From: Amycolatopsis coloradensis
Lineage (GTDB): Bacteria; Actinomycetota; Actinomycetes; Mycobacteriales; Pseudonocardiaceae
Reading direction: 5' to 3'
Assembly: GCF_001953865.1 (NCBI RefSeq)
Contig: NZ_MQUQ01000002.1
Location: 114,047 to 178,046, forward strand
DNA: 64,000 nucleotides
In this document: in pieces, positions 1 to 64,000 of the stretch
How positions within the stretch are numbered: position 1 is the stretch's first letter
Layout: the number at the start of each line of letters is the position of its first letter
Notes under the pieces: model-generated
What the model saw: only the letters and a program-made list of their open reading frames with translations
What the model was told of the DNA's origin: nothing
The model's database searches: none
Translations under genes and position numbers: made by a program

Positions 1-278
1 AAACCGTGTGAGGCCAGATGACGCAACAGGCCGTCGTAGATCCCCGGGTTCGCGCCGGTGCCGTTGCCCCACAGGATCACCGGGTGCTTCTCCAGCCGCG
101 AGGGCCGGTACACCGTGTGCGTATCGTCGAGGGCTTCGACGGTCACCTCGAAGGGCCCCGGTTTGCTCCACTGGTCCGCGATCCCGGTCGTGGCCGTGGC
201 CGTCGCGGTGGGCGTGATGCCCACGGTCGCGAGCACGACCATCCCGGCGATCAGTGTCCGTGCGCGAAGTCTCCCCAT
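1..278 (-). CDS. Secreted alpha/beta hydrolase, N-terminal part only
   Basis: The open frame runs leftward off the window edge, so only about 92 N-terminal residues are present. It begins MGRLRARTLIAGMVVLA, a Sec-type signal peptide with a basic start, a hydrophobic core and an Ala/Thr-rich end. The mature part contains VILWGNGTGANPGIYDGLL, which matches the first strand and oxyanion loop of the dienelactone-hydrolase/cutinase-like alpha/beta hydrolases (typical core HPVILWGNGT). The nucleophile elbow lies outside the window. GGACGG lies 8 nt before the ATG; an in-frame GTG nine bases further upstream is an alternative start. The substrate cannot be told from this fragment. Confidence 0.6.
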   Translation of the reverse strand, partial: MGRLRARTLIAGMVVLATVGITPTATATATTGIADQWSKPGPFEVTVEALDDTHTVYRPSRLEKHPVILWGNGTGANPGIYDGLLRHLASHG

Positions 279-493
279 GGTGGTCACCGTCCTGGTCCGT
301 CCGGGCCCCGTTGCCCGCGACGTTCCCTTCCCAGGGTGTCGGTCCGGTCACCGTAGGTCCATGGGGCCGATCACAAGAACGGGCGAACGAGTCTTGTGAC
401 CGGGCCCAAAAGCAGGTCGGCTGACCTGTTCGGGTCAGGGCGGGCAGGCCAAGATGGCGTAGGGACGTGATCGGGTGGACGACACGCGGCCCC

Positions 494-1678
494 TCAGCAG
501 ACGAACGCCGACAGCCCGTCGAGCAACCTGTCGACGTCCTCGGCGCTGGTGTACGGCGCCAGCCCGACCCGGAGCGCCGGGTCCTCCAGCTTCAAGGCCG
601 CGAAGACTTCGTGGGCGTAGAAAGACCCCGCCGGGGCGACGATCCTCCGTTCGGCGAGATGCCGTTGGGCTTCGCGCTCACGTCCGCCGAGGCCCATCAG
701 GACGGTCGGGGTCCGGTCGGCCGCCCTGCAGTGGACGGTGACAGCGTCTCCCAGCCCTTCTTCCAGCCTGGCGCGCAGCGCGCTTTCGTGGTCGTGCAAG
801 GAATTCAGCGAGTTCGTCAGCCGGTCCCGCCGCGATCCGCCCGTTCCCGGGTCGAGGGTGGCGAGGAAGTTCACCGCGGCCGTCGCGCCCGCGAGGATCT
901 CGTAGGGCAGGGTGCCGAATTCGAAGCGTTCGGGCACGGCGTCGGGCGAAGGCAGGAGCTTGTCCGGTTCGACGGTTTCGAGGAGGGCGGGCGACGCGCC
1001 GAGCACCCCGCAGTGCGGGCCGAGGAACTTGTACGGCGAGCAGACGAAGAAATCCGCTCCCAGCGCGGGAACGTCCACCAGGTCATGGGCGGCGAAATGC
1101 ACACCGTCGACGAACACCAGCGCCCCGGCGTCGTGGGCGAGATCGGCGATCCGGCGGATCGGCGGCTTGGTGCCGAGGACGTTCGAGGCCGCCGTGACCG
1201 CGACCAGCCTCGTCCGCTCGGTGAGGGCGAGGGAATCGAGGTCGAGTTCGGTGGTTTCGGGGTCGATGTCGATCCAGCGGACGGTCATCCCGGCACGTTC
1301 GGCGGCCTGGACCCAGGGCCGGACGTTGGCGTCGTGATCGAGGCGGCTGACGACGATCTCGTCGCCCTCACGCCAGTTTTTGGCCAGGTGCCGGGAAAAG
1401 TCGTATGTCAGCTGGGTGGCGCTCCGGCCGTGGACGACGCCTTCGGCAGGCACGCCGAGGAAGTCGGCGTAGGCGGCGCGGAAACCCGCGACGGCGTTCT
1501 CGGCGTTGAGTTCGGACGGGCTGCCCGTGCCCCGGTTCGACAGCGGACCGGCCAGCGTGTCGGCGATGGCGTCGGCGACGGGCCGGGGTGTCTGAGTGCC
1601 CGCGGGTCCGTCGAAGAAGGCGATTCCGCTGGAGAGGGACGGGAAATGGCGCCGGAGAGCGGCGACGTCGATGGCCAT
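494..1678 (-). CDS. Cysteine desulfurase-like class V aminotransferase
   Basis: A 394-residue PLP-dependent fold type I protein of the cysteine-desulfurase-like group (the VC1184-type subfamily). The PLP Schiff-base lysine is K217 in CSPYKFLGPH. The ring-contacting Asp191 and neighbouring His194 are in FVDGVHFAAH, and the N-terminal FFDGPAGTQTP is the usual substrate-end motif. Length is normal for the family. The true reaction of this subgroup is not firmly known: it may be a desulfurase, a lyase or an aminotransferase. No isc or suf genes lie nearby, so a housekeeping Fe-S role is unlikely. The next gene on this strand, upstream, is the BNR-repeat gene, separated from it by a hairpin. Confidence 0.85.
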   Translation of the reverse strand: MAIDVAALRRHFPSLSSGIAFFDGPAGTQTPRPVADAIADTLAGPLSNRGTGSPSELNAENAVAGFRAAYADFLGVPAEGVVHGRSATQLTYDFSRHLAKNWREGDEIVVSRLDHDANVRPWVQAAERAGMTVRWIDIDPETTELDLDSLALTERTRLVAVTAASNVLGTKPPIRRIADLAHDAGALVFVDGVHFAAHDLVDVPALGADFFVCSPYKFLGPHCGVLGASPALLETVEPDKLLPSPDAVPERFEFGTLPYEILAGATAAVNFLATLDPGTGGSRRDRLTNSLNSLHDHESALRARLEEGLGDAVTVHCRAADRTPTVLMGLGGREREAQRHLAERRIVAPAGSFYAHEVFAALKLEDPALRVGLAPYTSAEDVDRLLDGLSAFVC

Positions 1679-1715
1679 GCCCTCGACTCTTACATCCGGC
1701 GAGGGACGGAGTAAA

Positions 1716-1751
1716 CGCTTCGTGACCGGAACTTTCTCCGGCCACGAAGCG
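1716..1751 (-). terminator. Hairpin terminator of the BNR-repeat gene
   Basis: CGCTTCGTG (1716-1724) pairs perfectly with CACGAAGCG (1743-1751). After one mismatch the stem continues as CCGGA/TCCGG around a 6-nt loop. It lies just past the stop of the leftward BNR gene and before the next leftward gene. There is no U-tract, as is common in actinobacteria. Confidence 0.6.
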
Positions 1752-1759
1752 CCTTGGAC

Positions 1760-3739
1760 TCAGTACAGCGTCAAGCGGTACGCGCCGGACTGCGCGGTGC
1801 CTGCGAACAGGTACCGGCCGTCCGCGCTGATCGCCATCGAGAGCACCCGGGCGTCGGGCAACGCGCCGGGCACCGGCGACCAGGTGCGGCCGAAGTCCGT
1901 GCTGCGCAGCACGCCGCCCCCGGTCGCGCTGCTCGCGAACCACACCCTGAAGTCGAACGGATGCGGCAGGATCCGGCTGATCTCGTGGGGACCCTCGCCG
2001 TCGCGGACCCGCCGGAACGTCCGGCCGTCGTCCTCGCTGAGCAGCAGACCGGCACCGCCCACCAGGACGCGGCCCCAGCGGCTCACCGAGATCGAACTGA
2101 CCGGCTCGTCGGAGACGTGGGTCCAGGTCCTGCCGCCGTCGTCCGACCGGGACAGGCCGCGGGAATCCCCGCCCCAGACCCGATTCGCGTTCCACGGGTC
2201 ACCGGCGAACGCGATGAACCCGTTGTCGGCCGGGAGCTTTTCCCAGGTCTTCCCGGCGTTGTCGCTGCGGTAGAGCACATGGCCGCTGGGCGCGAAGGCC
2301 GAGACGAGGAGCCTGTCCGGGTCGGCCGGATGGGCCAAGATCGTCCTGGGGGTACCTTCCTTCGCCTTCCCCATGAGCTGCCAGGTGCGCCCGCCGTCAC
2401 CGCTGCGGAGCACGTCGAGCGCGAACCCGTTCCGGGTGACCTGCCAGACGACGTGCGGACGGGCGGCCGAGACGGACAACCGCGCGTCCTCGTGCAGCCT
2501 GTCGGTGGGGTGCGACTGCCAGACCCTGTCCGCCGAGGCGACCTTGCCGCGCGGAAGCGGGGTGTTGTAGATCTCCTGCACGCCGGCCGCGACGAGGTTC
2601 TCGCGCAGCAGGTTCCCGGTGGTCACGAGGTCGCGAATGGATTCGCCGGGTACGCCGATCTGCTGGTAGCCGTGCTTGCCGCCGTCCGCGTACACCCCTC
2701 GGTACACCGAGGAGATCAGCGTGGTGGCGGGTTTGCCCGCGGCCGCGGGGAGTTCGATCATGTCGCTGACGCCCTCGCCCGGCGCGGGCACCGGTTTCCG
2801 GGTCCAGGTGCGGCCGAAGTCCGCGCTGACGTCTATGTCGTTATACGTCGCGACGTACAGGCGGCCGCCGACGAAGCGCGGTTCGCGCAGCGGCTGTCCG
2901 CCGGGTTCGCGGCGCAGCACCGTCCAGGTCTTCCCGCCGTCGGTGGAGCCGTGCAGTTCGGTGCCGACCGTGACCGCGAACCGCTTGCCGTCCGACGCGA
3001 CCTGCCAGATCTCGCCGTTCGTCCGGTAGACGAGTTCGGCCCGCGGTTCCTTGCCGCTGACCCCGCGGACCACCCACAGGGAGTACTCCGGGTAGACCGT
3101 CGTGAAGTAGGCGTCGTCGCCGACCAGAGTGAGTTTGAGCGCGCCGACCGGTGCGGCGATCCCCTCACGCGGCCAGGTCCTCGGCACGTCGTTCCAGTGG
3201 TCCCCGCCGTCGGTGCTGACGCTCAGCGAGTCGAGGTTCTGCACCACGACGACCCGGCCGGTGGGGTCCGTCGCCATGCCGAACGCACCGTCGGGATACC
3301 ACTCGCGCAGGGTCTCCCAGGTCTCACCGCGGTCGGTGGTGCGCAGCAGCAGGCCACGCCACTCACCGACCTTGTTCCCGGGTTTGTTGCCCACCGCGAG
3401 CATCCGGTCGGGATTCACCGGATCGGCGAAGAATCCCTGGATGGCGGTGTTCACCGGCAGTCCCCGGCGTGCGGTCCACGAGCCGCCGCGGTCGCCGGAG
3501 AGCCACAACGCCGGCGGGCCGGGCTGCATCATCGCGAGCCCGGCAGGCGACACGGCCAGCAGCCCGCCGATGCTGTTCGGGCCGACCGGGTCCCAGCCAC
3601 CGCGCGGCAGCCCTGTCGCGTTGACGTTCGTTGGCGACGGCAGGGGGCCGGCGGTGGCCACTGACGTCGTCCCGGTGGTCCCGAGAACCGTCAGCAGCCC
3701 GAGAACGAGCATGCGTTTGGTGGTCGATCTCAGCTTCAT
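1760..3739 (-). CDS. Secreted BNR/Asp-box repeat beta-propeller protein
   Basis: A 659-residue exported protein. The chosen start gives MKLRSTTKRMLVLGLLTV followed by SVATAG, a signal peptide with an A-T-A cleavage site; the longer frame adds 31 residues with no signal character. The mature chain carries about ten Asp-box motifs of the form S-x-D-x-G-x-T-W, for example SGDRGGSWTAR, TTDRGETWETL, STDGGKTWTVL, SGDGGRTWQLM and STDFGRTWSPV. They are spaced as in sortilin/VPS10 and exo-sialidase-like beta-propellers. No sialidase catalytic arginine triad is evident, so an enzymatic role should not be assumed; binding to a surface or extracellular ligand is equally possible. It sits alone between a TauE permease and a PLP enzyme. 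Confidence 0.8.
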   Translation of the reverse strand: MKLRSTTKRMLVLGLLTVLGTTGTTSVATAGPLPSPTNVNATGLPRGGWDPVGPNSIGGLLAVSPAGLAMMQPGPPALWLSGDRGGSWTARRGLPVNTAIQGFFADPVNPDRMLAVGNKPGNKVGEWRGLLLRTTDRGETWETLREWYPDGAFGMATDPTGRVVVVQNLDSLSVSTDGGDHWNDVPRTWPREGIAAPVGALKLTLVGDDAYFTTVYPEYSLWVVRGVSGKEPRAELVYRTNGEIWQVASDGKRFAVTVGTELHGSTDGGKTWTVLRREPGGQPLREPRFVGGRLYVATYNDIDVSADFGRTWTRKPVPAPGEGVSDMIELPAAAGKPATTLISSVYRGVYADGGKHGYQQIGVPGESIRDLVTTGNLLRENLVAAGVQEIYNTPLPRGKVASADRVWQSHPTDRLHEDARLSVSAARPHVVWQVTRNGFALDVLRSGDGGRTWQLMGKAKEGTPRTILAHPADPDRLLVSAFAPSGHVLYRSDNAGKTWEKLPADNGFIAFAGDPWNANRVWGGDSRGLSRSDDGGRTWTHVSDEPVSSISVSRWGRVLVGGAGLLLSEDDGRTFRRVRDGEGPHEISRILPHPFDFRVWFASSATGGGVLRSTDFGRTWSPVPGALPDARVLSMAISADGRYLFAGTAQSGAYRLTLY

Positions 3740-3861
3740 GCGGAAGATCTTGGCGCAAGATCCGGCAAAGGTATAGAGATTCATCGGATCTTTACCCCGA
3801 CATGCTCTCTTCTCTACCCTCGAAGCACTCACCGACGGTCAACTCATCGGATCACTGTCGG

Positions 3862-4701
3862 TCAACGGACGACGATCGCGAGCAGCGCGGCGGCGAGCAA
3901 GGCGAGGTACGCGATCGCGTGCGCACGGTCCGGGATCCGGCCGGCCACCCGGCGCGTCACGGCGATGGTCGGCAACGACCCGCACAACAGCGCGCCCGCG
4001 GCCACCAGGTCGATGTAGCCGAGGTGAGCGGCGCCGGAAGCCGTGCCCGTCGCCGCGAAGGCGTAGACGGCGGTGCCGATCACCGCCACCGGCAGGCTCA
4101 GCGGATTCGCCAGCGCGGCCGCGTCGGCCATCGGCAGGCCCTTGCGCCGCATGAGCGGGACGGTGAGCACACTGCCGCCGACTCCGAGAAAGCTCGCCAC
4201 CGCGCCGATCCCGGTCCCGCCCGCGGTGGTGGTGATCCCGCCGAGCGCGCGGGGACCGCCGTCGTCCCGCCTGCTCACGAACCCTTTCCGGACGACGCTG
4301 TCGGCGATGGTCAGCGCGAGATAGGCGACGAAAAGCCAGCGCAGGACACTCTCGTCGGCCACGGTCGCGGCGAAGGAGCCGAGCACCGCTCCGAGACCGA
4401 TGAAGGCGAGGAGCGGCCACAGATAGTCGCGGCGAAGGCGGCCGGTCCGCAGTTGCGCGAGGGTCGCGCTCCCGGCGTTGACCACCATCACCGCGGTCGA
4501 GGTGGCCACCGCCACGTGCATCGCGCCAAGGGCGTGCTCCGGCTCGGCGAGCGCGAAGGCGTAGACGACGGGCACGGTGACGAATCCACCGCCGAATCCG
4601 AAAAGGACAGTGGTGACGCCGCTCAGGCAACCGAACCCGAGGAGCACCGAGATCTCGATCAGCACTTCTTCGACGGTAGGTGGTCCCGGCACGGCGGGCA
4701 T
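3862..4701 (-). CDS. TauE/SafE family sulfite exporter-like permease
   Basis: A membrane protein of about 279 residues with roughly eight predicted helices in two halves. It has the family's glycine-rich repeats: GVTTVLFGFGGGFVTVPVV near the N-terminus and GAVASFLGVGGSVLTVPLM in the second half. Members move sulfite, sulfonates or other small anions out of the cell; the substrate here is unknown. The start at MPAVPGPPTVEEV is preferred because the longer frame is arginine-rich and would overlap the divergent AraC gene; later GTG codons at VPGPP or VLIEI are also possible. Only about 56 bp separate it from that regulator, which makes it a likely target. Confidence 0.8.
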   Translation of the reverse strand: MPAVPGPPTVEEVLIEISVLLGFGCLSGVTTVLFGFGGGFVTVPVVYAFALAEPEHALGAMHVAVATSTAVMVVNAGSATLAQLRTGRLRRDYLWPLLAFIGLGAVLGSFAATVADESVLRWLFVAYLALTIADSVVRKGFVSRRDDGGPRALGGITTTAGGTGIGAVASFLGVGGSVLTVPLMRRKGLPMADAAALANPLSLPVAVIGTAVYAFAATGTASGAAHLGYIDLVAAGALLCGSLPTIAVTRRVAGRIPDRAHAIAYLALLAAALLAIVVR

Positions 4702-4757
4702 TCGAAAGGACGCCACTTTCTTTCGCGCATCGGACTGGTGAGCGTAGCCTTGATGAC

Positions 4758-5531
4758 GTGCGTGACATCCCCATCGACGAGGTCGACCACCTCGACCGCG
4801 CGGTGGTGGCGATCCGCACCGATTACCCACCGGGGCACCGGATTCCCCCGCACCGGCACCGGCGGGCGCAGTTCCTCTACAGCGCGACGGGGTCGATGCG
4901 GGTCGAAACGGCGGACGGCACCTGGACCATCCCGACCCGGCGCGCGGTGCTCGTCCCGCCGGAGACCGGGCATCAGGTCTTCACGACGACAGTGAGCACC
5001 AGGAGCCTGTACATCGAGCCGAAGGCGGTGCCGTGGTTCCCGCGGCGCTGTCAGGTCGTCGAGGTCTCCGCACTGCTCCGTGAACTGCTGAACGAGGCCG
5101 TCGGCGTGCCGGAGCTGTACTCCCCGCGAGGGCGGGACGCCGCGGTCATCGGCCTGATCCTGCACGAGATCCGCCGGTCCGCCCCGGTCCGGCTCGATCT
5201 CCCCCTGCCGAAACACGAACGGCTGCGCGCCCTGTGCGAGTCCTTTTTGGACGCTCCGGACATCCACGAGCCGGTGACCGCATGGGCGTCCCGGCTGCAC
5301 GTGAGCGAGCGGACGCTGAACCGGATCTTCACCGCCGAAACCGGGCTGAGTTTCGCGCGCTGGCGGCAACGGGCCTGTGTCCTGCATTCCCTTTCACTGC
5401 TGTCGGACGGTCGACCCATCGCCGGTATCGCCGCTTCGCTCGGCTACGAAAGCCCTGCCGCGTTCTCCACCATGTTCACCCGGCTTCTGGGCAGCTCGCC
5501 GAGGGACTACCGCGCGGCGTCCGCGTTGTGA
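4758..5531 (+). CDS. AraC-family transcriptional regulator
   Basis: About 257 residues. The N-terminal part is a cupin sensor (GHRIPPHRHRRAQFLYSATG, with PETGHQV in the second cupin motif). The C-terminal 80 residues are the double helix-turn-helix DNA-binding domain (HVSERTLNRIFTAETGLSF, then IAGIAASLGYESPAAFSTMF and LGSSPRDYR). The GTG at 4758 is preferred: TAGCCT, a good TAnnnT -10 box, ends 7 nt before it, so the transcript may be leaderless. An ATG at 4680 would lengthen it by 26 residues but would overlap the divergent TauE start. It probably controls that permease and perhaps the ABM gene downstream. No inducer can be named. Confidence 0.85.
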   Translation: MRDIPIDEVDHLDRAVVAIRTDYPPGHRIPPHRHRRAQFLYSATGSMRVETADGTWTIPTRRAVLVPPETGHQVFTTTVSTRSLYIEPKAVPWFPRRCQVVEVSALLRELLNEAVGVPELYSPRGRDAAVIGLILHEIRRSAPVRLDLPLPKHERLRALCESFLDAPDIHEPVTAWASRLHVSERTLNRIFTAETGLSFARWRQRACVLHSLSLLSDGRPIAGIAASLGYESPAAFSTMFTRLLGSSPRDYRAASAL

Positions 5532-5585
5532 ACGCCGGTAACGTCGGGGCGAATCCCCTACTCTCGATCAGAAAGCAGGACGGTC

Positions 5586-5909
5586 ATGATCTTCATTACG
5601 GCGAAGTTCCGGGTTCGTCCCGAACACGCGGACCGGTGGCCGGAACTCGCCCGCGACTTCACCGAGGCGACCCGCGCCGAACCCGGTTGCCTCTGGTACG
5701 ACTGGTCCCGCAGCCTCGACGACCCGAACGAGTACGTTCTCGTCGAAGCCTTCCGTGACGACGACGCGGGCGCGGCCCACGTCGGTTCGGAGCATTTCCG
5801 CGCGGCTCAGCGCGATCTGCCCCAGTACCTGGCCGAGACCCCGCGGATCATCAACGCGAAGGTCGATCAGGACGGCTGGTCGGAGCTGGGCGAACTCGCC
5901 GTCGATTAG
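5586..5909 (+). CDS. Antibiotic biosynthesis monooxygenase (ABM/YgiN-like)
   Basis: A 107-residue single ABM (dimeric alpha/beta barrel) domain. It shows the usual order: MIFITAKFRVRPEHADRWPEL, then ARAEPGCLWYDWSRS, then FRDDDAGAAHVGSEHF. Small cofactor-free proteins of this type oxidise quinols or polyketide-like aromatics, or act as dimeric scaffolds. An AGGA ribosome site lies 6 nt before the ATG. It follows the AraC gene by about 50 bp on the same strand, so co-expression is likely, and it ends just before a strong hairpin. Confidence 0.85.
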   Translation: MIFITAKFRVRPEHADRWPELARDFTEATRAEPGCLWYDWSRSLDDPNEYVLVEAFRDDDAGAAHVGSEHFRAAQRDLPQYLAETPRIINAKVDQDGWSELGELAVD

Positions 5910-5918
5910 GTGTTGCTT

Positions 5919-5950
5919 CCCGCCCCGGTTCTCCGTCGGACCGGGGCGGG
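5919..5950 (+). terminator. Strong hairpin terminator after the ABM gene
   Basis: CCCGCCCCGGT (5919-5929) and ACCGGGGCGGG (5940-5950) form a perfect 11-bp GC-rich stem with a 10-nt loop, 10 bases past the ABM stop codon. Confidence 0.75.
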
Positions 5951-6136
5951 CTCGGATCGCCGTAACGATACTGGCAAGAGACTTGTCGGAGCTGGTCCGC
6001 GACGCGGGTGACCCTTCACGGCCGCCGATGGCCGTCGGATCACCAGCAGCGTCACCGACAGCGGCTACCCGCTGTCGCTGTTCCGGCTCCGTCACGACCG
6101 CCAGGCGTGAAACCCGCGCGGTGCGGCACTGTCTCG
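5951..6136 (+). other. Gap with a possible frameshifted coding remnant
   Basis: No intact gene is visible. The segment 5962-6014 reads TILARDLSELVRDAGDP, and a frame one base off (6012-6110) reads TAADGRRITSSVTDSGYPLS through RLRHDRQA and a stop. Joined, they look like a short coding piece broken by a one-base loss, but no start codon or ribosome site is present and the family is not recognised. Chance reading in GC-rich DNA is a real alternative. Confidence 0.2.
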
Positions 6137-6952
6137 TCAGCCACGCTGTGCTCGCGCCGCCCCGAAGCAGTACGCGCCGAACGCGGCGACTCCGGCGGCC
6201 ACCACGATGAGCAGCACCGTGCCGAACGGCTGAGCGGCCAAGGTGCGCAGGGCGGCGTCGAGCCCGCCGGAGCGGGACGCGTCGTGTGCCAGCGCCGCGA
6301 TTCCGAGGAGCACCGCGACCACGCCGAACACGACACCCCGCGCCACGTAACCGATCCGGCCGAGCCGCTCGACCCACCGCCGGGTCCCCGACGGCAACGA
6401 CGAGAGGTCGAGATCCCGCACGAAGCTCCGGCGCACCCCGTTCACCACCGATGCCACGGCGACACCGAGCACGATGACGGCCGCCACGATCACCAGGAAC
6501 GGGCCGGCGGGCAGTTCGAGCAGTCGCGCGGTGAACTCCTGCTGCTTCTGATCACCGCTGCCCTGCTCACCCGCCCCCGCGGCGAGCCTGGCCGCGTACA
6601 CCCCCAGCGAGATCCCCACCAGGCAGCGCGCCCCGGACTTCACCCGCTTGGCGACACGCTGCCGCTGCTTGTCGATCCAGGTGTACCCGACCGCGGCCAG
6701 CAGCGCCTGCCACAGGCCGTACGCCACCAGCCCGGCCGCCAGCACCCACAACAGCACGCCACCCAACGGCGTCGAGCCGACCTCGGTGATCGCACCACGC
6801 CCGTCGGCCTCCTGGCCGCCACCGCCGATCGCGATACGCACCGCCAGGTACCCGATGAGCAGGTACACCAGCCCGTAGCACCCCATCCCGACCCGCCCGA
6901 GCACCTGCACGGCGGTGCTGTGGCGGACCTGTCTCGCCTTGTTCCCGGACAT
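6137..6952 (-). CDS. DUF1206 family membrane protein
   Basis: About 271 residues. There are three repeats of a two-helix unit, each starting with a GR(V/I)G-x-(G/A)-x-x-G motif: VLGRVGMGCYGLVYLLIGY near the N-terminus, a diverged middle copy, and LGRIGYVARGVVFGVVAV near the C-terminus. This three-fold repeat is the DUF1206 signature. The function is unknown; homologues are common in actinobacteria and are often found near stress genes. The second ATG is chosen because GGAGGAAG lies 8 nt upstream of it. It is transcribed leftward, and the small hypothetical gene at 7045 lies just upstream on the same strand. Confidence 0.8.
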   Translation of the reverse strand: MSGNKARQVRHSTAVQVLGRVGMGCYGLVYLLIGYLAVRIAIGGGGQEADGRGAITEVGSTPLGGVLLWVLAAGLVAYGLWQALLAAVGYTWIDKQRQRVAKRVKSGARCLVGISLGVYAARLAAGAGEQGSGDQKQQEFTARLLELPAGPFLVIVAAVIVLGVAVASVVNGVRRSFVRDLDLSSLPSGTRRWVERLGRIGYVARGVVFGVVAVLLGIAALAHDASRSGGLDAALRTLAAQPFGTVLLIVVAAGVAAFGAYCFGAARAQRG

Positions 6953-7044
6953 CCGGCTCACTTCCTCCATCGGCATCTTCCGAGTCTCATGGCCGAGGCC
7001 CGGGACCGCCGTGCGACTGCTCCATCCAGCCCAGCGCGACGGAG

Positions 7045-7329
7045 CTACCCCTCACCAAGCCAGTCGTCCGTGTCGCGGCGCCTGCCGAGACCGACGGCGG
7101 CGAATTCGCCGAAGTGGTCACCTTTGAGCACGCCGAGTCGCCGGAGCGCCCGGGAGATCGGACTGCCCGCGGCTGGGTCGGGCTCGTCCTCGGCCAGATG
7201 CAACGGGCCGAGAACGCTTTCCCCTGCCTCCCGAACCTGGCCGAGTGGAACGACTTGACAGCTCCCGGGCGAAGCGACCAGTCCACCGCGTGCGGACTCC
7301 GTGACGATGACGGCACGCAGTCGATACAT
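7045..7329 (-). CDS. Small hypothetical protein
   Basis: A 94-residue protein starting MYRLRAVIVTESARGGLVAS, preceded by AAGGA at 7 nt, which fixes this start within a longer open frame. It contains a short beta-rich beginning, an acidic stretch (HLAEDEPDP) and a basic end (GLGRRRDTDDW). There are no membrane segments, cysteine clusters or recognisable domain. Only about 90 bp separate it from the DUF1206 gene downstream, so the two may be cotranscribed. It is divergent from the SRPBCC gene. Confidence 0.5.
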   Translation of the reverse strand: MYRLRAVIVTESARGGLVASPGSCQVVPLGQVREAGESVLGPLHLAEDEPDPAAGSPISRALRRLGVLKGDHFGEFAAVGLGRRRDTDDWLGEG

Positions 7330-7411
7330 CTCCTCATCCTTCCCGATTTTTTCTCGCGGCGATGTCGGATAGCGCCGATCCCGTTCGTAGGCATGGTGAG
7401 AGGAGGCCGAA

Positions 7412-7912
7412 ATGACACGGAGCACGCACAGCACGGCCGAGGAGAACGAGAGCGCCACCCTGACCGTCACCGCGTCCGCCACCAGGGTGTTCACGATCCT
7501 GGCGGACCCGTCGGCCCATTCCGCGATCGACGGCACCGGCTGGGTCCAGGAACCCGCCGACCCCGCGCCGCTGACCGAGGTCGGGCAGATTTTCCGGATG
7601 AACATGTATCACCCCAAACACCCCGACGGTGACTACCGGGTGGCCAACAAAGTCGAGGTGCTCGACTCACCTCGCGCCATCGGCTGGCTGACGGGGACGG
7701 AGAAAGCCGACGGACGGCTGGAGTTCGGCGGCTGGATCTGGCGCTACGACCTGACACCGCTCGGCCCGTCCGAAACCGAGGTCACGCTGTCCTACGACTG
7801 GTCGGCCGTGCCGCCGTCCGTCCGGGAGTACATCCAGTTCCCGCCGTTCGGTCCCGAACACCTCATCGACTCGCTGCGCCACCTGGCCGAACTCACCGAA
7901 GGAACGTCATGA
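7412..7912 (+). CDS. SRPBCC (START/polyketide cyclase-like) family protein
   Basis: 166 residues of the SRPBCC hydrophobic-pocket fold: an opening ASATRVFTILADPSAHSAID, a central DYRVANKVEVLDSPRAIGW, and a final helix EHLIDSLRHLAELTE. Such proteins bind small hydrophobic ligands; a specific ligand cannot be inferred. GAGGAGG sits 6 nt before the ATG. Its stop overlaps the start of the decayed dihydrofolate-reductase-family gene as ATGA, which shows that the two were once translated as a pair. Confidence 0.8.
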   Translation: MTRSTHSTAEENESATLTVTASATRVFTILADPSAHSAIDGTGWVQEPADPAPLTEVGQIFRMNMYHPKHPDGDYRVANKVEVLDSPRAIGWLTGTEKADGRLEFGGWIWRYDLTPLGPSETEVTLSYDWSAVPPSVREYIQFPPFGPEHLIDSLRHLAELTEGTS

Positions 7913-8213
7913 CCGCGACCTACAAGGCCCTGAGCTGCTCGAGCGCCGCCTCGCGTCGTATGACGCGGAGCAGCGAATGGTCTTCGGTGCCACCACGTTC
8001 CGGGCGAACGTGGAGATGCTTTCGGGCATCGTGGAATCCGAAGGCCTTGATCCCTCGGTCACCCGGATGAAGAACCTTCCGGCGACGGTGGTGTCGTCCA
8101 CGCTGCGGGAGCCACTCGACTGGCCGGACGCGACCGTCGTGCGCGGCGACGCCGTCGAAATGGCCGCCGGCCACACCCGGGAACTCACCTACCGGCCCGT
8201 CCCGCACCTCTGA
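7909..8213 (+). pseudogene. Decayed dihydrofolate reductase-family (RibD C-terminal) gene
   Basis: The reading starts at an ATG overlapping the SRPBCC stop, encodes MTATY, and then falls out of frame. In the next frame ELLERRLASYDAEQRMVFGA continues into TTFRANVEMLSGIVESEG, then MKNLPATVVSSTLREPLDW, DATVVRGDAVEMA, and finally HTRELTYRP. These are the pieces of a roughly 190-residue RibD-C/dihydrofolate-reductase-like protein. About 30-40 residues are missing after MTATY, and about 70 residues are missing between GDAVEMA and GHTRELTYRP. The frame shift near the start and the loss of the core make it non-functional. The family assignment is from memory of typical members. Confidence 0.7.
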
Positions 8214-8225
8214 GCCTTGACTGGA

Positions 8226-8501
8226 TCAGCGGTCGAGCCAAGGGGCCAGCAACGCCTCGAGATCGGCGTCCGACAGCGCATACGGCCCGCCGTGGAACTC
8301 GTGCCACCGCGAAGCGTCGCGTGCCGCGTTGTACTCCACCTCGAACGCGCGCATCAGCACATACATGAACGTCACCGAGCTGAACCGCTCACCGAGCAGC
8401 GTCCGGGCCTCGCGCGCGACACCTGTGGCGCCATGGCCGATCACGTCCGCGAGCTTCAGCTCCTCCGCAGCCGGATCCAGCAGGCTGGGGGCATACATCA
8501 C
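8226..8501 (-). CDS. Hypothetical protein downstream of rlmN
   Basis: A 91-residue, mostly helical, soluble protein. It has no recognisable domain. Notable are FSSVTFMYVLMRAFEVEYNA in the middle and ALSDADLEALLAPWL near the end. A GTG start is used because GGAGA lies 7 nt before it; an ATG is the next codon. It begins only about 30 bp after the rlmN stop on the same strand, so the two may share a transcript. Confidence 0.6.
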   Translation of the reverse strand: MMYAPSLLDPAAEELKLADVIGHGATGVAREARTLLGERFSSVTFMYVLMRAFEVEYNAARDASRWHEFHGGPYALSDADLEALLAPWLDR

Positions 8502-8530
8502 GACAAATTCTCCATCACCGAAAGGAAAAA

Positions 8531-9637
8531 TCAGTTCTCAGCGGCAAGCTGACCGCAAGCCGCGGCGATCTCCTGGCCACGCGTGTCCCGCACCGTGCAG
8601 GCGACCCCGCCCGCGTTCACCAGCCGGACGAACTCGCGCTCCACCGGCTTCGGCGACGCGTCCCACTTCGAGCCCGGGGTCGGGTTCAACGGGATCACGT
8701 TCACGTGCACCAACTGTCCCAGGTGCTGGCGCAAGCGCTTCGCCAGCAGCTCCGCCCGCCAAGGCTGGTCGTTGATATCGCGGATCAGCGCGTACTCGAT
8801 GGACACCCGGCGCCCGGAAGTGTCCGCGTAGTACCGGGCGGCCGACAGCACCTCGTCCACCGACCAGCGCTCGTTCACCGGTACCAGCGTGTCCCGCAGC
8901 TCGTCGTCCGGCGTGTGCAGCGAAACGGCGAGACGCACCTGCATCTTCTCGTCCGCCAGTTTCCGGATCGCCGGCGCGAGCCCCACCGTCGACACCGTCA
9001 CCGAACGCTGGCCGATCCCCAGGCCGTCCGGCGAAGGATCGGTGATACGCCGGACCGCGGCGACCACACGCTTGTAATTCGCCAGCGGTTCGCCCATGCC
9101 CATGAAGACGATGTTCGACAGACGGCCTGGGCCGCCGGTCATCCCGCCGTCGCGCATCACGGCGGCGGCCGAGCGGACCTGGTCGACGATCTCCGCCGTC
9201 GAAAGGTTCCGGTCGAGGCCACCCTGCCCGGTCGCGCAGAACGGGCACGCCATGCCGCAGCCCGCCTGGCTCGAGATGCACAGGGTCGCGCGGTCCGGGT
9301 AGCGCATCAGCACGCTCTCCAGCAGTGTCCCGTCGTGCGCGCGCCACAGGGTCTTACGGGTGGTGCCGTCGTCGCAGGCGAGCGCCTTGATCTCGGTGAG
9401 CAGCGCCGGCATCAGCTTGCCGACGAGCTTCTCCCGCGACGCCGCCGGGATGTCGGTCATCTCCTCCGGGTTCACCGTGAGCCGCGAGAAGTAGTGGTTC
9501 GACAGCTGCTTCGCGCGGAACGGCTTCTCACCCAGCTCGGCGACGGCCTCGGCCCGCTCGGCGGCGGTGAGGTCGGCGAGGTGGCGCGGCGGGAGGCCAC
9601 GTTTGGGCGCGTCGAAGACGAGAGGGAGGGCAGTCAT
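8531..9637 (-). CDS. rlmN: 23S rRNA/tRNA adenine-C2 methyltransferase RlmN
   Basis: A 368-residue radical-SAM enzyme that methylates C2 of A2503 in 23S rRNA and A37 in some tRNAs. The Fe4S4-binding CxxxCxxC motif is in [19 protein letters not shown]. Other family blocks are seen: [27 protein letters not shown]-type [12 protein letters not shown], and the conserved C-terminal cysteine in [15 protein letters not shown], which forms the methyl-carrying intermediate. The length is typical. In actinobacteria this gene usually lies close to cdsA and frr; here accessory genes have been inserted between them. Confidence 0.95.
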
Positions 9638-9654
9638 AGCTCAACCAGTCTCCC

Positions 9655-9828
9655 ATGTCCACTCTCGCCGCGCCCGGGCCGCCCTGGATCACTGTTCCCC
9701 AGGTCACGTATGCGTTCTTCCCGCGACGGCGTGCGGATCGCATACGAGGAGACGTCGAACTTCACGCCGCGGCCGAGACTGGAGCAGGAAACCGTTCCGT
9801 CGCCTGTACACGATGGGGTTGCCCATGA
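9655..9828 (+). CDS. Doubtful 57-codon frame in front of the YcaO gene
   Basis: An ATG at 9655 opens a 57-codon frame (MSTLAAPGPPWITVPQ ... CTRWGCP) whose TGA overlaps the preferred YcaO start as ATGA. Position and the Cys/Thr/Ser-containing end are what a RiPP precursor upstream of a YcaO enzyme might look like. Against it, there is no ribosome site, third codon positions are not strongly GC, and the frame covers the shared rlmN/YcaO promoter region. It is listed so that it can be tested, not as a firm gene. Confidence 0.15.
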   Translation: MSTLAAPGPPWITVPQVTYAFFPRRRADRIRGDVELHAAAETGAGNRSVACTRWGCP

Positions 9829-11678
9829 CCTCGGTTCTCCTCACCGGCTCGCCCGCGCTCACCGAGCCGCTGACGGGAATCCTCGCCGACAGCGGCTACG
9901 CGAGCGTCGCCGTCTTCCACGATCCGCCCGAAGCGGTTCCCGAGGACACCGTCGTCCTCGCGGTCTTCGATCACGCCGCCCACGCCGAACTGACCGAGTT
10001 GGACGCGTGGTGCGCCAGGAGCGGGGCACGCTGGTTACCACTGCGCCGGGAAGACGGCCGGATGATCGCCGGGCCCGCGATCACGCCCGGTGGAATCGAC
10101 TTCGCCGACGTCGTCGCCCGCCGCCGTTCCGCCGCCCGGGGCCCGTTGCCCGGCGACTCGGCGCCACTGCGTCCCGGCGACCTCCGCTGGGTGCTGGCGA
10201 ACCTCGCCGTCCACCTCGAACGCTGGCTTTCCGGTGGGCGATCCGCCATCACCGCGGGCGAGATCGAACTGGACCCGGCGGACCTCTCGGAAATCCGCCG
10301 CCCGGTCCTTCCCGTCCCCGATCGCGTCCGGCCCGTGCCCGCGGTGACCGATCCGGACCTGCTCGTGGACGACCGGACGGGGATCGTGACCGCCGTACGC
10401 GAACTTCCGGCCGCCCCTGGCCTGCCCGCTCGCTTGCGCGTCTGCGCCGTGGACGTCGCGGACATGCGCCGCGTCACGAACTGGCCCAACGAGCGCAGGG
10501 CCCTCGGCGTCGCGTGGCACGACTACGACCTCGCCCGGCAGTCAGCCCTTGGCAAAGCCGTCGAACGGTACTGCGGAAGCTGGCTGGTTCCGGAGCGCGA
10601 AGTGCGCTTCGGCAGCTACGCTCAACTCGCGCGCTACGGCGTTCCGGCACTCGACCCACGCCGCCTCCATCTCTATTCGGCCGCGCAGTACCAGTCCCCT
10701 GGCTTCCCGTTCGCGCCCCTGACCCCGGACACGGAATGCTCGTGGGTGGAAGGCTTTTCCCACAGCACCGGAGAATCCGTCTGGGTGCCGGCGTTCCTGG
10801 TCTCGAACGAACGGCAGCCGGGAGAAGCCCGCTTCGCCGACCCGCTGAACTCGGGCTTGGCCAGCGGGACCACCGAGGAACAGGCCATCACCTCCGGCCT
10901 CGAAAGCGTCCTCGCACGGGACACCGCCACGCTCTGGTGGGCCAACGCCCCACGGCTGCCCCGGCTCTCGATCCCCGAGGAGATCCGGACGCTCATCGCG
11001 GACACCGCGGAGGGCCACGAAATCACCCTCATCCCCCTCGACAACGAATTCGATGTCCCGGTGGTCGCCGCGGCGGTGTTCGATCGCGTGACGCGCTGGC
11101 TGTCCATCGGCTTCTCCGCCCGGCCCGACACCCTCGACGCCGCGAAGGCGGCACTCGCCGACGGGTTCGAGTCGCACCACACCTGCCGCGCCCTCGACAA
11201 CGAGCGCGAACTTCCCGCCCTGCGCCAGGAGTGCGGCGACCTCAAGCCGTACCGGCCGGACCGGCGCTACCTCGACTCCTATCGCGACGACTTCGCCGAC
11301 GTCACCGATCTCCTTTGCCAGCACCAGATCTACCTCGATCCCCGGGCGGGAAAGCGAGTGACCCCGTGGGTGCGCGACCTGCCGGACCGGTCTTGGGAAG
11401 GTCTGCCGTCGCTCGGTGAACGGCGGCTCAAGGCGTATCAGGACCGCGTCGAAGCCCGCGGTTTCGAGGTGGTCGGCGTCGACCTGACGACCTGTGACGT
11501 CGCGGCCGCCGGATTCCACGTCGCCCACACGCTGGTTCCGGGTCTCGTGTCACCCTTCCCCGCCGGTCTCCCGTCGTGGGGCGGCGGGAGGATCGCCAAC
11601 GCCGCCGTGACGCTGGGCTGGCGGGCACGGAGGCTCGCCGAGCGGGACCTCAACGTCATCCCTCTTCCCTGCGTCTGA
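9825..11678 (+). CDS. YcaO-domain protein fused to degenerate TOMM docking domain
   Basis: About 617 residues. Residues 1-190 resemble the E1/ThiF-like docking part of TOMM (azoline) enzymes, including GPAITPGGIDFADVVARRRS, where the usual zinc-binding C-x2-C between PG and RR is absent. Residues about 210-617 are a YcaO domain with the ATP/Mg motifs ALGKAVERY (near 240), SWVEG, NSGLASGTTEEQAITSGLES and ARDTATLWW. YcaO proteins phosphorylate peptide amides to make azolines or thioamides. The C-terminus ends in PLPCV, a weak version of the PxPxP tail of cyclodehydratases. No dehydrogenase, transporter or clear precursor gene is adjacent. The ATG at 9825 is chosen (GGGG 6 nt before it); 9813 is an alternative. 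Confidence 0.75.
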   Translation: MTSVLLTGSPALTEPLTGILADSGYASVAVFHDPPEAVPEDTVVLAVFDHAAHAELTELDAWCARSGARWLPLRREDGRMIAGPAITPGGIDFADVVARRRSAARGPLPGDSAPLRPGDLRWVLANLAVHLERWLSGGRSAITAGEIELDPADLSEIRRPVLPVPDRVRPVPAVTDPDLLVDDRTGIVTAVRELPAAPGLPARLRVCAVDVADMRRVTNWPNERRALGVAWHDYDLARQSALGKAVERYCGSWLVPEREVRFGSYAQLARYGVPALDPRRLHLYSAAQYQSPGFPFAPLTPDTECSWVEGFSHSTGESVWVPAFLVSNERQPGEARFADPLNSGLASGTTEEQAITSGLESVLARDTATLWWANAPRLPRLSIPEEIRTLIADTAEGHEITLIPLDNEFDVPVVAAAVFDRVTRWLSIGFSARPDTLDAAKAALADGFESHHTCRALDNERELPALRQECGDLKPYRPDRRYLDSYRDDFADVTDLLCQHQIYLDPRAGKRVTPWVRDLPDRSWEGLPSLGERRLKAYQDRVEARGFEVVGVDLTTCDVAAAGFHVAHTLVPGLVSPFPAGLPSWGGGRIANAAVTLGWRARRLAERDLNVIPLPCV

Positions 11679-11725
11679 CCTCGTATGAGACCCACTTCAC
11701 GCGAAGCGGGTTGCCGTACGACCGT

Positions 11726-11752
11726 TTCCGATATATCGTAAGCGTATCGGAA
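11726..11752. promoter_or_regulatory. Probable PadR operator
   Basis: TTCCGATA (11726-11733) and TATCGGAA (11745-11752) form a perfect 8-bp inverted repeat with an 11-bp AT-rich spacer. It is centred about 38 bp before the PadR start codon. PadR-family regulators typically bind such sites in their own promoters, so autoregulation is likely. Confidence 0.6.
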
Positions 11753-11776
11753 CAGTACGTAGAGAGGATTCACAGC

Positions 11777-12430
11777 ATGCGAGGACGACCTTTACCTCCA
11801 GAACACGGCCGACCCGCCTTCGGGCCGTGGGCTCGCGGCGGCTTCGGCGACTTCCCCCCTGGCCCCGGTGGCCCCGGTGGCCCCGGTGGCCCCGGCGGGC
11901 CTGGACACCGTCATCGGCACGGCCGCCGCGGTGGTCCCGGCGGACGGCGCGGCAAGCGCGGTGACGTCCGCGCCGCGATCCTGGCGCTGCTTTCCGAGCA
12001 GCCGAGGCACGGTTACGAGATCATCCGCGAAATCGGCGAGCGCAGCGGCGGCTTCTGGAAGCCGAGCCCCGGCTCGGTCTACCCGACCCTGCAGATGCTG
12101 GCCGACGAAGGCCTGGTGATCAGTAAGGACGAGAGCGGCAAGAAACTGTTCGAACTCACCGAATCCGGCCGCGCCGCGGCCGAACAGCAGGACGCCGTCC
12201 CGCCGTGGGAGCAGATCGCCCACGACGTCGACCCGGTCGAGGTGAACCTGCGCAAGGCGGGGGCGACCCTGGCCGCCGCGGTCATGCAGGTCATGCACGC
12301 CGGCAGCGAGGCACAGCAGTCCCGCGCCGTCGACGTGCTCAACGAGGCACGCCGGACGATCTACGGCATCCTGGGCGAGGCGGACGACGCCACCGCTCCG
12401 GACGAGGCATCCGCCGAGGACACGGAGTGA
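11777..12430 (+). CDS. PadR-family transcriptional regulator with Gly/Pro/His-rich N-terminus
   Basis: 217 residues. Residues 1-60 are low-complexity: PPGPGGPGGPGGPGGPGH followed by HRHGRRGG. They are encoded in part by four 9-bp tandem copies at 11861-11896. Residues about 62-140 are the PadR winged helix (AAILALLSEQPRHGYEIIRE, then FWKPSPGSVYPTLQMLADEG), and the remainder is the dimerising C-terminal helix region. AGAGAGG precedes the ATG at 11777; the longer frame has no support. The His-rich segment could bind metal, but this is speculation. A clear palindrome lies in its promoter. Its last 70 bases overlap the convergent methyltransferase gene. Confidence 0.85.
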   Translation: MRGRPLPPEHGRPAFGPWARGGFGDFPPGPGGPGGPGGPGGPGHRHRHGRRGGPGGRRGKRGDVRAAILALLSEQPRHGYEIIREIGERSGGFWKPSPGSVYPTLQMLADEGLVISKDESGKKLFELTESGRAAAEQQDAVPPWEQIAHDVDPVEVNLRKAGATLAAAVMQVMHAGSEAQQSRAVDVLNEARRTIYGILGEADDATAPDEASAEDTE

Positions 12431-13164
12431 CCTGGCACGACGAGGCCGGTGGGCTTGGTGCGCGTATGCACGCGATAGCCCACCGGCAGCGTCATCCGGT
12501 TCTCCCCGGCGCCTGACGAAACCTCGTTGAGGCGCCGGACCTCCGCGATCGCCTTCGCCGCGACCGGAGCGCTGAACTCGATCTTCAGCACCGCTTCCAT
12601 CGCGGCGGCGTCCTCGAACAGCCACCGCGTCATCACCTTGCGGCAGTCGAATCCCTGACGGGCGAAGAACTTCTCGACGCCGGGCGGATCGTAATGCGGC
12701 AAATCCAGTCGCATCCAGCGTCCGTAGGGTTCGGTCGCCACGTCGAGATCCACGATCATCAACGTCCCGCCGGGCCGCAGCACCCGCTCCGCCTCGCGGA
12801 GGCCGGGCTCACAGCCGGGGCCGAAGAAGTACGCGGTGCGCGCGTGGACGACGTCGAAAGCCTCGTCCGGCACGGGAAGTCGCTGCGCACGGCCCTGTCG
12901 CACTTCGACGTTCGGCAGTTCCCCGACGCGGCGTCGCGCGTCACGGACGAGGGGCTCATGGGGTTCGATCCCGAGCACCGACCGCGCCGTCTCCGCGAAG
13001 CGCGGCAAGTGGAATCCGTCACCACAGCCGAGGTCGAGCACGTCCGCCCCGGACCAGTCGCGGCGCCCGGCGAGCACCCGCCAGATCTCGTCATCGACGT
13101 CCTGCGCGCGGTTCTCGACCTCGTAGGCCTTTTGGTAGTACCAAATGTTCGGACTCGGCAGCAC
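12361..13164 (-). CDS. Class I SAM-dependent methyltransferase
   Basis: About 267 residues with a Rossmann methyltransferase core: motif I VLDLGCGDGFHL, acidic post-I IEPHEP, motif FDVVHARTAYFFGPG, and post-motif LRPGGTLMIVDLD. The substrate is unknown. The GTG at 13164 (VLPSPNIWYYQKAYEVEN) is chosen because recognisable sequence begins there; another GTG at 13215 has a GGAG 5 nt upstream and is a serious alternative. The C-terminal 40 residues are Ser/Ala-rich and run antiparallel through the end of the PadR gene, suggesting that the original stop was lost. Confidence 0.75.
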   Translation of the reverse strand: MLPSPNIWYYQKAYEVENRAQDVDDEIWRVLAGRRDWSGADVLDLGCGDGFHLPRFAETARSVLGIEPHEPLVRDARRRVGELPNVEVRQGRAQRLPVPDEAFDVVHARTAYFFGPGCEPGLREAERVLRPGGTLMIVDLDVATEPYGRWMRLDLPHYDPPGVEKFFARQGFDCRKVMTRWLFEDAAAMEAVLKIEFSAPVAAKAIAEVRRLNEVSSGAGENRMTLPVGYRVHTRTKPTGLVVPGHSVSSADASSGAVASSASPRMP

Positions 13165-13329
13165 TTCCTCGCCACCGCGGCGGAAGGAGGAGACAGCTCG
13201 GGGAAACCAGCGCACGGAAACTCCAACGACGCGGAACCTGGCCGGGTTCCTGGCCATCCGGGTCGAAAACTTGACGGAAACAATGCGGATAGCGACTAGA
13301 CTTTACTCCCACCGGTAAGGGAGAACCGC

Positions 13330-14175
13330 ATGTCGCTTGGCTCGGCCGCTCACACTTCCGTCATCCCGTCAGGAATCCCGTGCTGGATCGAACTCGCGTG
13401 CAGAGACGAAGCGGCCGTACAAGCTTTCTACGGCGGACTTTTCGACTGGGAGTACACCGTCCAGCGTGACCCGGCGACGCCGACCGGCCGGTACTCGATC
13501 GCGACACTGAACGGTGTCCCGGTCGGTGGTCTGTACCGCTCGGGCGCGGAAGGGCCATCCGGCTGGAGTGTCCACATCTCCGTGCCACAGGTGGCCGCGG
13601 CCGCCGAATGGGTGGACAGCCTCGGTGGCCGGGTCACCCTCGGGCCGATGGCGATTCCCCACCGCGGCAACATCATCCACGCCGTCGACGCGTGCGGCGC
13701 GCACGTCGTCTTCTGGGAACCGCCGGACACCTGGGAGTTCGCGACCGGTGTGCCCAACACCTTCAGCGGCGCGGATCTCAACACCCACGACGGCGCGGCG
13801 GCGGATCACTTCTACTGCCGCCTTTTCGACTACACCAGCCACCAGATCGGTGACGGCACCTCGCTCGACTACGCCGAATGGCTCATCGAGCACGAACCGG
13901 TGCTGTACCGGTATGTGATGGGCACGGAATACCGGCCGGACACGCCCCCACACTGGATGGTCTACCTCGAACTGGACCCGGCTCGTGGCGCGGACGCCGC
14001 GGCGGGGCAGGCCTTGATGCTCGGCGGTGCCGTCGTGGTCCAGCCCTACGACACCCCGTACGGCCGGATGGCGATCCTCGCCGACCCGGACGGTTCAGTG
14101 TTCGCCGTGATCGACCACTCCCGGGCCACCGAGGGCTGGGGCCGCGCCGAAGTCGACGATCCGTACGACGACTGA
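13330..14175 (+). CDS. VOC-family protein with two glyoxalase-like domains
   Basis: 281 residues made of two vicinal-oxygen-chelate modules, about 12-135 and 150-270. The first has IPCWIELACRDEAAVQAFYG and ends HVVFWEPP; the second has AAADHFYCRLFDY and ends SVFAVIDHS. Members include glyoxalases, dioxygenases and antibiotic-binding proteins; the metal-ligand set is not clear enough to choose. AAGGGAGAA lies 4 nt before the ATG. It is divergent from the methyltransferase gene and convergent with the carboxylesterase gene, with a terminator in between. Confidence 0.8.
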   Translation: MSLGSAAHTSVIPSGIPCWIELACRDEAAVQAFYGGLFDWEYTVQRDPATPTGRYSIATLNGVPVGGLYRSGAEGPSGWSVHISVPQVAAAAEWVDSLGGRVTLGPMAIPHRGNIIHAVDACGAHVVFWEPPDTWEFATGVPNTFSGADLNTHDGAAADHFYCRLFDYTSHQIGDGTSLDYAEWLIEHEPVLYRYVMGTEYRPDTPPHWMVYLELDPARGADAAAGQALMLGGAVVVQPYDTPYGRMAILADPDGSVFAVIDHSRATEGWGRAEVDDPYDD

Positions 14176-14181
14176 GCCGAA

Positions 14182-14210
14182 GAGCCGGGGTGACCGCGTC
14201 ACCCCGGCTC
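14182..14210. terminator. Bidirectional terminator between convergent genes
   Basis: GAGCCGGGGTGA (14182-14193) and TCACCCCGGCTC (14199-14210) form a perfect 12-bp stem with a 5-nt loop. It lies between the ends of the VOC gene and the carboxylesterase gene. Confidence 0.8.
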
Positions 14211-14216
14211 CCGGTG

Positions 14217-15764
14217 TCAGAGACCGGCCCAGAACCCGCAGTCGTGCACGGCCGCGAGGTCGACCGGACCGATCCCGCCCGGCGCGAGCGACTGCGTTTT
14301 CGGCGCGGGGCGCCACTTCGGCAGTTCTTCGCCGTTCGGATTGCCGGTCCGCGCGAACCGGGTCCAGTACCGAATCATCTGCTCCCCGAGCTTCTTCTGC
14401 TCGGGCTTCAATTCCGCCGGGAAACCGGTTAAATCAGACAAATATGCTAATTCGGACCCATGGGAAGCGCCGAGGCGCATTCCCTCCGGAGCAGGTACGA
14501 GCGCGGGAGCGTTCCGGTCGGCGAATTCGTATCCGAACGTCCGGGTGCGGGCGCTCAGCAAACGCTCGGTGCCCACCTGAGGACACCCCCAGATCCGGTC
14601 GGTCATGGCGTCCGCGTACGCCATCGCCGGGCTGCCGTGCTTCGCCGACGGGTATCGGGCGGCGACGAGCGGCGCCTTGTCCTTGAAGGCGGTGCGCAGC
14701 AGTTCTTGGTAATGCGCTTCGGTGAACGGCTGGCCGGGATACAGGGCGACGAACAGCCTCGCCTCGTCCCTGGTGATCCCGGTCAGCACCGGGACGCGGG
14801 CGAAATGCCCTTTCTTCAGCGCGGTGGCCGGATGCTCGGGCAGCAGGCCGGTGTCGAACGCGGGCGCCCCGAGCGGCTGGTTCGCCAGCTCCTTCACCGG
14901 AAGCCGCCGCAGACAGGCGACGTCGGCACAACCCAGCTCCTTCGCGGCGTCGACTCCCATGGCCTCGACGTCGGCGCGGGGCAGATAGGGCGATCCCGCG
15001 GGCACACCGGGGAAGAATCCGCCGTCAGGCCAGGTCAGAGTGCATGGACCGCTCTGGATGATCGCGCGGTGGAACAGCCCGGCGGCCGACGGGGAGGCCA
15101 GCTGGGCGCAGGTGCTCATCGCGCCGGCGGACTCACCGAACAGCGTGACGTTCCGGGGATCTCCCCCGAAAGCGCGGGCGTTGCGCTGTACCCAGCGAAG
15201 CGCGGCCTGCTGGTCCTGGAGGCCGAAGACACCGGAGTCGTATCCGAGTTCCGGGTGGCCGAAGAAGCCGAACACACCCAAGCGGTAGTTGACGCTCACG
15301 ACGACAACGTCTCCGCCGAGGGCCATGCGCTGGAAGTCGTAGTCACTGCCGGCACCGGAGGTGAAGCCGCCGCCGTGGACCCAGACCATCACCGGACGCG
15401 GTTTGTGCGTCGGTTTGGCCGGGCTGATCACGTTGAGATACAGGCAATCCTCGTTGTCACTGGGTGCCGATCCGAGCCCAGGACCCTGCGCGCATCGAGG
15501 CCCGGGTTTGCGCGCGTCCCGCACGGCGGTCCACGGTTCGGGCCTCTTCGGTGGCGCCCAGCGCAGATCGCCGACCGGTGGCGCGGCGAACGGAATGCCT
15601 TGGAAACTCCGGTATTCGCCGGTACTCACCCCGCGAACGGGCCCGGAATCCGTACGGACGACCGGGCCTTCGCCCGCCTCCGCCACGGAGGTCGTCAGGG
15701 CACCGAGCGTCAGCAGGCTCAGTGCCAGGGTCAGAAGTCGCTTACTCATCCTTTGAGTTCGCAT
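14217..15764 (-). CDS. Secreted type B carboxylesterase
   Basis: A 515-residue exported esterase. Residues 6-30 (MSKRLLTLALSLL ... SVAEAG) are a signal peptide. The oxyanion hole is HGGG (130-133), the nucleophile is Ser212 in FGESAGA, the acidic member is probably in TRDEARLFVAL, and the catalytic His is in GASHGSELAYL. The conserved block NEDCLYLNV is also present. Family members hydrolyse carboxylic esters or carbamates outside the cell. The length is normal. The ATG at 15749 starts exactly at the signal peptide and may be the true start. It ends at a strong terminator. Confidence 0.85.
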   Translation of the reverse strand: MRTQRMSKRLLTLALSLLTLGALTTSVAEAGEGPVVRTDSGPVRGVSTGEYRSFQGIPFAAPPVGDLRWAPPKRPEPWTAVRDARKPGPRCAQGPGLGSAPSDNEDCLYLNVISPAKPTHKPRPVMVWVHGGGFTSGAGSDYDFQRMALGGDVVVVSVNYRLGVFGFFGHPELGYDSGVFGLQDQQAALRWVQRNARAFGGDPRNVTLFGESAGAMSTCAQLASPSAAGLFHRAIIQSGPCTLTWPDGGFFPGVPAGSPYLPRADVEAMGVDAAKELGCADVACLRRLPVKELANQPLGAPAFDTGLLPEHPATALKKGHFARVPVLTGITRDEARLFVALYPGQPFTEAHYQELLRTAFKDKAPLVAARYPSAKHGSPAMAYADAMTDRIWGCPQVGTERLLSARTRTFGYEFADRNAPALVPAPEGMRLGASHGSELAYLSDLTGFPAELKPEQKKLGEQMIRYWTRFARTGNPNGEELPKWRPAPKTQSLAPGGIGPVDLAAVHDCGFWAGL

Positions 15765-15810
15765 ACTCCGACCTTGGCGCAGCGCCCCGAACTTGTCACA
15801 TGGGTTTCGG

Positions 15811-16707
15811 CTAAACGGGGACGAACGCCGAGAGCAGCAACCAGGAGACGACGGCCGACGGGAGCAGTGAATCGAGGCGGTCCATCAGGCCGCCGTGCCC
15901 GGGCAGCATGTTCCCCATGTCCTTGACCCCGAGGTCCCGCTTGATCAGCGACTCGACGAGATCGCCGAGGGTCGCGGTGCAGACGATCGCCGCGCCGAAC
16001 AGCACCCCCTGCCAGGCGTGGCCGTCGAGCAGCAGGCTCAGCGTCAGCGCTCCGGCGACCACACCGGCCACGAGCGAACCGGCGAAGCCTTCCCACGTCT
16101 TCTTCGGGCTGATGCTGGGCGCCATCGGATGCTTGCCGCCCAGCACGCCGGCGATGTAACCACCGGTGTCCGAAGCGACGACGCCGATCATGAACGCCAG
16201 CACGCGGCCGACACCGTCGCCGGGCGGGACGAGCATCGCGGCGAAGGCACCGAAAAGCGGGATGTACGCGGCGGCGAAAACGGACGCGCTGATGTCGCGC
16301 AGATAGCCGTCCGCGCCGCCGGGCAACCGCCAGAGCAGGCAGACGAGCACCGTCAGCACGAACGCCGTCAACGCGCCTTCGCGGCCGAACGGCCAGGCCA
16401 GCCAGATCATCGCCTGGCCGCCGACGAGCACCGGGACCAGCGCGATCCGGATGCCCGCGGCCCGTTTCAGCGCCCCGGCCAGCTCGATCGTGCCGACCGC
16501 GATGGCGATCGCGATGATGCCGATGAACAGAAAGCGCACGGTGAGCAGGGACGTGACGATCGCCGCGCCCAGCAGCAATCCGACCCCGATCGCGGCGGGC
16601 AGGTTACGGCCGGCGCGGGAAACCTTCTGTACCGGTTCCGGCTTCTCTGCCGGAACCGGTTCCGGGGCGTCCACCCGGTCCTCGCGTTCCTCGCTCACCT
16701 GGCTCAT
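15811..16707 (-). CDS. cdsA: Phosphatidate cytidylyltransferase
   Basis: A 298-residue membrane enzyme that makes CDP-diacylglycerol from phosphatidate and CTP, the branch point for phospholipid synthesis. About eight helices follow a Pro/Glu-rich cytoplasmic N-terminus. The family signature is at the end: SPKKTWEGFAGS, then ATLGDLVESLIKRDLGVKDM and LPGHGGLMDRLDSLL. Its ATG shares one base with the frr stop (TGATG), so the two are coupled in translation. The order rpsB-tsf-pyrH-frr-cdsA is the normal actinobacterial one. Confidence 0.95.
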   Translation of the reverse strand: MSQVSEEREDRVDAPEPVPAEKPEPVQKVSRAGRNLPAAIGVGLLLGAAIVTSLLTVRFLFIGIIAIAIAVGTIELAGALKRAAGIRIALVPVLVGGQAMIWLAWPFGREGALTAFVLTVLVCLLWRLPGGADGYLRDISASVFAAAYIPLFGAFAAMLVPPGDGVGRVLAFMIGVVASDTGGYIAGVLGGKHPMAPSISPKKTWEGFAGSLVAGVVAGALTLSLLLDGHAWQGVLFGAAIVCTATLGDLVESLIKRDLGVKDMGNMLPGHGGLMDRLDSLLPSAVVSWLLLSAFVPV

Positions 16708-17264
16708 CAGACCTCGAGCAACTCGGCTTCCTTGTGTTTCACCAGCTCGTCGACCTTGTGCGAGTAGGAGTCGGTGAGGTTCTGGAGTTCCTTCTCGGCG
16801 TGGACGACCTCGTCCTCGCCCGCCTCGCCGTCCTTCTTGATCCGGTCCAGCTCTTCCTTGGCCTTGCGGCGGACGCTGCGGATCGAGACCCGGGCGTCCT
16901 CACCCTTGGCCTTGGCGACCTTCACCATCTCCTTGCGACGCTCTTCGGTGAGCTGCGGGATGACGATACGGATCACGTTGCCGTCGTTGCTCGGGTTGAC
17001 GCCGAGGTCCGACTCGCGGATCGCCTTCTCGATGGCGTTGAGCGAGGTCTGGTCGTAAGGCTTGATCAACGCCATCCGGGCCTCGGGGATGTTGACACCC
17101 GCCAGCTGGTTCAGCGGGGTCGGCGCGCCGTAGTAGTCGACGACAACGCGCGAGAACATCCCGGGGTGGGCCCGGCCGGTGCGCACCGACGACAAGTCCT
17201 CCTTGGCGACGGACACCGCTTTTTCCATCTTCTCCTCGGCGTCGAGGAGGGTCTCGTCGATCAC
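16707..17264 (-). CDS. frr: Ribosome recycling factor
   Basis: A 185-residue cytoplasmic protein that, with EF-G, splits the post-termination ribosome. All family blocks are present: [73 protein letters not shown] and [20 protein letters not shown]. Length is exactly typical. It lies 51 bp after pyrH and overlaps cdsA by one base. Confidence 0.97.
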
Positions 17265-17315
17265 GGCAACTCCCGTTGTTGTGTATTCGTACCGGTTGCG
17301 AAGAGCAGAGCAGGA

Positions 17316-18059
17316 CTACGCGAGCACCCCGTCGGCCGGGGTGTCGACCAGGGTGCCGATCCTCTCACCACTGACCGCACGAGCGATGTTCCCCTCGGTG
17401 AGGAGATTGAACACGATGATCGGCATGTTGTTGTCCATGCACAGGCTGAACGCGGTGGCGTCGGCGACCTTGAGGTCCCGTTCCAGCACTTCGCGGTGGC
17501 TGATCTCGTGGAACATCTCGGCGGTCGGGTCGCTCTTCGGGTCCGCGGTGTAGACGCCGTCAACGGCCTTCGCCATCAAGACGGCTTCGCAGCCGAGTTC
17601 GAGCGCGCGCTGCGCGGCGGCGGTGTCGGTCGAGAAGTACGGCATGCCGACCCCGGCGCCGAAGATGACGACGCGGCCCTTCTCCAGGTGACGCTCGGCG
17701 CGGCGCGGGATGTACGGCTCGGCGACCTGCCCCATGGTGATGGCGGTCTGCACACGGGTCGGCAGGCCTTCCTTCTCGAGGAAGTCCTGCAACGCCAGGC
17801 AGTTCATGACGGTGCCGAGCATCGCCATGTAGTCCGCGCGGTCCCGGTCCATGCCGCGCTGTGACAGTTCCGCGCCGCGGAAGTAGTTGCCGCCGCCGAT
17901 CACGACGGCGATCTGCACGCCCGTGCGCGCGACGTCGGCGATCTGCTGAGCGACCGAGTGCACCACATCCGGATCAACCCCGATGGAACCACCGCCGAAC
18001 ATCTCGCCGCCCAGCTTCAGCAGCACCCGCCGGTATCCGCCTTCGACCCGGACACCCAT
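17316..18059 (-). CDS. pyrH: UMP kinase
   Basis: 247 residues; phosphorylates UMP to UDP in pyrimidine synthesis. The amino-acid-kinase fold motifs are visible: [13 protein letters not shown] at the start, [29 protein letters not shown], and [20 protein letters not shown] near the end. The ATG at 18059 has GGGAGGGC just upstream; the longer open frame does not. It is separated from tsf by a strong hairpin, so it may have its own promoter or depend on read-through. Confidence 0.96.
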
Positions 18060-18087
18060 GTCGCCCTCCCTAATGCTCCGAACCCGA

Positions 18088-18124
18088 CTGTGCCCCGTCC
18101 CCGATGGACGGAGACGGGGCACAG
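18088..18124 (-). terminator. Hairpin between tsf and pyrH
   Basis: CTGTGCCCCGTC (18088-18099) pairs perfectly with GACGGGGCACAG (18113-18124) across a 13-nt loop. It lies 27 bp past the tsf stop and 28 bp before the pyrH start, in position to end or attenuate the rpsB-tsf message. Confidence 0.75.
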
Positions 18125-18151
18125 TGGTGACTCTTGTGTTCCGCGCCTGGA

Positions 18152-18976
18152 TCAGGCCTGGCCGACCTCGAACCGGGCGAACCGGCTCACGGTCACGCCG
18201 GCCTCGTCGAGCAGGGCCTTGACGGTCTTCTTGTTGTCCTTGACCGACGGCTGCTCGAGCAGGACGTTGTCCTTGTAGTAGGAGTTGACCTTGCCCTCGA
18301 TGATCTTGGGCATGGCCTGCTCCGGCTTGCCCTCTTCACGGGCGGTCGCCTCGGCGACGCGGCGCTCGTTCTCGACGATCTCGACCGGGACCTCTTCGCG
18401 GGTGAGGTACTTGGCCTTCAGCGCGGCGACCTGCATGGCGGCGCCCCGAGCGGCCTCGGCGGCGGCTTCGCCCTCACCGGTGTACTCGATGAGCACGCCG
18501 ACGGCGGGCGGAAGGTCCGCACCGCGACGGTGCAGGTAGGTGGCGGTGGTGCCCTCGTAGGCGGCGACGCGGCGAAGCTCGAGCTTCTCGCCGATGCGGG
18601 CGGCCATTTCCTGGACGGTCTCGTCGACGGTCTTGCCGTCGAGCGAGGCGGCCTTCAGCTTCTCGACGTCGTTCGTCTTCTCGGCCTTGGCGACCTCGAC
18701 GATCTTCGCGGCGAGGGCCTGGAAGTCCTCGTTCTTCGCGACGAAGTCGGTCTCGGAGTCGAGTTCGATCAGCACGCCGTCCTGGCCGGCGACGAGGCCC
18801 TCGGCGGTGGCGCGCTCGGCGCGCTTGCCGACGTCCTTGGCACCCTTGATGCGCAGGAACTCGACGGCCTTGTCGAAGTCGCCGTCGGTCTCCTCCAGCG
18901 CCTTCTTGCAGTTCATCATGCCGGCGCCGGTCAGTTCGCGGAGGCGCTTCACATCTGCGGCGGTGTAATTCGCCAT
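18152..18976 (-). CDS. tsf: Translation elongation factor Ts
   Basis: 274 residues; the nucleotide exchange factor for EF-Tu. The N-terminal UBA-like domain starts [20 protein letters not shown] and contains the [10 protein letters not shown] signature; the core has the second signature [14 protein letters not shown]. The C-terminal region ([14 protein letters not shown]) completes the fold. The start is set by alignment to the family; the open frame extends far upstream without support. It is cotranscribed with rpsB across a hairpin. Confidence 0.97.
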
Positions 18977-19024
18977 CGTGCGTTGTCCGTCCTTTTCAGG
19001 TACGAGAAGTCTTCGGGAGAGGTA

Positions 19025-19056
19025 CTCGTGGGGCCGCCCGGAGGCGGCCCCACGAG
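19025..19056 (-). terminator. Perfect 14-bp hairpin with CGGA tetraloop in the rpsB-tsf gap
   Basis: CTCGTGGGGCCGCC (19025-19038) and GGCGGCCCCACGAG (19043-19056) pair perfectly around a 4-nt loop, 9 bp past the rpsB stop. It may partly terminate the transcript and so set the S2 to EF-Ts ratio, or protect the 3' end of rpsB mRNA. Confidence 0.7.
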
Positions 19057-19065
19057 CGAGGTGGA

Positions 19066-19953
19066 TCAGGAGGAGGCGGTGGCCTGCTCGGCCGGGGCTT
19101 CGACCGGGGTCTCGGTGGCGGCCTCGGTCGCGGCGACGGCTTCCTTGGCGTCCGCGGCGGCGGTCTCGGAACCGGCGAGCAGCTCCTTCTCCCACTCGGC
19201 CAGCGGCTCGTCCGTGGCGACGACACCCGGCTCGGGCTTGGTGTCGGCGGAGGCACCGTTGCGGCTGGAGCGGGCCATCAGACCGGCGGCGGCGGCCTCG
19301 GCCACAACCTTGGTCAGCAGCGCGGCCGAACGGATCGCGTCGTCGTTACCCGGAATCGGGTAGTCGACCTCGTCCGGGTCGCAGTTGGTGTCGAGGATCG
19401 CGACGACCGGGATGTTCAGCTTGCGAGCCTCGCCGACGGCGATGTGCTCCTTCTTCGTGTCGACGATCCACACGATGCTCGGCACCTTGGCCATGTCGCG
19501 GATACCGCCGAGGGTCTTCTCGAGCTTGTCCTTCTCACGGGTGAGCGTGAGGATTTCGCGCTTGGTCAGGCCGGCGAAGCCGCCGGTCTGCTCCTGCGAC
19601 TCGAGCTCCTTCAGGCGGAGAAGACGCTTGTGCACCGTCTGGAAGTTGGTCAGCATGCCGCCGAGCCAGCGCTGGTTCACGTAGGGCATGCCCACGCGCG
19701 AGGCCTCGGAGGCGATCGCTTCCTGCGCCTGCTTCTTGGTGCCGACGAACATGATGGTGCCGCCGTGCGCGACGGTTTCCTTGATGAACTCGAACGCACG
19801 GTCGATGTAGGTCAGCGTCTGCTGCAGGTCGATGATGTAGATGCCATTGCGCTCGGTGAAGATGTAGCGCTTCATCTTCGGGTTCCACCGACGAGTCTGG
19901 TGCCCGAAGTGCACGCCGCTGTCGAGCAGCTGCTTCATGGTGACGACGGCCAT
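19066..19953 (-). CDS. rpsB: 30S ribosomal protein S2
   Basis: 295 residues. It begins [20 protein letters not shown] and has [54 protein letters not shown], and the C-terminal block [20 protein letters not shown] then PGNDDAIRS. After residue 240 comes an Ala/Glu/Thr-rich tail of about 50 residues, as in other actinobacteria. The long frame upstream of 19953 is out of the family. It heads the rpsB-tsf-pyrH-frr-cdsA block. Confidence 0.97.
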
Positions 19954-20336
19954 TGCCGGAATCAACCTCTTCTGTGTCGTGCGCGCCCGGCTCCGCCGGG
20001 ACCGCGCTTGCTCGGTTCGTCGCTCTCGGCCGGGTGGCCGGTCGCCCTGGTGCAGATGCTCGGGCCCGGACCCGGAAGTGAAGTGACTCCTGGGACCGCC
20101 GGGCCGTGTGCTCCCGGCTGTCCTGACCCTCCGTGAGGAGATCGGCCATCGGGAGCGCGCACGTGCACGCGAAGTCAGTCCGCTGCCGCGGACCGCGCAA
20201 AAGAGTCTACTCCCTGTCGTCACCGTCTACCGCACCGGCAGCCCCTGCTGAGAGCGGTTGTCCACAACCGCCTCGGTTATCCACAGATTCCCTCGGCGCG
20301 TCCCGCTCGCCACGCCGGTCCCCCAGGCTGGAACAC
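19954..20336. other. Divergent intergenic region between rpsB and the M23 peptidase gene
   Basis: About 380 bp with no gene. It must carry the rpsB leader and promoter and the promoter for the rightward peptidase gene. On the minus strand TAGACT (20204-20209) could be an rpsB -10 box, but no good -35 is visible. Two perfect DnaA boxes lie at 20258-20285. Confidence 0.4.
20258..20285 (+). promoter_or_regulatory. Pair of perfect DnaA boxes
   Basis: TTGTCCACA (20258-20266) and TTATCCACA (20277-20285) are both exact DnaA-box consensus sequences, in the same orientation, with starts 19 bp apart. They lie upstream of the M23 gene and of the likely rpsB promoter. Two boxes do not make an origin; a DnaA-controlled promoter is the more likely role. 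Confidence 0.5.
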
Positions 20337-20948
20337 ATGACGTTGACGACCTGTTCCCGCCCTGTCACCAGGCATTCCTTCGCGATCGACCGGATCGGCG
20401 GCAGGCACCGCCGTCCCGGGCGGCCGAGGCGCCTGCCGCGCGTCGCGGTCCTCGCGGCCGTGCTCGTGATCCTGACTTCCACCGCCGCCCCGGGAACGGC
20501 CAGAGGCTCGCCTTCGCCGCAAGGAAGGCTCTCCTGGCCGCTCTCACCGGCACCCAGCGTCACCAGGTACTTCGAGCCGCCGTCGACGCCGTACGGCCCC
20601 GGCCACCGCGGGGTCGACCTCACCGCCGCACCGGGCACGAACGTCCTCGCGGCCGCCGAGGGAGTGGTGATGTTCGCCGGCCAGGTGGCGGGCCACGGCG
20701 TGGTTTCGATCGATCACGAAGGAGGCTTGCGCACCACTTACCAACCTCTCGCCCCGACCGTCACCGCGGGTGATCAGGTCCATCGGGGCCAGGTGCTCGG
20801 AACGGTCGCCGCCGGCCATCCGGGCTGCCCGGAGACGGCTTGCCTGCATTTCGGTGTCCGGCGGGGAGAGGAGTACGTCGATCCACTCGCGCTGATCGGC
20901 GAACCCTCCGAGATCCGCCTCAAACCGTGGGAAGGAGACCAGGCGTAG
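20337..20948 (+). CDS. M23-family (LytM) peptidase-like protein
   Basis: 203 residues. A basic N-terminus and one hydrophobic segment (VAVLAAVLVILTSTAA, about 36-51) act as signal peptide or anchor. The LytM domain follows: GHRGVDLTAAPGTNVLAAAE supplies His90 and Asp94, and VSIDHEGGLRTTYQPL is the central sheet. The usual HxH near the end appears as ACLHFGV, so the first His is Cys169 and only His171 remains. This Cys form is familiar in actinobacterial members. Members cut peptidoglycan cross-links or act as activators of other amidases. A weak ribosome site (CTGGAA) precedes the ATG. Confidence 0.8.
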   Translation: MTLTTCSRPVTRHSFAIDRIGGRHRRPGRPRRLPRVAVLAAVLVILTSTAAPGTARGSPSPQGRLSWPLSPAPSVTRYFEPPSTPYGPGHRGVDLTAAPGTNVLAAAEGVVMFAGQVAGHGVVSIDHEGGLRTTYQPLAPTVTAGDQVHRGQVLGTVAAGHPGCPETACLHFGVRRGEEYVDPLALIGEPSEIRLKPWEGDQA

Positions 20949-21005
20949 GTGACGACCTCGGTGACCGGCCCGTTCGCCGGGCTCGCGGTCGTGCCGGAGG
21001 GCGTG

Positions 21006-21199
21006 ACTCGCGTGATCAAGCACCGCACTCACGTGCTCGAAGACCGAACTCGCGGGCCCGAACCCCGCACTCACGTGACCGGAAGGCGCACTCGCGTGTG
21101 CGGTGCCTGATCACGCGAGTGCGGTCTCCAAGCACGCGAGATCCGCCTCCGGCACGCGAGTGCGGGGTCCGGGCACGCGAGGTCCGCGGCTGATCACGC
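21006..21199. repeat. Ten-unit array with 21-bp period and internal inversion
   Basis: Five copies of ACTC(G/A)CGTG start at 21006, 21027, 21048 (a shortened copy), 21069 and 21090, exactly 21 bp apart. They are followed by five copies of the reverse complement CACGCGAGT starting at 21112, 21133, 21153, 21174 and 21195, again 20-21 bp apart (the last shortened). The central pair GCACTCGCGTG (21088-21098) and CACGCGAGTGC (21112-21122) is a perfect 11-bp inverted repeat. The array fills the gap between the ends of the convergent M23 and whiG genes. It may form a long branched hairpin in RNA, or present two-helical-turn-spaced protein sites in DNA. Confidence 0.8.
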
Positions 21200-21227
21200 C
21201 TGGGGCGTCGCTCGGTGACGCGGGAGG

Positions 21228-22187
21228 TCAGGCCGTCTCGACGAGTTTCGCGCGCAGCCGCATGACCGCGCGGGTGTGCAACTGGCTGACCCGCGACTCG
21301 GTGACGCCGAGGACCTTGCCGATCTCGGCGAGCGTCAGGCTCTCGAAGTAGTAGAGGCCGACCACGATCCGGTCGCGTTCGGTGAGCTGCGCGATCGCCT
21401 GCGCCAGCTGGCGGCGGTTGTCCTGGTCGACCAGGACGGCCACCGGGTCGACGGCGCCGTCGTCGGGCAGGGTGTCGACCAGCGAGCCGCTGTCCTTGCC
21501 GGCGGCGACCAGGTCTTCCAGCGCGATGACGCTGGTCAGCTGCAGCTGGCCGTAGAACTCGCGCAGGTCATCGACACTGATTTCGAGTTCGGCCGCCAGT
21601 TCGGCGTCGGTCGGCGTGCGGTTCAGCCGGGCGCCGAGGCGTTCCAGCGCGCGTTCGGCCTCGCGGGCCTTGCTGCGCACCGCACGGGGCACCCAGTCCT
21701 GGGAGCGAAGATCGTCGAGGATCGCGCCGCGGATGCGCTGCATGGCGTAGGTCTCGAATCGCAGGCCCCTGGCCGGTTCGAACTTCTCGATCGCGTCGAC
21801 AAGGCCGAAGATCCCGGACTGGATCAGGTCGCCCACGTCGACGTGGGTCGGCAGGCCGGTGCCGACCCGGCCCGCGACGTACTTGACGAGCGGGGCGTAG
21901 TGCAGCACCAGCCGGTCGCGCACCATCTGGTCCGGCGACTCGGTGAACTGACGCCACAACGCCTGAATCCCGGCGTCCACCTCGTAGCCCGTCCGCGATT
22001 CGGGCGCGACGGCAGGACCGGCACCGCCGGGACGGTGTTTCCCGGCGGTCTCGGTGACATGTGGGTCGGCGGTCATCGGACCGCCGTTCTCACCATGCGA
22101 CTCAGAGTGGTCTCCGTGCTCGTGCGGATGCGCGTGCGCCGCCGGTTCGGGCCGCCGGGTCACCTGCCGAGTCCTCCCCGGCATCAT
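21228..22187 (-). CDS. whiG: WhiG/FliA-type RNA polymerase sigma factor
   Basis: 319 residues with a His/Gly-rich N-terminal extension of about 70 residues, then sigma70 regions. Region 2 includes [20 protein letters not shown] and [20 protein letters not shown]; region 3 runs through [20 protein letters not shown]; region 4 has [20 protein letters not shown]. This is the motility/sporulation class without region 1.1. In spore-forming actinobacteria WhiG drives early aerial-hypha sporulation genes and is held by an anti-sigma factor (RsiG) with c-di-GMP. The ATG at 22187 overlaps the xerC stop as ATGA, which supports the full-length start; an ATG at 22076 is an alternative. Confidence 0.9.
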
Positions 22188-23179
22188 CGGGCCCGGGGGT
22201 GCGCGCGGTCGTGGATCGCCTTCAGCCGATCGACGGTCACATGAGTGTAGAGCTGCGTCGTAGCCAGCGTAGCGTGACCAAGCAGTTCCTGAACGCTCCG
22301 AAGATCGGCGCCGCCTTCGAGCAGATGGGTGGCCGCCGAATGCCTCAGTCCGTGCGGGCCCATGTCGTTCGCGCCCGGCACTGAGCCGACGGCGTCATGG
22401 ACCACCCGGCGGGCGGCCCGCGGATCGAGCCTGCCGCCTCGCGCCCCCAGGAAGAGCGCGGCTTCCGCCGGTCCCTTCGCTTCAACGGCGAGCCTTCCCC
22501 TGCCCTCCTCGAGCCACACCCGCAAGGCCGCTTCGGCGGGGACGCCGAACGGCACGACGCGTTCCTTGCCGCCCTTGCCCAGCACGAGCACGACCCGGCG
22601 GGAGAAGTCGACGTCGCCCACGTCCAGCCCGCACAGTTCGGACACCCGCACTCCGGTCGCGTAGAGCAGTTCCACGATGGCACTGTCCCGCAAAGCGACC
22701 GGGTCCCGCTGTTCGGCACCGGCGGCTGAAAAGCGCATGACCTCGCTCGCCTGCTCCGCCCGGAGGACCCCGGGAAGCTTGCGGTGTGCGCGTGGCGCCA
22801 CCAGTCGCCCGCCCGGATCGGACGCGAGCGCGCCACCCCGGTGTGCCCACGCGGTGAAGGTGCGGGCCGCCGCCGCCCGCCTGGCCAGGGTCGTCCGGCT
22901 GGCCCCTTCCTCGCGTTGACGCGCGAGCCAGCCGCGCAGCGTCCCGATGTCCAGGTCTTCGAGCCTGCCGCCGTTCCCGTCCACGAAGCCGGTCAGCGAC
23001 ACGACATCGCCGAGATAGGCACGCACCGTGTGCGCGGACAGCCCGCGTTCCAGGGAAAGGTGCCGCTCGTAGTCGTCGATCAGCTTCCGGACAGGCTCCG
23101 GCAGCGCGGCACGGGCGGCACGCAGATCGGGCCTGCGGGCGCGTTTTCCCGTGCCGTGGGGACCTTCGGTCGACGGCAT
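22184..23179 (-). CDS. xerC: Tyrosine recombinase XerC
   Basis: 331 residues. The N-terminal SAM-like core-binding domain includes [21 protein letters not shown]. The catalytic domain has the full set: Arg in [12 protein letters not shown], Lys in [10 protein letters not shown], His-x-x-Arg in [12 protein letters not shown], His in [11 protein letters not shown], and the nucleophile Tyr in LYTHV. With XerD it resolves chromosome dimers at dif. The gene lies in the conserved dprA-xerC-whiG order and its stop overlaps whiG. An ATG 16 codons further upstream is less likely because it precedes family sequence. Confidence 0.92.
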
Positions 23180-23284
23180 GCCGATCACGCTGCGCGATGT
23201 GCGGCGGATGGTCAAGTATCGCCGCACCCTGTTGCGGTGTCCGTGGTCGGATCGTGCCGGGTTGGCGTCTCAGGGGTAGGCCAG

Positions 23285-24424
23285 TCAGGTCTTGGCAGTC
23301 CGTCTTCGCCACCCTGTGTCACTCCTTTCCGCGAAGTCGTCGAGTTCCAGTTCGGGCAGGAGCGCGCGGACGCGCTCGACCGGGATGCCGGACTCGGCCG
23401 CGATCCGTTCCTCGGGTTTCGCCGACCGTTCCGAAAGCGCGTCGTGCACTCGCAGCGCCTCCGGGCCGAGCCGATCGGTGCGACGGCGTGGTTTCGACGG
23501 ATCCGCGGCCTGCTGACCGAGCCTTCCGGCGGTTTCGAGGATCTCGTCGACGGAGGTCACCAGCGTGGCCTCGCCTTCGCGGATCAGCGCGTGGCAGCCA
23601 GCGGACATCCCCGACGACACCGGTCCCGGCATCGCCATCACGACCTTGCCGAGCGCTCCGGCCGTCCCGGCGGTGTTCCGCGCACCGCTGCGCCTGCCGG
23701 CCTCGACCACGACGGTTCCCTCGGTGAGCGCCGCGATGAGCCTGTTCCGGACGAGGAAGCGATGCCTCGCGGGCGAGGTGCCCGGCGGGTATTCGCTGAC
23801 CACGGCACCGGTTTTCGCGATGGTGCGCAACAGGGTCGTGTGCTGCGCCGGGTAACCGGCGTCGATCCCACAGCCGAGCAGGGCGACCGTAGTGCCCTCC
23901 GCGCTCAGCGCACCCCGGTGAGCCGCGCCGTCGATGCCGTACGCCGCCCCAGAGAACACCGGGATCCCCCGGCTCGCCAGGTGATAGCCCAGCTCGGCCG
24001 CGTGGTGCTCGCCGTACCCGGTCGCCGCCCGGGCGCCGACGATCGCGATCGCCTGGTCCACCGCCGCGTCGAGCTTGGCGGGACCGCGTACCCACAGCGC
24101 CTGCGGAGGTGCCATCCCGGAGACGCCCCTGCCCTGGGCGATGGCCAGTGAGAGCAACGGCCAAGCAGGCCATTCGTCGTCTTCCGGGATGACGAGCCTG
24201 GTCTCGGCGGCGGCCGCCCGTTCCAGATCCCGCTCGGCGTAGTCGTGGGCCCGTCGCGCGGCCGTCTCGTCCCGCACCTTCGGCGGGCAGTCGGCACGCC
24301 GCACTCGTTCCGCGGCGGCCACCGGACCGTGTTCACCGACGAAAACGGCCAAGGCGGGTGCCGGTGGCTCGGCCACGCGGAGCAGGTACGACCGCGCGAT
24401 TCGTTCAGCCTCTAGTTCACTCAT
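23285..24424 (-). CDS. dprA: DNA-processing protein DprA
   Basis: 379 residues. The Rossmann-like DprA core has the motifs IVGARAATGYGEHHAAELGY, GIPVFSGAAYGIDGAAHRGA, LGCGIDAGYPAQHTTL, SEYPPGTSPARHRFLVRNRL and [17 protein letters not shown]-terminal winged-helix-like domain (RVHDALSERSAKPEERIAAE) completes it. DprA loads RecA on incoming single-stranded DNA. The start at 24424 overlaps the comM stop as ATGA; the longer frame has no family sequence. Confidence 0.94.
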   Translation of the reverse strand: MSELEAERIARSYLLRVAEPPAPALAVFVGEHGPVAAAERVRRADCPPKVRDETAARRAHDYAERDLERAAAAETRLVIPEDDEWPAWPLLSLAIAQGRGVSGMAPPQALWVRGPAKLDAAVDQAIAIVGARAATGYGEHHAAELGYHLASRGIPVFSGAAYGIDGAAHRGALSAEGTTVALLGCGIDAGYPAQHTTLLRTIAKTGAVVSEYPPGTSPARHRFLVRNRLIAALTEGTVVVEAGRRSGARNTAGTAGALGKVVMAMPGPVSSGMSAGCHALIREGEATLVTSVDEILETAGRLGQQAADPSKPRRRTDRLGPEALRVHDALSERSAKPEERIAAESGIPVERVRALLPELELDDFAERSDTGWRRRTAKT

Positions 24425-25932
24425 CCGGACGACCTCTCCCGGAAGTTCAGCGCCGCCGCGACCTCGTCCGCTTCCGGCCTCTCGGCACCCTTCAAATCGG
24501 AGAGCGTCCAAGCGATGCGAAGGCATCGGTCCGCGCCGCGAGCGGTGATCGAACCCCGTTCCAGCGCGCGATCCAGCAACGCTGTGACCTGCGCGGGAAG
24601 CGCGAATTCACGGCGCAGTGCCGGGCCGGGCACCTCCGCGTTCGTCGGCCAGCCATGGTCCGCCCAGCGTTTCCCGGCCCGTTCGCGAGCCTCCAGCACG
24701 CGTTCCCGGACGGTCGCCGAAGCTTCGGGCGGCTCGCTCAGGTGCGCGCTGAGCGCGGAAAGCGGCCGTAGCCGGACCCGTAAATCCACCCGATCGAGTA
24801 ACGGACCGGACAAGCGGCCCCAGTATCGCCTCCGCGCGGTTGCCGAACACGTGCAGTCGGCGTCTTTCGTCGGAGCACAAGGACAAGGATTGGTCGCCAA
24901 TATCAGCTGGAAACGCGCCGGGTAGCGGACGGCGCCCCTGACCCTCGTGATCCGCACCTCGCCCTCTTCGAGCACCGTGCGCAGCGACTCCAGCCGCTCC
25001 GGGCCGAACTCGCAGACCTCGTCGAGGAACAGGATCCCCCGATGCGCCCGGCTGATGGCGCCGGGCACGGCCAGGCCGCTGCCGCCACCGATCAGGGCAG
25101 GCACGCTGATCGAATGATGGGGTGCCACGAACGGCGGCACGGTGACCAGCGGCGCGGCCGGGGAGAGCGAACCGTCGATCGAGTGGACCGCGGTGACCTG
25201 CAACGACTCTTCGGCCGTCAGTCTCGGGAGGAGTCCGGGAAGGCGTTTCGCGAGCATCGTCTTCCCCACGCCCGGAGGTCCGGTCATGAGCAGGTGATGC
25301 CCACCCGCGGCGGCCACCTCCAGCGCCCACCGCGCTTCCGGCTGACCCACGACGTCGGCGAGATCGGGGACCCTCGGGGGATTCTGAACGACGGCCGGTT
25401 GCGGCCGGGTGAGTTCGCCTTCGCCTTTGAGCCAGTCCACGAAATCACTCAGCCGGGCTACGCCGCCGACTTCGAGACCGTCCACGAGAGCGGCTTCGAA
25501 CAACGACTCGGCGGGGACGACCGCCCGCCGACACCCGGCGTTGCGCGCCGCCAGCAGTCCCGGCAGGACCCCGCGCACCGCGCGCACCCTGCCGTCGAGG
25601 GCGAGTTCTCCGAGCAGCACCGTGTGGAGCAGCTTCGTGGCCGGAACCGACCCCGTCGCGGCCAAAACCGCCGCCGCGATGCCCAGGTCGTAGCCGGACC
25701 CCACCTTCGGCAGGTTCGCCGGGGACAGACCGAGGATCACCCTTTCGTCCGGCCATGTCTGCCGTGAATTGCGGACGGCGGAACGGACCCTGTCCTTGGC
25801 CTCCTTCAGCCCGGCGTCGGGCAGCCCGACCATCGTCACCCTCGGCGCACCGCCGCCGATGTCGGCCTCTATCTCGATCATCCTGCCGTCGACGCCAAGC
25901 AACGCGACGGACCAGGCCTTCGCCAGCGCCAT
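24421..25932 (-). CDS. comM: YifB/ComM family Mg-chelatase-like AAA+ ATPase
   Basis: 503 residues. The N-terminal ChlI/Lon-like domain starts MALAKAWSVALLGVDGRMIE. Walker A is GPPGVGKTMLAKRLPG, Walker B is GILFLDEVCEF, and the C-terminal lid holds NPCPCAPTKDADCTCSATAR then RRYWGRLSGPLLDRVDLRVR. ComM is a hexameric helicase that aids branch migration during natural transformation. It lies between yraN and dprA with no gap on one side and an ATGA overlap on the other. Confidence 0.93.
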   Translation of the reverse strand: MALAKAWSVALLGVDGRMIEIEADIGGGAPRVTMVGLPDAGLKEAKDRVRSAVRNSRQTWPDERVILGLSPANLPKVGSGYDLGIAAAVLAATGSVPATKLLHTVLLGELALDGRVRAVRGVLPGLLAARNAGCRRAVVPAESLFEAALVDGLEVGGVARLSDFVDWLKGEGELTRPQPAVVQNPPRVPDLADVVGQPEARWALEVAAAGGHHLLMTGPPGVGKTMLAKRLPGLLPRLTAEESLQVTAVHSIDGSLSPAAPLVTVPPFVAPHHSISVPALIGGGSGLAVPGAISRAHRGILFLDEVCEFGPERLESLRTVLEEGEVRITRVRGAVRYPARFQLILATNPCPCAPTKDADCTCSATARRRYWGRLSGPLLDRVDLRVRLRPLSALSAHLSEPPEASATVRERVLEARERAGKRWADHGWPTNAEVPGPALRREFALPAQVTALLDRALERGSITARGADRCLRIAWTLSDLKGAERPEADEVAAALNFRERSSG

Positions 25933-26319
25933 TCAGAACGCCGCCTTGATATGCCGCACCAGCGGCGGCATTCCGGGCTGGGCGAGGATCGCGATGATGT
26001 CGTAGCGGACCGGGCACCAGCGGAGCATGAACGCTCGCTGCCACTGATGCGCGAGACGGCGGATACGGTCCGCCTTGTCCGGGGTCACCGCCTCGGCCGG
26101 CGTGCCGAAGCCCAGCCCAGCCCTCGTTTTCACCTCACAGAAGACGAGGCGTTTCCGGTCGGTCGCGACGAGGTCCAGTTCACCGTCGCGGCAACGCCAG
26201 TTACGGCTCAGGACGACGTAACCCGTCTTCTCCAGCTGCCGGACCGCGAGTTCTTCTCCCCATCGCCCCAGCTCGATGTGCGGCGCCCCGGCGGACGGCT
26301 GTTCGGCCGTGCTCATCAT
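25933..26319 (-). CDS. yraN: YraN family (UPF0102) endonuclease-like protein
   Basis: 128 residues with the restriction-endonuclease-like core: LGRWGEELAVRQLEKTGYVV, then NWRCRDGELDLVATD supplying the catalytic Glu/Asp, and FCEVKTRAGLGFGTPAEAV with the E-x-K. The precise role is unknown; the family travels with dprA, comM and rnhB. AGGGGG lies 6 nt before the ATG; the next codon is also ATG. It abuts comM directly. Confidence 0.9.
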   Translation of the reverse strand: MMSTAEQPSAGAPHIELGRWGEELAVRQLEKTGYVVLSRNWRCRDGELDLVATDRKRLVFCEVKTRAGLGFGTPAEAVTPDKADRIRRLAHQWQRAFMLRWCPVRYDIIAILAQPGMPPLVRHIKAAF

Positions 26320-26504
26320 CTCGATCCCCCTCTGCGATCGTCACAGTGCGTATGTGATCAACGCTGCCAGGGTGATCAGGCGCCGAACAGGCTCATTTCC
26401 CCGGCCTGTGGACAACTGGGGTGTTGTGGATGGTTCGGGCGCGTCCGGACCCGCCGAGAGGAAAATGTCGGCACCCCGTGCTAGGCGCCCGCAGGTACAA
26501 GAAA
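26320..26504. other. Intergenic stretch with one perfect DnaA box
   Basis: No gene. TGTGGACAA (26407-26415) is an exact DnaA box in the minus orientation, and TGTGGATGG (26425-26433) is a two-mismatch copy. A promoter for yraN is expected here, since a terminator separates it from DUF2469. Confidence 0.35.
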
Positions 26505-26527
26505 GCCCCCGTCACCGTGACGGGGGC
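26505..26527 (-). terminator. Hairpin terminator after the DUF2469 gene
   Basis: CCCCCGTCAC (26506-26515) and GTGACGGGGG (26517-26526) are exact inverted copies, flanked by a further G-C pair. In practice the loop is about 5-7 nt. It lies about 20 bp past the DUF2469 stop and would separate the rnhB side of the block from yraN-comM-dprA. Confidence 0.75.
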
Positions 26528-26546
26528 CTTCCTGTACTCGGGAAGA

Positions 26547-26870
26547 TCAGCCGGAGAACGGACCGTCCTCGGGCAACCGGAGATCCGGCTTGTCGAGTTC
26601 CTCGACGTTGACATCCTTGAACGTGATGACCCGGACGTGCTTGACGAACCTGGCGGGCCGGTACATATCCCAGACCCACGCGTCGGACATGCGGACCTCG
26701 AAGTACACCTCACCGCCACCGTCACGCACCTGCACGTCGACGGCGTTGGCCAGATAGAACCGCCGCTCGGTCTCCACCACGTACGAGAACTGGCCGACTA
26801 TGTCGCGATACTCGCGGTAAAGCGAGAGCTCCATCTCGGTCTCGTACTTCTCGAGATCCTCTGCGCTCAT
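26547..26870 (-). CDS. DUF2469 family protein
   Basis: 107 residues, the typical length of this actinobacteria-only family. Conserved stretches are [40 protein letters not shown], then [20 protein letters not shown] and [12 protein letters not shown]. The function is unknown; the gene almost always follows rnhB. Here its ATG overlaps the rnhB stop as ATGA. A terminator follows it. Confidence 0.93.
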
Positions 26871-27700
26871 GAAATCCGCGCCCCTCCTCGCGATTCTGCT
26901 GATACTCCAGCGGCGGAGCGTTCATTGTCACCCACGTACGGGCCGAGGGCACGTATCGGCACGCTTGGGTTTTCCAGCGCCGCGACGGTCAACACCACCG
27001 GATGAGGCGGCCGGGCCCGGTGCGCGGCGGCCGCGGTGGCCACATTCGCGTACGACCAGCGATGCACCGGGCTCGGACCGTGTGTCTTCAGCGCCGCGCT
27101 GTGCTCGGTGGTGCTGTAGCCCTTGTGCACGTCGAAGCCGTAATGCGGGTGGACGTCGTGCAGGTCGCCCATGATCCGGTCCCGCGTGACCTTGGCCAGC
27201 ACGGATGCCGCCGCCACGCACGCGACGGCCTTGTCACCCTTGATCACCGGCACGCTCGGGGCGGGCAGCCCGGAGACGCGGAATCCGTCGGTCAGGACGT
27301 AGCCCGGTGTGCTTCGCAGCGCCGAGACGGCGCGTCGCATGCCTTCGAGGTTCATGACGTGGATGCCGAACAGATCGACCTCGGCGGCCGGGATGACGAT
27401 GACCGAGTAGTCCAGCGCACGCTGGACCACCCGGTCGTAGACACGATCACGGGCCTTGGCCGTGAGCACTTTGGAGTCGGTGAGTTCGGGCAACCGGGCG
27501 GCGTCACCGGAACGCAGGACGCACGCGGCCACGACGAGCGGGCCGGCGCAAGCGCCGCGCCCTGCCTCGTCGACTCCGGCGACGGGCCCGAGGCCTCGCC
27601 GGTCCAGCGCACTCTGCAACCCCCAGAAGAGGTCACCACGCACCACTGCCCGCGGCGGCCGAAGCGGTTCGGCCGGTGTGAGCGGTACAGGAACTCTCAA
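26867..27700 (-). CDS. rnhB: Ribonuclease HII
   Basis: About 277 residues; removes misincorporated ribonucleotides and RNA primers. Active-site acidic residues are in [20 protein letters not shown] (Asp-Glu), [19 protein letters not shown], and [40 protein letters not shown] carries another conserved block. A TTG at 27700 is preferred as start: it follows the lepB TAA by a few bases and has GGAGG 10 nt upstream. GTG codons nearer the domain are alternatives. The C-terminal 60 residues ([18 protein letters not shown] onward) exceed the family core. Confidence 0.9.
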
Positions 27701-27704
27701 GGCC

Positions 27705-28634
27705 TTACCGCCTCCGGTCGACCGCCTTGCGCACTCCGGACGACATCCGCCTGCCGAGGAAGACCACCGGCCACGCCGCGGCGATGCCGGCGCCCAGGGG
27801 AAGCCCCTGCTGCCAGGCAGGCGCGCCGAGCGCCAGTGGCTGCGCGTTCGCCTGCGGATTGTGGTCCGAAACCCCACCCCAGCGGCCGGGCGGGAGCACG
27901 ATGACCCGTGCCTTGCCGATGATGTTGTCGACCGGGACGGCGCCGTTCACTCCGCCGCCACCCTGGAACCGGGAGTCGCTGGAGTTGTTGCGGTTGTCGC
28001 CCATCACGTAGACGTATCCGGCGGGCACCTTGATCGGGTCGAAGGTCTTCTGGGTGGTCCCAGTGCCCTCTTCCCAATGGATGTACGGCTCGTCGAGCGC
28101 CTTGCCGTCCACGACCACACGGTTGTCGTCACAGCACTGCACCGTCTGGCCACCGACCGCGATGATCCGCTTGACGAAGTCGCGCTCGTCCGGCGGCGCG
28201 AACCCGATCAGCGATCCCAGCGCGCGGAAGCCGCTGACGAAGATGTTGCCGGACTCCGGCGTCTCGAACTCGCCGGCCCACGCGGGCGGTCCCTTGAAGA
28301 CCACCACGTCGCCAGGGCCGGGATCGGTGAAGTCATACGTGATCCGGTCGACCAGGATCCGGTCGCCCGTGCACCCGCTGCAGCCGTGCAAGGTGGTCTC
28401 CATGGATCCCGAGGGGATCATGTAGACCTTGGCGAGGAACTGCTGGATCAAGATCGTCAGCACGAGCGCCACGACGATCAGGATCGGCAGTTCCTTCCAG
28501 AACGACCGCTTCTTGTTGACCTTGCCGAATTTCTTGGAGCCGGATCGGCCCCGTCGGGAGGCCCTGGTGGGGCGCTCCTCTTCGGGGCGATCGGGCTCGT
28601 CTTCGGACGTGTTCTGGGACACGGGTTCGACCAC
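27705..28634 (-). CDS. lepB: Signal peptidase I
   Basis: 309 residues. After a charged cytoplasmic N-terminus (about 45 residues) comes one helix ([20 protein letters not shown]). The catalytic Ser is in [11 protein letters not shown], the general-base Lys in [13 protein letters not shown], and the conserved [11 protein letters not shown] is present. Two cysteine pairs (HGCSGC and VQCCDD) could form disulfides outside the cell. A second helix near the C-terminus ([18 protein letters not shown]) returns the tail to the cytoplasm. Start is a GTG. It cuts signal peptides from exported proteins, including several in this window. Confidence 0.94.
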
Positions 28635-28665
28635 GACGCCAGGTTACCTGTAACCGTGTGGCTAC

Positions 28666-29034
28666 CTACTTGGCGGAGGTCGTCTCGCGGTTTTCGCGGC
28701 GTTCCTTGATCTTGGCGGCCTTGCCGCGCAGCTCGCGGAGGTAGTACAGCTTCGCTCGGCGGACGTCGCCGCGCTTGAAGACCTCGACCTCGGCGATGTT
28801 CGGCGAGTGCACCGGGAAGGTGCGCTCCACGCCGATGCCGAACGACACCTTGCGGACCGTGAAGGTCTCGCGGATGCCGCCGCCCTGACGACGCAGCACG
28901 ACGCCCTGGAAGATCTGGTTACGCTCGCGGTTGCCCTCGATGACGCGGACGTGAACCTTGAGCGTGTCGCCCGGTCGGAAGTCCGGGATGTCGGAACGCA
29001 GTGACTGCGCGTCCAGCGCGTCCAGGGTGTTCAT
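28666..29034 (-). CDS. rplS: 50S ribosomal protein L19
   Basis: 122 residues, typical. Family blocks: [60 protein letters not shown] and [20 protein letters not shown]. It is at the intersubunit bridge. It lies between trmD and lepB in conserved order, with a 184-bp gap upstream that probably holds its own promoter (TTGACA is visible near 29197 on the minus strand, without a good -10). Confidence 0.96.
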
Positions 29035-29218
29035 CGGTGGTCCGTCCTCGTCTTCGTATGGCTTACGTACAGCAGGGCGCGCAGTAATGTCTGCACTGCG
29101 ACCTACCCGGGGGCTGATGGCGTTCCGGCGAACCTCGCGGCCTTAATTCGTGCTTACCGCACCAATCAAGTTTCGCGCGTCCACTCACGCCAACCTGTCA
29201 AGTATTGCAGACCGGGCC

Positions 29219-29983
29219 TCAGGTGTTCGAACCGGCCTCGTCGGCGCCCTCGTCCAACCGTTCGAGGACCTTGAGATCGTGCTTGTCGAGACTGTCTTCC
29301 GGCAGCAGGCCGATCAGTTCCGGCCTGCGCCGCACGGTGCGCTCCAGTGCCTGGTCGCGGCGCCAGCGGTCGATCAGCGCGTGGTTGCCCGAGCGCAGGA
29401 CGTCCGGCACGGGCAGCTCCCGCCACACCTCGGGCCGCGTGTAGCTGGGGCCTTCGAGGAGGCCGTCGGAGAACGAGTCCTCCTCGGCGGAGCGCGAGTT
29501 CCCGAGCACGCCGGGCAGCAGCCGGACGACGGCCTCGACCATCACCAGCACCGCGGCCTCGCCACCGACCAGTACGTAGTCGCCGATCGAGACCTCGTCC
29601 ACGGGCATCCGCCGCGCGGCGTCGTCGATCACCCGCTGGTCGATGCCCTCGTAGCGGCCGCACGCGAACACCAGGTGCTCCTCGGCGGCGTACTGGTGGG
29701 CCATGGCCTGGGTGAAGGGCCGTCCGGCGGGGGTCGGGACCACGAGGCGGGTGTTCTCGCCGCAGACTTCGTCCAGGGCGGGGCCCCAGATCTGCGGTTT
29801 CATCACCATGCCGGGCCCGCCACCGTACGGCGCGTCGTCCACCGCGCGGTGGACGTCGTGCGTCCAGTTCCGCAGGTCGTGCACGCCGACCTCGATGAGG
29901 CCGCGGTCGATCGCGCGTCCGAGCAGCGCGGCGCGGAGCGGGTCGAGGTATTCGGGGAAGATCGTGACGACGTCGAGGCGCAT
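29219..29983 (-). CDS. trmD: tRNA (guanine-N1)-methyltransferase
   Basis: 254 residues; methylates G37 of tRNAs with a G36. It starts [20 protein letters not shown] and contains [35 protein letters not shown], and the trefoil-knot SAM site [20 protein letters not shown]. Its ATG overlaps the rimM stop by one base (TGATG). Confidence 0.96.
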
Positions 29984-30495
29984 CAGGCGTCCAGCAAGCC
30001 TTCCGGCGGGTCGAGGACCACGCGGCCGCCCGCGACGTCGACCGCCGGGACGATCGCCTTCACGAACGGCACCAGCACCTCACGTCCGTCGTGCTCGATC
30101 GACAGCAGCTCTCCCGCCGGCGAGTGCACGATTTCGAGCACCTTGCCGACGAGTGTGCCGTCGGCGAGTTCGGCCCGCAGGCCTTCGAGTTCGTGATCGT
30201 AGAACTCGTCGGGGTCTTCGGTCGGCGGCAGCGTCGAGGTGTCCGCGATCAGCAAAGCGCCGCGAAGGGTCTCCGCGACGTCCCTGGTCAGCACCTCTTC
30301 GAAACGCACCAGCAGCCGCCCGCTGTGTTCGCGGGCGGCTGCGATGGTGAGGTTTCTGCTGCTGCCGTCACGCAGCTTCGTCGTGACGGCCGAACCGACC
30401 GCGAACCGCTGTTCCGGCGAGTCCGTGCGCACGTCCACCGCGAGTTCCCCGCGGATTCCGTGCGCCTTGGCGATCCGGCCTACTACGACATCCAT
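29983..30495 (-). CDS. rimM: Ribosome maturation factor RimM
   Basis: 170 residues; assists assembly of the 30S head around S19. The RimM N domain starts [20 protein letters not shown]; the PRC-barrel half includes [20 protein letters not shown] and ends [18 protein letters not shown]. It lies between khpA and trmD with tight spacing. Confidence 0.94.
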
Positions 30496-30512
30496 CCCGT
30501 TATGGTCCCTGG

Positions 30513-30752
30513 TCAGCGATCGGTGTCGACGACGTCCACGCGGACGCCGCGGCCACCGATCCCACCCATGACGGTGCGCAGGGCGGTCGCCGTGCGGCCG
30601 CCCCGGCCGATCACCTTGCCGAGATCGTCGGGGTGCACGTGCACCTCGAGCGTGCGACCACGGCGAGTGGTCAGCAGCTCGACCCGGACCTCGTCCGGGT
30701 TGTCGACGATCCCGCGCACCAGGTGCTCGAGGGAGTCAGCGAGGAAGCTCAC
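30513..30752 (-). CDS. khpA: KH-domain RNA-binding protein KhpA
   Basis: 79 residues, one KH domain with the G-x-x-G loop in [20 protein letters not shown]. With KhpB it binds many small and messenger RNAs and affects cell division in other Gram-positives. Its start overlaps the rpsP stop (ATGA). Confidence 0.92.
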
Positions 30753-31195
30753 GCCTCGGCCTTGTCACCCTCGGCGGCCTCGGCCTTGTCGGCTTCGGCC
30801 TTCTTCGGGGCGGACTTCTTCTTCGGCGTGGTGGCCTCGGTCGACGGGGCGTCACCGGCCGCGGCGAGCGCGGCGTTGAACAGGTCCTGCTTCGACGGCT
30901 TCGGCTCGGCGACCTTCAGGGTGCCCTCGGCGCCCGGCAGGCCCTTGAACTTCTGCCAGTCACCGGTGATCTCGAGGATGCGCTGGACCGGCTCGGTCGG
31001 CTGGGCACCGACGGACAGCCAGTGCTGGGCCCGCTCGGTGTCGACCTCGATGAAGCTGGGCTCTTCCTTCGGGTGGTACTTGCCGATCGTCTCGATGGCC
31101 TTGCCATCACGGCGGGTACGCGCGTCGGCGACGATGATGCGGTAGTACGGCGCACGGATCTTGCCGAGACGCTGCAGCTTGATCTTGACGGCCAC
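30749..31195 (-). CDS. rpsP: 30S ribosomal protein S16
   Basis: 148 residues. The S16 fold covers the first 85 ([40 protein letters not shown]). A Lys/Ala/Glu-rich tail of about 55 residues follows, as in other actinobacteria. It heads the rpsP-khpA-rimM-trmD block; the CPBP genes upstream lie about 160 bp away, where a promoter is expected (TACGCT on the minus strand near 31328 could be a -10). Confidence 0.95.
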
Positions 31196-31354
31196 GGGTG
31201 TGGGTACTCCTCAGTTCTCTCTGATGCAGGTGGAAGGCGCACGAAAGCCGAGTGGGGACACGGCTACGCACACCCGAAGGTCCGGAGCTCGGGCGCGGTG
31301 AGAGGGTCCGGCCAAAGCAGGCAAGCGTACATTCTGCCAGACGCCGACAGGACG

Positions 31355-32161
31355 TCAGAACGCGGCTATCCCGAGCGAGGCGAGCAGGATCGTCACGGCC
31401 GGGAGGAAGTTGTTCACCTGATGGGCGACCACGCTGCCGAGCAGCCGTCCGGTGAACACCCTGGCCAGCCCGATCGGGATCGCGATCACCAGCAGCAACG
31501 TGGTGCGCAGCGGTTCGAGGTGGCTCGCCGCGAAAACGGCCGTGGAGACCAGGAACGCCGCGATCCTCCCCCAGCGTTCGGTGCGCCACTGGAGCCTCTC
31601 GACGGCACCCCACAGCAGGCCGCGGTAGATGATCTCCTCGCAGATCGGGCCGACCAGCCACAGGTAGATGAACATCACGACGGCCGCCGAAACCGACATC
31701 CGCCGGTCTTCCACGAGGGCGCTGATCGCCGAAGTCGCGTTCTCGTTGCCGACGACCTGCGTCCAGGCCCAGGCGGCGAGCGAGGTGAACCCGAGCCCCA
31801 GCACCCCGAGCTTGAGCCCGATCTTGACGTCGGCCCAGCTCCAGCCGATCCGGAGGTCGGCGAAGGGGCCGTTGCCGCGGAGCCGCGTGATCAGCAGGGC
31901 GACCCCGGCGGCGACCATCGTCGGCACCATCGTGCCCAGCAGCACCATGCGCATCGGCAGGGGCTGACCGGGCTGGACGTCGCCGAGCAGGACGCTGATG
32001 AACGCCGCCGACGCCAGCAGGACGGCCTCCACCAACAGGAAGGCCCCGAATCCCCAGCGATGCGGCGGTGGCGTGTCGGGCGCGGCCACCTCACCTCCGG
32101 CAGCGAGTTCGTCCGGCGGCGCGGCCTCGGGGATCGGCTCCCCTGGCTGAGATACGGTCAC
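31355..32161 (-). CDS. CPBP family intramembrane metalloprotease (first copy)
   Basis: 268 residues with about seven helices. The CPBP/Abi signature is present: motif 1 CEEIIYRGLLWG with the EExxxR, motif 2 FAASHLEPL, and motif 3 HQVNNFLPA. Bacterial members include putative prenyl-protease-like enzymes, bacteriocin self-immunity proteins and pheromone processors; the substrate is unknown here. A Pro/Ala-rich cytoplasmic N-terminus of 35 residues precedes the first helix. It lies 37 bp downstream of a second CPBP gene and probably shares its transcript. Confidence 0.85.
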   Translation of the reverse strand: MTVSQPGEPIPEAAPPDELAAGGEVAAPDTPPPHRWGFGAFLLVEAVLLASAAFISVLLGDVQPGQPLPMRMVLLGTMVPTMVAAGVALLITRLRGNGPFADLRIGWSWADVKIGLKLGVLGLGFTSLAAWAWTQVVGNENATSAISALVEDRRMSVSAAVVMFIYLWLVGPICEEIIYRGLLWGAVERLQWRTERWGRIAAFLVSTAVFAASHLEPLRTTLLLVIAIPIGLARVFTGRLLGSVVAHQVNNFLPAVTILLASLGIAAF

Positions 32162-32198
32162 GCCGATCCTCCGGTGATCGTTCGGTTACTCAAAGACT

Positions 32199-32972
32199 CT
32201 AACCGCCAGGACCGGGGATCACCTCGCCCGCGAAGAGCAATACAGCCGGCGGGAGGTTGTTGGCGGCGTGCGCGATGACGGCCGCGCTCACCCGGCCGGA
32301 CAGGTAGCGGGCGAGGCCGATGGCGATCCCCTGGCCGAACAGCGCGATCGTCCGTGCCGCCTCGCCGTGCAACTGGGCGAACATCAGCGCGGTGACGAGC
32401 AGGATCACCCACGAGGGCAGGCGATGGAAGCCCATCGCGTTCCAGAGCGTGCCACGGAAGAGCAGTTCTTCGGTGACCGGAGCGGCGAAGACGACGATGA
32501 CCGCGGCCAGTACCAGCCAGACGGTGTCACCTTCGGCGGTCCCCGACAGTTCGGTGATCGGACTGGGTGAGAAGTCGTCGATGGACCTTTCGGCGCTGTC
32601 GGTCCCGTAGACGGCGAGCAGGAGCAGGTTGAGGAGGTAGCCGGCGGCGAGCGCGGCCGCTCCGCAGGCGAGCCCGATCCGGACGTCACGCCAGGTGGGT
32701 TTCAGCCCGAAGTCGGCGCGGATTCCCTGCCCCCAGACGCGGGAGCCGACCGCGGGGCTGAGGCCGAGTACGAGAGTCGGCAGGAACGCGAGGATCAGCA
32801 GCGGGCCGACGTCACGGAGTTCGAGCGGGTCGTAGCCGCCGAAGCGACCCGACATCACGAAGCTCATGACGAGCGTGACGAGGTGATACCCGGCGATACC
32901 CGCGAAGAACGCTACGAAGCCCCAGTGCGCTCCGAGCACCAGACGCTCGCGGGCCTGCCCGTCGTCCACCAC
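32199..32972 (-). CDS. CPBP family intramembrane metalloprotease (second copy)
   Basis: 257 residues, about seven helices. Motifs: VTEELLFRGTLWNAM, FAQLHGEAA, and HAANNLPPAVLL. It differs clearly in sequence from the neighbouring copy, so the pair is either an old duplication or two independent genes. It is upstream in the leftward direction and close enough (37 bp) to be cotranscribed with the first copy. Confidence 0.85.
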   Translation of the reverse strand: MVDDGQARERLVLGAHWGFVAFFAGIAGYHLVTLVMSFVMSGRFGGYDPLELRDVGPLLILAFLPTLVLGLSPAVGSRVWGQGIRADFGLKPTWRDVRIGLACGAAALAAGYLLNLLLLAVYGTDSAERSIDDFSPSPITELSGTAEGDTVWLVLAAVIVVFAAPVTEELLFRGTLWNAMGFHRLPSWVILLVTALMFAQLHGEAARTIALFGQGIAIGLARYLSGRVSAAVIAHAANNLPPAVLLFAGEVIPGPGG

Positions 32973-33026
32973 GCCTCCAAGCTAAGCCGTGTCCCTGTGC
33001 CGCTCCGGTCACAGGTGGAGTCGGGG

Positions 33027-34100
33027 TCAGGCGTAGATCTTGCCACGCAGGACGATATGGCTCGGATGCCGGAGCACCGCGAGATCCTCACGGGGATCGG
33101 ACGGGTAGACCAGCAGGTCGGCGGAGGCGCCCTCGACGATCCCGGGCACGCCGAGCCACTCGCGAGCCGCCCACGAAGCCGAAGCCAGCGCCTGTTCGGC
33201 GGACATGCCCGCCTTGTGCAGCGCCTCGATCTCGTCGACGAGCCTGCCGTGCTCGACCATTCCGCCCGCGTCGCTCCCCGCGTACACCGCGACGCCTGCC
33301 TCGATCGCCGTCGAGACCATCTGACCGACGCCGGCGTGCAGCGCCCGCATGTGGTCCGCGTAGACCGGGTACTTGCCTGCCTTGTCGGCGATCCCGGGGA
33401 AGTTCTCGATGTTGATCAGGGTCGGCACGAGCGCGATCCCGCGTTCGGCGAGGACGCCCAGCTGGTCCGGGAGGAGTTCGGTGCCGTGTTCGAGGCAGTC
33501 GATCCCGGCGGCGATCAACCCGGGCAACGCGGCCTGGCCGAATACGTGCGCCGTCACCTTGGCGCCCTCGGCGTGCGCGACCGCGATGGCCTCGGCGAGG
33601 ACGTCGTCGGGCCAGAGCGGCGCGAGATCGCCGACGCCGCGGTCGATCCAGTCGCCGACGAGCTTGACCCAGCCGTCGCCGTCGCGAGCCTGCTCGGCGA
33701 CCGCCTTCGGCAGCTCGGAAGGGTCTTCGAGTTCGATGCCGAGACCAGGGATGTAGCGCTTGCGCAGGGCGAGATGCCGTCCCGCGCGGATGATCCGCGG
33801 CAGGTCGGCGCGCGCCTGCAACGGCCGGACGTCGATCGGCAGCCCGCAGTCGCGGATCAGCAGCGTCCCCGCGTCGCGGTCGGTGATCGCCTGCGCGGTG
33901 GCCTCTTCGAGAGTGGTCGCGCCGCCGACCCCGATGCCTGGGTGACAGTGCGCGTCGACCAGGCCGGGTACGAGAAACCCTTCCCGGACAACGGTTTCCG
34001 CTCCGGCGACCGGTTCGGTGGTGATTCGGCCGCCGGTGATCCACAGCTCGCGGTGCTCGCCGTCCGGCAGGACGACCGCCGCCAGGTGCAGCGCCTCCAC
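33027..34100 (-). CDS. Metal-dependent amidohydrolase family protein
   Basis: 357 residues of the amidohydrolase superfamily. The first metal site is VDAHCHPGIGVGG (H-x-H), the bridging Lys is probably in DGWVKLVGDWIDRG, the next His is in VTAHVFGQAALPGL and IDCLEHGTELLP, and the last Asp in VYAGSDAGGMVEHG. The closing strand block ADLLVYPSDPREDL is typical. Relatives hydrolyse cyclic amides, prolidase-type substrates or xenobiotics. The ATG lies 2 bp after the ffh stop, so it is cotranscribed with ffh, although the function is unrelated. Confidence 0.85.
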   Translation of the reverse strand: MEALHLAAVVLPDGEHRELWITGGRITTEPVAGAETVVREGFLVPGLVDAHCHPGIGVGGATTLEEATAQAITDRDAGTLLIRDCGLPIDVRPLQARADLPRIIRAGRHLALRKRYIPGLGIELEDPSELPKAVAEQARDGDGWVKLVGDWIDRGVGDLAPLWPDDVLAEAIAVAHAEGAKVTAHVFGQAALPGLIAAGIDCLEHGTELLPDQLGVLAERGIALVPTLINIENFPGIADKAGKYPVYADHMRALHAGVGQMVSTAIEAGVAVYAGSDAGGMVEHGRLVDEIEALHKAGMSAEQALASASWAAREWLGVPGIVEGASADLLVYPSDPREDLAVLRHPSHIVLRGKIYA

Positions 34101-34102
34101 GG

Positions 34103-35647
34103 CTACTTTTCCTTCGGGAACTTGAACTTCTTCGGGTCGAACCCGGGTACGTCGTTCATACCGCCGAGCTGGGAGAGGTCCGGCATCCCGCCGCCAGGTC
34201 CGCCGGGCATCCCGCCCGGGGGCAGCATCGGCATACCGCCGGGGAAGCCACCGCGGACCTTGGGCTGCGTCGGGCCGCGCCCCTTGCCCTTCTTCCCCTT
34301 CTTGCCCTTGCGGTTCTTGCTGCCGCCGCCTCCGCCGCCGAAACCGAAGCGGCCCGCCATCTGCGCCATCATCTTGCGCGCCTCGAAGAACCGGTTGACC
34401 AGTTCGTTGACGTCGCGGACGGCGACACCGGACCCCTTCGCGATGCGCAGACGACGCGAAGCGTTGATCATCTTGGGGTCGTCGCGTTCGGCGGGGGTCA
34501 TGCCGCGGATGATCGCCTGCAACTTGTCGAGTTGCTTGTCGTCGACCTGCGCGAGCTGGTCCTTCATCTGCCCCGCGCCGGGAAGCATGCCGAGCAGGTT
34601 GCCGATCGGGCCCATCTTGCGGACCGCGAGCATTTGCTCGAGGAAGTCCTCCAGGGTGAGCTGGCCGCTGCCGAGCTTGGCCGCGGTCTGCTCGGCCTTC
34701 TCCTGGTCGAAGTGCTGCTCGGCCTGCTCGATGAGGCTGAGCACGTCGCCCATGCCGAGGATCCGGCTGGCCATCCGGTCCGGGTGGAAGAGGTCGAAGT
34801 CCTCGAGCTTCTCACCGTTCGAGGCGAACAGGATCGGCTGGCCGGTGACCTGGCGGACCGACAGCGCGGCACCACCGCGGGCGTCACCGTCGAGTTTGGT
34901 GAGCACGACGCCGGTGAAGCCGACACCGTCGCGGAACGCCTCGGCCGTGGTGACCGCGTCCTGACCGATCATCGCGTCGACGACGAACAGCGTCTCGTCC
35001 GGCGAAACGGCGTCACGGATGTCCGCGGCCTGCTTCATCAGCTCTTCGTCGACGCCGAGACGGCCGGCGGTGTCGACGAGGACGATGTCGTGCTGGGCGC
35101 GTTTGGCCTCGTCGATGGCGCGGCGGGCGACGTCGACCGGGTCGCCGACACCGTTGCCGGGCTCGGGCGCGAACGTCATGACGCCCGCTCGCTCGCCGAC
35201 GACCTGCAGCTGCGTGACCGCGTTGGGGCGCTGGAGGTCACAGGCGACCAGCAGCGGCGCGTGGCCCTGCTTCTTCAGCCACAGCGCGAGCTTTCCGGCG
35301 AGGGTGGTCTTACCGGCACCCTGCAGACCCGCGAGCATGATGACCGTCGGCGGGTTCTTCGCGAACGTGAGCCGCCTGGTCTCGCCGCCGAGGATGGTGA
35401 CGAGTTCCTCGTTGACGATCTTGATGACCTGCTGCGCCGGGTTCAGCGCGCCGTGCACCTCGGCGCCCTTGGCGCGTTCCTTGATCCGGGCGATGAAGTC
35501 CTTGACCACCGACAGCGCGACATCCGCCTCGAGCAGCGCGATACGGATCTCGCGCGCGGTGGCGTCGATGTCGGCGTCGGAGAGCCTGCCCTTGCGAGAC
35601 AGGGTCTGCAAGGCGGACGTGAGCCGATCGGAGAGGGTGTCGAACAC
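34103..35647 (-). CDS. ffh: Signal recognition particle protein Ffh
   Basis: 514 residues. The N domain is followed by the G domain with LQGAGKTTLAGKLALWLKK (G1), VDTAGRLGVDEEL (G3), LTKLDGDARGGAALSVRQVT (G4) and the closing GEKLEDFDLFHPDRMASRIL. The M domain has the SRP-RNA-binding SRRLRIAKGSG. The tail is Gly/Met/Pro-rich (FGGGGGGSKNRKGKKGKKGK), longer than in E. coli but usual in actinobacteria. It targets membrane proteins co-translationally. Confidence 0.96.
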   Translation of the reverse strand: MFDTLSDRLTSALQTLSRKGRLSDADIDATAREIRIALLEADVALSVVKDFIARIKERAKGAEVHGALNPAQQVIKIVNEELVTILGGETRRLTFAKNPPTVIMLAGLQGAGKTTLAGKLALWLKKQGHAPLLVACDLQRPNAVTQLQVVGERAGVMTFAPEPGNGVGDPVDVARRAIDEAKRAQHDIVLVDTAGRLGVDEELMKQAADIRDAVSPDETLFVVDAMIGQDAVTTAEAFRDGVGFTGVVLTKLDGDARGGAALSVRQVTGQPILFASNGEKLEDFDLFHPDRMASRILGMGDVLSLIEQAEQHFDQEKAEQTAAKLGSGQLTLEDFLEQMLAVRKMGPIGNLLGMLPGAGQMKDQLAQVDDKQLDKLQAIIRGMTPAERDDPKMINASRRLRIAKGSGVAVRDVNELVNRFFEARKMMAQMAGRFGFGGGGGGSKNRKGKKGKKGKGRGPTQPKVRGGFPGGMPMLPPGGMPGGPGGGMPDLSQLGGMNDVPGFDPKKFKFPKEK

Positions 35648-35725
35648 GGGTGTGCACGCTCCAGCTGGGTCGTTGTGGCGTGCCGGTACGGACCGGCGGC
35701 TTCCCAGGGTAGTCGGTGTCCGGGG

Positions 35726-37477
35726 TCAGCGTTTGACGCGGTTGCGGACGGCCAGCAGCGTCAGGCCGAGCAGCAGCGGGCCGAGAACGCGCATGACCAG
35801 CCGCATGACCTCACCGAACGGGGTCAGGTCCTTCGGCAGCGACGTGAGTTTCGTTTCCAGCGAAACGGTGCTCTGGGCGACGTAGACGAGCGTGTCACCG
35901 AAGGCGGGCGTGGTCTTGAAGCCGCCTATCCGGAACCCGACGGTGACCAGGGCGATGAGGGCGGCGAGAGTCGCGAGGGCTCGGAGCGCGCGAAGGCCGT
36001 AGCCGGAGACGAGCCAGTAGAGGTGGAGGATGACGCGCTCGGACCACGGGGTGGCCGGGCTGTGGCGGCGCATCTCCATCTCGCCGTAGTAGAAGTCGGC
36101 GGCGCCCGGTTCGTTCTTGCTGTCCTCTTGTGCTTTGCGGAGCTGGCGGTAGAGGTCGGCGATGCGCCGGGGGCGAATCGCTTCGGGACTCTTACGCCGC
36201 CAAGCGGCCTCCTCGGCGAGGATCTGACGCCTTCCCCGTGAACCGAAGGGGCAATCGCCCTCGATCCGCAGTTCGTCCAGGTGATGCGCGCCGGCGAACA
36301 GGCACTTCGAGAGGTCGACGTCGGTGAGCACCAGATCCGCGACATCGGTTCCGCGAAGGGAGACGACGCCGGTGGCCGAGTCGGCTCCGGCGACCATCGA
36401 CGGCTTGCCGAACACGGCACGTTCCAGATCGATCGAGGCGGAACCGGCCCGGAGCGTGACTCCTTCCTCGAACGCGGTCTCGGTACAGTCGAGTTCCTCC
36501 GCGTGGATATCGATGACCATCCGCTTGCGGAATTTCGTGTGCCGGAAGGTCATGGGGCCTCCCTCGACCGGGCCGAACCGCTCTTCCACTTCGAAATCGG
36601 CATCGTCGAAGCAGGTGTCGTCCGCGAAACTCACCTGCTGGAACCTGGCACTGCCCCCGAATCGGACTCTGTCGAATCTGGCGATCTGATGGAAGCCGCT
36701 CCTGCCGAACACCACCGCCTCGGCGAACTTGGCATCCGCGAAACTGGTGTACCCGTGGAAGTCGAGGCCGTCGAATCCGCATATTCCGAGGAATTCGGCA
36801 TCATCGAACCAGAGATTGCGAGGAAATCCACCTTCCGGAAGAAACCGTACGCTTTTCTCGAAGACCGCGCGGCGAAAGAAGGTCTCGCCGCCGAAGCTCG
36901 TCGCATCGAAGCGTGTCTCGCGCTTGAAGACGGCCCAGTCGAACCAGACGGACTTCTCGAATCGCGCGGCGGCGAAGGTGTCACGCGCGTGTTCACTTTC
37001 CGTGAAGACCGCACGGTCGAACCTGGTGTTCCCGCGAAATTCCGCGCCCCGGAAGCTGATCTCTTCGCCCGTGAACCCCACGAACGACACGTTCCCGCCG
37101 AAGCGAACATCGGAGAAGGACGTTCGCCCGCGCAGGATGGTTTTCTCGAATTTGACCGGCCCTTCGAACTCCGCTTTCGAGAAGTCCGCTCCCGCGAAGC
37201 CGGCTTTTTCGAAGTTCGTGAACTCGCGAAACCGGGCCCCGGCGAAGTCGGCGCGGCCGAAGAGGGCACGGCCTTCGTCGTCCCTCACCGCTCGATTGAG
37301 CTGCTTCACCAGCTCCGGGGTCATCTCGGTGTTGCGAAGATCGACTCGCGAACCCGGACCGAGACTGTCGAAGTACCGGCGCTGTTGCTCTCGGTTCAGG
37401 TGAGCCAGGCAACGATCGTCGCTGATATGGGCGCCTCGGCACCACTCGAGAGCGCAGGTCCGCCAGGACATGTCCAT
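35726..37477 (-). CDS. Pentapeptide-repeat protein with zinc-like N-terminus and membrane C-terminus
   Basis: 583 residues. Residues 8-25 have cysteines spaced as in a zinc site (CALEWCRGAHISDDRCLAHL). Residues about 70-400 are rich in pentapeptide repeats A(D/N)FxxAxF (FGRADFAGARFREFTNFEKA and many more, often with FD/RFD in place of ADL), which should form a right-handed beta-helix. Residues about 480-583 hold two hydrophobic segments around VYVAQSTVSLETKLTSL, ending LGPLLLGLTLLAVRNRVKR, like the pore region of small two-helix ion channels. This three-part build recurs in actinobacteria; no biochemical role is known to me. It is upstream of ffh on the same strand. Confidence 0.8.
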   Translation of the reverse strand: MDMSWRTCALEWCRGAHISDDRCLAHLNREQQRRYFDSLGPGSRVDLRNTEMTPELVKQLNRAVRDDEGRALFGRADFAGARFREFTNFEKAGFAGADFSKAEFEGPVKFEKTILRGRTSFSDVRFGGNVSFVGFTGEEISFRGAEFRGNTRFDRAVFTESEHARDTFAAARFEKSVWFDWAVFKRETRFDATSFGGETFFRRAVFEKSVRFLPEGGFPRNLWFDDAEFLGICGFDGLDFHGYTSFADAKFAEAVVFGRSGFHQIARFDRVRFGGSARFQQVSFADDTCFDDADFEVEERFGPVEGGPMTFRHTKFRKRMVIDIHAEELDCTETAFEEGVTLRAGSASIDLERAVFGKPSMVAGADSATGVVSLRGTDVADLVLTDVDLSKCLFAGAHHLDELRIEGDCPFGSRGRRQILAEEAAWRRKSPEAIRPRRIADLYRQLRKAQEDSKNEPGAADFYYGEMEMRRHSPATPWSERVILHLYWLVSGYGLRALRALATLAALIALVTVGFRIGGFKTTPAFGDTLVYVAQSTVSLETKLTSLPKDLTPFGEVMRLVMRVLGPLLLGLTLLAVRNRVKR

Positions 37478-37506
37478 CGCATGGTTCTAGCGCATTCACG
37501 CGAACA

Positions 37507-37550
37507 GGGCTCCGGGACCGGTCGCCCCTCGCAGACCGGTACCGGAGCCC
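37507..37550 (-). terminator. 16-bp hairpin downstream of ku
   Basis: GGGCTCCGGGACCGGT (37507-37522) and ACCGGTACCGGAGCCC (37535-37550) pair at 15 of 16 positions around a 12-nt loop. It lies in the 265-bp gap between the ku stop and the pentapeptide-repeat gene, where nothing else is evident. Confidence 0.65.
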
Positions 37551-37742
37551 CTACGGAAGACTCGCCTCCCCGCGAGCCGACCGTAAGCACACTTGGCGAG
37601 CTTCGCGGGACCTCGTATCGCCGGACCCCCAGTACCAGGCGATTCGCTGCCCGCGCTCTCTCCGCGCGATGACATGACAATGCCCGGTCAGCGCGGGGTC
37701 ACGGCAGCGTGAAGACCCCCAACTACCCCTGGGTAGAACTAC

Positions 37743-38615
37743 TCAACTGGTCTTGGCTCGCGACTTTGATGACGACGAAGCCTTCTTTGCCCGCGTACGC
37801 GCCTCTCGCGCCTTACTCGCGGCCGCCTTGGCCTTCTCGACGGGAACGCGGTCTGCCTCGACGGCGCTCTGCTGCAAAGCCGCCAGCAGCCGTGTCACGC
37901 CCTCTGTCTGCTCCGCGGCGGTCGGCTGGAGGACGTCGTCGCCGTCCAGCTTGGCCTGGATGAGCGCTTCGAGCGCTTCCCGGTAGCGATCGGTGTACCG
38001 GCCGGGATCGAAATCCCGCGTGAGGTCTTCGATCAGCGAGACCGCGTTCCGCAGTTCCCCGCGCCGCAGCTCGACGTCCTCGTGCAGGAACGGGAAGTCG
38101 GGCCGCCGGATCTCGCCGGGCCACAGCATCGTCTCGAGCACGATCACCTGGTCCCGCACGCGCAGCGCGCCCAGCGTCTCACGCTGCCGCAACGTCACCT
38201 TCACGATCGCGATCCGCCCGGACTGCTGGAGCGCCTCGCTCAACAGCACGTACGGCTTGGTGCCCGCCGGCTCCGGTTCGAGGTAGTAGCTGCGCGCGAA
38301 GTACGTCGAGTCGACCTGCTCGGCCGGGGTGAAGCCGACGACGTCCATCGACTGGGTGGTCGGCGCGAGCAGCGACGCGAAGTCCCCGCCGGTCAGCAGG
38401 ACGACGTCGCCACCGGGCACGGGATACCCCTTGGCGATCTCGGCGGCGGGCACCTCGGCCCCGTCGACCTCGCAGACCCACTTCACCCGCACCCGGCCGC
38501 CGTCCGGCTCGTGCACCTGATGGAGGGGGATGTTGTGCTCTTCGGTCGCGCTGTACGCCTTCACCGGGATGGCGTAGGTCCCGAATCCGATCGTGCCTTT
38601 CCACACCGTCCGCAT
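37743..38615 (-). CDS. ku: Non-homologous end-joining protein Ku
   Basis: 290 residues. The prokaryotic Ku core starts MRTVWKGTIGFGTYAIPVKA, continues through VCEVDGAEVPAAEIAKGYPV, then DFASLLAPTTQSMDVVGFTP and RSYYLEPEPAGTKPYVLL. It ends in a Lys/Ala/Arg-rich tail (KAAASKAREARTRAKKASSS) that in other species binds DNA or recruits LigD. The start is fixed by GGAGGTGGG 3 nt before the ATG at 38615. No ligD gene is in the window. Ku bridges double-strand ends for NHEJ, a common trait of spore formers. Confidence 0.95.
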   Translation of the reverse strand: MRTVWKGTIGFGTYAIPVKAYSATEEHNIPLHQVHEPDGGRVRVKWVCEVDGAEVPAAEIAKGYPVPGGDVVLLTGGDFASLLAPTTQSMDVVGFTPAEQVDSTYFARSYYLEPEPAGTKPYVLLSEALQQSGRIAIVKVTLRQRETLGALRVRDQVIVLETMLWPGEIRRPDFPFLHEDVELRRGELRNAVSLIEDLTRDFDPGRYTDRYREALEALIQAKLDGDDVLQPTAAEQTEGVTRLLAALQQSAVEADRVPVEKAKAAASKAREARTRAKKASSSSKSRAKTS

Positions 38616-38665
38616 GGCCCACCTCCGCCTGGTCAGCGTATCCACGCGCCCAAGCGGCGGGACAG

Positions 38666-39058
38666 CTACAAACGGGTGTCAGGGGCGACTGATTCGCTCA
38701 CACATTCGAATGACGGACGTGATTCGGCGAGTGCTTGGGCCGAACAGTCGACAGCCGTGGCGGCCGCCCGGAGTACTTCCGCGACGACTTCGACGTCGAT
38801 GCCCCTGGCGGTGGCCAGCACTCCCTCGCCGCCCCCCTCGACCCGGCCCGCCATGCCTTCGAGCGCGATGGCCAGCGCCTGCTGGCCCGCGACGAGATGC
38901 CGGACCACCTTGAGCAGTTCGGGCACGGTCGCGGCGGTACCGGACGCGGTCAGGCTGACGGCGAGGTCGTCGGCGCACGCGCGGAGGTGGGAGGCGACCA
39001 CGGTCGGCGGCAGCGTGAGCCGCTGCGGTCCCGGCGGGTTCTGCTCGTGGCCCAGCAC
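38666..39058 (-). CDS. Hypothetical protein
   Basis: 130 residues, largely helical, no membrane segment and no recognised domain. Notable stretches are VVASHLRACADDLAVSLTAS and GTAATVPELLKVVRHLVAGQ, then GIDVEVVAEVLRAAATAVDC. The pattern of small helices could suit a WXG100-like or partner-binding fold, but this is a guess. The GTG start at 39058 has a GGAGGGCG 8-12 nt upstream. It lies between the EamA gene and ku on the same strand. Confidence 0.5.
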   Translation of the reverse strand: MLGHEQNPPGPQRLTLPPTVVASHLRACADDLAVSLTASGTAATVPELLKVVRHLVAGQQALAIALEGMAGRVEGGGEGVLATARGIDVEVVAEVLRAAATAVDCSAQALAESRPSFECVSESVAPDTRL

Positions 39059-39148
39059 GCGCTCACCGCCCTCCGGATCCTTCGGGTCTCGACGGCGGAC
39101 ATCCTGCCACCATCACCCTCCGCCACTCGCGCGACACCCCGATCGAGG

Positions 39149-39991
39149 TCAGCCGACGCCGAGCAGAACCACCGCGGCCGCCGCTCCGGCGAGCCCGGCG
39201 GCCTGGATCCGTGACGGCCGCTCACGCAACGCCACGATGCCGAGCACCACCGGCACGACCGGGTAGAACGACGCGAGGACTACGGCGATCGTGGTCAGTC
39301 CCTCCCGAGTGGCGAACAGATAGAGCATCAGCGAAAGCGCGGCGAAACACCCGTTCAGCGCGGAAAGGACCGCCAGGCGTGGAGGAAGGCGCAGGCCGCT
39401 CCCCGACGGCAGTGCCATGGGCACGACCGTCAGCGTCGCGGCGAGCCTGCTCGCCACCAACGGCCAAAGACCGGCTTGCGGCGCCGCCTGCGCGAGTGCG
39501 AGGTACTGGACGGCGAAACCCACGCTCGCGATGAGCGCGAGGCGAGCGGCGGGCGTCGTCCCCTGTTCCTCGCTGTGGCCGGAACGCGACACCGCCCACA
39601 GCGCGCAGATCGCCAGGCCGATTCCGAACCAGGCCGGCGCCGGGGGGCGTTCGCCGAGTAACGCCACACCGGCGATCACCGGCAGGGTCACGCTCCCCAT
39701 CGCGCTGACCGGCACCACGATGCTCAACGCGCCACTGGCCATCGCCCGGAACAGGAAGACCATGCCGATGCCCGTGCCCACCCCGGACGCCGCGCCCCAG
39801 CCGAGGTCCGGGAGGGACGGGGCCTCCGGCGTCAGCAGCGAAGCCGCGCCGAGCATGAAGACGAAACCGGCCGCCTGCCCCGCGAACGCGACGGCGACGG
39901 AGTCCGCCCTCCGCGCGAGCAGGCCGCCCGCGAAGTCGACCAACCCGTAGGACAGCGCGGACCCCAACGCGAACAGGGTGGGATTCGACAT
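39149..39991 (-). CDS. EamA/DMT-family transporter
   Basis: 280 residues with ten predicted helices in two EamA repeats. The first repeat has ALGSALSYGLVDFAGGLLAR and ends VIAGVALLGERPPAPAWFGI; the second ends VPVVLGIVALRERPSRIQAA with the conserved ER at the cytoplasmic side. Members export amino acids, metabolites or toxic compounds; the substrate is unknown. It lies 45 bp past the end of glnD on the same strand. Confidence 0.85.
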   Translation of the reverse strand: MSNPTLFALGSALSYGLVDFAGGLLARRADSVAVAFAGQAAGFVFMLGAASLLTPEAPSLPDLGWGAASGVGTGIGMVFLFRAMASGALSIVVPVSAMGSVTLPVIAGVALLGERPPAPAWFGIGLAICALWAVSRSGHSEEQGTTPAARLALIASVGFAVQYLALAQAAPQAGLWPLVASRLAATLTVVPMALPSGSGLRLPPRLAVLSALNGCFAALSLMLYLFATREGLTTIAVVLASFYPVVPVVLGIVALRERPSRIQAAGLAGAAAAVVLLGVG

Positions 39992-40036
39992 GCCACTGAC
40001 CTACCCGGCGGCCGCGGGTTCAAACGATCAACGGGG

Positions 40037-42346
40037 TCAGGACGCGGCGGCCAGCAATGCGGCTTCGATCTCCGCCCGCCACGCCTGGTCGACCCGTCCG
40101 GTCCGCGGCGCGACGGCGAACGAGTCGACGACCGCGCCACCGAGGGTGGCCACCTTCGCCCAGCGCACCTCGGCCTCACATCGCCGCAGCGCGCCCGCGA
40201 CCCGGTACAGCAGCCCGATCCGGTTCGCGGCCCGCAGTTCGACCACGACCGTGTCGTGCCCGCTGGTCTCGTCGTCGAACCAGATCACCTTCGCGTTCGC
40301 CGTGGGCGTCTCGCCGTAGTCCCGTTCCTTCGCCGCGAGCCGCTGCGTGAGCGGCATCGTCCCGGCCACCGCCCGCGCGAACTGCTCACGCAGCAACGTG
40401 ACGTCGGGCAGCGAGCCGAACTTCGGCGACGCCGTGAACACACCCGCTCGTCCCCCGTCGTGCCCGCGCAGCACCGCCGCGTGGACCTCCAGTGAGTTCA
40501 ACGCGAGCACTCCGGCGGCGGGGGCCAGCAGTTCGGCGCGGGCCGGAACCGCGAGCACCACGGTCACGACCTTGCCAACGGCCGAGATCCGCACCTCGCC
40601 GCGTCCGGAAGCGACGGCTTCGGCGACGAGTTCCCGTTGTTCGGCGCCCATCGGCTCCGGCGGCACGAAACCCTTGCCGTGCAAAGCCTCTTCACAACCG
40701 GACACGAGTTCGGCGAGCAGCCGGGCCTTCCAGTCGGTCCACACACCCGGGCCGGTGGCCAGCGAATCGGCCGTCGTCAGGGCGTGCAGCAACTCCAGCA
40801 GGACCGGATTGTCGTCGAGCGTCTTCGTCACCCGCGCGATCGTGGCCGGATCGCTGAGGTCCCGCCGTGTCGCGGTGTGCGGCAGCAGCAGGTGGTGCCG
40901 CACCATCGCCGCCACCAGTGCCACGTCGGCCTCCGGCAGTCCGAGCCGGGCCGCCACCTGGGCGCTGATCTTCGCGCCGAGTTCGGAATGGTCCGCGTCG
41001 CGGCCCTTGCCGATGTCGTGCAGCAGCGCGCCGATCAGCAGCAGGTCCGGCCGCGAAACGATGGTCGTCAGTTTCGACGCCTCGACAGCGGCGCGCACGA
41101 GATGCCGGTCGACGGTCCACGAATGCACCGGTGACCTCGGCGGGAGGTCCCGCACCGCACCCCATTCGGGGAACAGCCGCGCCCACAACCCCGTCCTGTC
41201 GAGTGCCTCGACGGCGTCGACCAGGCCGTCTCCCGCGCCGAGCAGTTCCACCAGTGCTTTGAGGGCGTCGGCGGGCCACGGCGCGCGCAGTTCCGGGGCC
41301 GTCTCGGCAAGCGCGCGCAGGGTCCCGTGCGCGATGGGCTTCCGGATCCGGGCCGACGCCGCGGCGACCCGCAGCAGCAGCGCCGGATCCTTGGCGGGCA
41401 CCGCGTCCCGCGCCAGCGCGACCTCGTTCCCGTGCAGGACGACACCTTCGTCGAGCGGCGTCCGCACCGGCCGCCGCCCGAATCGCGCCCTGGGTGGTTC
41501 CACAGTGGACCGAAGCGCGACGTCGACCGCGTACGCGATCGTCCGGCCGACACCGGAAAGCTTGCGGGCCAAGGTGAACCGGTCGCCGAACCCGAGTTCG
41601 CCCGCGATCGTCTCGGCCTCAGGCGCGCTGAGGATGTCGCGCTCCCGGCGCACTTCACGGCGCAATTCCGTCCGGACGTCGAGCAACAGCGCCTTGGCCG
41701 CCAGCAGTTCCTCGCCAGGCCTGGCGGTCAGCTGCGCCGACGCCAACGCCTCCAAGACAGCGAAGTCGCGAAGCCCGCCTCGGCCGTGTTTGAGATCGGG
41801 CTCGGCGGACTGCGCGATCTCGCCGCTGCGAGCCCAGCGCTGCCGCACGGCGTCCGAAAGTTCGCCGATCCGCTTCCTTGCCGTCCGCCGCCACTGGTCC
41901 CGTGCCGCGTCCGCCAGCCTGGCGGTGATCTCGGCGTTCCCGGCGATAGGGCGGATGTCGAGCAACCCCATCGCGGTCCGCAGGTCCTCGGACGCCACCT
42001 TCAGCGCCTCACCCGGCGTGCGGACCGAGTGGTCGAGGCCGATCTTGGCGTCCCACAACGGGTACCAGATCGCGTCGGCGATCTCTCCGACACCGTTGTC
42101 GCCGTTGTGCAGCAACAGCAGGTCGAGGTCGGAGAAGGGCACCAGTTCGCGGCGCCCGAGGCCGCCGACCGCGGCCAGCGCGACACCGGGTTCGGCGGTG
42201 TCGACGCCGGCCGCCGCGGCGCCCTTGCCCAGCCAGAATTCGTAGAGGTCGACCAGGGCCGCCCGCAACGCGGCCGCCCCCAGCCTCCCGTGCCTGCCCT
42301 CGAGCAATCGCTCGGTGGCCTTGACCAGCTCACCCCCGTCGGCCAT
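40037..42346 (-). CDS. glnD: Bifunctional PII uridylyltransferase/uridylyl-removing enzyme
   Basis: 769 residues. The N-terminal nucleotidyltransferase has VGGLGRRELVPFSDLDLLLL. Next comes the GlnD linker, then the HD domain LIGALLHDIGKGRDADHSEL, and two C-terminal ACT regions (the last with VVELRAANRIGLLYRVAGAL). It modifies the PII protein in response to glutamine; in some actinobacteria the modification is adenylylation instead. It follows glnB by 9 bp. Confidence 0.95.
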   Translation of the reverse strand: MADGGELVKATERLLEGRHGRLGAAALRAALVDLYEFWLGKGAAAAGVDTAEPGVALAAVGGLGRRELVPFSDLDLLLLHNGDNGVGEIADAIWYPLWDAKIGLDHSVRTPGEALKVASEDLRTAMGLLDIRPIAGNAEITARLADAARDQWRRTARKRIGELSDAVRQRWARSGEIAQSAEPDLKHGRGGLRDFAVLEALASAQLTARPGEELLAAKALLLDVRTELRREVRRERDILSAPEAETIAGELGFGDRFTLARKLSGVGRTIAYAVDVALRSTVEPPRARFGRRPVRTPLDEGVVLHGNEVALARDAVPAKDPALLLRVAAASARIRKPIAHGTLRALAETAPELRAPWPADALKALVELLGAGDGLVDAVEALDRTGLWARLFPEWGAVRDLPPRSPVHSWTVDRHLVRAAVEASKLTTIVSRPDLLLIGALLHDIGKGRDADHSELGAKISAQVAARLGLPEADVALVAAMVRHHLLLPHTATRRDLSDPATIARVTKTLDDNPVLLELLHALTTADSLATGPGVWTDWKARLLAELVSGCEEALHGKGFVPPEPMGAEQRELVAEAVASGRGEVRISAVGKVVTVVLAVPARAELLAPAAGVLALNSLEVHAAVLRGHDGGRAGVFTASPKFGSLPDVTLLREQFARAVAGTMPLTQRLAAKERDYGETPTANAKVIWFDDETSGHDTVVVELRAANRIGLLYRVAGALRRCEAEVRWAKVATLGGAVVDSFAVAPRTGRVDQAWRAEIEAALLAAAS

Positions 42347-42355
42347 CCCTGACGC

Positions 42356-44085
<1,730 letters not shown>

Positions 44086-44159
44086 AATCTTCCTCCCGTG
44101 CCTGGGGTGTACTGCGCAGGAATTTTTGGACCGGGGTGTTTCCTCGGGCCGCGATCCAG

Positions 44160-44207
44160 GTTTCACCCACGTGAACTGTCTGTGCGGCGTTGTTACGTCC
44201 AGGTTTC
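44160..44207 (-). promoter_or_regulatory. Candidate GlnR binding sites upstream of amt
   Basis: On the plus strand, GTTTC-n6-GTGAA (44160-44175) and GTTAC-n6-GTTTC (44192-44207) each match the actinobacterial GlnR pattern of a GTnAC half and a GTTTC/GAAAC half separated by 6 bp. The second is exact; the first has one mismatch. They lie 75-120 bp before the amt start, as expected for nitrogen-limitation control. Confidence 0.6.
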
Positions 44208-44260
44208 CCCTGACCTGGTGCGTTCTGTCCGGTCGCGAAACGTCGTGGTCGAATATCCCC

Positions 44261-45121
44261 ATGAACACGCGTGTCCACGGCAATGACCCACTGCCACCGG
44301 AGATCGTCCGGTCGCTGCGGTGTTCTGTCTGCGGTGACCCGGTCGGGGCAGCCGATCGCACGGTGCGTTGTGGACGGGGTCACTCGTTCGACGTAGCCAA
44401 GCAGGGTTACGTCAATCTTCTGCACGCACGCATCCCGGCAGGCACGGCGGACACCGCGCCGATGGTCGCGGCTCGTGTCGACCTCCTCTCTTCGGGCGCC
44501 TATGTCCCTCTCGCGGAAGAACTCGCGAAGGTGGCTTCGGAGCACATGAAGGACGGGCTGATCGTCGACGCCGGGGCAGGCACCGGGTACTACCTCGCGC
44601 ACGTGCTCGACGCCGTCCCCGACGCGTACGGACTGGCACTCGACGTCTCCGCCGTCGCCCTGCGCCGTGCCGCCCGCGCCCACACGCGCGCGGGCGCGGC
44701 CGTGTGGAACCTGTGGGAGCCCTGGCCGGTGGCGGACTCGAGCACGTCACTGATCCTCAACGTCTTCGCGCCCCGCAACGCCTCGCAGTTCCACCGCGTC
44801 CTGACCGCGGACGGACTGCTGGTCGTCGCGACGCCGAACCCCGGGCACCTCCGCGAACTGGGTGACCTGGTGATCTCCGTCGACGGCGGCAAGGACGCGC
44901 GACTGGAGGAAACCCTCGGCGAGCGTTTCGGCCGGGTGGACCGGCGCGAGGTCACCGAACGGGTGACGTTGTCCCCCGCCCGGATCCGCCAGGTCGTCGA
45001 GATGGGACCGAGCGCGCATCACCTCCACCGCGACGGTCGCCGCGAACGGCTTGACGCGATCACCGCATCGGTGGACGTCACGACGTCGTTCAGTGTCACG
45101 CTGTACCGGCCGGTGCCCTGA
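44261..45121 (+). CDS. rlmA: RlmA-type 23S rRNA (guanine-N1) methyltransferase
   Basis: 286 residues. The N-terminal zinc site is in RCSVCGDPVGAADRTVRCGR then GHSFDVAKQGYVNLL. The SAM site is GLIVDAGAGTGYYLAHVLD. It ends with the usual FSVTLYRPVP. RlmA-I methylates G745 and RlmA-II (TlrB) G748 of 23S rRNA; the latter confers tylosin resistance. Which one this is cannot be told from sequence alone. It is divergent from amt, and its TGA shares a base with the next ATG (TGATG). Confidence 0.88.
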   Translation: MNTRVHGNDPLPPEIVRSLRCSVCGDPVGAADRTVRCGRGHSFDVAKQGYVNLLHARIPAGTADTAPMVAARVDLLSSGAYVPLAEELAKVASEHMKDGLIVDAGAGTGYYLAHVLDAVPDAYGLALDVSAVALRRAARAHTRAGAAVWNLWEPWPVADSSTSLILNVFAPRNASQFHRVLTADGLLVVATPNPGHLRELGDLVISVDGGKDARLEETLGERFGRVDRREVTERVTLSPARIRQVVEMGPSAHHLHRDGRRERLDAITASVDVTTSFSVTLYRPVP

Positions 45122-45735
45122 TGGAGGCACCCGCGACCCTGCTCGCCGACGCCGCCTGGGTCAGCGCCCGCATCGGCGGCGCCGCGAAGCTCTACGGCTG
45201 CTCCCGGCCCGAGGTGCTCGGCACGATCTGGTGGTACTCGCTGTCCTCGGTCCTCGTCGCGCCTTCAGTCGAGTCGCTCGCGCGGGGCGAACCGCTGGAT
45301 CCGTCGCTCGACGCCGTTACCATCGACCTCGTCCCGGACGGCCGGTTCAGGGGCGCCAGTTCGTCCCGGATCCTCCCCGGTGGCTTGCCCGAACTCGGCG
45401 AGGCGTTCGCCGGCGCGCTCGGCACCGCGATCGGCACGATCGCGCGGGTCACCGGCGCGAATCCGCGCGCGCTCGGCGCCATCGCCACGGATTCGATCGG
45501 CAACCGGCTGCTGTGGACCGGCGACATCGACCGGGCGACCGCCTTGGCCGCGCCGCTCGTGGCCGCGATCGGGCTCGGCATGCCGGAGCCACGGTTCTCG
45601 CGGGTCGGGCGGAACACCGTGGTGCGGCGGGCTTCCTGTTGCCTCATCTACGAGGCCGGGAATCCGAAGTGCACCAGTTGCCCGCGACAGACCCCGGAAG
45701 AACGGGACCGGCGGCTTCGCGCCGCACTCGGCTAG
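45121..45735 (+). CDS. FhuF-like (2Fe-2S) protein
   Basis: 204 residues. The C-terminal cysteine cluster RASCCLIYEAGNPKCTSCPR (CC-x10-C-x2-C) is the FhuF 2Fe-2S signature. FhuF family members reduce ferric siderophores in the cytoplasm. The N-terminal 160 residues have the typical TIWWYSLSSVLVAPSVESLA. It is translationally coupled to the rRNA methyltransferase upstream, an odd pairing. No siderophore genes are adjacent. Confidence 0.85.
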   Translation: MEAPATLLADAAWVSARIGGAAKLYGCSRPEVLGTIWWYSLSSVLVAPSVESLARGEPLDPSLDAVTIDLVPDGRFRGASSSRILPGGLPELGEAFAGALGTAIGTIARVTGANPRALGAIATDSIGNRLLWTGDIDRATALAAPLVAAIGLGMPEPRFSRVGRNTVVRRASCCLIYEAGNPKCTSCPRQTPEERDRRLRAALG

Positions 45736-46040
45736 GGCACCGTGGTCACGGCGACGAGGTGATCGGCCACGGAGTGAGAACGATGGTCACGCCAAGGGAA
45801 CGGCGGGGAGCGCCGGGCGCGATGAGTGAACGCACCTGGGGTTTCCGCACCCGCGCCCTGTAAAAGCGCTACTCGCTCACCGTGAACGGCAGCCACCGCA
45901 CGGTGGTCACCGGATTTACGCTGGCCGGGTGGCAGCCGGTGTTGTCCAGCACTGCCCGGAAGGCTTGACGCGGAACCGGTGGTAGCCGTCACCGGTTGCC
46001 CGCCGCCCGGGAAATTCCCGGCGCGTGAGAAAGTGGCGGC
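45736..46040 (+). other. About 300-bp gap with no convincing gene
   Basis: The stretch lies between the FhuF-like gene and the small membrane-protein gene. Short open pieces can be read on both strands but none has a start with a ribosome site or a recognised sequence. It probably contains the promoter for the 58-codon gene at 46041. Confidence 0.4.
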
Positions 46041-46217
46041 ATGGCCAAACCGACACCGCTGCAAGTCAGGAACATCGTCATGGCGCTGCTCATGGCGGGT
46101 GCCCTGGTGTGGAACCTGTCCATCAGCGGCGCTTGGTGGCTCACCGCGATCTTCTCGGTCGGGATCGTCCTCTCGCTCTTCTCCGCGTACCTGAACCGGC
46201 CGGGCGCCCGCCCCTGA
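46041..46217 (+). CDS. 58-residue membrane protein
   Basis: A short frame starting MAKPTPLQVRNIVMALLMAG with two hydrophobic segments (NIVMALLMAGALVWNLSI and WWLTAIFSVGIVLSLFSAY) joined by a brief turn, and a basic end LNRPGARP. GAGAAAG lies 8 nt before the ATG. Third codon positions are mostly G or C. The two-helix hairpin and charge pattern support a real integral membrane protein. The function is unknown. It ends just before a perfect 19-bp hairpin. Confidence 0.65.
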   Translation: MAKPTPLQVRNIVMALLMAGALVWNLSISGAWWLTAIFSVGIVLSLFSAYLNRPGARP

Positions 46218-46227
46218 TCCCCCGCGT

Positions 46228-46281
46228 TTCGTCCTCTGGTTGCGGTAGTTGCACGCGCAAGGACCGCAACCAGAGGACGAA
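46228..46281. repeat. Perfect 19-bp inverted repeat, likely repeat-family hairpin and terminator
   Basis: The left arm 46228-46246 (starting TTCGTCCTCTGG) and right arm 46263-46281 pair perfectly over 19 bp. Inside the 16-nt loop, TTGC and GCAA can pair further. It lies between the convergent 58-codon gene and allantoicase gene, so it could terminate both. Its near-palindromic perfection is beyond what a terminator needs and resembles mobile intergenic repeats. Confidence 0.7.
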
Positions 46282-46286
46282 TTGCG

Positions 46287-47303
46287 TCAGGGGCGGGAGA
46301 CCTCGAAGCGTGAAGTGACGTCGGCGCGGCCTCGATCGGTCAGGGCGCCGAAGAGGCGTAGGCGAGCCATGCCACCGTCGGGGTAGATGTCGAGACGCAC
46401 TTCGGTCACTTCGGGCCCCGAAGCGAGGGCGAACCGGTGCCGCGTGTCCGGTTGCAGGCGGGTCTTCGGCAGCAACTCGGCCCACTCGCCGTCGCCGTCC
46501 CGGCCGCTCAGCGCGGCCCAACCCGGCGCGTTGCCCTTGAGGTTGCTGTTGTCCAGTTCGGCGAACCGGACGACGCCCGCTCCCGCCAGCCGGACGGTCA
46601 CCCAGTCGTTCCCGCCGTCCCGGCGCCGCGCCGTCTCCCAGCCTTCGGCCTGATGCGCGGCGAGCCCCGGTGAGAACAGGTTGCTTGGCGAGGAATAGAA
46701 CATGTCGCTGCATCCGGTGACCATCGCGCCGTTCTCCAGCGCCGCGAGGTCGAGCGCGCCGAGGTCCAGCAGGCCCGGATCCGGGATCGGTGTGCCGTGC
46801 ACCCGCAGCCGCGCGACGCCGCCGTCCGGGTGCATGGTCAGCCGGATGTGCGTGTAACGCTTGCTCCCGCCGATCTCGAAGAAGTTTTCCGTGTGCCCCG
46901 CCGCCGCGCCGCGTTTCACCAGCACGTCCCAGTCCATTTCGGACAGTTCGGCGGCGCTGGGGTAACCCTCGACGGCGCACGCCTCGACCGAGACGAAAGG
47001 CGGGTAGTTCCCCTTGAAGAACGCGGTGTCCACGACGACGCCCGTGAGCACGCCAGCCAGGCCGAGCCGGACGACGGCCTGGTCGTCGCCGGGCTCGCGG
47101 CGCCGCCGGGTCTCCCAGCCGTCGTAGACCTGCCCCTTGGGCCCGAAGGTCTCCGCACGGTGCGCGGGGGCCCACGGGTTGACCAGGTTCTCCTTCTCGG
47201 CGAACAACTCGTCCGTCGCCCACATCACGGTCCCGCCGAACTCGCGCGAGGCCAGGTCGGGCAGTGCTGTCCACTCAGGACGGTCGTTCACGGTCTCCTC
47301 CAT
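46287..47303 (-). CDS. alc: Allantoicase
   Basis: 338 residues made of two jelly-roll halves. The first half has VNPWAPAHRAETFGPKGQVY then DGWETRRRREPGDDQAVVRL and GVVVDTAFFKGNYPPFVSVE; the second repeats this as AEGWETARRRDGGNDWVTVR and RFAELDNSNLKGNAP. It hydrolyses allantoate to ureidoglycolate and urea. The start is one base past the allantoinase stop, so the two are coupled. Confidence 0.93.
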   Translation of the reverse strand: MEETVNDRPEWTALPDLASREFGGTVMWATDELFAEKENLVNPWAPAHRAETFGPKGQVYDGWETRRRREPGDDQAVVRLGLAGVLTGVVVDTAFFKGNYPPFVSVEACAVEGYPSAAELSEMDWDVLVKRGAAAGHTENFFEIGGSKRYTHIRLTMHPDGGVARLRVHGTPIPDPGLLDLGALDLAALENGAMVTGCSDMFYSSPSNLFSPGLAAHQAEGWETARRRDGGNDWVTVRLAGAGVVRFAELDNSNLKGNAPGWAALSGRDGDGEWAELLPKTRLQPDTRHRFALASGPEVTEVRLDIYPDGGMARLRLFGALTDRGRADVTSRFEVSRP

Positions 47304-47304
47304 C

Positions 47305-48633
47305 TCAGCAGTCTCCTCGGCTCAGCAGGACGCCTGCCGGGTCTTCACCGGTGATCTCCTCGCCCTGCAACCACGTGCTCCGGACGACGCCGGCGAGCGG
47401 ACGTCCGTGGTAGGCGCTGACCGGGTTGCGGTGTTTCAACTTCGCGACGTCGACGACGAAAGCTTCGTCGGGCGCGAACACACTGAAGTCGGCGTCGTAG
47501 CCCGGTGCGAGGTGGCCTTTGCGGCGCATTCCCGCCTGCGCGGCCGGATGTCCGGCCATCCAGCGGACGACGTCGGTGAGCCCGAAGCCGCGCTGCCGTG
47601 CCTGCGTCCAGACGGCGGGCAGGCCCAGTTGCAGTCCGGCGATCCCGCCCCACGCGAGCCCGAAATCGCCACTGTCGAAGCGTTTCAGCTCCGGAGTGCA
47701 CGGCGAATGGTCGGTGACGACGCAGTCGATGACGCCGTCCGCGAGGCCCTGCCACAGCAGTTCCCGGTTCCCGGCCTCGCGGATCGGCGGGCAGCACTTG
47801 AACTGCGTGGCGCCGTCGCCGATCTCCTCCGCGGTGAAACTCAGGTAGTGCGGGCAGGTCTCGGCGGTCAGCCGGACACCGTCGCGCCGCGCGCTCCCGA
47901 CCATCGGCAGCGCGTCCGAAGAGGACAGATGCAGGATGTGCGCGCGGACACCGGTCTTCCTCGCGAGCTCGATGACCTGGGCGATCGCCACGTTCTCCGC
48001 GCCACGCGGGCGAGAACGCAGGAAGTCGTCGTACTTCTCGCCGTGCGGGTCCGGCGCGTGATCGATCGCGTCGGAGTCCTCCGCGTGCACGATGATCATG
48101 CCGTCGAAGGTCCGCAGCTCGGTCATCGCTTCTTCGAGCCCGCGCGCGTCCAGCGGAGGGAATTCGTCGACGCCGGAATGCAGCAGGAACGACTTGAAGC
48201 CGAACACCCCGGCCTCGTGCAGCCCGCGCAACTCCGCCAGATTGCCGGGGATCGCGCCACCCCAGAAACCGACGTCGACGTGCACGCGACCTTCGGCGGT
48301 CTTGCGCTTCACCTCCAGCGCCGCGACGTCGACCGTCGGCGGCAGGCTGTTCAGCGGCATGTCCACGATCGTCGTGACCCCGCCCGCCGCGGCCGCGCGG
48401 GTCGCCGAAGCGAACCCCTCCCATTCGGTGCGGCCGGGATCGTTGACGTGCACATGGGTGTCCACGAGGCCCGGCAACAGGACGACGTCCGTGCCGAGTT
48501 CGAGCACCCGATCGCCGTCCAGCGCGGCTCCGGCGGGTTCCACCGCGACGATGCGGCCGCCTTCGACACCGACCGTCGCGGGTACCTCTCCGGCGGCGGT
48601 GATTGCCCTGGCAGCCTTGATCACCAAGTCCAT
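47305..48633 (-). CDS. allB: Allantoinase
   Basis: 442 residues of the cyclic amidohydrolase family. Metal ligands: [18 protein letters not shown] (H-x-H), the carbamylated Lys in [17 protein letters not shown], His in [13 protein letters not shown] and [14 protein letters not shown], and Asp in [13 protein letters not shown]. It opens allantoin to allantoate. GGAGG lies 5 nt before the ATG at 48633, excluding the longer frame. It is cotranscribed with allantoicase, and a palindrome lies in its promoter. Confidence 0.94.
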
Positions 48634-48646
48634 AAAAGCCTCCAAT

Positions 48647-48661
48647 TTCCACTGAGTGGAA
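48647..48661. promoter_or_regulatory. 15-bp palindrome in the allB/regulator divergent promoter
   Basis: TTCCACT-G-AGTGGAA is a perfect inverted repeat starting 14 bp before the allB ATG. Its form (7-bp arms, 1-bp centre, TTCC...GGAA) suits IclR-family operators such as those of AllR regulators. An alternative GTG start of the HTH gene at 48656 would lie inside it. Confidence 0.5.
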
Positions 48662-48736
48662 TCGAGGTTTCGCACTCCGACATTAACTCCGGCCACCCTG
48701 CTCGTCAACGAACTCCAGCGGCGCTACCTTCGCTGG

Positions 48737-49213
48737 GTGCAGTTAGAAGCCGAGTTCACCAGCGAACCGTTCCACGGCGAGGGCCCGCCGCCCGAGCACG
48801 CCGTCAAAGCCCGCGACACGGCGGAGAACGCGGGCTTGTCGACCGACTTCGGCCCGCTGGGCACCCTCGTCCGCGGCGACGCCGACGCCCTGCTCGACGC
48901 GCTCCCCGCCATCGCCAGGGCGGCACTCGACGGCGGCGCGACCCGCGTGACCCTCCAACTCCGGCAGGTCGGCGACAACGCGGGCGACCCCGCTGTCGAA
49001 CTGCACAGCGCACTCGCCCGTCTCATCGGCGACGTCGAACGCGAACTCGGCGGCAAGCTCGACTCCCTCGATCGCGCCGCCAAGCAGCGCGCGGTGCGGC
49101 TGCTGAAGGAACGCGGCGCGTTCGGCCTCCGCAAATCGGTCTCGACCGTCGCCGAGGCGCTGGGGGTCACGAGGTTCACGGTCTACAACTACCTCAACCG
49201 CGACCAAGACTGA
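48737..49213 (+). CDS. DauR/YheO-like helix-turn-helix regulator
   Basis: About 158 residues. The end matches the HTH of the YheO/DauR type (RLLKERGAFGLRKSVSTVAE then ALGVTRFTVYNYLN). The N-terminal PAS-like domain of that family is not evident; instead there is a helical region with LEAEFTSEPFHGEGPPPEHA and LGTLVRGDADALLDALPAIA. The GTG at 48737 is chosen: TACCTT, a fair -10 box, ends about 6 nt before it, so the message may be leaderless. A GTG at 48656 is possible but lies in the palindrome. Divergent from allB and upstream of the uricase genes, it is a likely local regulator of the pathway. Confidence 0.65.
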   Translation: MQLEAEFTSEPFHGEGPPPEHAVKARDTAENAGLSTDFGPLGTLVRGDADALLDALPAIARAALDGGATRVTLQLRQVGDNAGDPAVELHSALARLIGDVERELGGKLDSLDRAAKQRAVRLLKERGAFGLRKSVSTVAEALGVTRFTVYNYLNRDQD

Positions 49214-49222
49214 AGGGTCAAT

Positions 49223-49237
49223 TCAACAAAATGTTGA
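49223..49237. promoter_or_regulatory. 15-bp palindrome before the urate operon
   Basis: TCAACA-AAA-TGTTGA is a perfect inverted repeat 35 bp before the uraD start codon. It differs from the allB palindrome and shares only a CAAC/GTTG core with the one before the permease gene. It is probably a regulator site in the uraD-uraH-uricase promoter. Confidence 0.45.
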
Positions 49238-49271
49238 CGGAGGCGGAACCGTCGCCGTACCGTCAGTTCCC

Positions 49272-49763
49272 GTGCCGCTCACCCTCCGAGAGTTCGACCA
49301 GGCACCCGCTCAGGACGTCCGGCCGGTGCTGACAGCCTGTCTCGACGTCCCACGCTGGGTGGAAACCCTGCTGGCCAAACGCCCCTTCGGCGATCTGGCC
49401 ACCTTGCTCGCCGCGGCCGAGGCGTTGATCCCGCTGCGTCCCGACGAGGTCGAGCAGGCGATGGCCGCCCATCCCCGGATCGGGGAGAAAGCGGGCGGCG
49501 AGAGCACCGAAGCCGGCTGGTCGCGCTCGGAACAGTCCGGTGTGGACAGTGACGCGGCGCGCGAGTTCGCGACGGCCAACGCCGAGTACGAAGCGACGTT
49601 CGGGCACGTCTTCCTGGTCTGCGCGAGCGGCCGGAGCGGTGCCGAACTACTGGAGAACCTCCGGTCGCGGCTGTCGAACGACGCCGAGACGGAACTCGAA
49701 GTGGCCGGTCAAGAGCTGGCCAAGATCGCCGCGCTGCGGCTGGAGAAAGCGGTGACGTCATGA
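49272..49763 (+). CDS. uraD: 2-oxo-4-hydroxy-4-carboxy-5-ureidoimidazoline decarboxylase
   Basis: 163 residues; third step from urate, giving S-allantoin. The signature His-Pro and neighbouring residues are in AMAAHPRIGEKAGG; ANAEYEATFGHVFLVCASGR is the second conserved block. The length is normal for a stand-alone decarboxylase. The start is a GTG without a clear ribosome site. Its TGA overlaps the HIU hydrolase ATG (ATGA). Confidence 0.92.
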   Translation: MPLTLREFDQAPAQDVRPVLTACLDVPRWVETLLAKRPFGDLATLLAAAEALIPLRPDEVEQAMAAHPRIGEKAGGESTEAGWSRSEQSGVDSDAAREFATANAEYEATFGHVFLVCASGRSGAELLENLRSRLSNDAETELEVAGQELAKIAALRLEKAVTS

Positions 49764-50077
49764 GTCTCGTGACCACGCACATCCTCGACACCGCCGCGGG
49801 ACGCCCCGCCGCCGATGTCGCGGTCCGGCTCGAAACCGGTGCGGGCGCACCCATCGCCGAAGGGCGGACCGACCCCGACGGCCGGATCCGCGACCTCGGC
49901 CCGGACACCCTGGAACCCGGGGTCTACCGGCTGGTCTTCGACACCGGCGCCCACCTCGGCCCGGACTCCTTCTTCCCCGAAGTCACCCTGACCTTCCGCA
50001 TCGCCGACGCGACCGAGCACCACCACGTGCCGTTGCTGCTGAGCCCGTTCGCGTACTCCACCTACCGAGGGAGCTGA
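49760..50077 (+). CDS. uraH: 5-hydroxyisourate hydrolase
   Basis: 105 residues of the transthyretin-related family. Active-site motifs: TTHILDTAAGRPA at the start, GRTDPDGRI in the middle, and the family ending YSTYRGS. It hydrolyses HIU, the unstable uricase product, to OHCU. It is translated in a coupled way after uraD and lies 6 bp before uricase. Confidence 0.95.
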   Translation: MSLVTTHILDTAAGRPAADVAVRLETGAGAPIAEGRTDPDGRIRDLGPDTLEPGVYRLVFDTGAHLGPDSFFPEVTLTFRIADATEHHHVPLLLSPFAYSTYRGS

Positions 50078-50083
50078 TCGCCC

Positions 50084-50962
50084 GTGGCCATCACCCTGGG
50101 CCCCAACCAGTACGGCAAGGCCGAAGTCCGGCTGGTCACCGTGCGGCGCGAAGGCGCCGTCCATCACCTCAAGGACCTCACCGTTTCGACGTCGCTGCGC
50201 GGCGACCTCGCGGCCACGCACCTCACCGGCGACAACGCCGACGTCGTCGCGACCGATACCCAGAAGAACACCGTGTACGCCTTCGCCAAGGAGTCCCCGG
50301 TCGGCGAGATCGAGGACTTCGCCCTGCGGCTCGGGCGGCACTTCGTTGATGCGTTCGAGCACATCTCCGGCGCCCGGGTGCTGATCGACGAACACGGCTG
50401 GAACCGCATCTCCGGCCACGAGCACGCGTTCTCCCTGGCAGGTAGCGAAAAACGCACGACGGCGGTGACCATTCAGGACGGACAGGCCTGGGTGGTGTCC
50501 GGTCTGGACGATCTCGTCGTGCTCAAGTCCACCGGTTCCGAGTTTCACGGTTTCCCGCGCGACGAGTACACGACGCTGGCCGAGACGAACGACCGGATCC
50601 TCGCGACCGCGGTGACCGCCCGCTGGCGCTACCAGGGCGACGGGATCGACTGGGCCGCGAGCCACGCCGAGGTCCGGCGAATCCTGCTGGAGACCTTCGC
50701 GGACAAGCACAGCCTCTCCCTGCAGCAAACGCTGTACGCGATGGGAGAGGCTGTGCTCGAGGAACGCGAAGAGGTCGCCGAAGTCCGGCTCTCACTGCCG
50801 AACAAGCACCACTTCCTGGTGGACCTGTCGCCGTTCGGGCTGAAGAACGACAACGAGGTCTTCCACGCCGCCGATCGTCCGTACGGCCTGATCGAGGGTG
50901 TGGTCCTCCGCGACGACGCCGAGGACCCCGGCCTGGCTTGGCACACCCTCGCCAGCTTCTGA
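50084..50962 (+). CDS. pucL: Factor-independent urate oxidase
   Basis: 292 residues; cofactor-free uricase of two tandem T-fold domains. Seen are NQYGKAEVRLVTVRR at the start, VVATDTQKNTVYAFAKES with the catalytic Thr/Lys region, and DEYTTLAETNDRILATAV; the end is truncated without the peroxisomal signal, as in bacteria. It converts urate and O2 to HIU and hydrogen peroxide. GTG start just after uraH. Confidence 0.95.
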   Translation: MAITLGPNQYGKAEVRLVTVRREGAVHHLKDLTVSTSLRGDLAATHLTGDNADVVATDTQKNTVYAFAKESPVGEIEDFALRLGRHFVDAFEHISGARVLIDEHGWNRISGHEHAFSLAGSEKRTTAVTIQDGQAWVVSGLDDLVVLKSTGSEFHGFPRDEYTTLAETNDRILATAVTARWRYQGDGIDWAASHAEVRRILLETFADKHSLSLQQTLYAMGEAVLEEREEVAEVRLSLPNKHHFLVDLSPFGLKNDNEVFHAADRPYGLIEGVVLRDDAEDPGLAWHTLASF

Positions 50963-50971
50963 GAACACGGC

Positions 50972-52486
50972 CTAGGGAACGGGCAGCGGCATCCCGGGAA
51001 CGCTCTGGTCGGCGGGGACGACCCCGTCGACCAGGTAGGCGTTCACGATCTTGTCCAAAGCCGGGTTCCCGTCGGCGTAAAGGCCGTGGTCACCCTCACC
51101 GGTCACGGTCAGCATGCGCGAGTTCGCGAACCCCGCGTGTGCCCGCCTCGCGCCTTCGATCGCGGTCGCCGGATCGTGTTCGGAATGGACGATCAGCACC
51201 GGCGGGACACCCTTGCCGTCCAGCTTCGGCAACGGCCGGGGTTCCCTGTCCCAGAACAGGCAGACCGAGGCGTTGAGCGTGCCACCGCCCGCCAGGAGCA
51301 GACCGCGGTCGAGGTTCCGCCGCGAATCGCGGATCAGCGATTCGCGGGTGCCGGTGAAGCGTCCTTCTCCGCAGACGGTGTTCCAGAACGTGGCGTCCTG
51401 CGCGTCGGAGAAGTCACCCGCCGCCTCGACGGCGGCCTGGGCCCCGGCCTGAGCCCGCGGGTTCTCCATCGCGTCCCGAACCTTGACCAGCAGGTCGGCC
51501 AGCGCGGGGAAAACCGCCTTCTTGTAGAGCATGTAGATGATGGCGGTGTCGAGTTCCATCGGCCCGTTGCCGTTGATCGGCTCGCGCGACAACGCGTACC
51601 GGACCCGCTCGTAGGTCTGCCGGACCTCTTCGCCGCTGGTGCCGAAGTGGTACTTGGCGTCGTACCGCGCCATCCACGGCAGGAAGTCCTGCCGCCAGCG
51701 GCGTTCGAAGCCGACCGGCTGCCGGTCGAACGTCTTCTGCCAGTCCGTGGTGAACTCCGTCGAGGAGTCCAGCACGAACCGCCCCGTCCGCTGGGGGAAC
51801 TGCTGCGCGTAGTGCGCGCCCAGCCAGGTGCCGCCGGAGTAGCCGACCCAGTTGATCTTTGCCCGGCCGAGCAGCCCCCGGAGCAGGTCGAAGTCCCTGA
51901 TCGTCTGATAGGTGGTGATCAGCGGCCCGAGTTCGCCATTGGCGTTCTGGCAGGACTTGGCCACGTGTTCCGCGTTGGCCAGGATCTGGTTCAGGTTGCG
52001 CGGATCGCGATCACGCGGGTCCAGCCCGCGGATGAGGTCGGCGGTCCCGCGGCAGGTGACGTTGGTGCTCTTGCCGGTCCCGCGCACGTCGATGCCGATG
52101 ATGTCCTGGTGTTCGCGCAGCTTGTCCTGCCCGCGGAACATCGTCGGCTGCCAGCGTCCGGCCCCGCCCGGACCACCCGGGTTGGTGAGCAGTGACGCCG
52201 TCGACGGGCCGGTGGCCTTCAGCCTGCTCACCGCGATGGTCAGGTCCTGCCGCTCCCACGGACGATCCCAGTCCCGGGGCGTGCGGTAGGTCGCGCATTC
52301 GAGGCCGCTGATGTCGGTGCCCGGCGGCAACGAGACCAGATCCTCCTTCGCGCAGGGACGCCAGTCCAATTTCTGACCGGCGTAGTGAGCCGGAACGCCC
52401 GGGCCGCTCGCCGAAGCCGGCACGGCTCCGGCGAGCAGACCGCCCACGACCACCGGGATCACCCCGGCGATCAGTAACCGCTTCAT
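50972..52486 (-). CDS. Secreted alpha/beta hydrolase, tripeptidyl-aminopeptidase-like
   Basis: 504 residues. Signal peptide MKRLLIAGVIPVVVGGLLAG ending PASASG. The S33-type fold has LLTNPGGPGGAG for the oxyanion hole, the nucleophile in WVGYSGGTWLG, DSST then a long helical insert, and a C-terminal TAP-like part with VLIVHSEHDPATAIEGARRA (Asp) and TGEGDHGLYADGNP (His). Such enzymes release tripeptides or hydrolyse ester prodrugs outside the cell. GAAGGGGGC lies 5 nt before the ATG. It is convergent with uricase and not part of the purine pathway. Confidence 0.85.
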   Translation of the reverse strand: MKRLLIAGVIPVVVGGLLAGAVPASASGPGVPAHYAGQKLDWRPCAKEDLVSLPPGTDISGLECATYRTPRDWDRPWERQDLTIAVSRLKATGPSTASLLTNPGGPGGAGRWQPTMFRGQDKLREHQDIIGIDVRGTGKSTNVTCRGTADLIRGLDPRDRDPRNLNQILANAEHVAKSCQNANGELGPLITTYQTIRDFDLLRGLLGRAKINWVGYSGGTWLGAHYAQQFPQRTGRFVLDSSTEFTTDWQKTFDRQPVGFERRWRQDFLPWMARYDAKYHFGTSGEEVRQTYERVRYALSREPINGNGPMELDTAIIYMLYKKAVFPALADLLVKVRDAMENPRAQAGAQAAVEAAGDFSDAQDATFWNTVCGEGRFTGTRESLIRDSRRNLDRGLLLAGGGTLNASVCLFWDREPRPLPKLDGKGVPPVLIVHSEHDPATAIEGARRAHAGFANSRMLTVTGEGDHGLYADGNPALDKIVNAYLVDGVVPADQSVPGMPLPVP

Positions 52487-52640
52487 CTGTTGCCCCCTTC
52501 TTTCCTTGGATTTCCCACGGCTCCCGACGCTAGGGCGGGGCAACCCGCGCGAACATCGACCGCAGGTAGCGCCAGGGGGTCGACCAAGGTTCAAGGGCGG
52601 CTGAACGCGTGCGCCGGGCGGCCACGCCACGTTGCCTTGA

Positions 52641-52652
52641 TAGAACGCTCTA
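52641..52652. promoter_or_regulatory. Candidate TetR operator
   Basis: TAGAACGCTCTA (10 of 12 bases palindromic) lies about 11 bp before the TetR GTG start, in the divergent region with the secreted hydrolase. The form TAGA-n4-TCTA matches known operators of LmrA/YxaF-type TetR proteins. Confidence 0.5.
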
Positions 52653-52662
52653 CCATGGAGGC

Positions 52663-53232
52663 GTGACAGGGACAAGGGACCGCATCGTGACCGCCGGCGC
52701 CGAGCTGCTCCGGCGGAACGGATACACCGGCACCGGGGTGAAGCAGATCGTCCAGGCCGCGAACGCGCCCTTCGGCTCGCTGTACCACTTCTTCCCCGGC
52801 GGCAAGGAGCAGCTCGGCGAGGAGGTCATCCGCACCTCCGGGATGCTGTACCTCGCACTGTTCGAGATCTTCTTCGCCGACGAGCCGGATCTGATCCACG
52901 GGATCGAGGCGTGCTTCGCCAGCGCGGCGGAGACCTTGCGTGAGACCGACTATGCCGACGCCTGCCCCATCGCGACGGTCGCGCTCGAGGTCGCGAGCAC
53001 GAACGAGAAGCTGCGGATCGCGACGGCGGACGTCTTCACCGCGTGGATCGAGGCCGGCACCGAGAAATTCGGCAAATACGGCCTTTCGGCGGAGTCCGCG
53101 CGGCTGCTCACCATCGCGCTGGTGAACAGTCTGGAAGGAGCGTTCGTGTTGAGCCGTTCGCTGCGTAACACCGAATCGCTCCAGGTCGCCGGGATCTCGT
53201 CGGTCGCCTTGGCCCGCACCCTGCTCCCCTGA
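52663..53232 (+). CDS. TetR-family transcriptional regulator
   Basis: 189 residues. N-terminal HTH: RDRIVTAGAELLRRNGYTGT then VKQIVQAANAPFGSLYHFFP. The C-terminal ligand domain has DYADACPIATVALEVASTNE and TAWIEAGTEKFGKYGLSAES, as in the LmrA/YxaF (TetR_C_33-like) group that respond to antibiotics or flavonoids. The GTG at 52663 follows GGAGGC closely; an ATG four residues before the frame ends is out of frame. It probably represses itself and perhaps the divergent hydrolase. Confidence 0.88.
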   Translation: MTGTRDRIVTAGAELLRRNGYTGTGVKQIVQAANAPFGSLYHFFPGGKEQLGEEVIRTSGMLYLALFEIFFADEPDLIHGIEACFASAAETLRETDYADACPIATVALEVASTNEKLRIATADVFTAWIEAGTEKFGKYGLSAESARLLTIALVNSLEGAFVLSRSLRNTESLQVAGISSVALARTLLP

Positions 53233-53340
53233 TCGTGAAGCACCGACGGCCGGATGCTGAACACCGAGGTTTTCCCGCAACACACAACGACTTCCGGCCG
53301 ACCTAGCGGTGACATGAGCCGAATTTCGTTTGGGGAGCAC

Positions 53341-54030
53341 ATGATCATCAGGAAGCTCGTAGCAGGTACCATCGCCGCCGCCGCGCTGCTGACCGCGGGT
53401 GCGGTGCCCGCGTCCGCCGTCGAGGCCCAGCCGTCCACCCTCACCACGACCACCGGCAGCACCAAGATCGACGCCGGGAAGACCGTCACGATCTCCGGGA
53501 AGCTCACCAAGGCCGACGCCACCCCGATCGCGGGCGCCGCGGTGAGTATCTCGTTCTGCTTCAACGGCTTCTGCGGCGAGGCACAGGCCACGCCGGTCAC
53601 CGACGCCGCCGGCGTCTACAGCGCGAAGCTGACCCCCATCCGCACCGGCAACTACCACGCCGACTTCTTCTCCACCGACCCGGCGATCGGGAACTCGGGC
53701 GCCGACACCCCGAAGATCGTCGTGCTCCACCCGGCGAAGATCACGTCGTTCGCGGCGGGCCGCGGCGCGGACAAGGCCGTGACCGCGTCCGGCACGATCG
53801 ACTTCCCCGGCCGGTACACCGCGAACCCGATCCCGGTCGAACTCCAGTACTTCTCGTTCAGCACCTACCGCTGGACCTCGGTGTCGACGGTCGACGCCAC
53901 CTGGAACGGCACCACCTGGGCCTTCGCGACGTCGGCCGACCACAGGAAGCCCGGCGCCTGGCGGGCCTTCTACGCGGGTGCGCCCGAGATGTTCCACCCG
54001 GCGGGCAGCGACCTCGTCTTCGTGCTCTGA
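53341..54030 (+). CDS. Secreted Ig-like/Big-domain protein
   Basis: 229 residues. Signal peptide MIIRKLVAGTIAAAALLTAG ending VPASAV. The mature part is two all-beta modules: TKIDAGKTVTISGKLTKADA then AGAAVSISFCFNGFCGEAQA with two cysteines that can bridge, and a second half VTASGTIDFPGRYTANPIPV through FYAGAPEMFHPAGSDLVFVL. Short proteins of this type are frequent in Amycolatopsis-like secretomes; no binding partner is known. GGGGAGC lies 3 nt before the ATG. It ends 7 bp before a perfect inverted repeat. Confidence 0.75.
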   Translation: MIIRKLVAGTIAAAALLTAGAVPASAVEAQPSTLTTTTGSTKIDAGKTVTISGKLTKADATPIAGAAVSISFCFNGFCGEAQATPVTDAAGVYSAKLTPIRTGNYHADFFSTDPAIGNSGADTPKIVVLHPAKITSFAAGRGADKAVTASGTIDFPGRYTANPIPVELQYFSFSTYRWTSVSTVDATWNGTTWAFATSADHRKPGAWRAFYAGAPEMFHPAGSDLVFVL

Positions 54031-54037
54031 CCCCTGT

Positions 54038-54090
54038 TCCGTGAAGGCCTCCTTGCGGGGTCATGAGTCCCTCAAGGAGGCCTTCACGGA
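54038..54090. repeat. Perfect 18-bp inverted repeat, likely repeat-family hairpin
   Basis: The left arm 54038-54055 (TCCGTGAAGGCCTCCTTG) and right arm 54073-54090 (CAAGGAGGCCTTCACGGA) pair perfectly across a 17-nt loop, in which GGG and CCC can pair further. It lies just past the secreted-protein gene and before the convergent allophanate-hydrolase-like gene. The arms themselves contain the palindrome AAGGCCTT-like core AGGCCT. I recall very similar sequences being common between genes in Amycolatopsis. Confidence 0.75.
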
Positions 54091-54150
54091 CAATTGACGC
54101 GCGTGACACGTGCTTGGAAGCGGAACTCGTGTGTCTCGGGCGACGCGGCG

Positions 54151-54513
54151 TCAGCGGGACGCGAGATACGCCCGCCAGTCGCCGAGCGAGGTGATGTCGG
54201 TCAGCTCGGGCGAGTCCACACAGGACGAACGCAGGACGGTCGCGAGGCAGGCCGCGCCGTCCTCCAGTTCGATGACGCCCAGCTCCAGTTCCGGCGGCTC
54301 CGCGGGGACGAGATGATCCCGCAGCACCGACAGAGGCAGATCGTAGACCTCGCCGACGACGGATCCGGAACCGCCGTCGTACATCGCCGGGAACCTGTCA
54401 CCCACGGAGAAGTAGTGATACTTCGGCGCCGAACGGGCCACGCAGCACAGCGGCGCGCCCTGCAACTGCTCGTGCAGCGGGCCGCCACGCATGCCGCCGC
54501 CGTTGAGGAACAT
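54151..54513 (-). CDS. Stand-alone allophanate-hydrolase C-terminal-like domain protein
   Basis: 120 residues: MFLNGGGMRGGPLHEQLQGA, then VARSAPKYHYFSVGDRFPAM, GEVYDLPLSVLRDHLVPAEP, PELELGVIELEDGAACLATV and TDITSLGDWRAYLASR. This is the fold that closes allophanate hydrolase (AtzF), where it decarboxylates the amidase product; here it stands alone, without an amidase. The ATG overlaps the permease stop (TGATG); a GTG 3 codons earlier is an alternative. Position in a purine-nitrogen locus suggests a related ureide or carbamate substrate, but this is inference. Confidence 0.65.
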   Translation of the reverse strand: MFLNGGGMRGGPLHEQLQGAPLCCVARSAPKYHYFSVGDRFPAMYDGGSGSVVGEVYDLPLSVLRDHLVPAEPPELELGVIELEDGAACLATVLRSSCVDSPELTDITSLGDWRAYLASR

Positions 54514-55952
54514 CAGAACCACGACATGATCCCTTCGATTCCGAAGTACAGCCCGAACACCGCGGCCAGGACCCCGAGGATCCAGCCGATCTCGCGGATC
54601 TTGCCCTTGCAGATCTTGATCAGCACGTAGGCGACCAGACCGGCACCGATGCCGTTGGTGATCGAGTAGGTGAACGGGATCAGCGCGATGGTGAGGAACA
54701 CCGGGATGGCGAAATCCAGGTCCCGCCAGGGAATCCGCGCGCATTGCGCCATCATCATGCCGCCGATGACCACCAGCGCGGGCGCCGCGGCCTGCGCCGG
54801 GACGACTGCCGCGAGCGGGGTCAGGAACAGCGTCGCGGTGAACAGTCCGCCGGTGACGATGCTCGCCAGCCCGGTCCGCGCACCCTCACCGACACCCGCG
54901 GCCGACTCCAGGAACACGGTGTTCGGGGCCGATCCGGTGACCCCGCCCGCGAGTGCGCCGGCGCCGTCGACCAGCAGGATCCGGCCCATCCCCTCGACCT
55001 TGCCGTCCTTGACCAGCCCCGCTTCTTCGGAGACCGAGGTGATCGTGCCCATCGCGTCGAAGAACCCGGAAAGCACCAGTGTGAACAAGAAGACCGCCGC
55101 AGTCACCGCGCCCGCCGACGCGAACCCGCCGAACAGGTCGATGTCCCCCAGCAGGCTGAAATCGGGATGCGCCACGACCTGCTCGGGCACCCGGGGTTCG
55201 ACCAGCCCCCAGCCTTCGACGTGGAACACGCTGTTGACCAGCACCGCGAGCCCGGTCGCGACCGCGATGCTGATCAGCACCGCGCCGGGAACGCCGCGGC
55301 TCACGAGCACGATCATCAGCAGCAGGCCGAGGCAGAAGATCGCGATCGGCCAGCCTTCGAGATGGCCGGCGATGCCCATCCGCACCGGCACGGTCGACTG
55401 CGCGGAGTCGGGGGTCCGCGTGACGAAACCGGCGCTGACCAGGCCGACCAGCGCGATGTAGAGCCCGATGCCGACGGTGATCGCGACCTTGAGCGGCATC
55501 GGGATCGCGTTGATGATCCGTTCCCGGACCCCGGAAACCGCCATGAACACGATGCAGACACCTTCGAGGACGACGAGCCCGAAAGCCTGCGCCCACGTCA
55601 TGGTCGGCGCCATCTGGAAGGCGACGACGCCGTTGACGCCGAGCCCCGCCGCGAGCGCCAGCGGCGCGTTCCCCACGAGTCCCATCAGGATCGTGGTGAC
55701 GCCCGCCGCCAGCGCGGTCGCGGTGGTGATGGCCTCGGTGCTCAGCCGCGCGCCGGTGATGTCGGCCGACGCGCCGAGGATGAGCGGGTTGAGCAGCACG
55801 ATGTAACACATCGCGACGAAGGTGGTGATCCCGCCGCGCACCTCGCGGCCGACCGTGCTGCCGCGATGGGAGATCTTGAACCACCGGTCGACCCCGGAGA
55901 CCCGTTCCGGCTCCGGTTGATACTGGGGACGTTCTTCGCGCAACTGGGTCAC
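54513..55952 (-). CDS. NCS2-family purine permease
   Basis: 479 residues with about 14 helices. It belongs to the AzgA-like hypoxanthine/adenine/guanine branch of NCS2. Conserved blocks are REVRGGITTFVAMCYIVLLN, ALAAGLGVNGVVAFQMAPTM, FFDAMGTITSVSEEAGL, and GSAPNTVFLESAAGVGEGAR with GLASIVTGGLF. A GTG start at 55952 has GGAGGCA 4 nt upstream; the longer frame is unsupported. It imports purine bases, probably guanine/hypoxanthine, that feed the deaminases and xanthine dehydrogenase encoded next to it. A perfect 14-bp palindrome lies immediately upstream. Confidence 0.9.
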   Translation of the reverse strand: MTQLREERPQYQPEPERVSGVDRWFKISHRGSTVGREVRGGITTFVAMCYIVLLNPLILGASADITGARLSTEAITTATALAAGVTTILMGLVGNAPLALAAGLGVNGVVAFQMAPTMTWAQAFGLVVLEGVCIVFMAVSGVRERIINAIPMPLKVAITVGIGLYIALVGLVSAGFVTRTPDSAQSTVPVRMGIAGHLEGWPIAIFCLGLLLMIVLVSRGVPGAVLISIAVATGLAVLVNSVFHVEGWGLVEPRVPEQVVAHPDFSLLGDIDLFGGFASAGAVTAAVFLFTLVLSGFFDAMGTITSVSEEAGLVKDGKVEGMGRILLVDGAGALAGGVTGSAPNTVFLESAAGVGEGARTGLASIVTGGLFTATLFLTPLAAVVPAQAAAPALVVIGGMMMAQCARIPWRDLDFAIPVFLTIALIPFTYSITNGIGAGLVAYVLIKICKGKIREIGWILGVLAAVFGLYFGIEGIMSWF

Positions 55953-55960
55953 GCCTGCCT

Positions 55961-55974
55961 CCACAACGTTGTGG
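55961..55974. promoter_or_regulatory. Perfect 14-bp palindrome between deaminase and permease genes
   Basis: CCACAACGTTGTGG is fully self-complementary and lies 9 bp before the permease start codon, over its ribosome site region. It may be an operator for an internal promoter or an RNA hairpin that limits permease translation. Confidence 0.45.
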
Positions 55975-55993
55975 CGCGAGGGATGAAGCCTTG

Positions 55994-56488
55994 CTAGTAG
56001 GCCTTCTTGTCGGGTTTCGACAGCCAGGCCTGGAAAGGCGCGAAAGAGTCCGGAAGGGACAGTTGGCCGACGGGTAGTGACCAGGTCTCGCGCGGGCGGG
56101 AAAAGAGGTCGTAGAACTCGCGGTCGTCGAAGCCCGCCTTGGCCGCGTCGTGGCGGTCCGCGGCGTAGACGACCTTGCCGACACGCGCCCAGAGCGCGGC
56201 GGAAAGGCAGAGCGGGCAAGGTTCGCAGGACGTCACGAGGACGCAACCGTCGAGTCTGTAGTCACCGATCGCCTGGCAGGCGGCGCGGATCGCGACCACC
56301 TCGGCGTGCGCCGTCGGGTCCAGTGCCGGGGTCACCTGGTTGGTCCCGGTGGCGAGCACCGCACCGTCGCGGACGATCATCGCGCCGAACGGTCCACCAC
56401 CGCCTTCGACGTTCGTGGTGGCCAGCCCGACGGCCTCGGCGAGCCATTTCCGCTCGTCGGACTCCGAAATGGACAGACGGGTACTCAC
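55994..56488 (-). CDS. Guanine deaminase (cytidine-deaminase fold)
   Basis: 164 residues. Zinc site: His-Ala-Glu in LDPTAHAEVVAIRAACQAIG and the PCxxC in SCEPCPLCLSAALWARVGKV. The ending DSFAPFQAWLSKPDKKAY is typical of the GuaD group. It deaminates guanine to xanthine. A GTG start at 56488 has AGGAGCA 5 nt upstream. It lies between xanthine dehydrogenase and the permease on the same strand. Confidence 0.88.
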   Translation of the reverse strand: MSTRLSISESDERKWLAEAVGLATTNVEGGGGPFGAMIVRDGAVLATGTNQVTPALDPTAHAEVVAIRAACQAIGDYRLDGCVLVTSCEPCPLCLSAALWARVGKVVYAADRHDAAKAGFDDREFYDLFSRPRETWSLPVGQLSLPDSFAPFQAWLSKPDKKAY

Positions 56489-56522
56489 GGATGTGCTCCT
56501 AGCTCGGAAAAGTACGGGTTGG

Positions 56523-58811
56523 TCAGGTGCCGGTGAGGTGCTCGGGGCGCACCGGGACGCGGGGCAGTGCCAGTCCGGTGGCCGCGCGGATGGCCGCGAC
56601 GATCGCCGGGGTGGACGAGATCGTCGGCGGCTCGCCGACCCCGCGCAGACCATACGGCGCGTTCGGGTCGGGCCGTTCGAGGACGTCGATGTCCATCGGC
56701 GGCATGTCCAGCACGGTCGGGATCAGGTAGTCGGTGAACGACGGGTTGCGGATCTTCCCGCCGTCGATCTGGATCTCCTCCATCACCGCGAGCCCGAGGC
56801 CCTGCGCGGACCCGCCCTGGATCTGACCGAGCACCGCCTGCGGGTTCAGCGCCTTGCCGACGTCCTGCGCGCAGTCGAGCGCGACGACCTTGATCAACCC
56901 CAGTTCGGTGTCGACGTCCACGACGGCGCGGTGGGCCGCGAAGCCGTACTGGACGTGCGCGTTCCCTTGTCCTGTCTCGGGATCGATCGGCACTGTCGGA
57001 CGGTGACGCCATTCCACGGTCTCGTCGAAGACCTCGTCACCGAGGACGTCGGCGAGGTCCGCGAGCACACTGCCGTCGGCCGAGACGACCTTGTTCCCGA
57101 CGACGTCCATCTTGCCGTCCGCGGCGAGTTTGCTCCTTAGATGCTTGTGCAGCCCTGATCGAACCGCGACACACGCGGCCTGGACCGCGCCACCGGTGAC
57201 GTAACTCTGCCGGGACGCCGACGTCGAACCGCCGTTGCCGATGGTGGTGTCCATCGGCAGGATCGTCACCTGCTCGATGCCGAGTTCGGTCCGGACGATC
57301 TGCTGCATGATCGTCACCAGCCCCTGGCCGACCTCACAGGCCGCGGTGTGCACGGTCGCCGCGGGCTCACCGCCGACCAGTTGCAGCCGCACGCGAGCCG
57401 TCGAATAGTCGTCGAAGCCCTCGGAGAAGCAGATATTCTTGATGCCGACCGCGTACCCGACTCCCCGGACGACGCCCTCGCCGTGAGTGGTGTTGGAGAC
57501 ACCGCCGGGCATCCGGCGCAGGTCGAGTTCCTCGTGCTCGACCGGCAACGGCTTGGCGCGCAGGCGTTCCAGCAGTTCGGCGACCGGGGCGGCGGAGTCG
57601 ACCACCTGGCCGGTCGGCATGAGACTGCCTTCCTCCATCGCGTTCAGGATCCGGAAGTCGACCGGGTCGATTCCGCAGGCCTCCGCGAGTTTGTCCATCT
57701 GGGACTCGTACGCGAAGCCCGCCTGCACCGCGCCGAAGCCGCGCATCGCGCCACACGGCGGGTTGTTGGTGTAGACGCCCCAGCAGTCGACCGAAGCACT
57801 GTCCACCTTGTACGGACCGACGCCGAGCGTGGCGGCGTTCGCGACCACGGCGCCGGTGGACGAAGCGTACGCGCCGCCGTCCAGGTACAGCTTCGCCTTC
57901 ACATAGACGAGTCGGCCGTCCTTGCCGGCGCCGTGCTCGTAGTACATCTTCGCCGGATGACGGTGCACGTGGCCGTAGAAAGATTCCTCGCGGTTGTAGA
58001 CCATCTTGACCGGCTTGCCGGTGTGCAGCGCCAGCAAACACGCGTGGACCTGGATCGAGAGGTCCTCGCGGCCGCCGAACGCGCCACCGACCCCGCCGAG
58101 CGTCAGCCGCACCTTGTCCTTCGGCAGGCCCAGCGCGGCGACGATCTGCTGCTGGTCGACGTGAAGCCATTGCGTGGCGACGTAAAGGTCGACACCACCT
58201 TCGGTGTCGGGGATCGCCATCCCGGACTCGGGGCCGAGAAAGGCCTGGTCCTGCATGCCGACCTCGTAGACACCGGACACCACGACGTCGGCCTGCGCCG
58301 ACTGGTCGCCATGGCGGATCTTGGCGTGCCGCACCACATTCCCGCCGGGGTGCAGCTCGGCGCCCTCGCCGGCCGCGGCCTTCTCGGAGTCCGTCACCGG
58401 TTCCAGGACGTCGTAGGCGACCTTGATCCGCTTCATCGCGCGCCGCGCGGTCTCGGGGTGGTCCGCGGCGACGAGCGCGACGGGCTCGCCCTGGTAGCGC
58501 ACGACGTCGACGGCGAGCACCGGCTGGTCGGAGTGCTCCAGGCCGTACTTGTTCACGCCGGGTACGTCTTCATGGGTCAACACCGCGTAGACCCCCTGTA
58601 CGGCAAGGGCGTCGGTGATGTCGATGCCGGTGATCCGCGCGTACGGATGCGGGCTGCGAAGCGTCGCGCCCCACACCATGTCCTCGTGCCACAAATCCGA
58701 GGAGTAGGCGAATTCGCCGCGTACCTTGACCGTGCCGTCCGGGCGGCGCGGGCTCGTGCCCACGCCGTTGTCGGTGGCGGCCGCGTTCGCGGTCGTCTGC
58801 GTGGACGTCAT
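56523..58811 (-). CDS. Xanthine dehydrogenase molybdopterin-binding subunit
   Basis: 762 residues of the XdhA/CoxL type. Seen are VKVRGEFAYSSDLWHEDMVW (Ald_Xan_dh_C hammerhead), then GVGGAFGGREDLSIQVHACL, NPPCGAMRGFGAVQAGFAYE with the substrate-binding Arg, MQQIVRTELGIEQVTILPMD, and the final GLRGVGEPPTISSTPAIVAA with the catalytic Glu in GVGEP. It oxidises hypoxanthine and xanthine to urate. The start overlaps the 8-oxoguanine deaminase stop as ATGA; the 95-residue upstream extension of the frame is spurious. Confidence 0.93.
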   Translation of the reverse strand: MTSTQTTANAAATDNGVGTSPRRPDGTVKVRGEFAYSSDLWHEDMVWGATLRSPHPYARITGIDITDALAVQGVYAVLTHEDVPGVNKYGLEHSDQPVLAVDVVRYQGEPVALVAADHPETARRAMKRIKVAYDVLEPVTDSEKAAAGEGAELHPGGNVVRHAKIRHGDQSAQADVVVSGVYEVGMQDQAFLGPESGMAIPDTEGGVDLYVATQWLHVDQQQIVAALGLPKDKVRLTLGGVGGAFGGREDLSIQVHACLLALHTGKPVKMVYNREESFYGHVHRHPAKMYYEHGAGKDGRLVYVKAKLYLDGGAYASSTGAVVANAATLGVGPYKVDSASVDCWGVYTNNPPCGAMRGFGAVQAGFAYESQMDKLAEACGIDPVDFRILNAMEEGSLMPTGQVVDSAAPVAELLERLRAKPLPVEHEELDLRRMPGGVSNTTHGEGVVRGVGYAVGIKNICFSEGFDDYSTARVRLQLVGGEPAATVHTAACEVGQGLVTIMQQIVRTELGIEQVTILPMDTTIGNGGSTSASRQSYVTGGAVQAACVAVRSGLHKHLRSKLAADGKMDVVGNKVVSADGSVLADLADVLGDEVFDETVEWRHRPTVPIDPETGQGNAHVQYGFAAHRAVVDVDTELGLIKVVALDCAQDVGKALNPQAVLGQIQGGSAQGLGLAVMEEIQIDGGKIRNPSFTDYLIPTVLDMPPMDIDVLERPDPNAPYGLRGVGEPPTISSTPAIVAAIRAATGLALPRVPVRPEHLTGT

Positions 58812-60157
58812 AGCGTCTCCCTCAGCCGGGCACTGGCCACGGCCAGCTCGCGGGCGATCTCGTCTTCGGATTGCTCGCGCGGCGAGCCGCCGGTCACCAC
58901 GGTCGCGCCGCCGACGAACAGCCGCGCGATCGGCGGGGTCGCGCCGAGCACCAGCGCGGCGACCGGATCGGTGATCCCCGCGTAGTTCAGGCCGTTCAGC
59001 TCCCAGACCGCGAGATCGGCGAGCTTGCCGACCTCGATCGAGCCAAGGTCGTTCTCCCGGCCGAGACAGCGCGCGCCGCCCATCGTGCCCATCCACAGCG
59101 CCTCACGCGTGGTCAGCGCCCGGGGCCCACCGCGCTGGCGGGCTTGCAACAGCGACTGGTGCAGTTCCTCGCCGAGGCCACCGGATTCGTTGGACGCGGC
59201 ACCGTCGACGCCGAGCCCGACCGGCACCCCGGCGTCGAGCAGCTGCCGGACCGGGGCGATCCCGGCGCCGAGCCGCCCGTTGGACGTCGGGCAGTGCGCC
59301 GCGCCGGTCCCCGTGGCACCCATGCGGCGGATCGCTTCCGGGGCGAGATGGATCGAGTGCGCGAACCAGACGTCGTCACCGAGCCAGCCGAGTTTGTCGG
59401 CGTACTCGGCGGGCGTGCAGCCTGCTTCCGCGAGGCACTGCCTTTCCTCGTCAATCGTCTCGGCGAGGTGTGTGTGGAGCCGGACTCCCTTGCGCCGCGC
59501 CAACTCCGCCGCGCCGGTCATCAGCCGCTCGCTCACCGAAAACGGCGAGCACGGCCCGGCCGCGATCTGGAGGTGCGCGCCCGCGGAGTCGTCGTGGAAC
59601 CGGTCGATCGCGGCCTCGGTGCCGAGCAGCGCGGCCTCGGTCTCCTCGACGAGGTTGTCCGGCGGCAGCCCACCTTGGGACTCACCGCGGTCCATCGAGC
59701 CGCGGACGACATGCAGCCGCACGCCGACGCGGATGCGGGCGGCGGCGAGGGCTTCGATCTGGTCGCCGCCGTCACGCGGGAAGACGTAGTGGTGGTCGGC
59801 GACGGTGGTGCAGCCGGTGGTCGCCAGGCGGGTGAGCCCGGCGGTGGCCGCCGCGTGCGTGATGTCGGCGTCGAGCCTGCCCCAGATCGGGTACAGCGCG
59901 ACGAGCCATTCGAACAGCGTGTGGTCGGCGGCGAGACCGCGCGTGGCCCACTGGTAGAGGTGGTGGTGGGTGTTGATCAGGCCGGGGGTGACCAGGTGTC
60001 CGGACCCGTCGACGCGTTCGTCGTACTCGCCGTCGGGCGCCTTCCCGGCACCGACCGCCGCGATGCGGTCGTTCTCGATGACGACGTGACCCGAGGCGTG
60101 CTCGGTGCCCGCGCCGTCGACGGTGGCGATCGCGGCGTTCTCGATGACGGTCTTCAC
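58808..60157 (-). CDS. 8-oxoguanine deaminase (amidohydrolase)
   Basis: 449 residues. Metal site HHHLYQWATRG in LINTHHHLYQWATRGLAADH, further His in GVRLHTHLAETIDEERQCLA and WFAHSIHLAPEAI, and Asp in GLGVDGAASNESGGLGEELH. The sequence ADHHYVFPRDGGDQIEALAA matches characterised 8-oxoguanine deaminases, which turn 8-oxoguanine straight into urate. GTG start at 60157, overlapping the Fe-S subunit stop (GTGA). It is placed between the small and large xanthine dehydrogenase subunits, so its product and that of the dehydrogenase are the same. Confidence 0.88.
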   Translation of the reverse strand: MKTVIENAAIATVDGAGTEHASGHVVIENDRIAAVGAGKAPDGEYDERVDGSGHLVTPGLINTHHHLYQWATRGLAADHTLFEWLVALYPIWGRLDADITHAAATAGLTRLATTGCTTVADHHYVFPRDGGDQIEALAAARIRVGVRLHVVRGSMDRGESQGGLPPDNLVEETEAALLGTEAAIDRFHDDSAGAHLQIAAGPCSPFSVSERLMTGAAELARRKGVRLHTHLAETIDEERQCLAEAGCTPAEYADKLGWLGDDVWFAHSIHLAPEAIRRMGATGTGAAHCPTSNGRLGAGIAPVRQLLDAGVPVGLGVDGAASNESGGLGEELHQSLLQARQRGGPRALTTREALWMGTMGGARCLGRENDLGSIEVGKLADLAVWELNGLNYAGITDPVAALVLGATPPIARLFVGGATVVTGGSPREQSEDEIARELAVASARLRETL

Positions 60158-60624
60158 GTGGTCTCTCCCCTGGTCGCGGCCAACCGGACGGCGTCGAGAA
60201 TCTTCTCGTACCCGGTACACCTGCACAGGTTCCCCGCCAGCGCTTCGCGAATCTCCTCGTCGGCGGGGTTTTCGACCCGGTTGAGCAGATCGTGCGCGGC
60301 CACCACGAGGCCGGGGGTGCAGAAACCACATTGGACGGCGCCCGCGTCCACAAAGGACTGCTGGACCCTGTCGAGCTTGTCGCCGTCGGCGAGCCCTTCG
60401 ACCGTGCGGACCTCGCGGCCCTCGACCTGACCGGCCGCGACCAGGCACGAACACACCGGGACCTCGTCCAGGTACACCGTGCAGGAACCGCATTCGCCCT
60501 GTTCACAGGCGTTCTTGGAGCCCGGGAGACCGAGGCGCTCGCGGAGCACGTAGAGCAGGCTCTCGCCTTCCCAGACGTCGTCGGCCTGGCGGGATTCGCC
60601 GTTGATCGTCACGTTCACGCGCAT
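60154..60624 (-). CDS. Xanthine dehydrogenase 2Fe-2S subunit
   Basis: 156 residues. The plant-type 2Fe-2S site is CEQGECGSCTVYLDEVPVCS; the second cluster is in VQCGFCTPGLVVAAHDLL and the C-terminal LAGNLCRCTGYEKILDAVRL. It passes electrons from the molybdenum site to FAD. It overlaps the FAD-subunit gene by 10 bp and the deaminase gene by 4 bp. Confidence 0.94.
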   Translation of the reverse strand: MRVNVTINGESRQADDVWEGESLLYVLRERLGLPGSKNACEQGECGSCTVYLDEVPVCSCLVAAGQVEGREVRTVEGLADGDKLDRVQQSFVDAGAVQCGFCTPGLVVAAHDLLNRVENPADEEIREALAGNLCRCTGYEKILDAVRLAATRGETT

Positions 60625-61484
60625 TCGCGTTCACCCTTCTGGAAATCGTTCCACGCCCAGGTCAGCGTCCGCCGCGCCAGGACGGACAACGCGTGCTTGC
60701 GGTAGTCGGCACTGCCCCGGACGTCATCGATCGGCGACGCCGCCTCCGACACCAGCTCACCGAACCGGCGTTTGACCGAGTCCGTGATCGAAGCCTTGGT
60801 GGACCAGGGGAGTTCGGCGGAGAGAAACTCTTCGGCGGCGGTCGCCCGGCGCGGGGTCGGCGCGGCCGAACCGACGGCGGCGCGGACTTCACGGGTGCCG
60901 AGGTCCAGGGCCACCGCGAACGAGCAGACCGCGATGACCATCGCGTTGCGCGTCCCGACCTTGGCGAACTGCTGCGGGCCGGCTTCGGCGGGCAGGTACA
61001 CGGCGGTGATCAGCTCGTCGGGTTCGAGGGCGTGGCGTTTGACGCCGAGATAGAACTCCTCGGCCGGGATCCGCCGCGTTCCGCGCACCGACGCGGCCTC
61101 GACCTCGGCGCCGAGCACGAGCAGCACGGGATGCGTGTCACCGGCGGGCGACGCGGCGCCCAGGTTCCCGCCGACGGTGCCGCGGTTGCGGATCTGCGGC
61201 GAGCCGACGGTGCGCGACGCCATCGCCAGCGCGGGCAGAACTTCACCCAGCTCAGCGATCACCCGGACGTAGGGCACGGACGCGCCGAGCCGGATCTCGC
61301 CGTCGGTCTCGGTCCACTCGGCGAGTTCGGTGACACGGTTGAGATCGAGCAGCGCGCCGGGACGGCGGTGGTCGAAGTTCAGCTCCACCATGACGTCCGT
61401 GCCGCCGGCGATGGGCACCGCGTCGGGCCGCTCGGCCTTGACGGCGAGCGCCTCGGTCAGCGAGCTGGGGCGCAGGAAATCCAC
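60615..61484 (-). CDS. Xanthine dehydrogenase FAD-binding subunit
   Basis: 289 residues of the CoxM/XdhB type. FAD loops: PIAGGTDVMVELNFDHRRPG and TVGSPQIRNRGTVGGNLGAA then SPAGDTHPVLLVLGA. The C-terminal CO dehydrogenase flavoprotein domain ends FQKGERECA. The GTG at 61484 with GAGGAGC 6 nt upstream is the start; the longer frame reads through the pucR region. It leads the operon FAD-FeS-8oxoG deaminase-Mo subunit-guanine deaminase-permease-AH_C protein, all tightly spaced and divergent from pucR. Confidence 0.93.
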   Translation of the reverse strand: MDFLRPSSLTEALAVKAERPDAVPIAGGTDVMVELNFDHRRPGALLDLNRVTELAEWTETDGEIRLGASVPYVRVIAELGEVLPALAMASRTVGSPQIRNRGTVGGNLGAASPAGDTHPVLLVLGAEVEAASVRGTRRIPAEEFYLGVKRHALEPDELITAVYLPAEAGPQQFAKVGTRNAMVIAVCSFAVALDLGTREVRAAVGSAAPTPRRATAAEEFLSAELPWSTKASITDSVKRRFGELVSEAASPIDDVRGSADYRKHALSVLARRTLTWAWNDFQKGERECA

Positions 61485-61619
61485 TCTCGGGCTCCTCGGT
61501 TCGGCGGCGGTCTGTGACGGCTGACTCAGTAGACGCCCTGCGCCCGTATGGCGGCAACGGTGCCGAAGCATGAAATCTCCCCTGCGCACACCTGTCGTTT
61601 TGTGCTTTCCTACAACCTG

Positions 61620-63041
61620 ATGACGACCGTGAGAACTCTGCTCGCGCTGCCCGGGTTGCGCTTGCGCGTGCGTGCCGGGACGGCTCTGCTCGACCGTCCG
61701 GTCTCCCGGATCTATGTCACCGAGCTGCCCGATCCCGGGCGGTACGTGTCGGCGGGCGAACTCGTCCTGAGCGGGTTGCTGTGGTGGCGCGGGCCGGGTG
61801 ATTCCGAGGCCTTCGTCGCAGCACTGGCGAAGGCCGGGGCCGCGGCGCTGGCGGCATCCGGAGCGGATTCCGACGGAATCCCCGAAGACCTCGTCGAAGC
61901 CTGCACACGGCACCGGATTCCGTTGCTGGAAGTGCCGACGGATCTGTCGTTCTCGGTCGTCACCGAACGCGTCGTGCTGGCGTTGGCCGCGGCCGGGGAA
62001 GGTGCTCGCAAACGTTTGCTTTCCGCCGCGACCGAAGACGCGTCGGTGGAAACGCTGCTGGACCGGGCCCGCGCGGAGATCGGCCTCCCCTGCTGGGTGG
62101 TGCCCGCCGGCACGCCGTCGGATCTGGTGGGGCGATTCGTCGCCGCGGGCGGACGCGTGCTGGAGTCCGGCGACGTCACCGTGCGGCCGGTCGGCGGCAG
62201 GCACGCGGTGCCGTGGCTGCTCGCGATCGGCGGCGCGCTGACCGCGGCCCAGGCGGAGATCGCCGAGGAACTCGCCGGGCTGATCGGGCTCGCGCGCACC
62301 AGGGCGGACGAGGTCCGCGCGGTCACCGATCGGGTGCTCGAACCGTTGCTGACCGCGCTCGACGAGGGAAGCGACCCGCACGCGGCGCTGACCGCGACCG
62401 GCCTGCGCGGCGATCTGCGCGTCGTCGTCGCCCGCACCGAGGGTGCCGAAGCGGCGCGCGGCGTCCTGACCGAACTGCTGCCGCCAGGTGCCCTCGTCGG
62501 ACCCGCCGGGGAGAAGACCTGGGCACTGGCCGAGGACGACGGCGAGTGGCCGGACGACTGGCCCGCCGCGACGTCGGCCGCACTGTCCACAGTGGAGTCA
62601 CTGCTGCCGTGCCGCCGCGTGCTGATCGGGATCAGCGACTGTTCCCCGGTTTCGATGCTGCGGGGCGCGAAAGAGGTCGCGCGGTACGCGCTGGCCGTGG
62701 CGGCGCGGCGACCGGGCACGATCGAGATCGTTCCCGGCGGCGAGATCGGCATGCACCGGCTGCTGCTGGCGGGTACGCCCGACGAGCTGCGGGCGGCGTT
62801 GCGGCGGCGGGTGCTGGGTCCGCTGCTGAGCTACGACGCCGAACAGGGCACCGATCTGGTGCACACCCTGCGGGTCTTCCTCGAATGCTCCGGCTCGCCG
62901 ACACGGGCGGCGCGGGCGCTGCACGTCCACGTCAACACGTTGCGGTACCGGATCGGGCGGGCGAGCGAACTGCTCGGCGCCGATCTGACCGAGTTCACCG
63001 AACAGCTCGACGTCTATTTGGCCTTGTCGGCAGGGAGCTGA
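61620..63041 (+). CDS. pucR: PucR-family purine catabolism regulator
   Basis: 473 residues. The N-terminal PucR domain has VRTLLALPGLRLRVRAGTAL then VSRIYVTELPDPGRYVSAGE; a GGDEF-like middle leads to the C-terminal CdaR/PucR HTH: LVHTLRVFLECSGSPTRAAR then ALHVHVNTLRYRIGRASELL. PucR activates or represses purine genes in response to allantoin or urate in Bacillus. Divergent from the xanthine dehydrogenase operon. The ATG at 61620 follows no ribosome site; the 24-residue longer frame is not conserved-looking. Confidence 0.9.
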   Translation: MTTVRTLLALPGLRLRVRAGTALLDRPVSRIYVTELPDPGRYVSAGELVLSGLLWWRGPGDSEAFVAALAKAGAAALAASGADSDGIPEDLVEACTRHRIPLLEVPTDLSFSVVTERVVLALAAAGEGARKRLLSAATEDASVETLLDRARAEIGLPCWVVPAGTPSDLVGRFVAAGGRVLESGDVTVRPVGGRHAVPWLLAIGGALTAAQAEIAEELAGLIGLARTRADEVRAVTDRVLEPLLTALDEGSDPHAALTATGLRGDLRVVVARTEGAEAARGVLTELLPPGALVGPAGEKTWALAEDDGEWPDDWPAATSAALSTVESLLPCRRVLIGISDCSPVSMLRGAKEVARYALAVAARRPGTIEIVPGGEIGMHRLLLAGTPDELRAALRRRVLGPLLSYDAEQGTDLVHTLRVFLECSGSPTRAARALHVHVNTLRYRIGRASELLGADLTEFTEQLDVYLALSAGS

Positions 63042-63042
63042 A

Positions 63043-63525
63043 ATGGGCATCACCACGGCGAAAGAAGCCGCCTACGACCCGCGCGTGGTCGCGTTCGGCC
63101 GGATGATGGGCGCGGCGAACCGGCTCGAATATCTGCTCGGCCGCGCGCTGGAGACCGAATGCGGGATCTCGCACCTGATGTTCGAGGTGCTGCTGATCCT
63201 CGGCAGAGCGGGCGAAGCCGGGATGAGCATGCGCGCGATCGCGCAGGAGCAGGTGCTGACCACCGGCGGCGCGACCCGGCTGGTCGACCGGATGACGACG
63301 CTCGGCCTGGTCGTGCGCGCTTCCGCTCCGGAAGACCGCCGCGTGCAACTCGTGCGGCTGACCGGCGAGGGCGAGGAGACGGCCGTGCGGGCGGCGCGGA
63401 TACACGTCGAGAACATCCAGCGGCTCTTCCTCGATCCGCTGCCCACGGATCATCGCGAACAGTTCACGCTGGACCTGCGGACGCTGAGTCATTCCGCACG
63501 TGACGCACTCCCCAGGCTCCGCTAG
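63043..63525 (+). CDS. MarR-family transcriptional regulator
   Basis: 160 residues. The winged helix includes MFEVLLILGRAGEAGMSMRA, then AQEQVLTTGGATRLVDRMTT and SAPEDRRVQLVRLTGEGEET (wing with the conserved D-R). It starts one base after the pucR stop, so both regulators are probably made together. MarR proteins often sense phenolics or urate (HucR/MftR type), but I do not see features that pick out a urate pocket. Confidence 0.88.
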   Translation: MGITTAKEAAYDPRVVAFGRMMGAANRLEYLLGRALETECGISHLMFEVLLILGRAGEAGMSMRAIAQEQVLTTGGATRLVDRMTTLGLVVRASAPEDRRVQLVRLTGEGEETAVRAARIHVENIQRLFLDPLPTDHREQFTLDLRTLSHSARDALPRLR

Positions 63526-63560
63526 GAATATCTGACTCGTCAGGCATCGTTGGTCCCGGC

Positions 63561-64000
63561 ATGAGGCTCATCTATGTCTTCGACGCGTACTGCGGCTGGT
63601 CCTACGGCTTCGCCAGGACCATGGCCGACGTCGCGCACCGGCATCCGGACCTGCCGGTCGAGGTGGTGTCCGGCGGCCTGTTCATCGGCGGGCGCCGGGT
63701 GCCGATCCGGCAATTCGGCCACGTCCAAGGAGCCAACGCCGAGATCACCCGCCGAACCGGGGCACCGTTCGGCGAAAGCTACGAACGCCTCATCGCGGAC
63801 GGCGAGTTCGTCATGGACTCCGAGGCCGCCGCGTGCGGAATGGCGGCGTTGCGCGAAGTCGCGCCGCAGCGGGCGGTCCGGCTCGCGGCCTTGCTGCAAG
63901 AGGCTTTCTATCTCGACGGGCTGAGCCTGTCCGAACCGTCGACGTACCGAGTGGTCGCCCGGCGGGCGGGCCTGGACGGGGACGCCGTCGAAGCCGCACT
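63561..64000 (+). CDS. DsbA-family protein, cut off by window end
   Basis: At least 146 residues; the 3' end is outside the window. The thioredoxin-like opening IYVFDAYCGWSYGFARTMAD has the usual DsbA/FrnE place for CxxC but reads Cys11-Gly-Trp-Ser14, so only one cysteine remains. The helical insert DGEFVMDSEAAACGMAALRE and EAFYLDGLSLSEPSTYRVVA fits DsbA-like polyketide-pathway or FrnE proteins. With one cysteine it may act as an isomerase, a glutathione/mycothiol transferase-like enzyme or not as an oxidant at all. Confidence 0.75.
   Translation, partial: MRLIYVFDAYCGWSYGFARTMADVAHRHPDLPVEVVSGGLFIGGRRVPIRQFGHVQGANAEITRRTGAPFGESYERLIADGEFVMDSEAAACGMAALREVAPQRAVRLAALLQEAFYLDGLSLSEPSTYRVVARRAGLDGDAVEAA

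Follow-up and report, generated by a model that had tools for sequence, protein, structure and literature searches.

Helically phased 21-bp repeat arrays at gene ends of Amycolatopsis and related genera

The arrays described here form a dispersed repeat on a 21-bp lattice with conserved sites in a short core, which lies at the 3' ends of genes, occurs patchily and, in the samples searched, within one family, and turns over fast. One of them is located in a stretch of 64,000 nucleotides from Amycolatopsis coloradensis, the whole of which is called the window in the following. Core conservation, a helical phase which continues through forward-to-reverse flips, and a sharp contrast between closely related species together suggest that a protein acts on these arrays in trans. 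Tentatively, and with a confidence somewhat short of an even chance, we read the arrays as helically phased sites for a putative DNA-binding protein at gene ends, where they perhaps stop transcription.

According to this reading each array would offer docking sites for a putative, probably dimeric DNA-binding protein, the site being presumably the pseudo-palindrome C-W-C-R-Y-G-T-G. Sites every 21 bp, that is every two helical turns, would place the bound molecules on one face of the DNA, where they could touch and, as we infer, bind cooperatively. As the core is nearly its own reverse complement, a flip of orientation in register would hardly alter the lattice. Arrays are positioned after stop codons, either in convergent gaps or at a good distance from the start codon that follows, and the bound lattice might act there as a boundary which halts RNA polymerase or absorbs supercoils, beside hairpin terminators or instead of them. 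If the lattice is indeed bound by a protein, it would represent a marking of gene ends in high-GC actinomycetes without an RNA hairpin, and the sharp difference between close species would make the missing factor findable by gene-content comparison. The arrays are abundant in antibiotic producers and bear on how gene ends are read and engineered.

The array between the M23 peptidase and WhiG-type genes

Nine clear ACTC(G/A)CGTG units and one weak unit constitute the array in the window, which follows a 21-bp lattice and takes up most of the 279-bp gap between the genes of an M23 peptidase and a WhiG-type sigma factor. The features are listed below; genes were called with a codon-bias gene finder, retrained, whose accuracy was checked in the window only.

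20133..20948, + strand: M23 peptidase gene, convergent, left of the array, 57 bp from stop codon to array
20968..20982, no strand: small hairpin GCCCG/CGGGC in the stretch from M23 stop codon to array (by eye)
21006..21026, + strand: forward unit 1, core ACTCGCGTG at 21006-21014 plus 12-nt spacer; 20.9 bits
21027..21047, + strand: forward unit 2, core ACTCACGTG; 24.3 bits
21048..21068, + strand: forward unit 3, core ACTCGCGGG with one mismatch; 8.3 bits
21069..21089, + strand: forward unit 4, core ACTCACGTG; 15.8 bits
21090..21098, + strand: forward core 5, at the flip; unit 10.8 bits
21100..21120, - strand: reverse unit 1, core 21112-21120; 21.0 bits
21121..21141, - strand: reverse unit 2, core 21133-21141 with one mismatch; 19.5 bits
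21141..21161, - strand: reverse unit 3, core 21153-21161, after a 20-bp step; 8.3 bits
21162..21182, - strand: reverse unit 4, core 21174-21182 with one mismatch; 9.2 bits
21183..21203, - strand: fifth reverse unit, weak, a 21-mer; 5.7 bits
21205..21221, no strand: small hairpin GCGTC/GACGC in the stretch from array to whiG stop codon (by eye)
21228..22187, - strand: WhiG-type sigma factor gene, convergent, right of the array

All steps between the forward cores, which start at 21006, 21027, 21048 (one mismatch), 21069 and 21090, are 21 bp long; the clear reverse cores start at 21112, 21133 (one mismatch), 21153 and 21174 (one mismatch), with steps of 21, 20 and 21 bp. Across the flip the core centres of forward core 5 and reverse unit 1 are 21 bp apart. 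The original prediction, made from the letters of the window, had described five forward and then five reverse units on a 21-bp period, with the orientation flipping at the centre, between convergent M23 and whiG genes. Period, flip and neighbouring genes are confirmed, and so are the five forward and four of the reverse units, but the fifth reverse unit is weak, scoring 5.7 bits versus 8.3-21.0 for the other four. Calling the whole one large inverted repeat was correct insofar as complementarity amounts to 73-89% in the four longest arm pairs; in the family as a whole the unit order of one arm does not mirror that of the other.

A pattern of two cores with up to three mismatches matches eight times in the window, always inside the array, versus a mean of 0.57 in shuffled sequences, and none of 100 shuffles reaches eight. 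The single core is less striking, with seven matches in the window (six of these in the array) versus 2.41 expected. Tandem Repeats Finder gives a period of 21 for both arms, and RNA folding of the gap gives a z of -6.5. No T-run terminator was found between 20700 and 21500, and for 20000-22500 Rfam 15 reported nothing above the gathering score, the best of four sub-threshold matches reaching 23.7 versus 77.5 bits. Each of the two small hairpins which flank the array is possibly a residual terminator, and by eye a 5-bp hairpin is possible in the 16-mer 21087-21102 around forward core 5. A frame of 117 aa with (H/N)SR repeats crosses the array (20840-21193, + strand); it has no Pfam match, and the idea of a coding repeat was rejected, the frame being judged a chance product of the period of 21 bp.

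A dispersed repeat with conserved core sites on a 21-bp lattice

In the genome of the window 43 pairs of exact cores were found versus 0 for a reversed-pattern control, and all 43 have a spacer of 12, with 11 to 13 permitted in the search. When two mismatches are allowed the numbers are 193 and 5. The original prediction had mentioned related strings between genes in Amycolatopsis; exact pairs are present in 43 of 80 genomes of this genus, with strict counts from 1 to 252. A second core type, ACACRYGTG, occurs in 38 of the 80, the spacer before it often ending in GGACG among the places listed. While six genomes have only the first type and one has a single pair of the second, 36 of the 80 lack both. 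The listed arrays are about 50-430 bp long, and some 160 arrays per genome are obtained by extrapolation from 45 gaps with at least two units in 2.52 Mb.

In a sample of the family, pairs are present in 28 of 297 genomes and in seven of 46 genera. Two of these seven (g24, g28) have at most two pairs per genome, which could be chance or unrelated repeats, and in one genome from another genus (G182) the control was not clean (15 versus 24 pairs). A sample of the same order outside the family gave no pair in any of its 310 genomes. The genus-specific mobile repeat that had been proposed as one possibility is therefore a lineage-specific dispersed repeat, wider than a genus. Named carriers among the matches listed (80 of at least 117 loci) are many Amycolatopsis, three Prauserella and one Pseudonocardia. 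Ten genomes from six other genera also have the core, with 12-nt spacers which differ and are in part specific to a genome; as the search in these genera requires the core, it is the spacer comparison alone that is informative there.

Three viral contigs have the pair, which by rough estimate is few enough for chance. Two of these contigs (L150:8482-8545, and L149 near 9490-9555) contain three copies of the perfect palindrome TTACTCACGTGAGTAA at intervals of exactly 21 bp, in L149 as judged by eye, possibly as a convergent phased operator array; they were judged to be unrelated to the arrays. The same holds for two MAG loci (L043, L053), and a Planosporangium locus (L041) was left out because it was placed inside a gene. 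These three, each a single listed locus, and the three viral ones are excluded from most of the later counts.

The consensus of the unit is ACTCGCGTGATTGGAGGCGGA. Its core is a pseudo-palindrome only, six of eight positions of the consensus matching the reverse complement by inspection. Because the loci had been picked by exact cores, core conservation was retested on units picked by spacer similarity alone, with at least 8 of 12 matching spacer sites as the sole criterion. In these 380 units C2, C4, C6, G7 and G9 agree with the neighbouring unit in 91-94%, and ten of the twelve spacer sites do so in 70-83%. The core positions A1, T3, G5 and T8 are kept in 77-86%, no better than many spacer sites, and spacer sites 18-19 in 92-93%.

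Spacing was analysed in seven 360-kb blocks which were chosen by synteny and not by array content. Of 97 consecutive cores 9-70 bp apart, 95 lie at an exact distance of 21, 42 or 63 bp (85, seven and three cases, respectively), one at 41 and one at 62, with 0 for the reversed-word control; these are same-strand sites at helical multiples, as in a phased array. In forward-to-reverse flips of the blocks the centre distance modulo 21 is 0 in 15 of 19 cases, 20 in three and 10 in one, so that 18 of 19 are within 1 bp of the lattice. A larger, mostly pattern-picked set has 50 of 58 such flips at 0, 20 or 19, seven at 9-10 and one at 2. That orientation can change in register may be due to the core being close to its own reverse complement. 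Several points speak against a phased boundary. No binding protein was found (Y1 transposase and ParB were tested and excluded), and reverse-to-forward junctions are mostly off the lattice: three of seven are within 1 bp of it in the blocks, and in the larger set one of 13 is within 2 bp, with 11 at 7-10 and the others at 1 and 18. The less well kept core positions, the turnover of individual arrays, the few divergent arrays, the graded occurrence and the loss of the hairpin shortage on length matching, each given here with its data, count against it as well.

Neighbouring spacers differ at 3.79 of 12 sites, i.e. about 8 of 12 are alike, and in gaps of these genomes that lack arrays 460 indels were counted versus 2617 substitutions, or 0.176 indel per substitution. 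Given this spacer divergence and this indel rate, more off-lattice steps would be expected without constraint, and the strict spacing suggests that constraint is what it reflects; partly the constant spacing could be a by-product of unit copying. The original prediction had named loss of the 21-bp spacing at other loci, or absence of the unit elsewhere, as the results that would count against it. Both were checked and the spacing is kept and the unit present, so that this test failed to refute it. Its statement that the array is no CRISPR is also supported by the period of 21, the similarity of neighbouring spacers and neighbourhoods without a common gene.

In four genomes (G131, G161, G182, G004) some units have a fuller 16-bp dyad, ACTCG-N6-CGAGT (by eye), which would set inverted half-sites one helical turn apart.

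Turnover between close species and the search for a partner

The gap next to whiG differs between species whose WhiG proteins are 96-97% identical: compared to the forward-reverse array of the window it contains a single-orientation array, a reverse-forward array or none, and in some of these species the other core type is found (by eye). Orthologous gaps at 92-97% mean protein identity have gained or lost arrays, the empty sites measuring 13-39 bp, and in close relatives the layout is often retained with a varying number of units. Conservation of individual arrays at orthologous sites is limited to close relatives, so that none of them seems essential to its neighbours. Beside the array inserted in gap 200 of G019 the 3' end of the neighbouring gene is partially duplicated, over about 25 bp including the stop codon; the counterpart is a gap of 13-14 bp in three relatives and of 14 bp in a fourth.

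The occurrence of arrays was compared with a midpoint-rooted tree of 66 genomes, based on one 2-kb locus (input 30 + 40 genomes, four of which were dropped because the gene end was not recognised; 10 of the 80 were left out). For the 37 tree genomes with at least five pairs six changes are needed, versus a mean of 21.7 and a minimum of 14 after shuffling. With two mismatches allowed, four out of 17 chosen genomes have 158-249 pairs, G034 has nine and twelve have 0-4. Such differences are also found between neighbours in the tree, as in G018 with 206 relaxed pairs versus 0 in G030, and in G029 and G067 with 199 and 249 versus one in G040. The occurrence is not strictly all-or-none, as seen from the strict counts of 1 to 252 and the nine relaxed pairs of G034. 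G006 has four mismatched pairs left, some of which resemble decayed remnants.

These observations can also be read in terms of selfish or neutral satellite-like repeats, whose units are copied and moved and survive where they are harmless, past stop codons and away from promoters; core and spacing would then be what a putative copying activity recognises. We regard this as possible, if doubtful. It would account for the 36 of 80 genomes without both core types beside others rich in them, for the decayed-looking remnants in G006, for the fast turnover at orthologous gaps with their short empty sites, for the copy number shifts between close relatives and for the partial target duplication beside the array in G019. 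However, a passive satellite needs neither forward-to-reverse flips in phase nor cores kept at 42 and 63 bp, and neither a Y1 transposase nor a neighbourhood gene beyond 7 of 112 loci was detected. If they are selfish, the arrays would stand out among repeats by their order, being strictly phased with the helix and having no known transposase.

A further version of the protein-bound reading, which we think rather unlikely, assumes a lineage-restricted protein system for ending or insulating transcription, in which a dedicated DNA-binding protein would assemble on the phased arrays and a linked activity would seed these past stop codons throughout the genome; nearly all of them would vanish when the protein is lost. 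Protein loss in a lineage would yield the pattern of many or almost none between close species.

The Y1/RAYT transposase (PF01797) was rejected as a partner, since it was found in none of the 80 genomes (control positive in 5 of 14). The repeat bears a resemblance to parS. The ParB HTH is present as one copy in 76 of the 80 genomes, with or without arrays, and a ParB paralogue which follows the arrays was rejected as the copy number is the same regardless of them. Around 112 loci the largest cluster of a common neighbour gene comprises seven loci, common families by eye, and the idea of a gene carried along with the arrays was given up. For the protein-bound array of the original prediction this means that helical phasing and conserved core sites favour binding, but that no protein was found.

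Similar to the arrays as read here, iterons and other phased operator arrays consist of direct repeats with a length of about 21 bp, to which proteins bind cooperatively on a single face of the helix. Unlike iterons, the arrays are dispersed at many gene ends and not confined to one origin, and their neighbourhoods have no initiator or repressor gene in common. A REP unit is a palindrome of 20-40 bp, unlike the array unit, which has a core of 9 bp and keeps strictly to a lattice of 21 bp. A palindromic stem-loop as repeat unit was not found in the arrays, as the core is pseudo-palindromic and most single-orientation arrays are unfolded. With no Y1 transposase in 80 genomes, the statement that this is no known REP unit stands.

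For REP/BIME with RAYT, the parts of PMC2817692 considered here report more than 100 extragenic copies, clusters in both orientations, species specificity and fast dynamics, and mention termination and chromosome structure as suggested roles. The arrays are likewise extragenic, of high copy number and clustered. They differ in that the array genomes are without a Y1/RAYT gene (0 of 80) and in that runs of equal orientation, often with one flip, take the place of the BIME alternation. STAR elements of Staphylococcus, in the passages of PMC3532100 used here, have a 14-bp core interspersed with at least 40 bp, and three named STAR loci lie upstream of genes. Arrays and STAR share the character of interspersed intergenic direct repeats with a short core and spacers, abundant in some species, scarce in relatives and variable in copy number. 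Unlike the named STAR loci the arrays follow stop codons, and helical phasing or flips do not appear for STAR in these passages. In the open-licence literature, no description was found among the matches listed for the core word (both orientations) and actinobacterial repeats; the passages considered from PMC7852140 count 404 tandem repeats in the Amycolatopsis orientalis genome without describing them, and A. mediterranei is included in a table of species with satellites in the part of PMC6749651 considered.

Placement relative to genes, RNA folding and terminator hairpins

In the seven blocks seven units lie within genes (2243 kb) and 97 within tandem gaps (144 kb), compared to 111 within convergent gaps (48 kb), the richest class with 2.33 units per kb. 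Divergent gaps of these blocks (388 gaps, 85 kb) contain no unit. A coding repeat was rejected on the basis of these seven units in genes versus 208 in the 192 kb of tandem and convergent gaps. Among 113 arrays of at least three units, a set of mainly pattern-picked loci plus four blocks, 67 are located in convergent, 43 in tandem and three in divergent gaps. Stop codons are at a median distance of 24 bp (n=177) and start codons at one of 227 bp (n=49), and in tandem gaps 38 of 43 arrays are closer to the stop codon. The gap type was assigned for 28 of 30 loci from other genera, among which some arrays appear twice, and none is divergent. The placement after stop codons suggests either a role at gene ends or tolerance there. 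A link between the orientation of units and genes was rejected, as tandem gaps have 157 antisense versus 113 sense units and convergent gaps hold several layouts.

The abundance in convergent gaps would also fit BIME-like sites which organise the chromosome, at which gyrase or a nucleoid protein would bind and take up the supercoils that arise in convergent gaps, without taking part directly in termination. Both the helical phasing and the listed array lengths (about 50-430 bp) would be compatible with wrapping of the DNA in a complex. We consider this very improbable, because the near-absence of arrays in close relatives of rich species fits a general need poorly.

Inverted arrays fold strongly as RNA, with a mean z of -9.9 for 61 forward-reverse and of -7.8 for 16 reverse-forward arrays. 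The 26 single-orientation arrays, out of 106 arrays subjected to folding, are mostly unstructured (median z -0.27, mean -0.98, 23% below -2), so that the stable RNA hairpin of an intrinsic terminator is not found in every member. A shuffled order of units alters folding little (mean z -0.32 +/- 0.15, p=0.07, 31 arrays), and mirror-image arms created by inverted duplication were rejected, since spacer similarity shows no diagonal. With most single-orientation arrays unfolded, unmirrored arms and little effect of the unit shuffle, RNA structure is unlikely to be the shared function. Of the structured 3' end in the original prediction the position survives, supported by arrays beside stop codons and the empty divergent gaps; the structure does not, given the values of the single-orientation arrays. 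The U-tract-less intrinsic terminators of Streptomyces, as far as described in the passages of PMC8269248 considered, are similar in 3'-end position and in strong structure when the array is inverted, but the arrays are a dispersed repeat with conserved core and spacing, a quarter of those subjected to folding being in single orientation and mostly unstructured.

Strong hairpins (score at least 12) occur in 139 of 226 array-free convergent gaps versus 24 of 380 divergent gaps; being common in the former and rare in the latter, most of them are probably terminators. At two loci an array occupies the slot in which relatives have a hairpin, namely gap 66 of G060 (five of six relatives) and gap 278 of G063 (four relatives). 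A separate hairpin is found in 24 of 75 convergent array gaps versus 139 of 226 array-free ones in an unmatched comparison (p=1.7e-5, computed with 138 of 227 array-free gaps), for which the 75 gaps were drawn from pattern-picked loci as well as from blocks and may include mutual orthologues. When gaps are matched for free length, the deficit of hairpins next to arrays loses its significance (odds ratio 0.65, p=0.11). Up to 150 bp of free length 2 of 43 array gaps have a hairpin versus 112 of 164 array-free gaps, and above 150 bp array and hairpin coexist, in 22 of 32 versus 48 of 101. With two slot swaps and a p of 0.11 after length matching, a replacement of hairpin terminators by arrays is only suggestive.

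It is against this background that RNA-hairpin terminators or stabilisers of mRNA 3' ends have to be weighed, in which the arms pair in the transcript and the arrays are large, U-less bidirectional terminators. The strong folding of inverted arrays including that of the window, the position just past stop codons and the two loci in hairpin slots of relatives agree with this. Yet single-orientation arrays, although mostly unfolded, have a separate hairpin as frequently as inverted ones (13 of 39 versus 25 of 83, p=0.83), the order of units in the arms is unmirrored and its shuffling alters folding little, and a 21-bp period is not demanded by RNA pairing. We therefore hold this explanation to be quite unlikely. 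The impression by eye that arrays grow away from a terminator hairpin was dismissed, with a mean z of -0.04 for 5' flanks (n=135) and -0.54 for 3' flanks (n=72).

Several families of hairpins, 40-60 bp long, are found repeatedly at gene ends and exchange places between orthologous gaps (L181-L252, L283-L336); they look like mobile terminator modules. In total the seven blocks contain 388 hairpins with a score of at least 14, of which 154 belong to no family, and the largest family, CGTGAAGGCC, has 53 members. In G025 and G060, in the gap orthologous to gap 45 of G002, a repeated hairpin spans the gene end with the stop codon in the loop region, which would alter the C-terminus of the protein.
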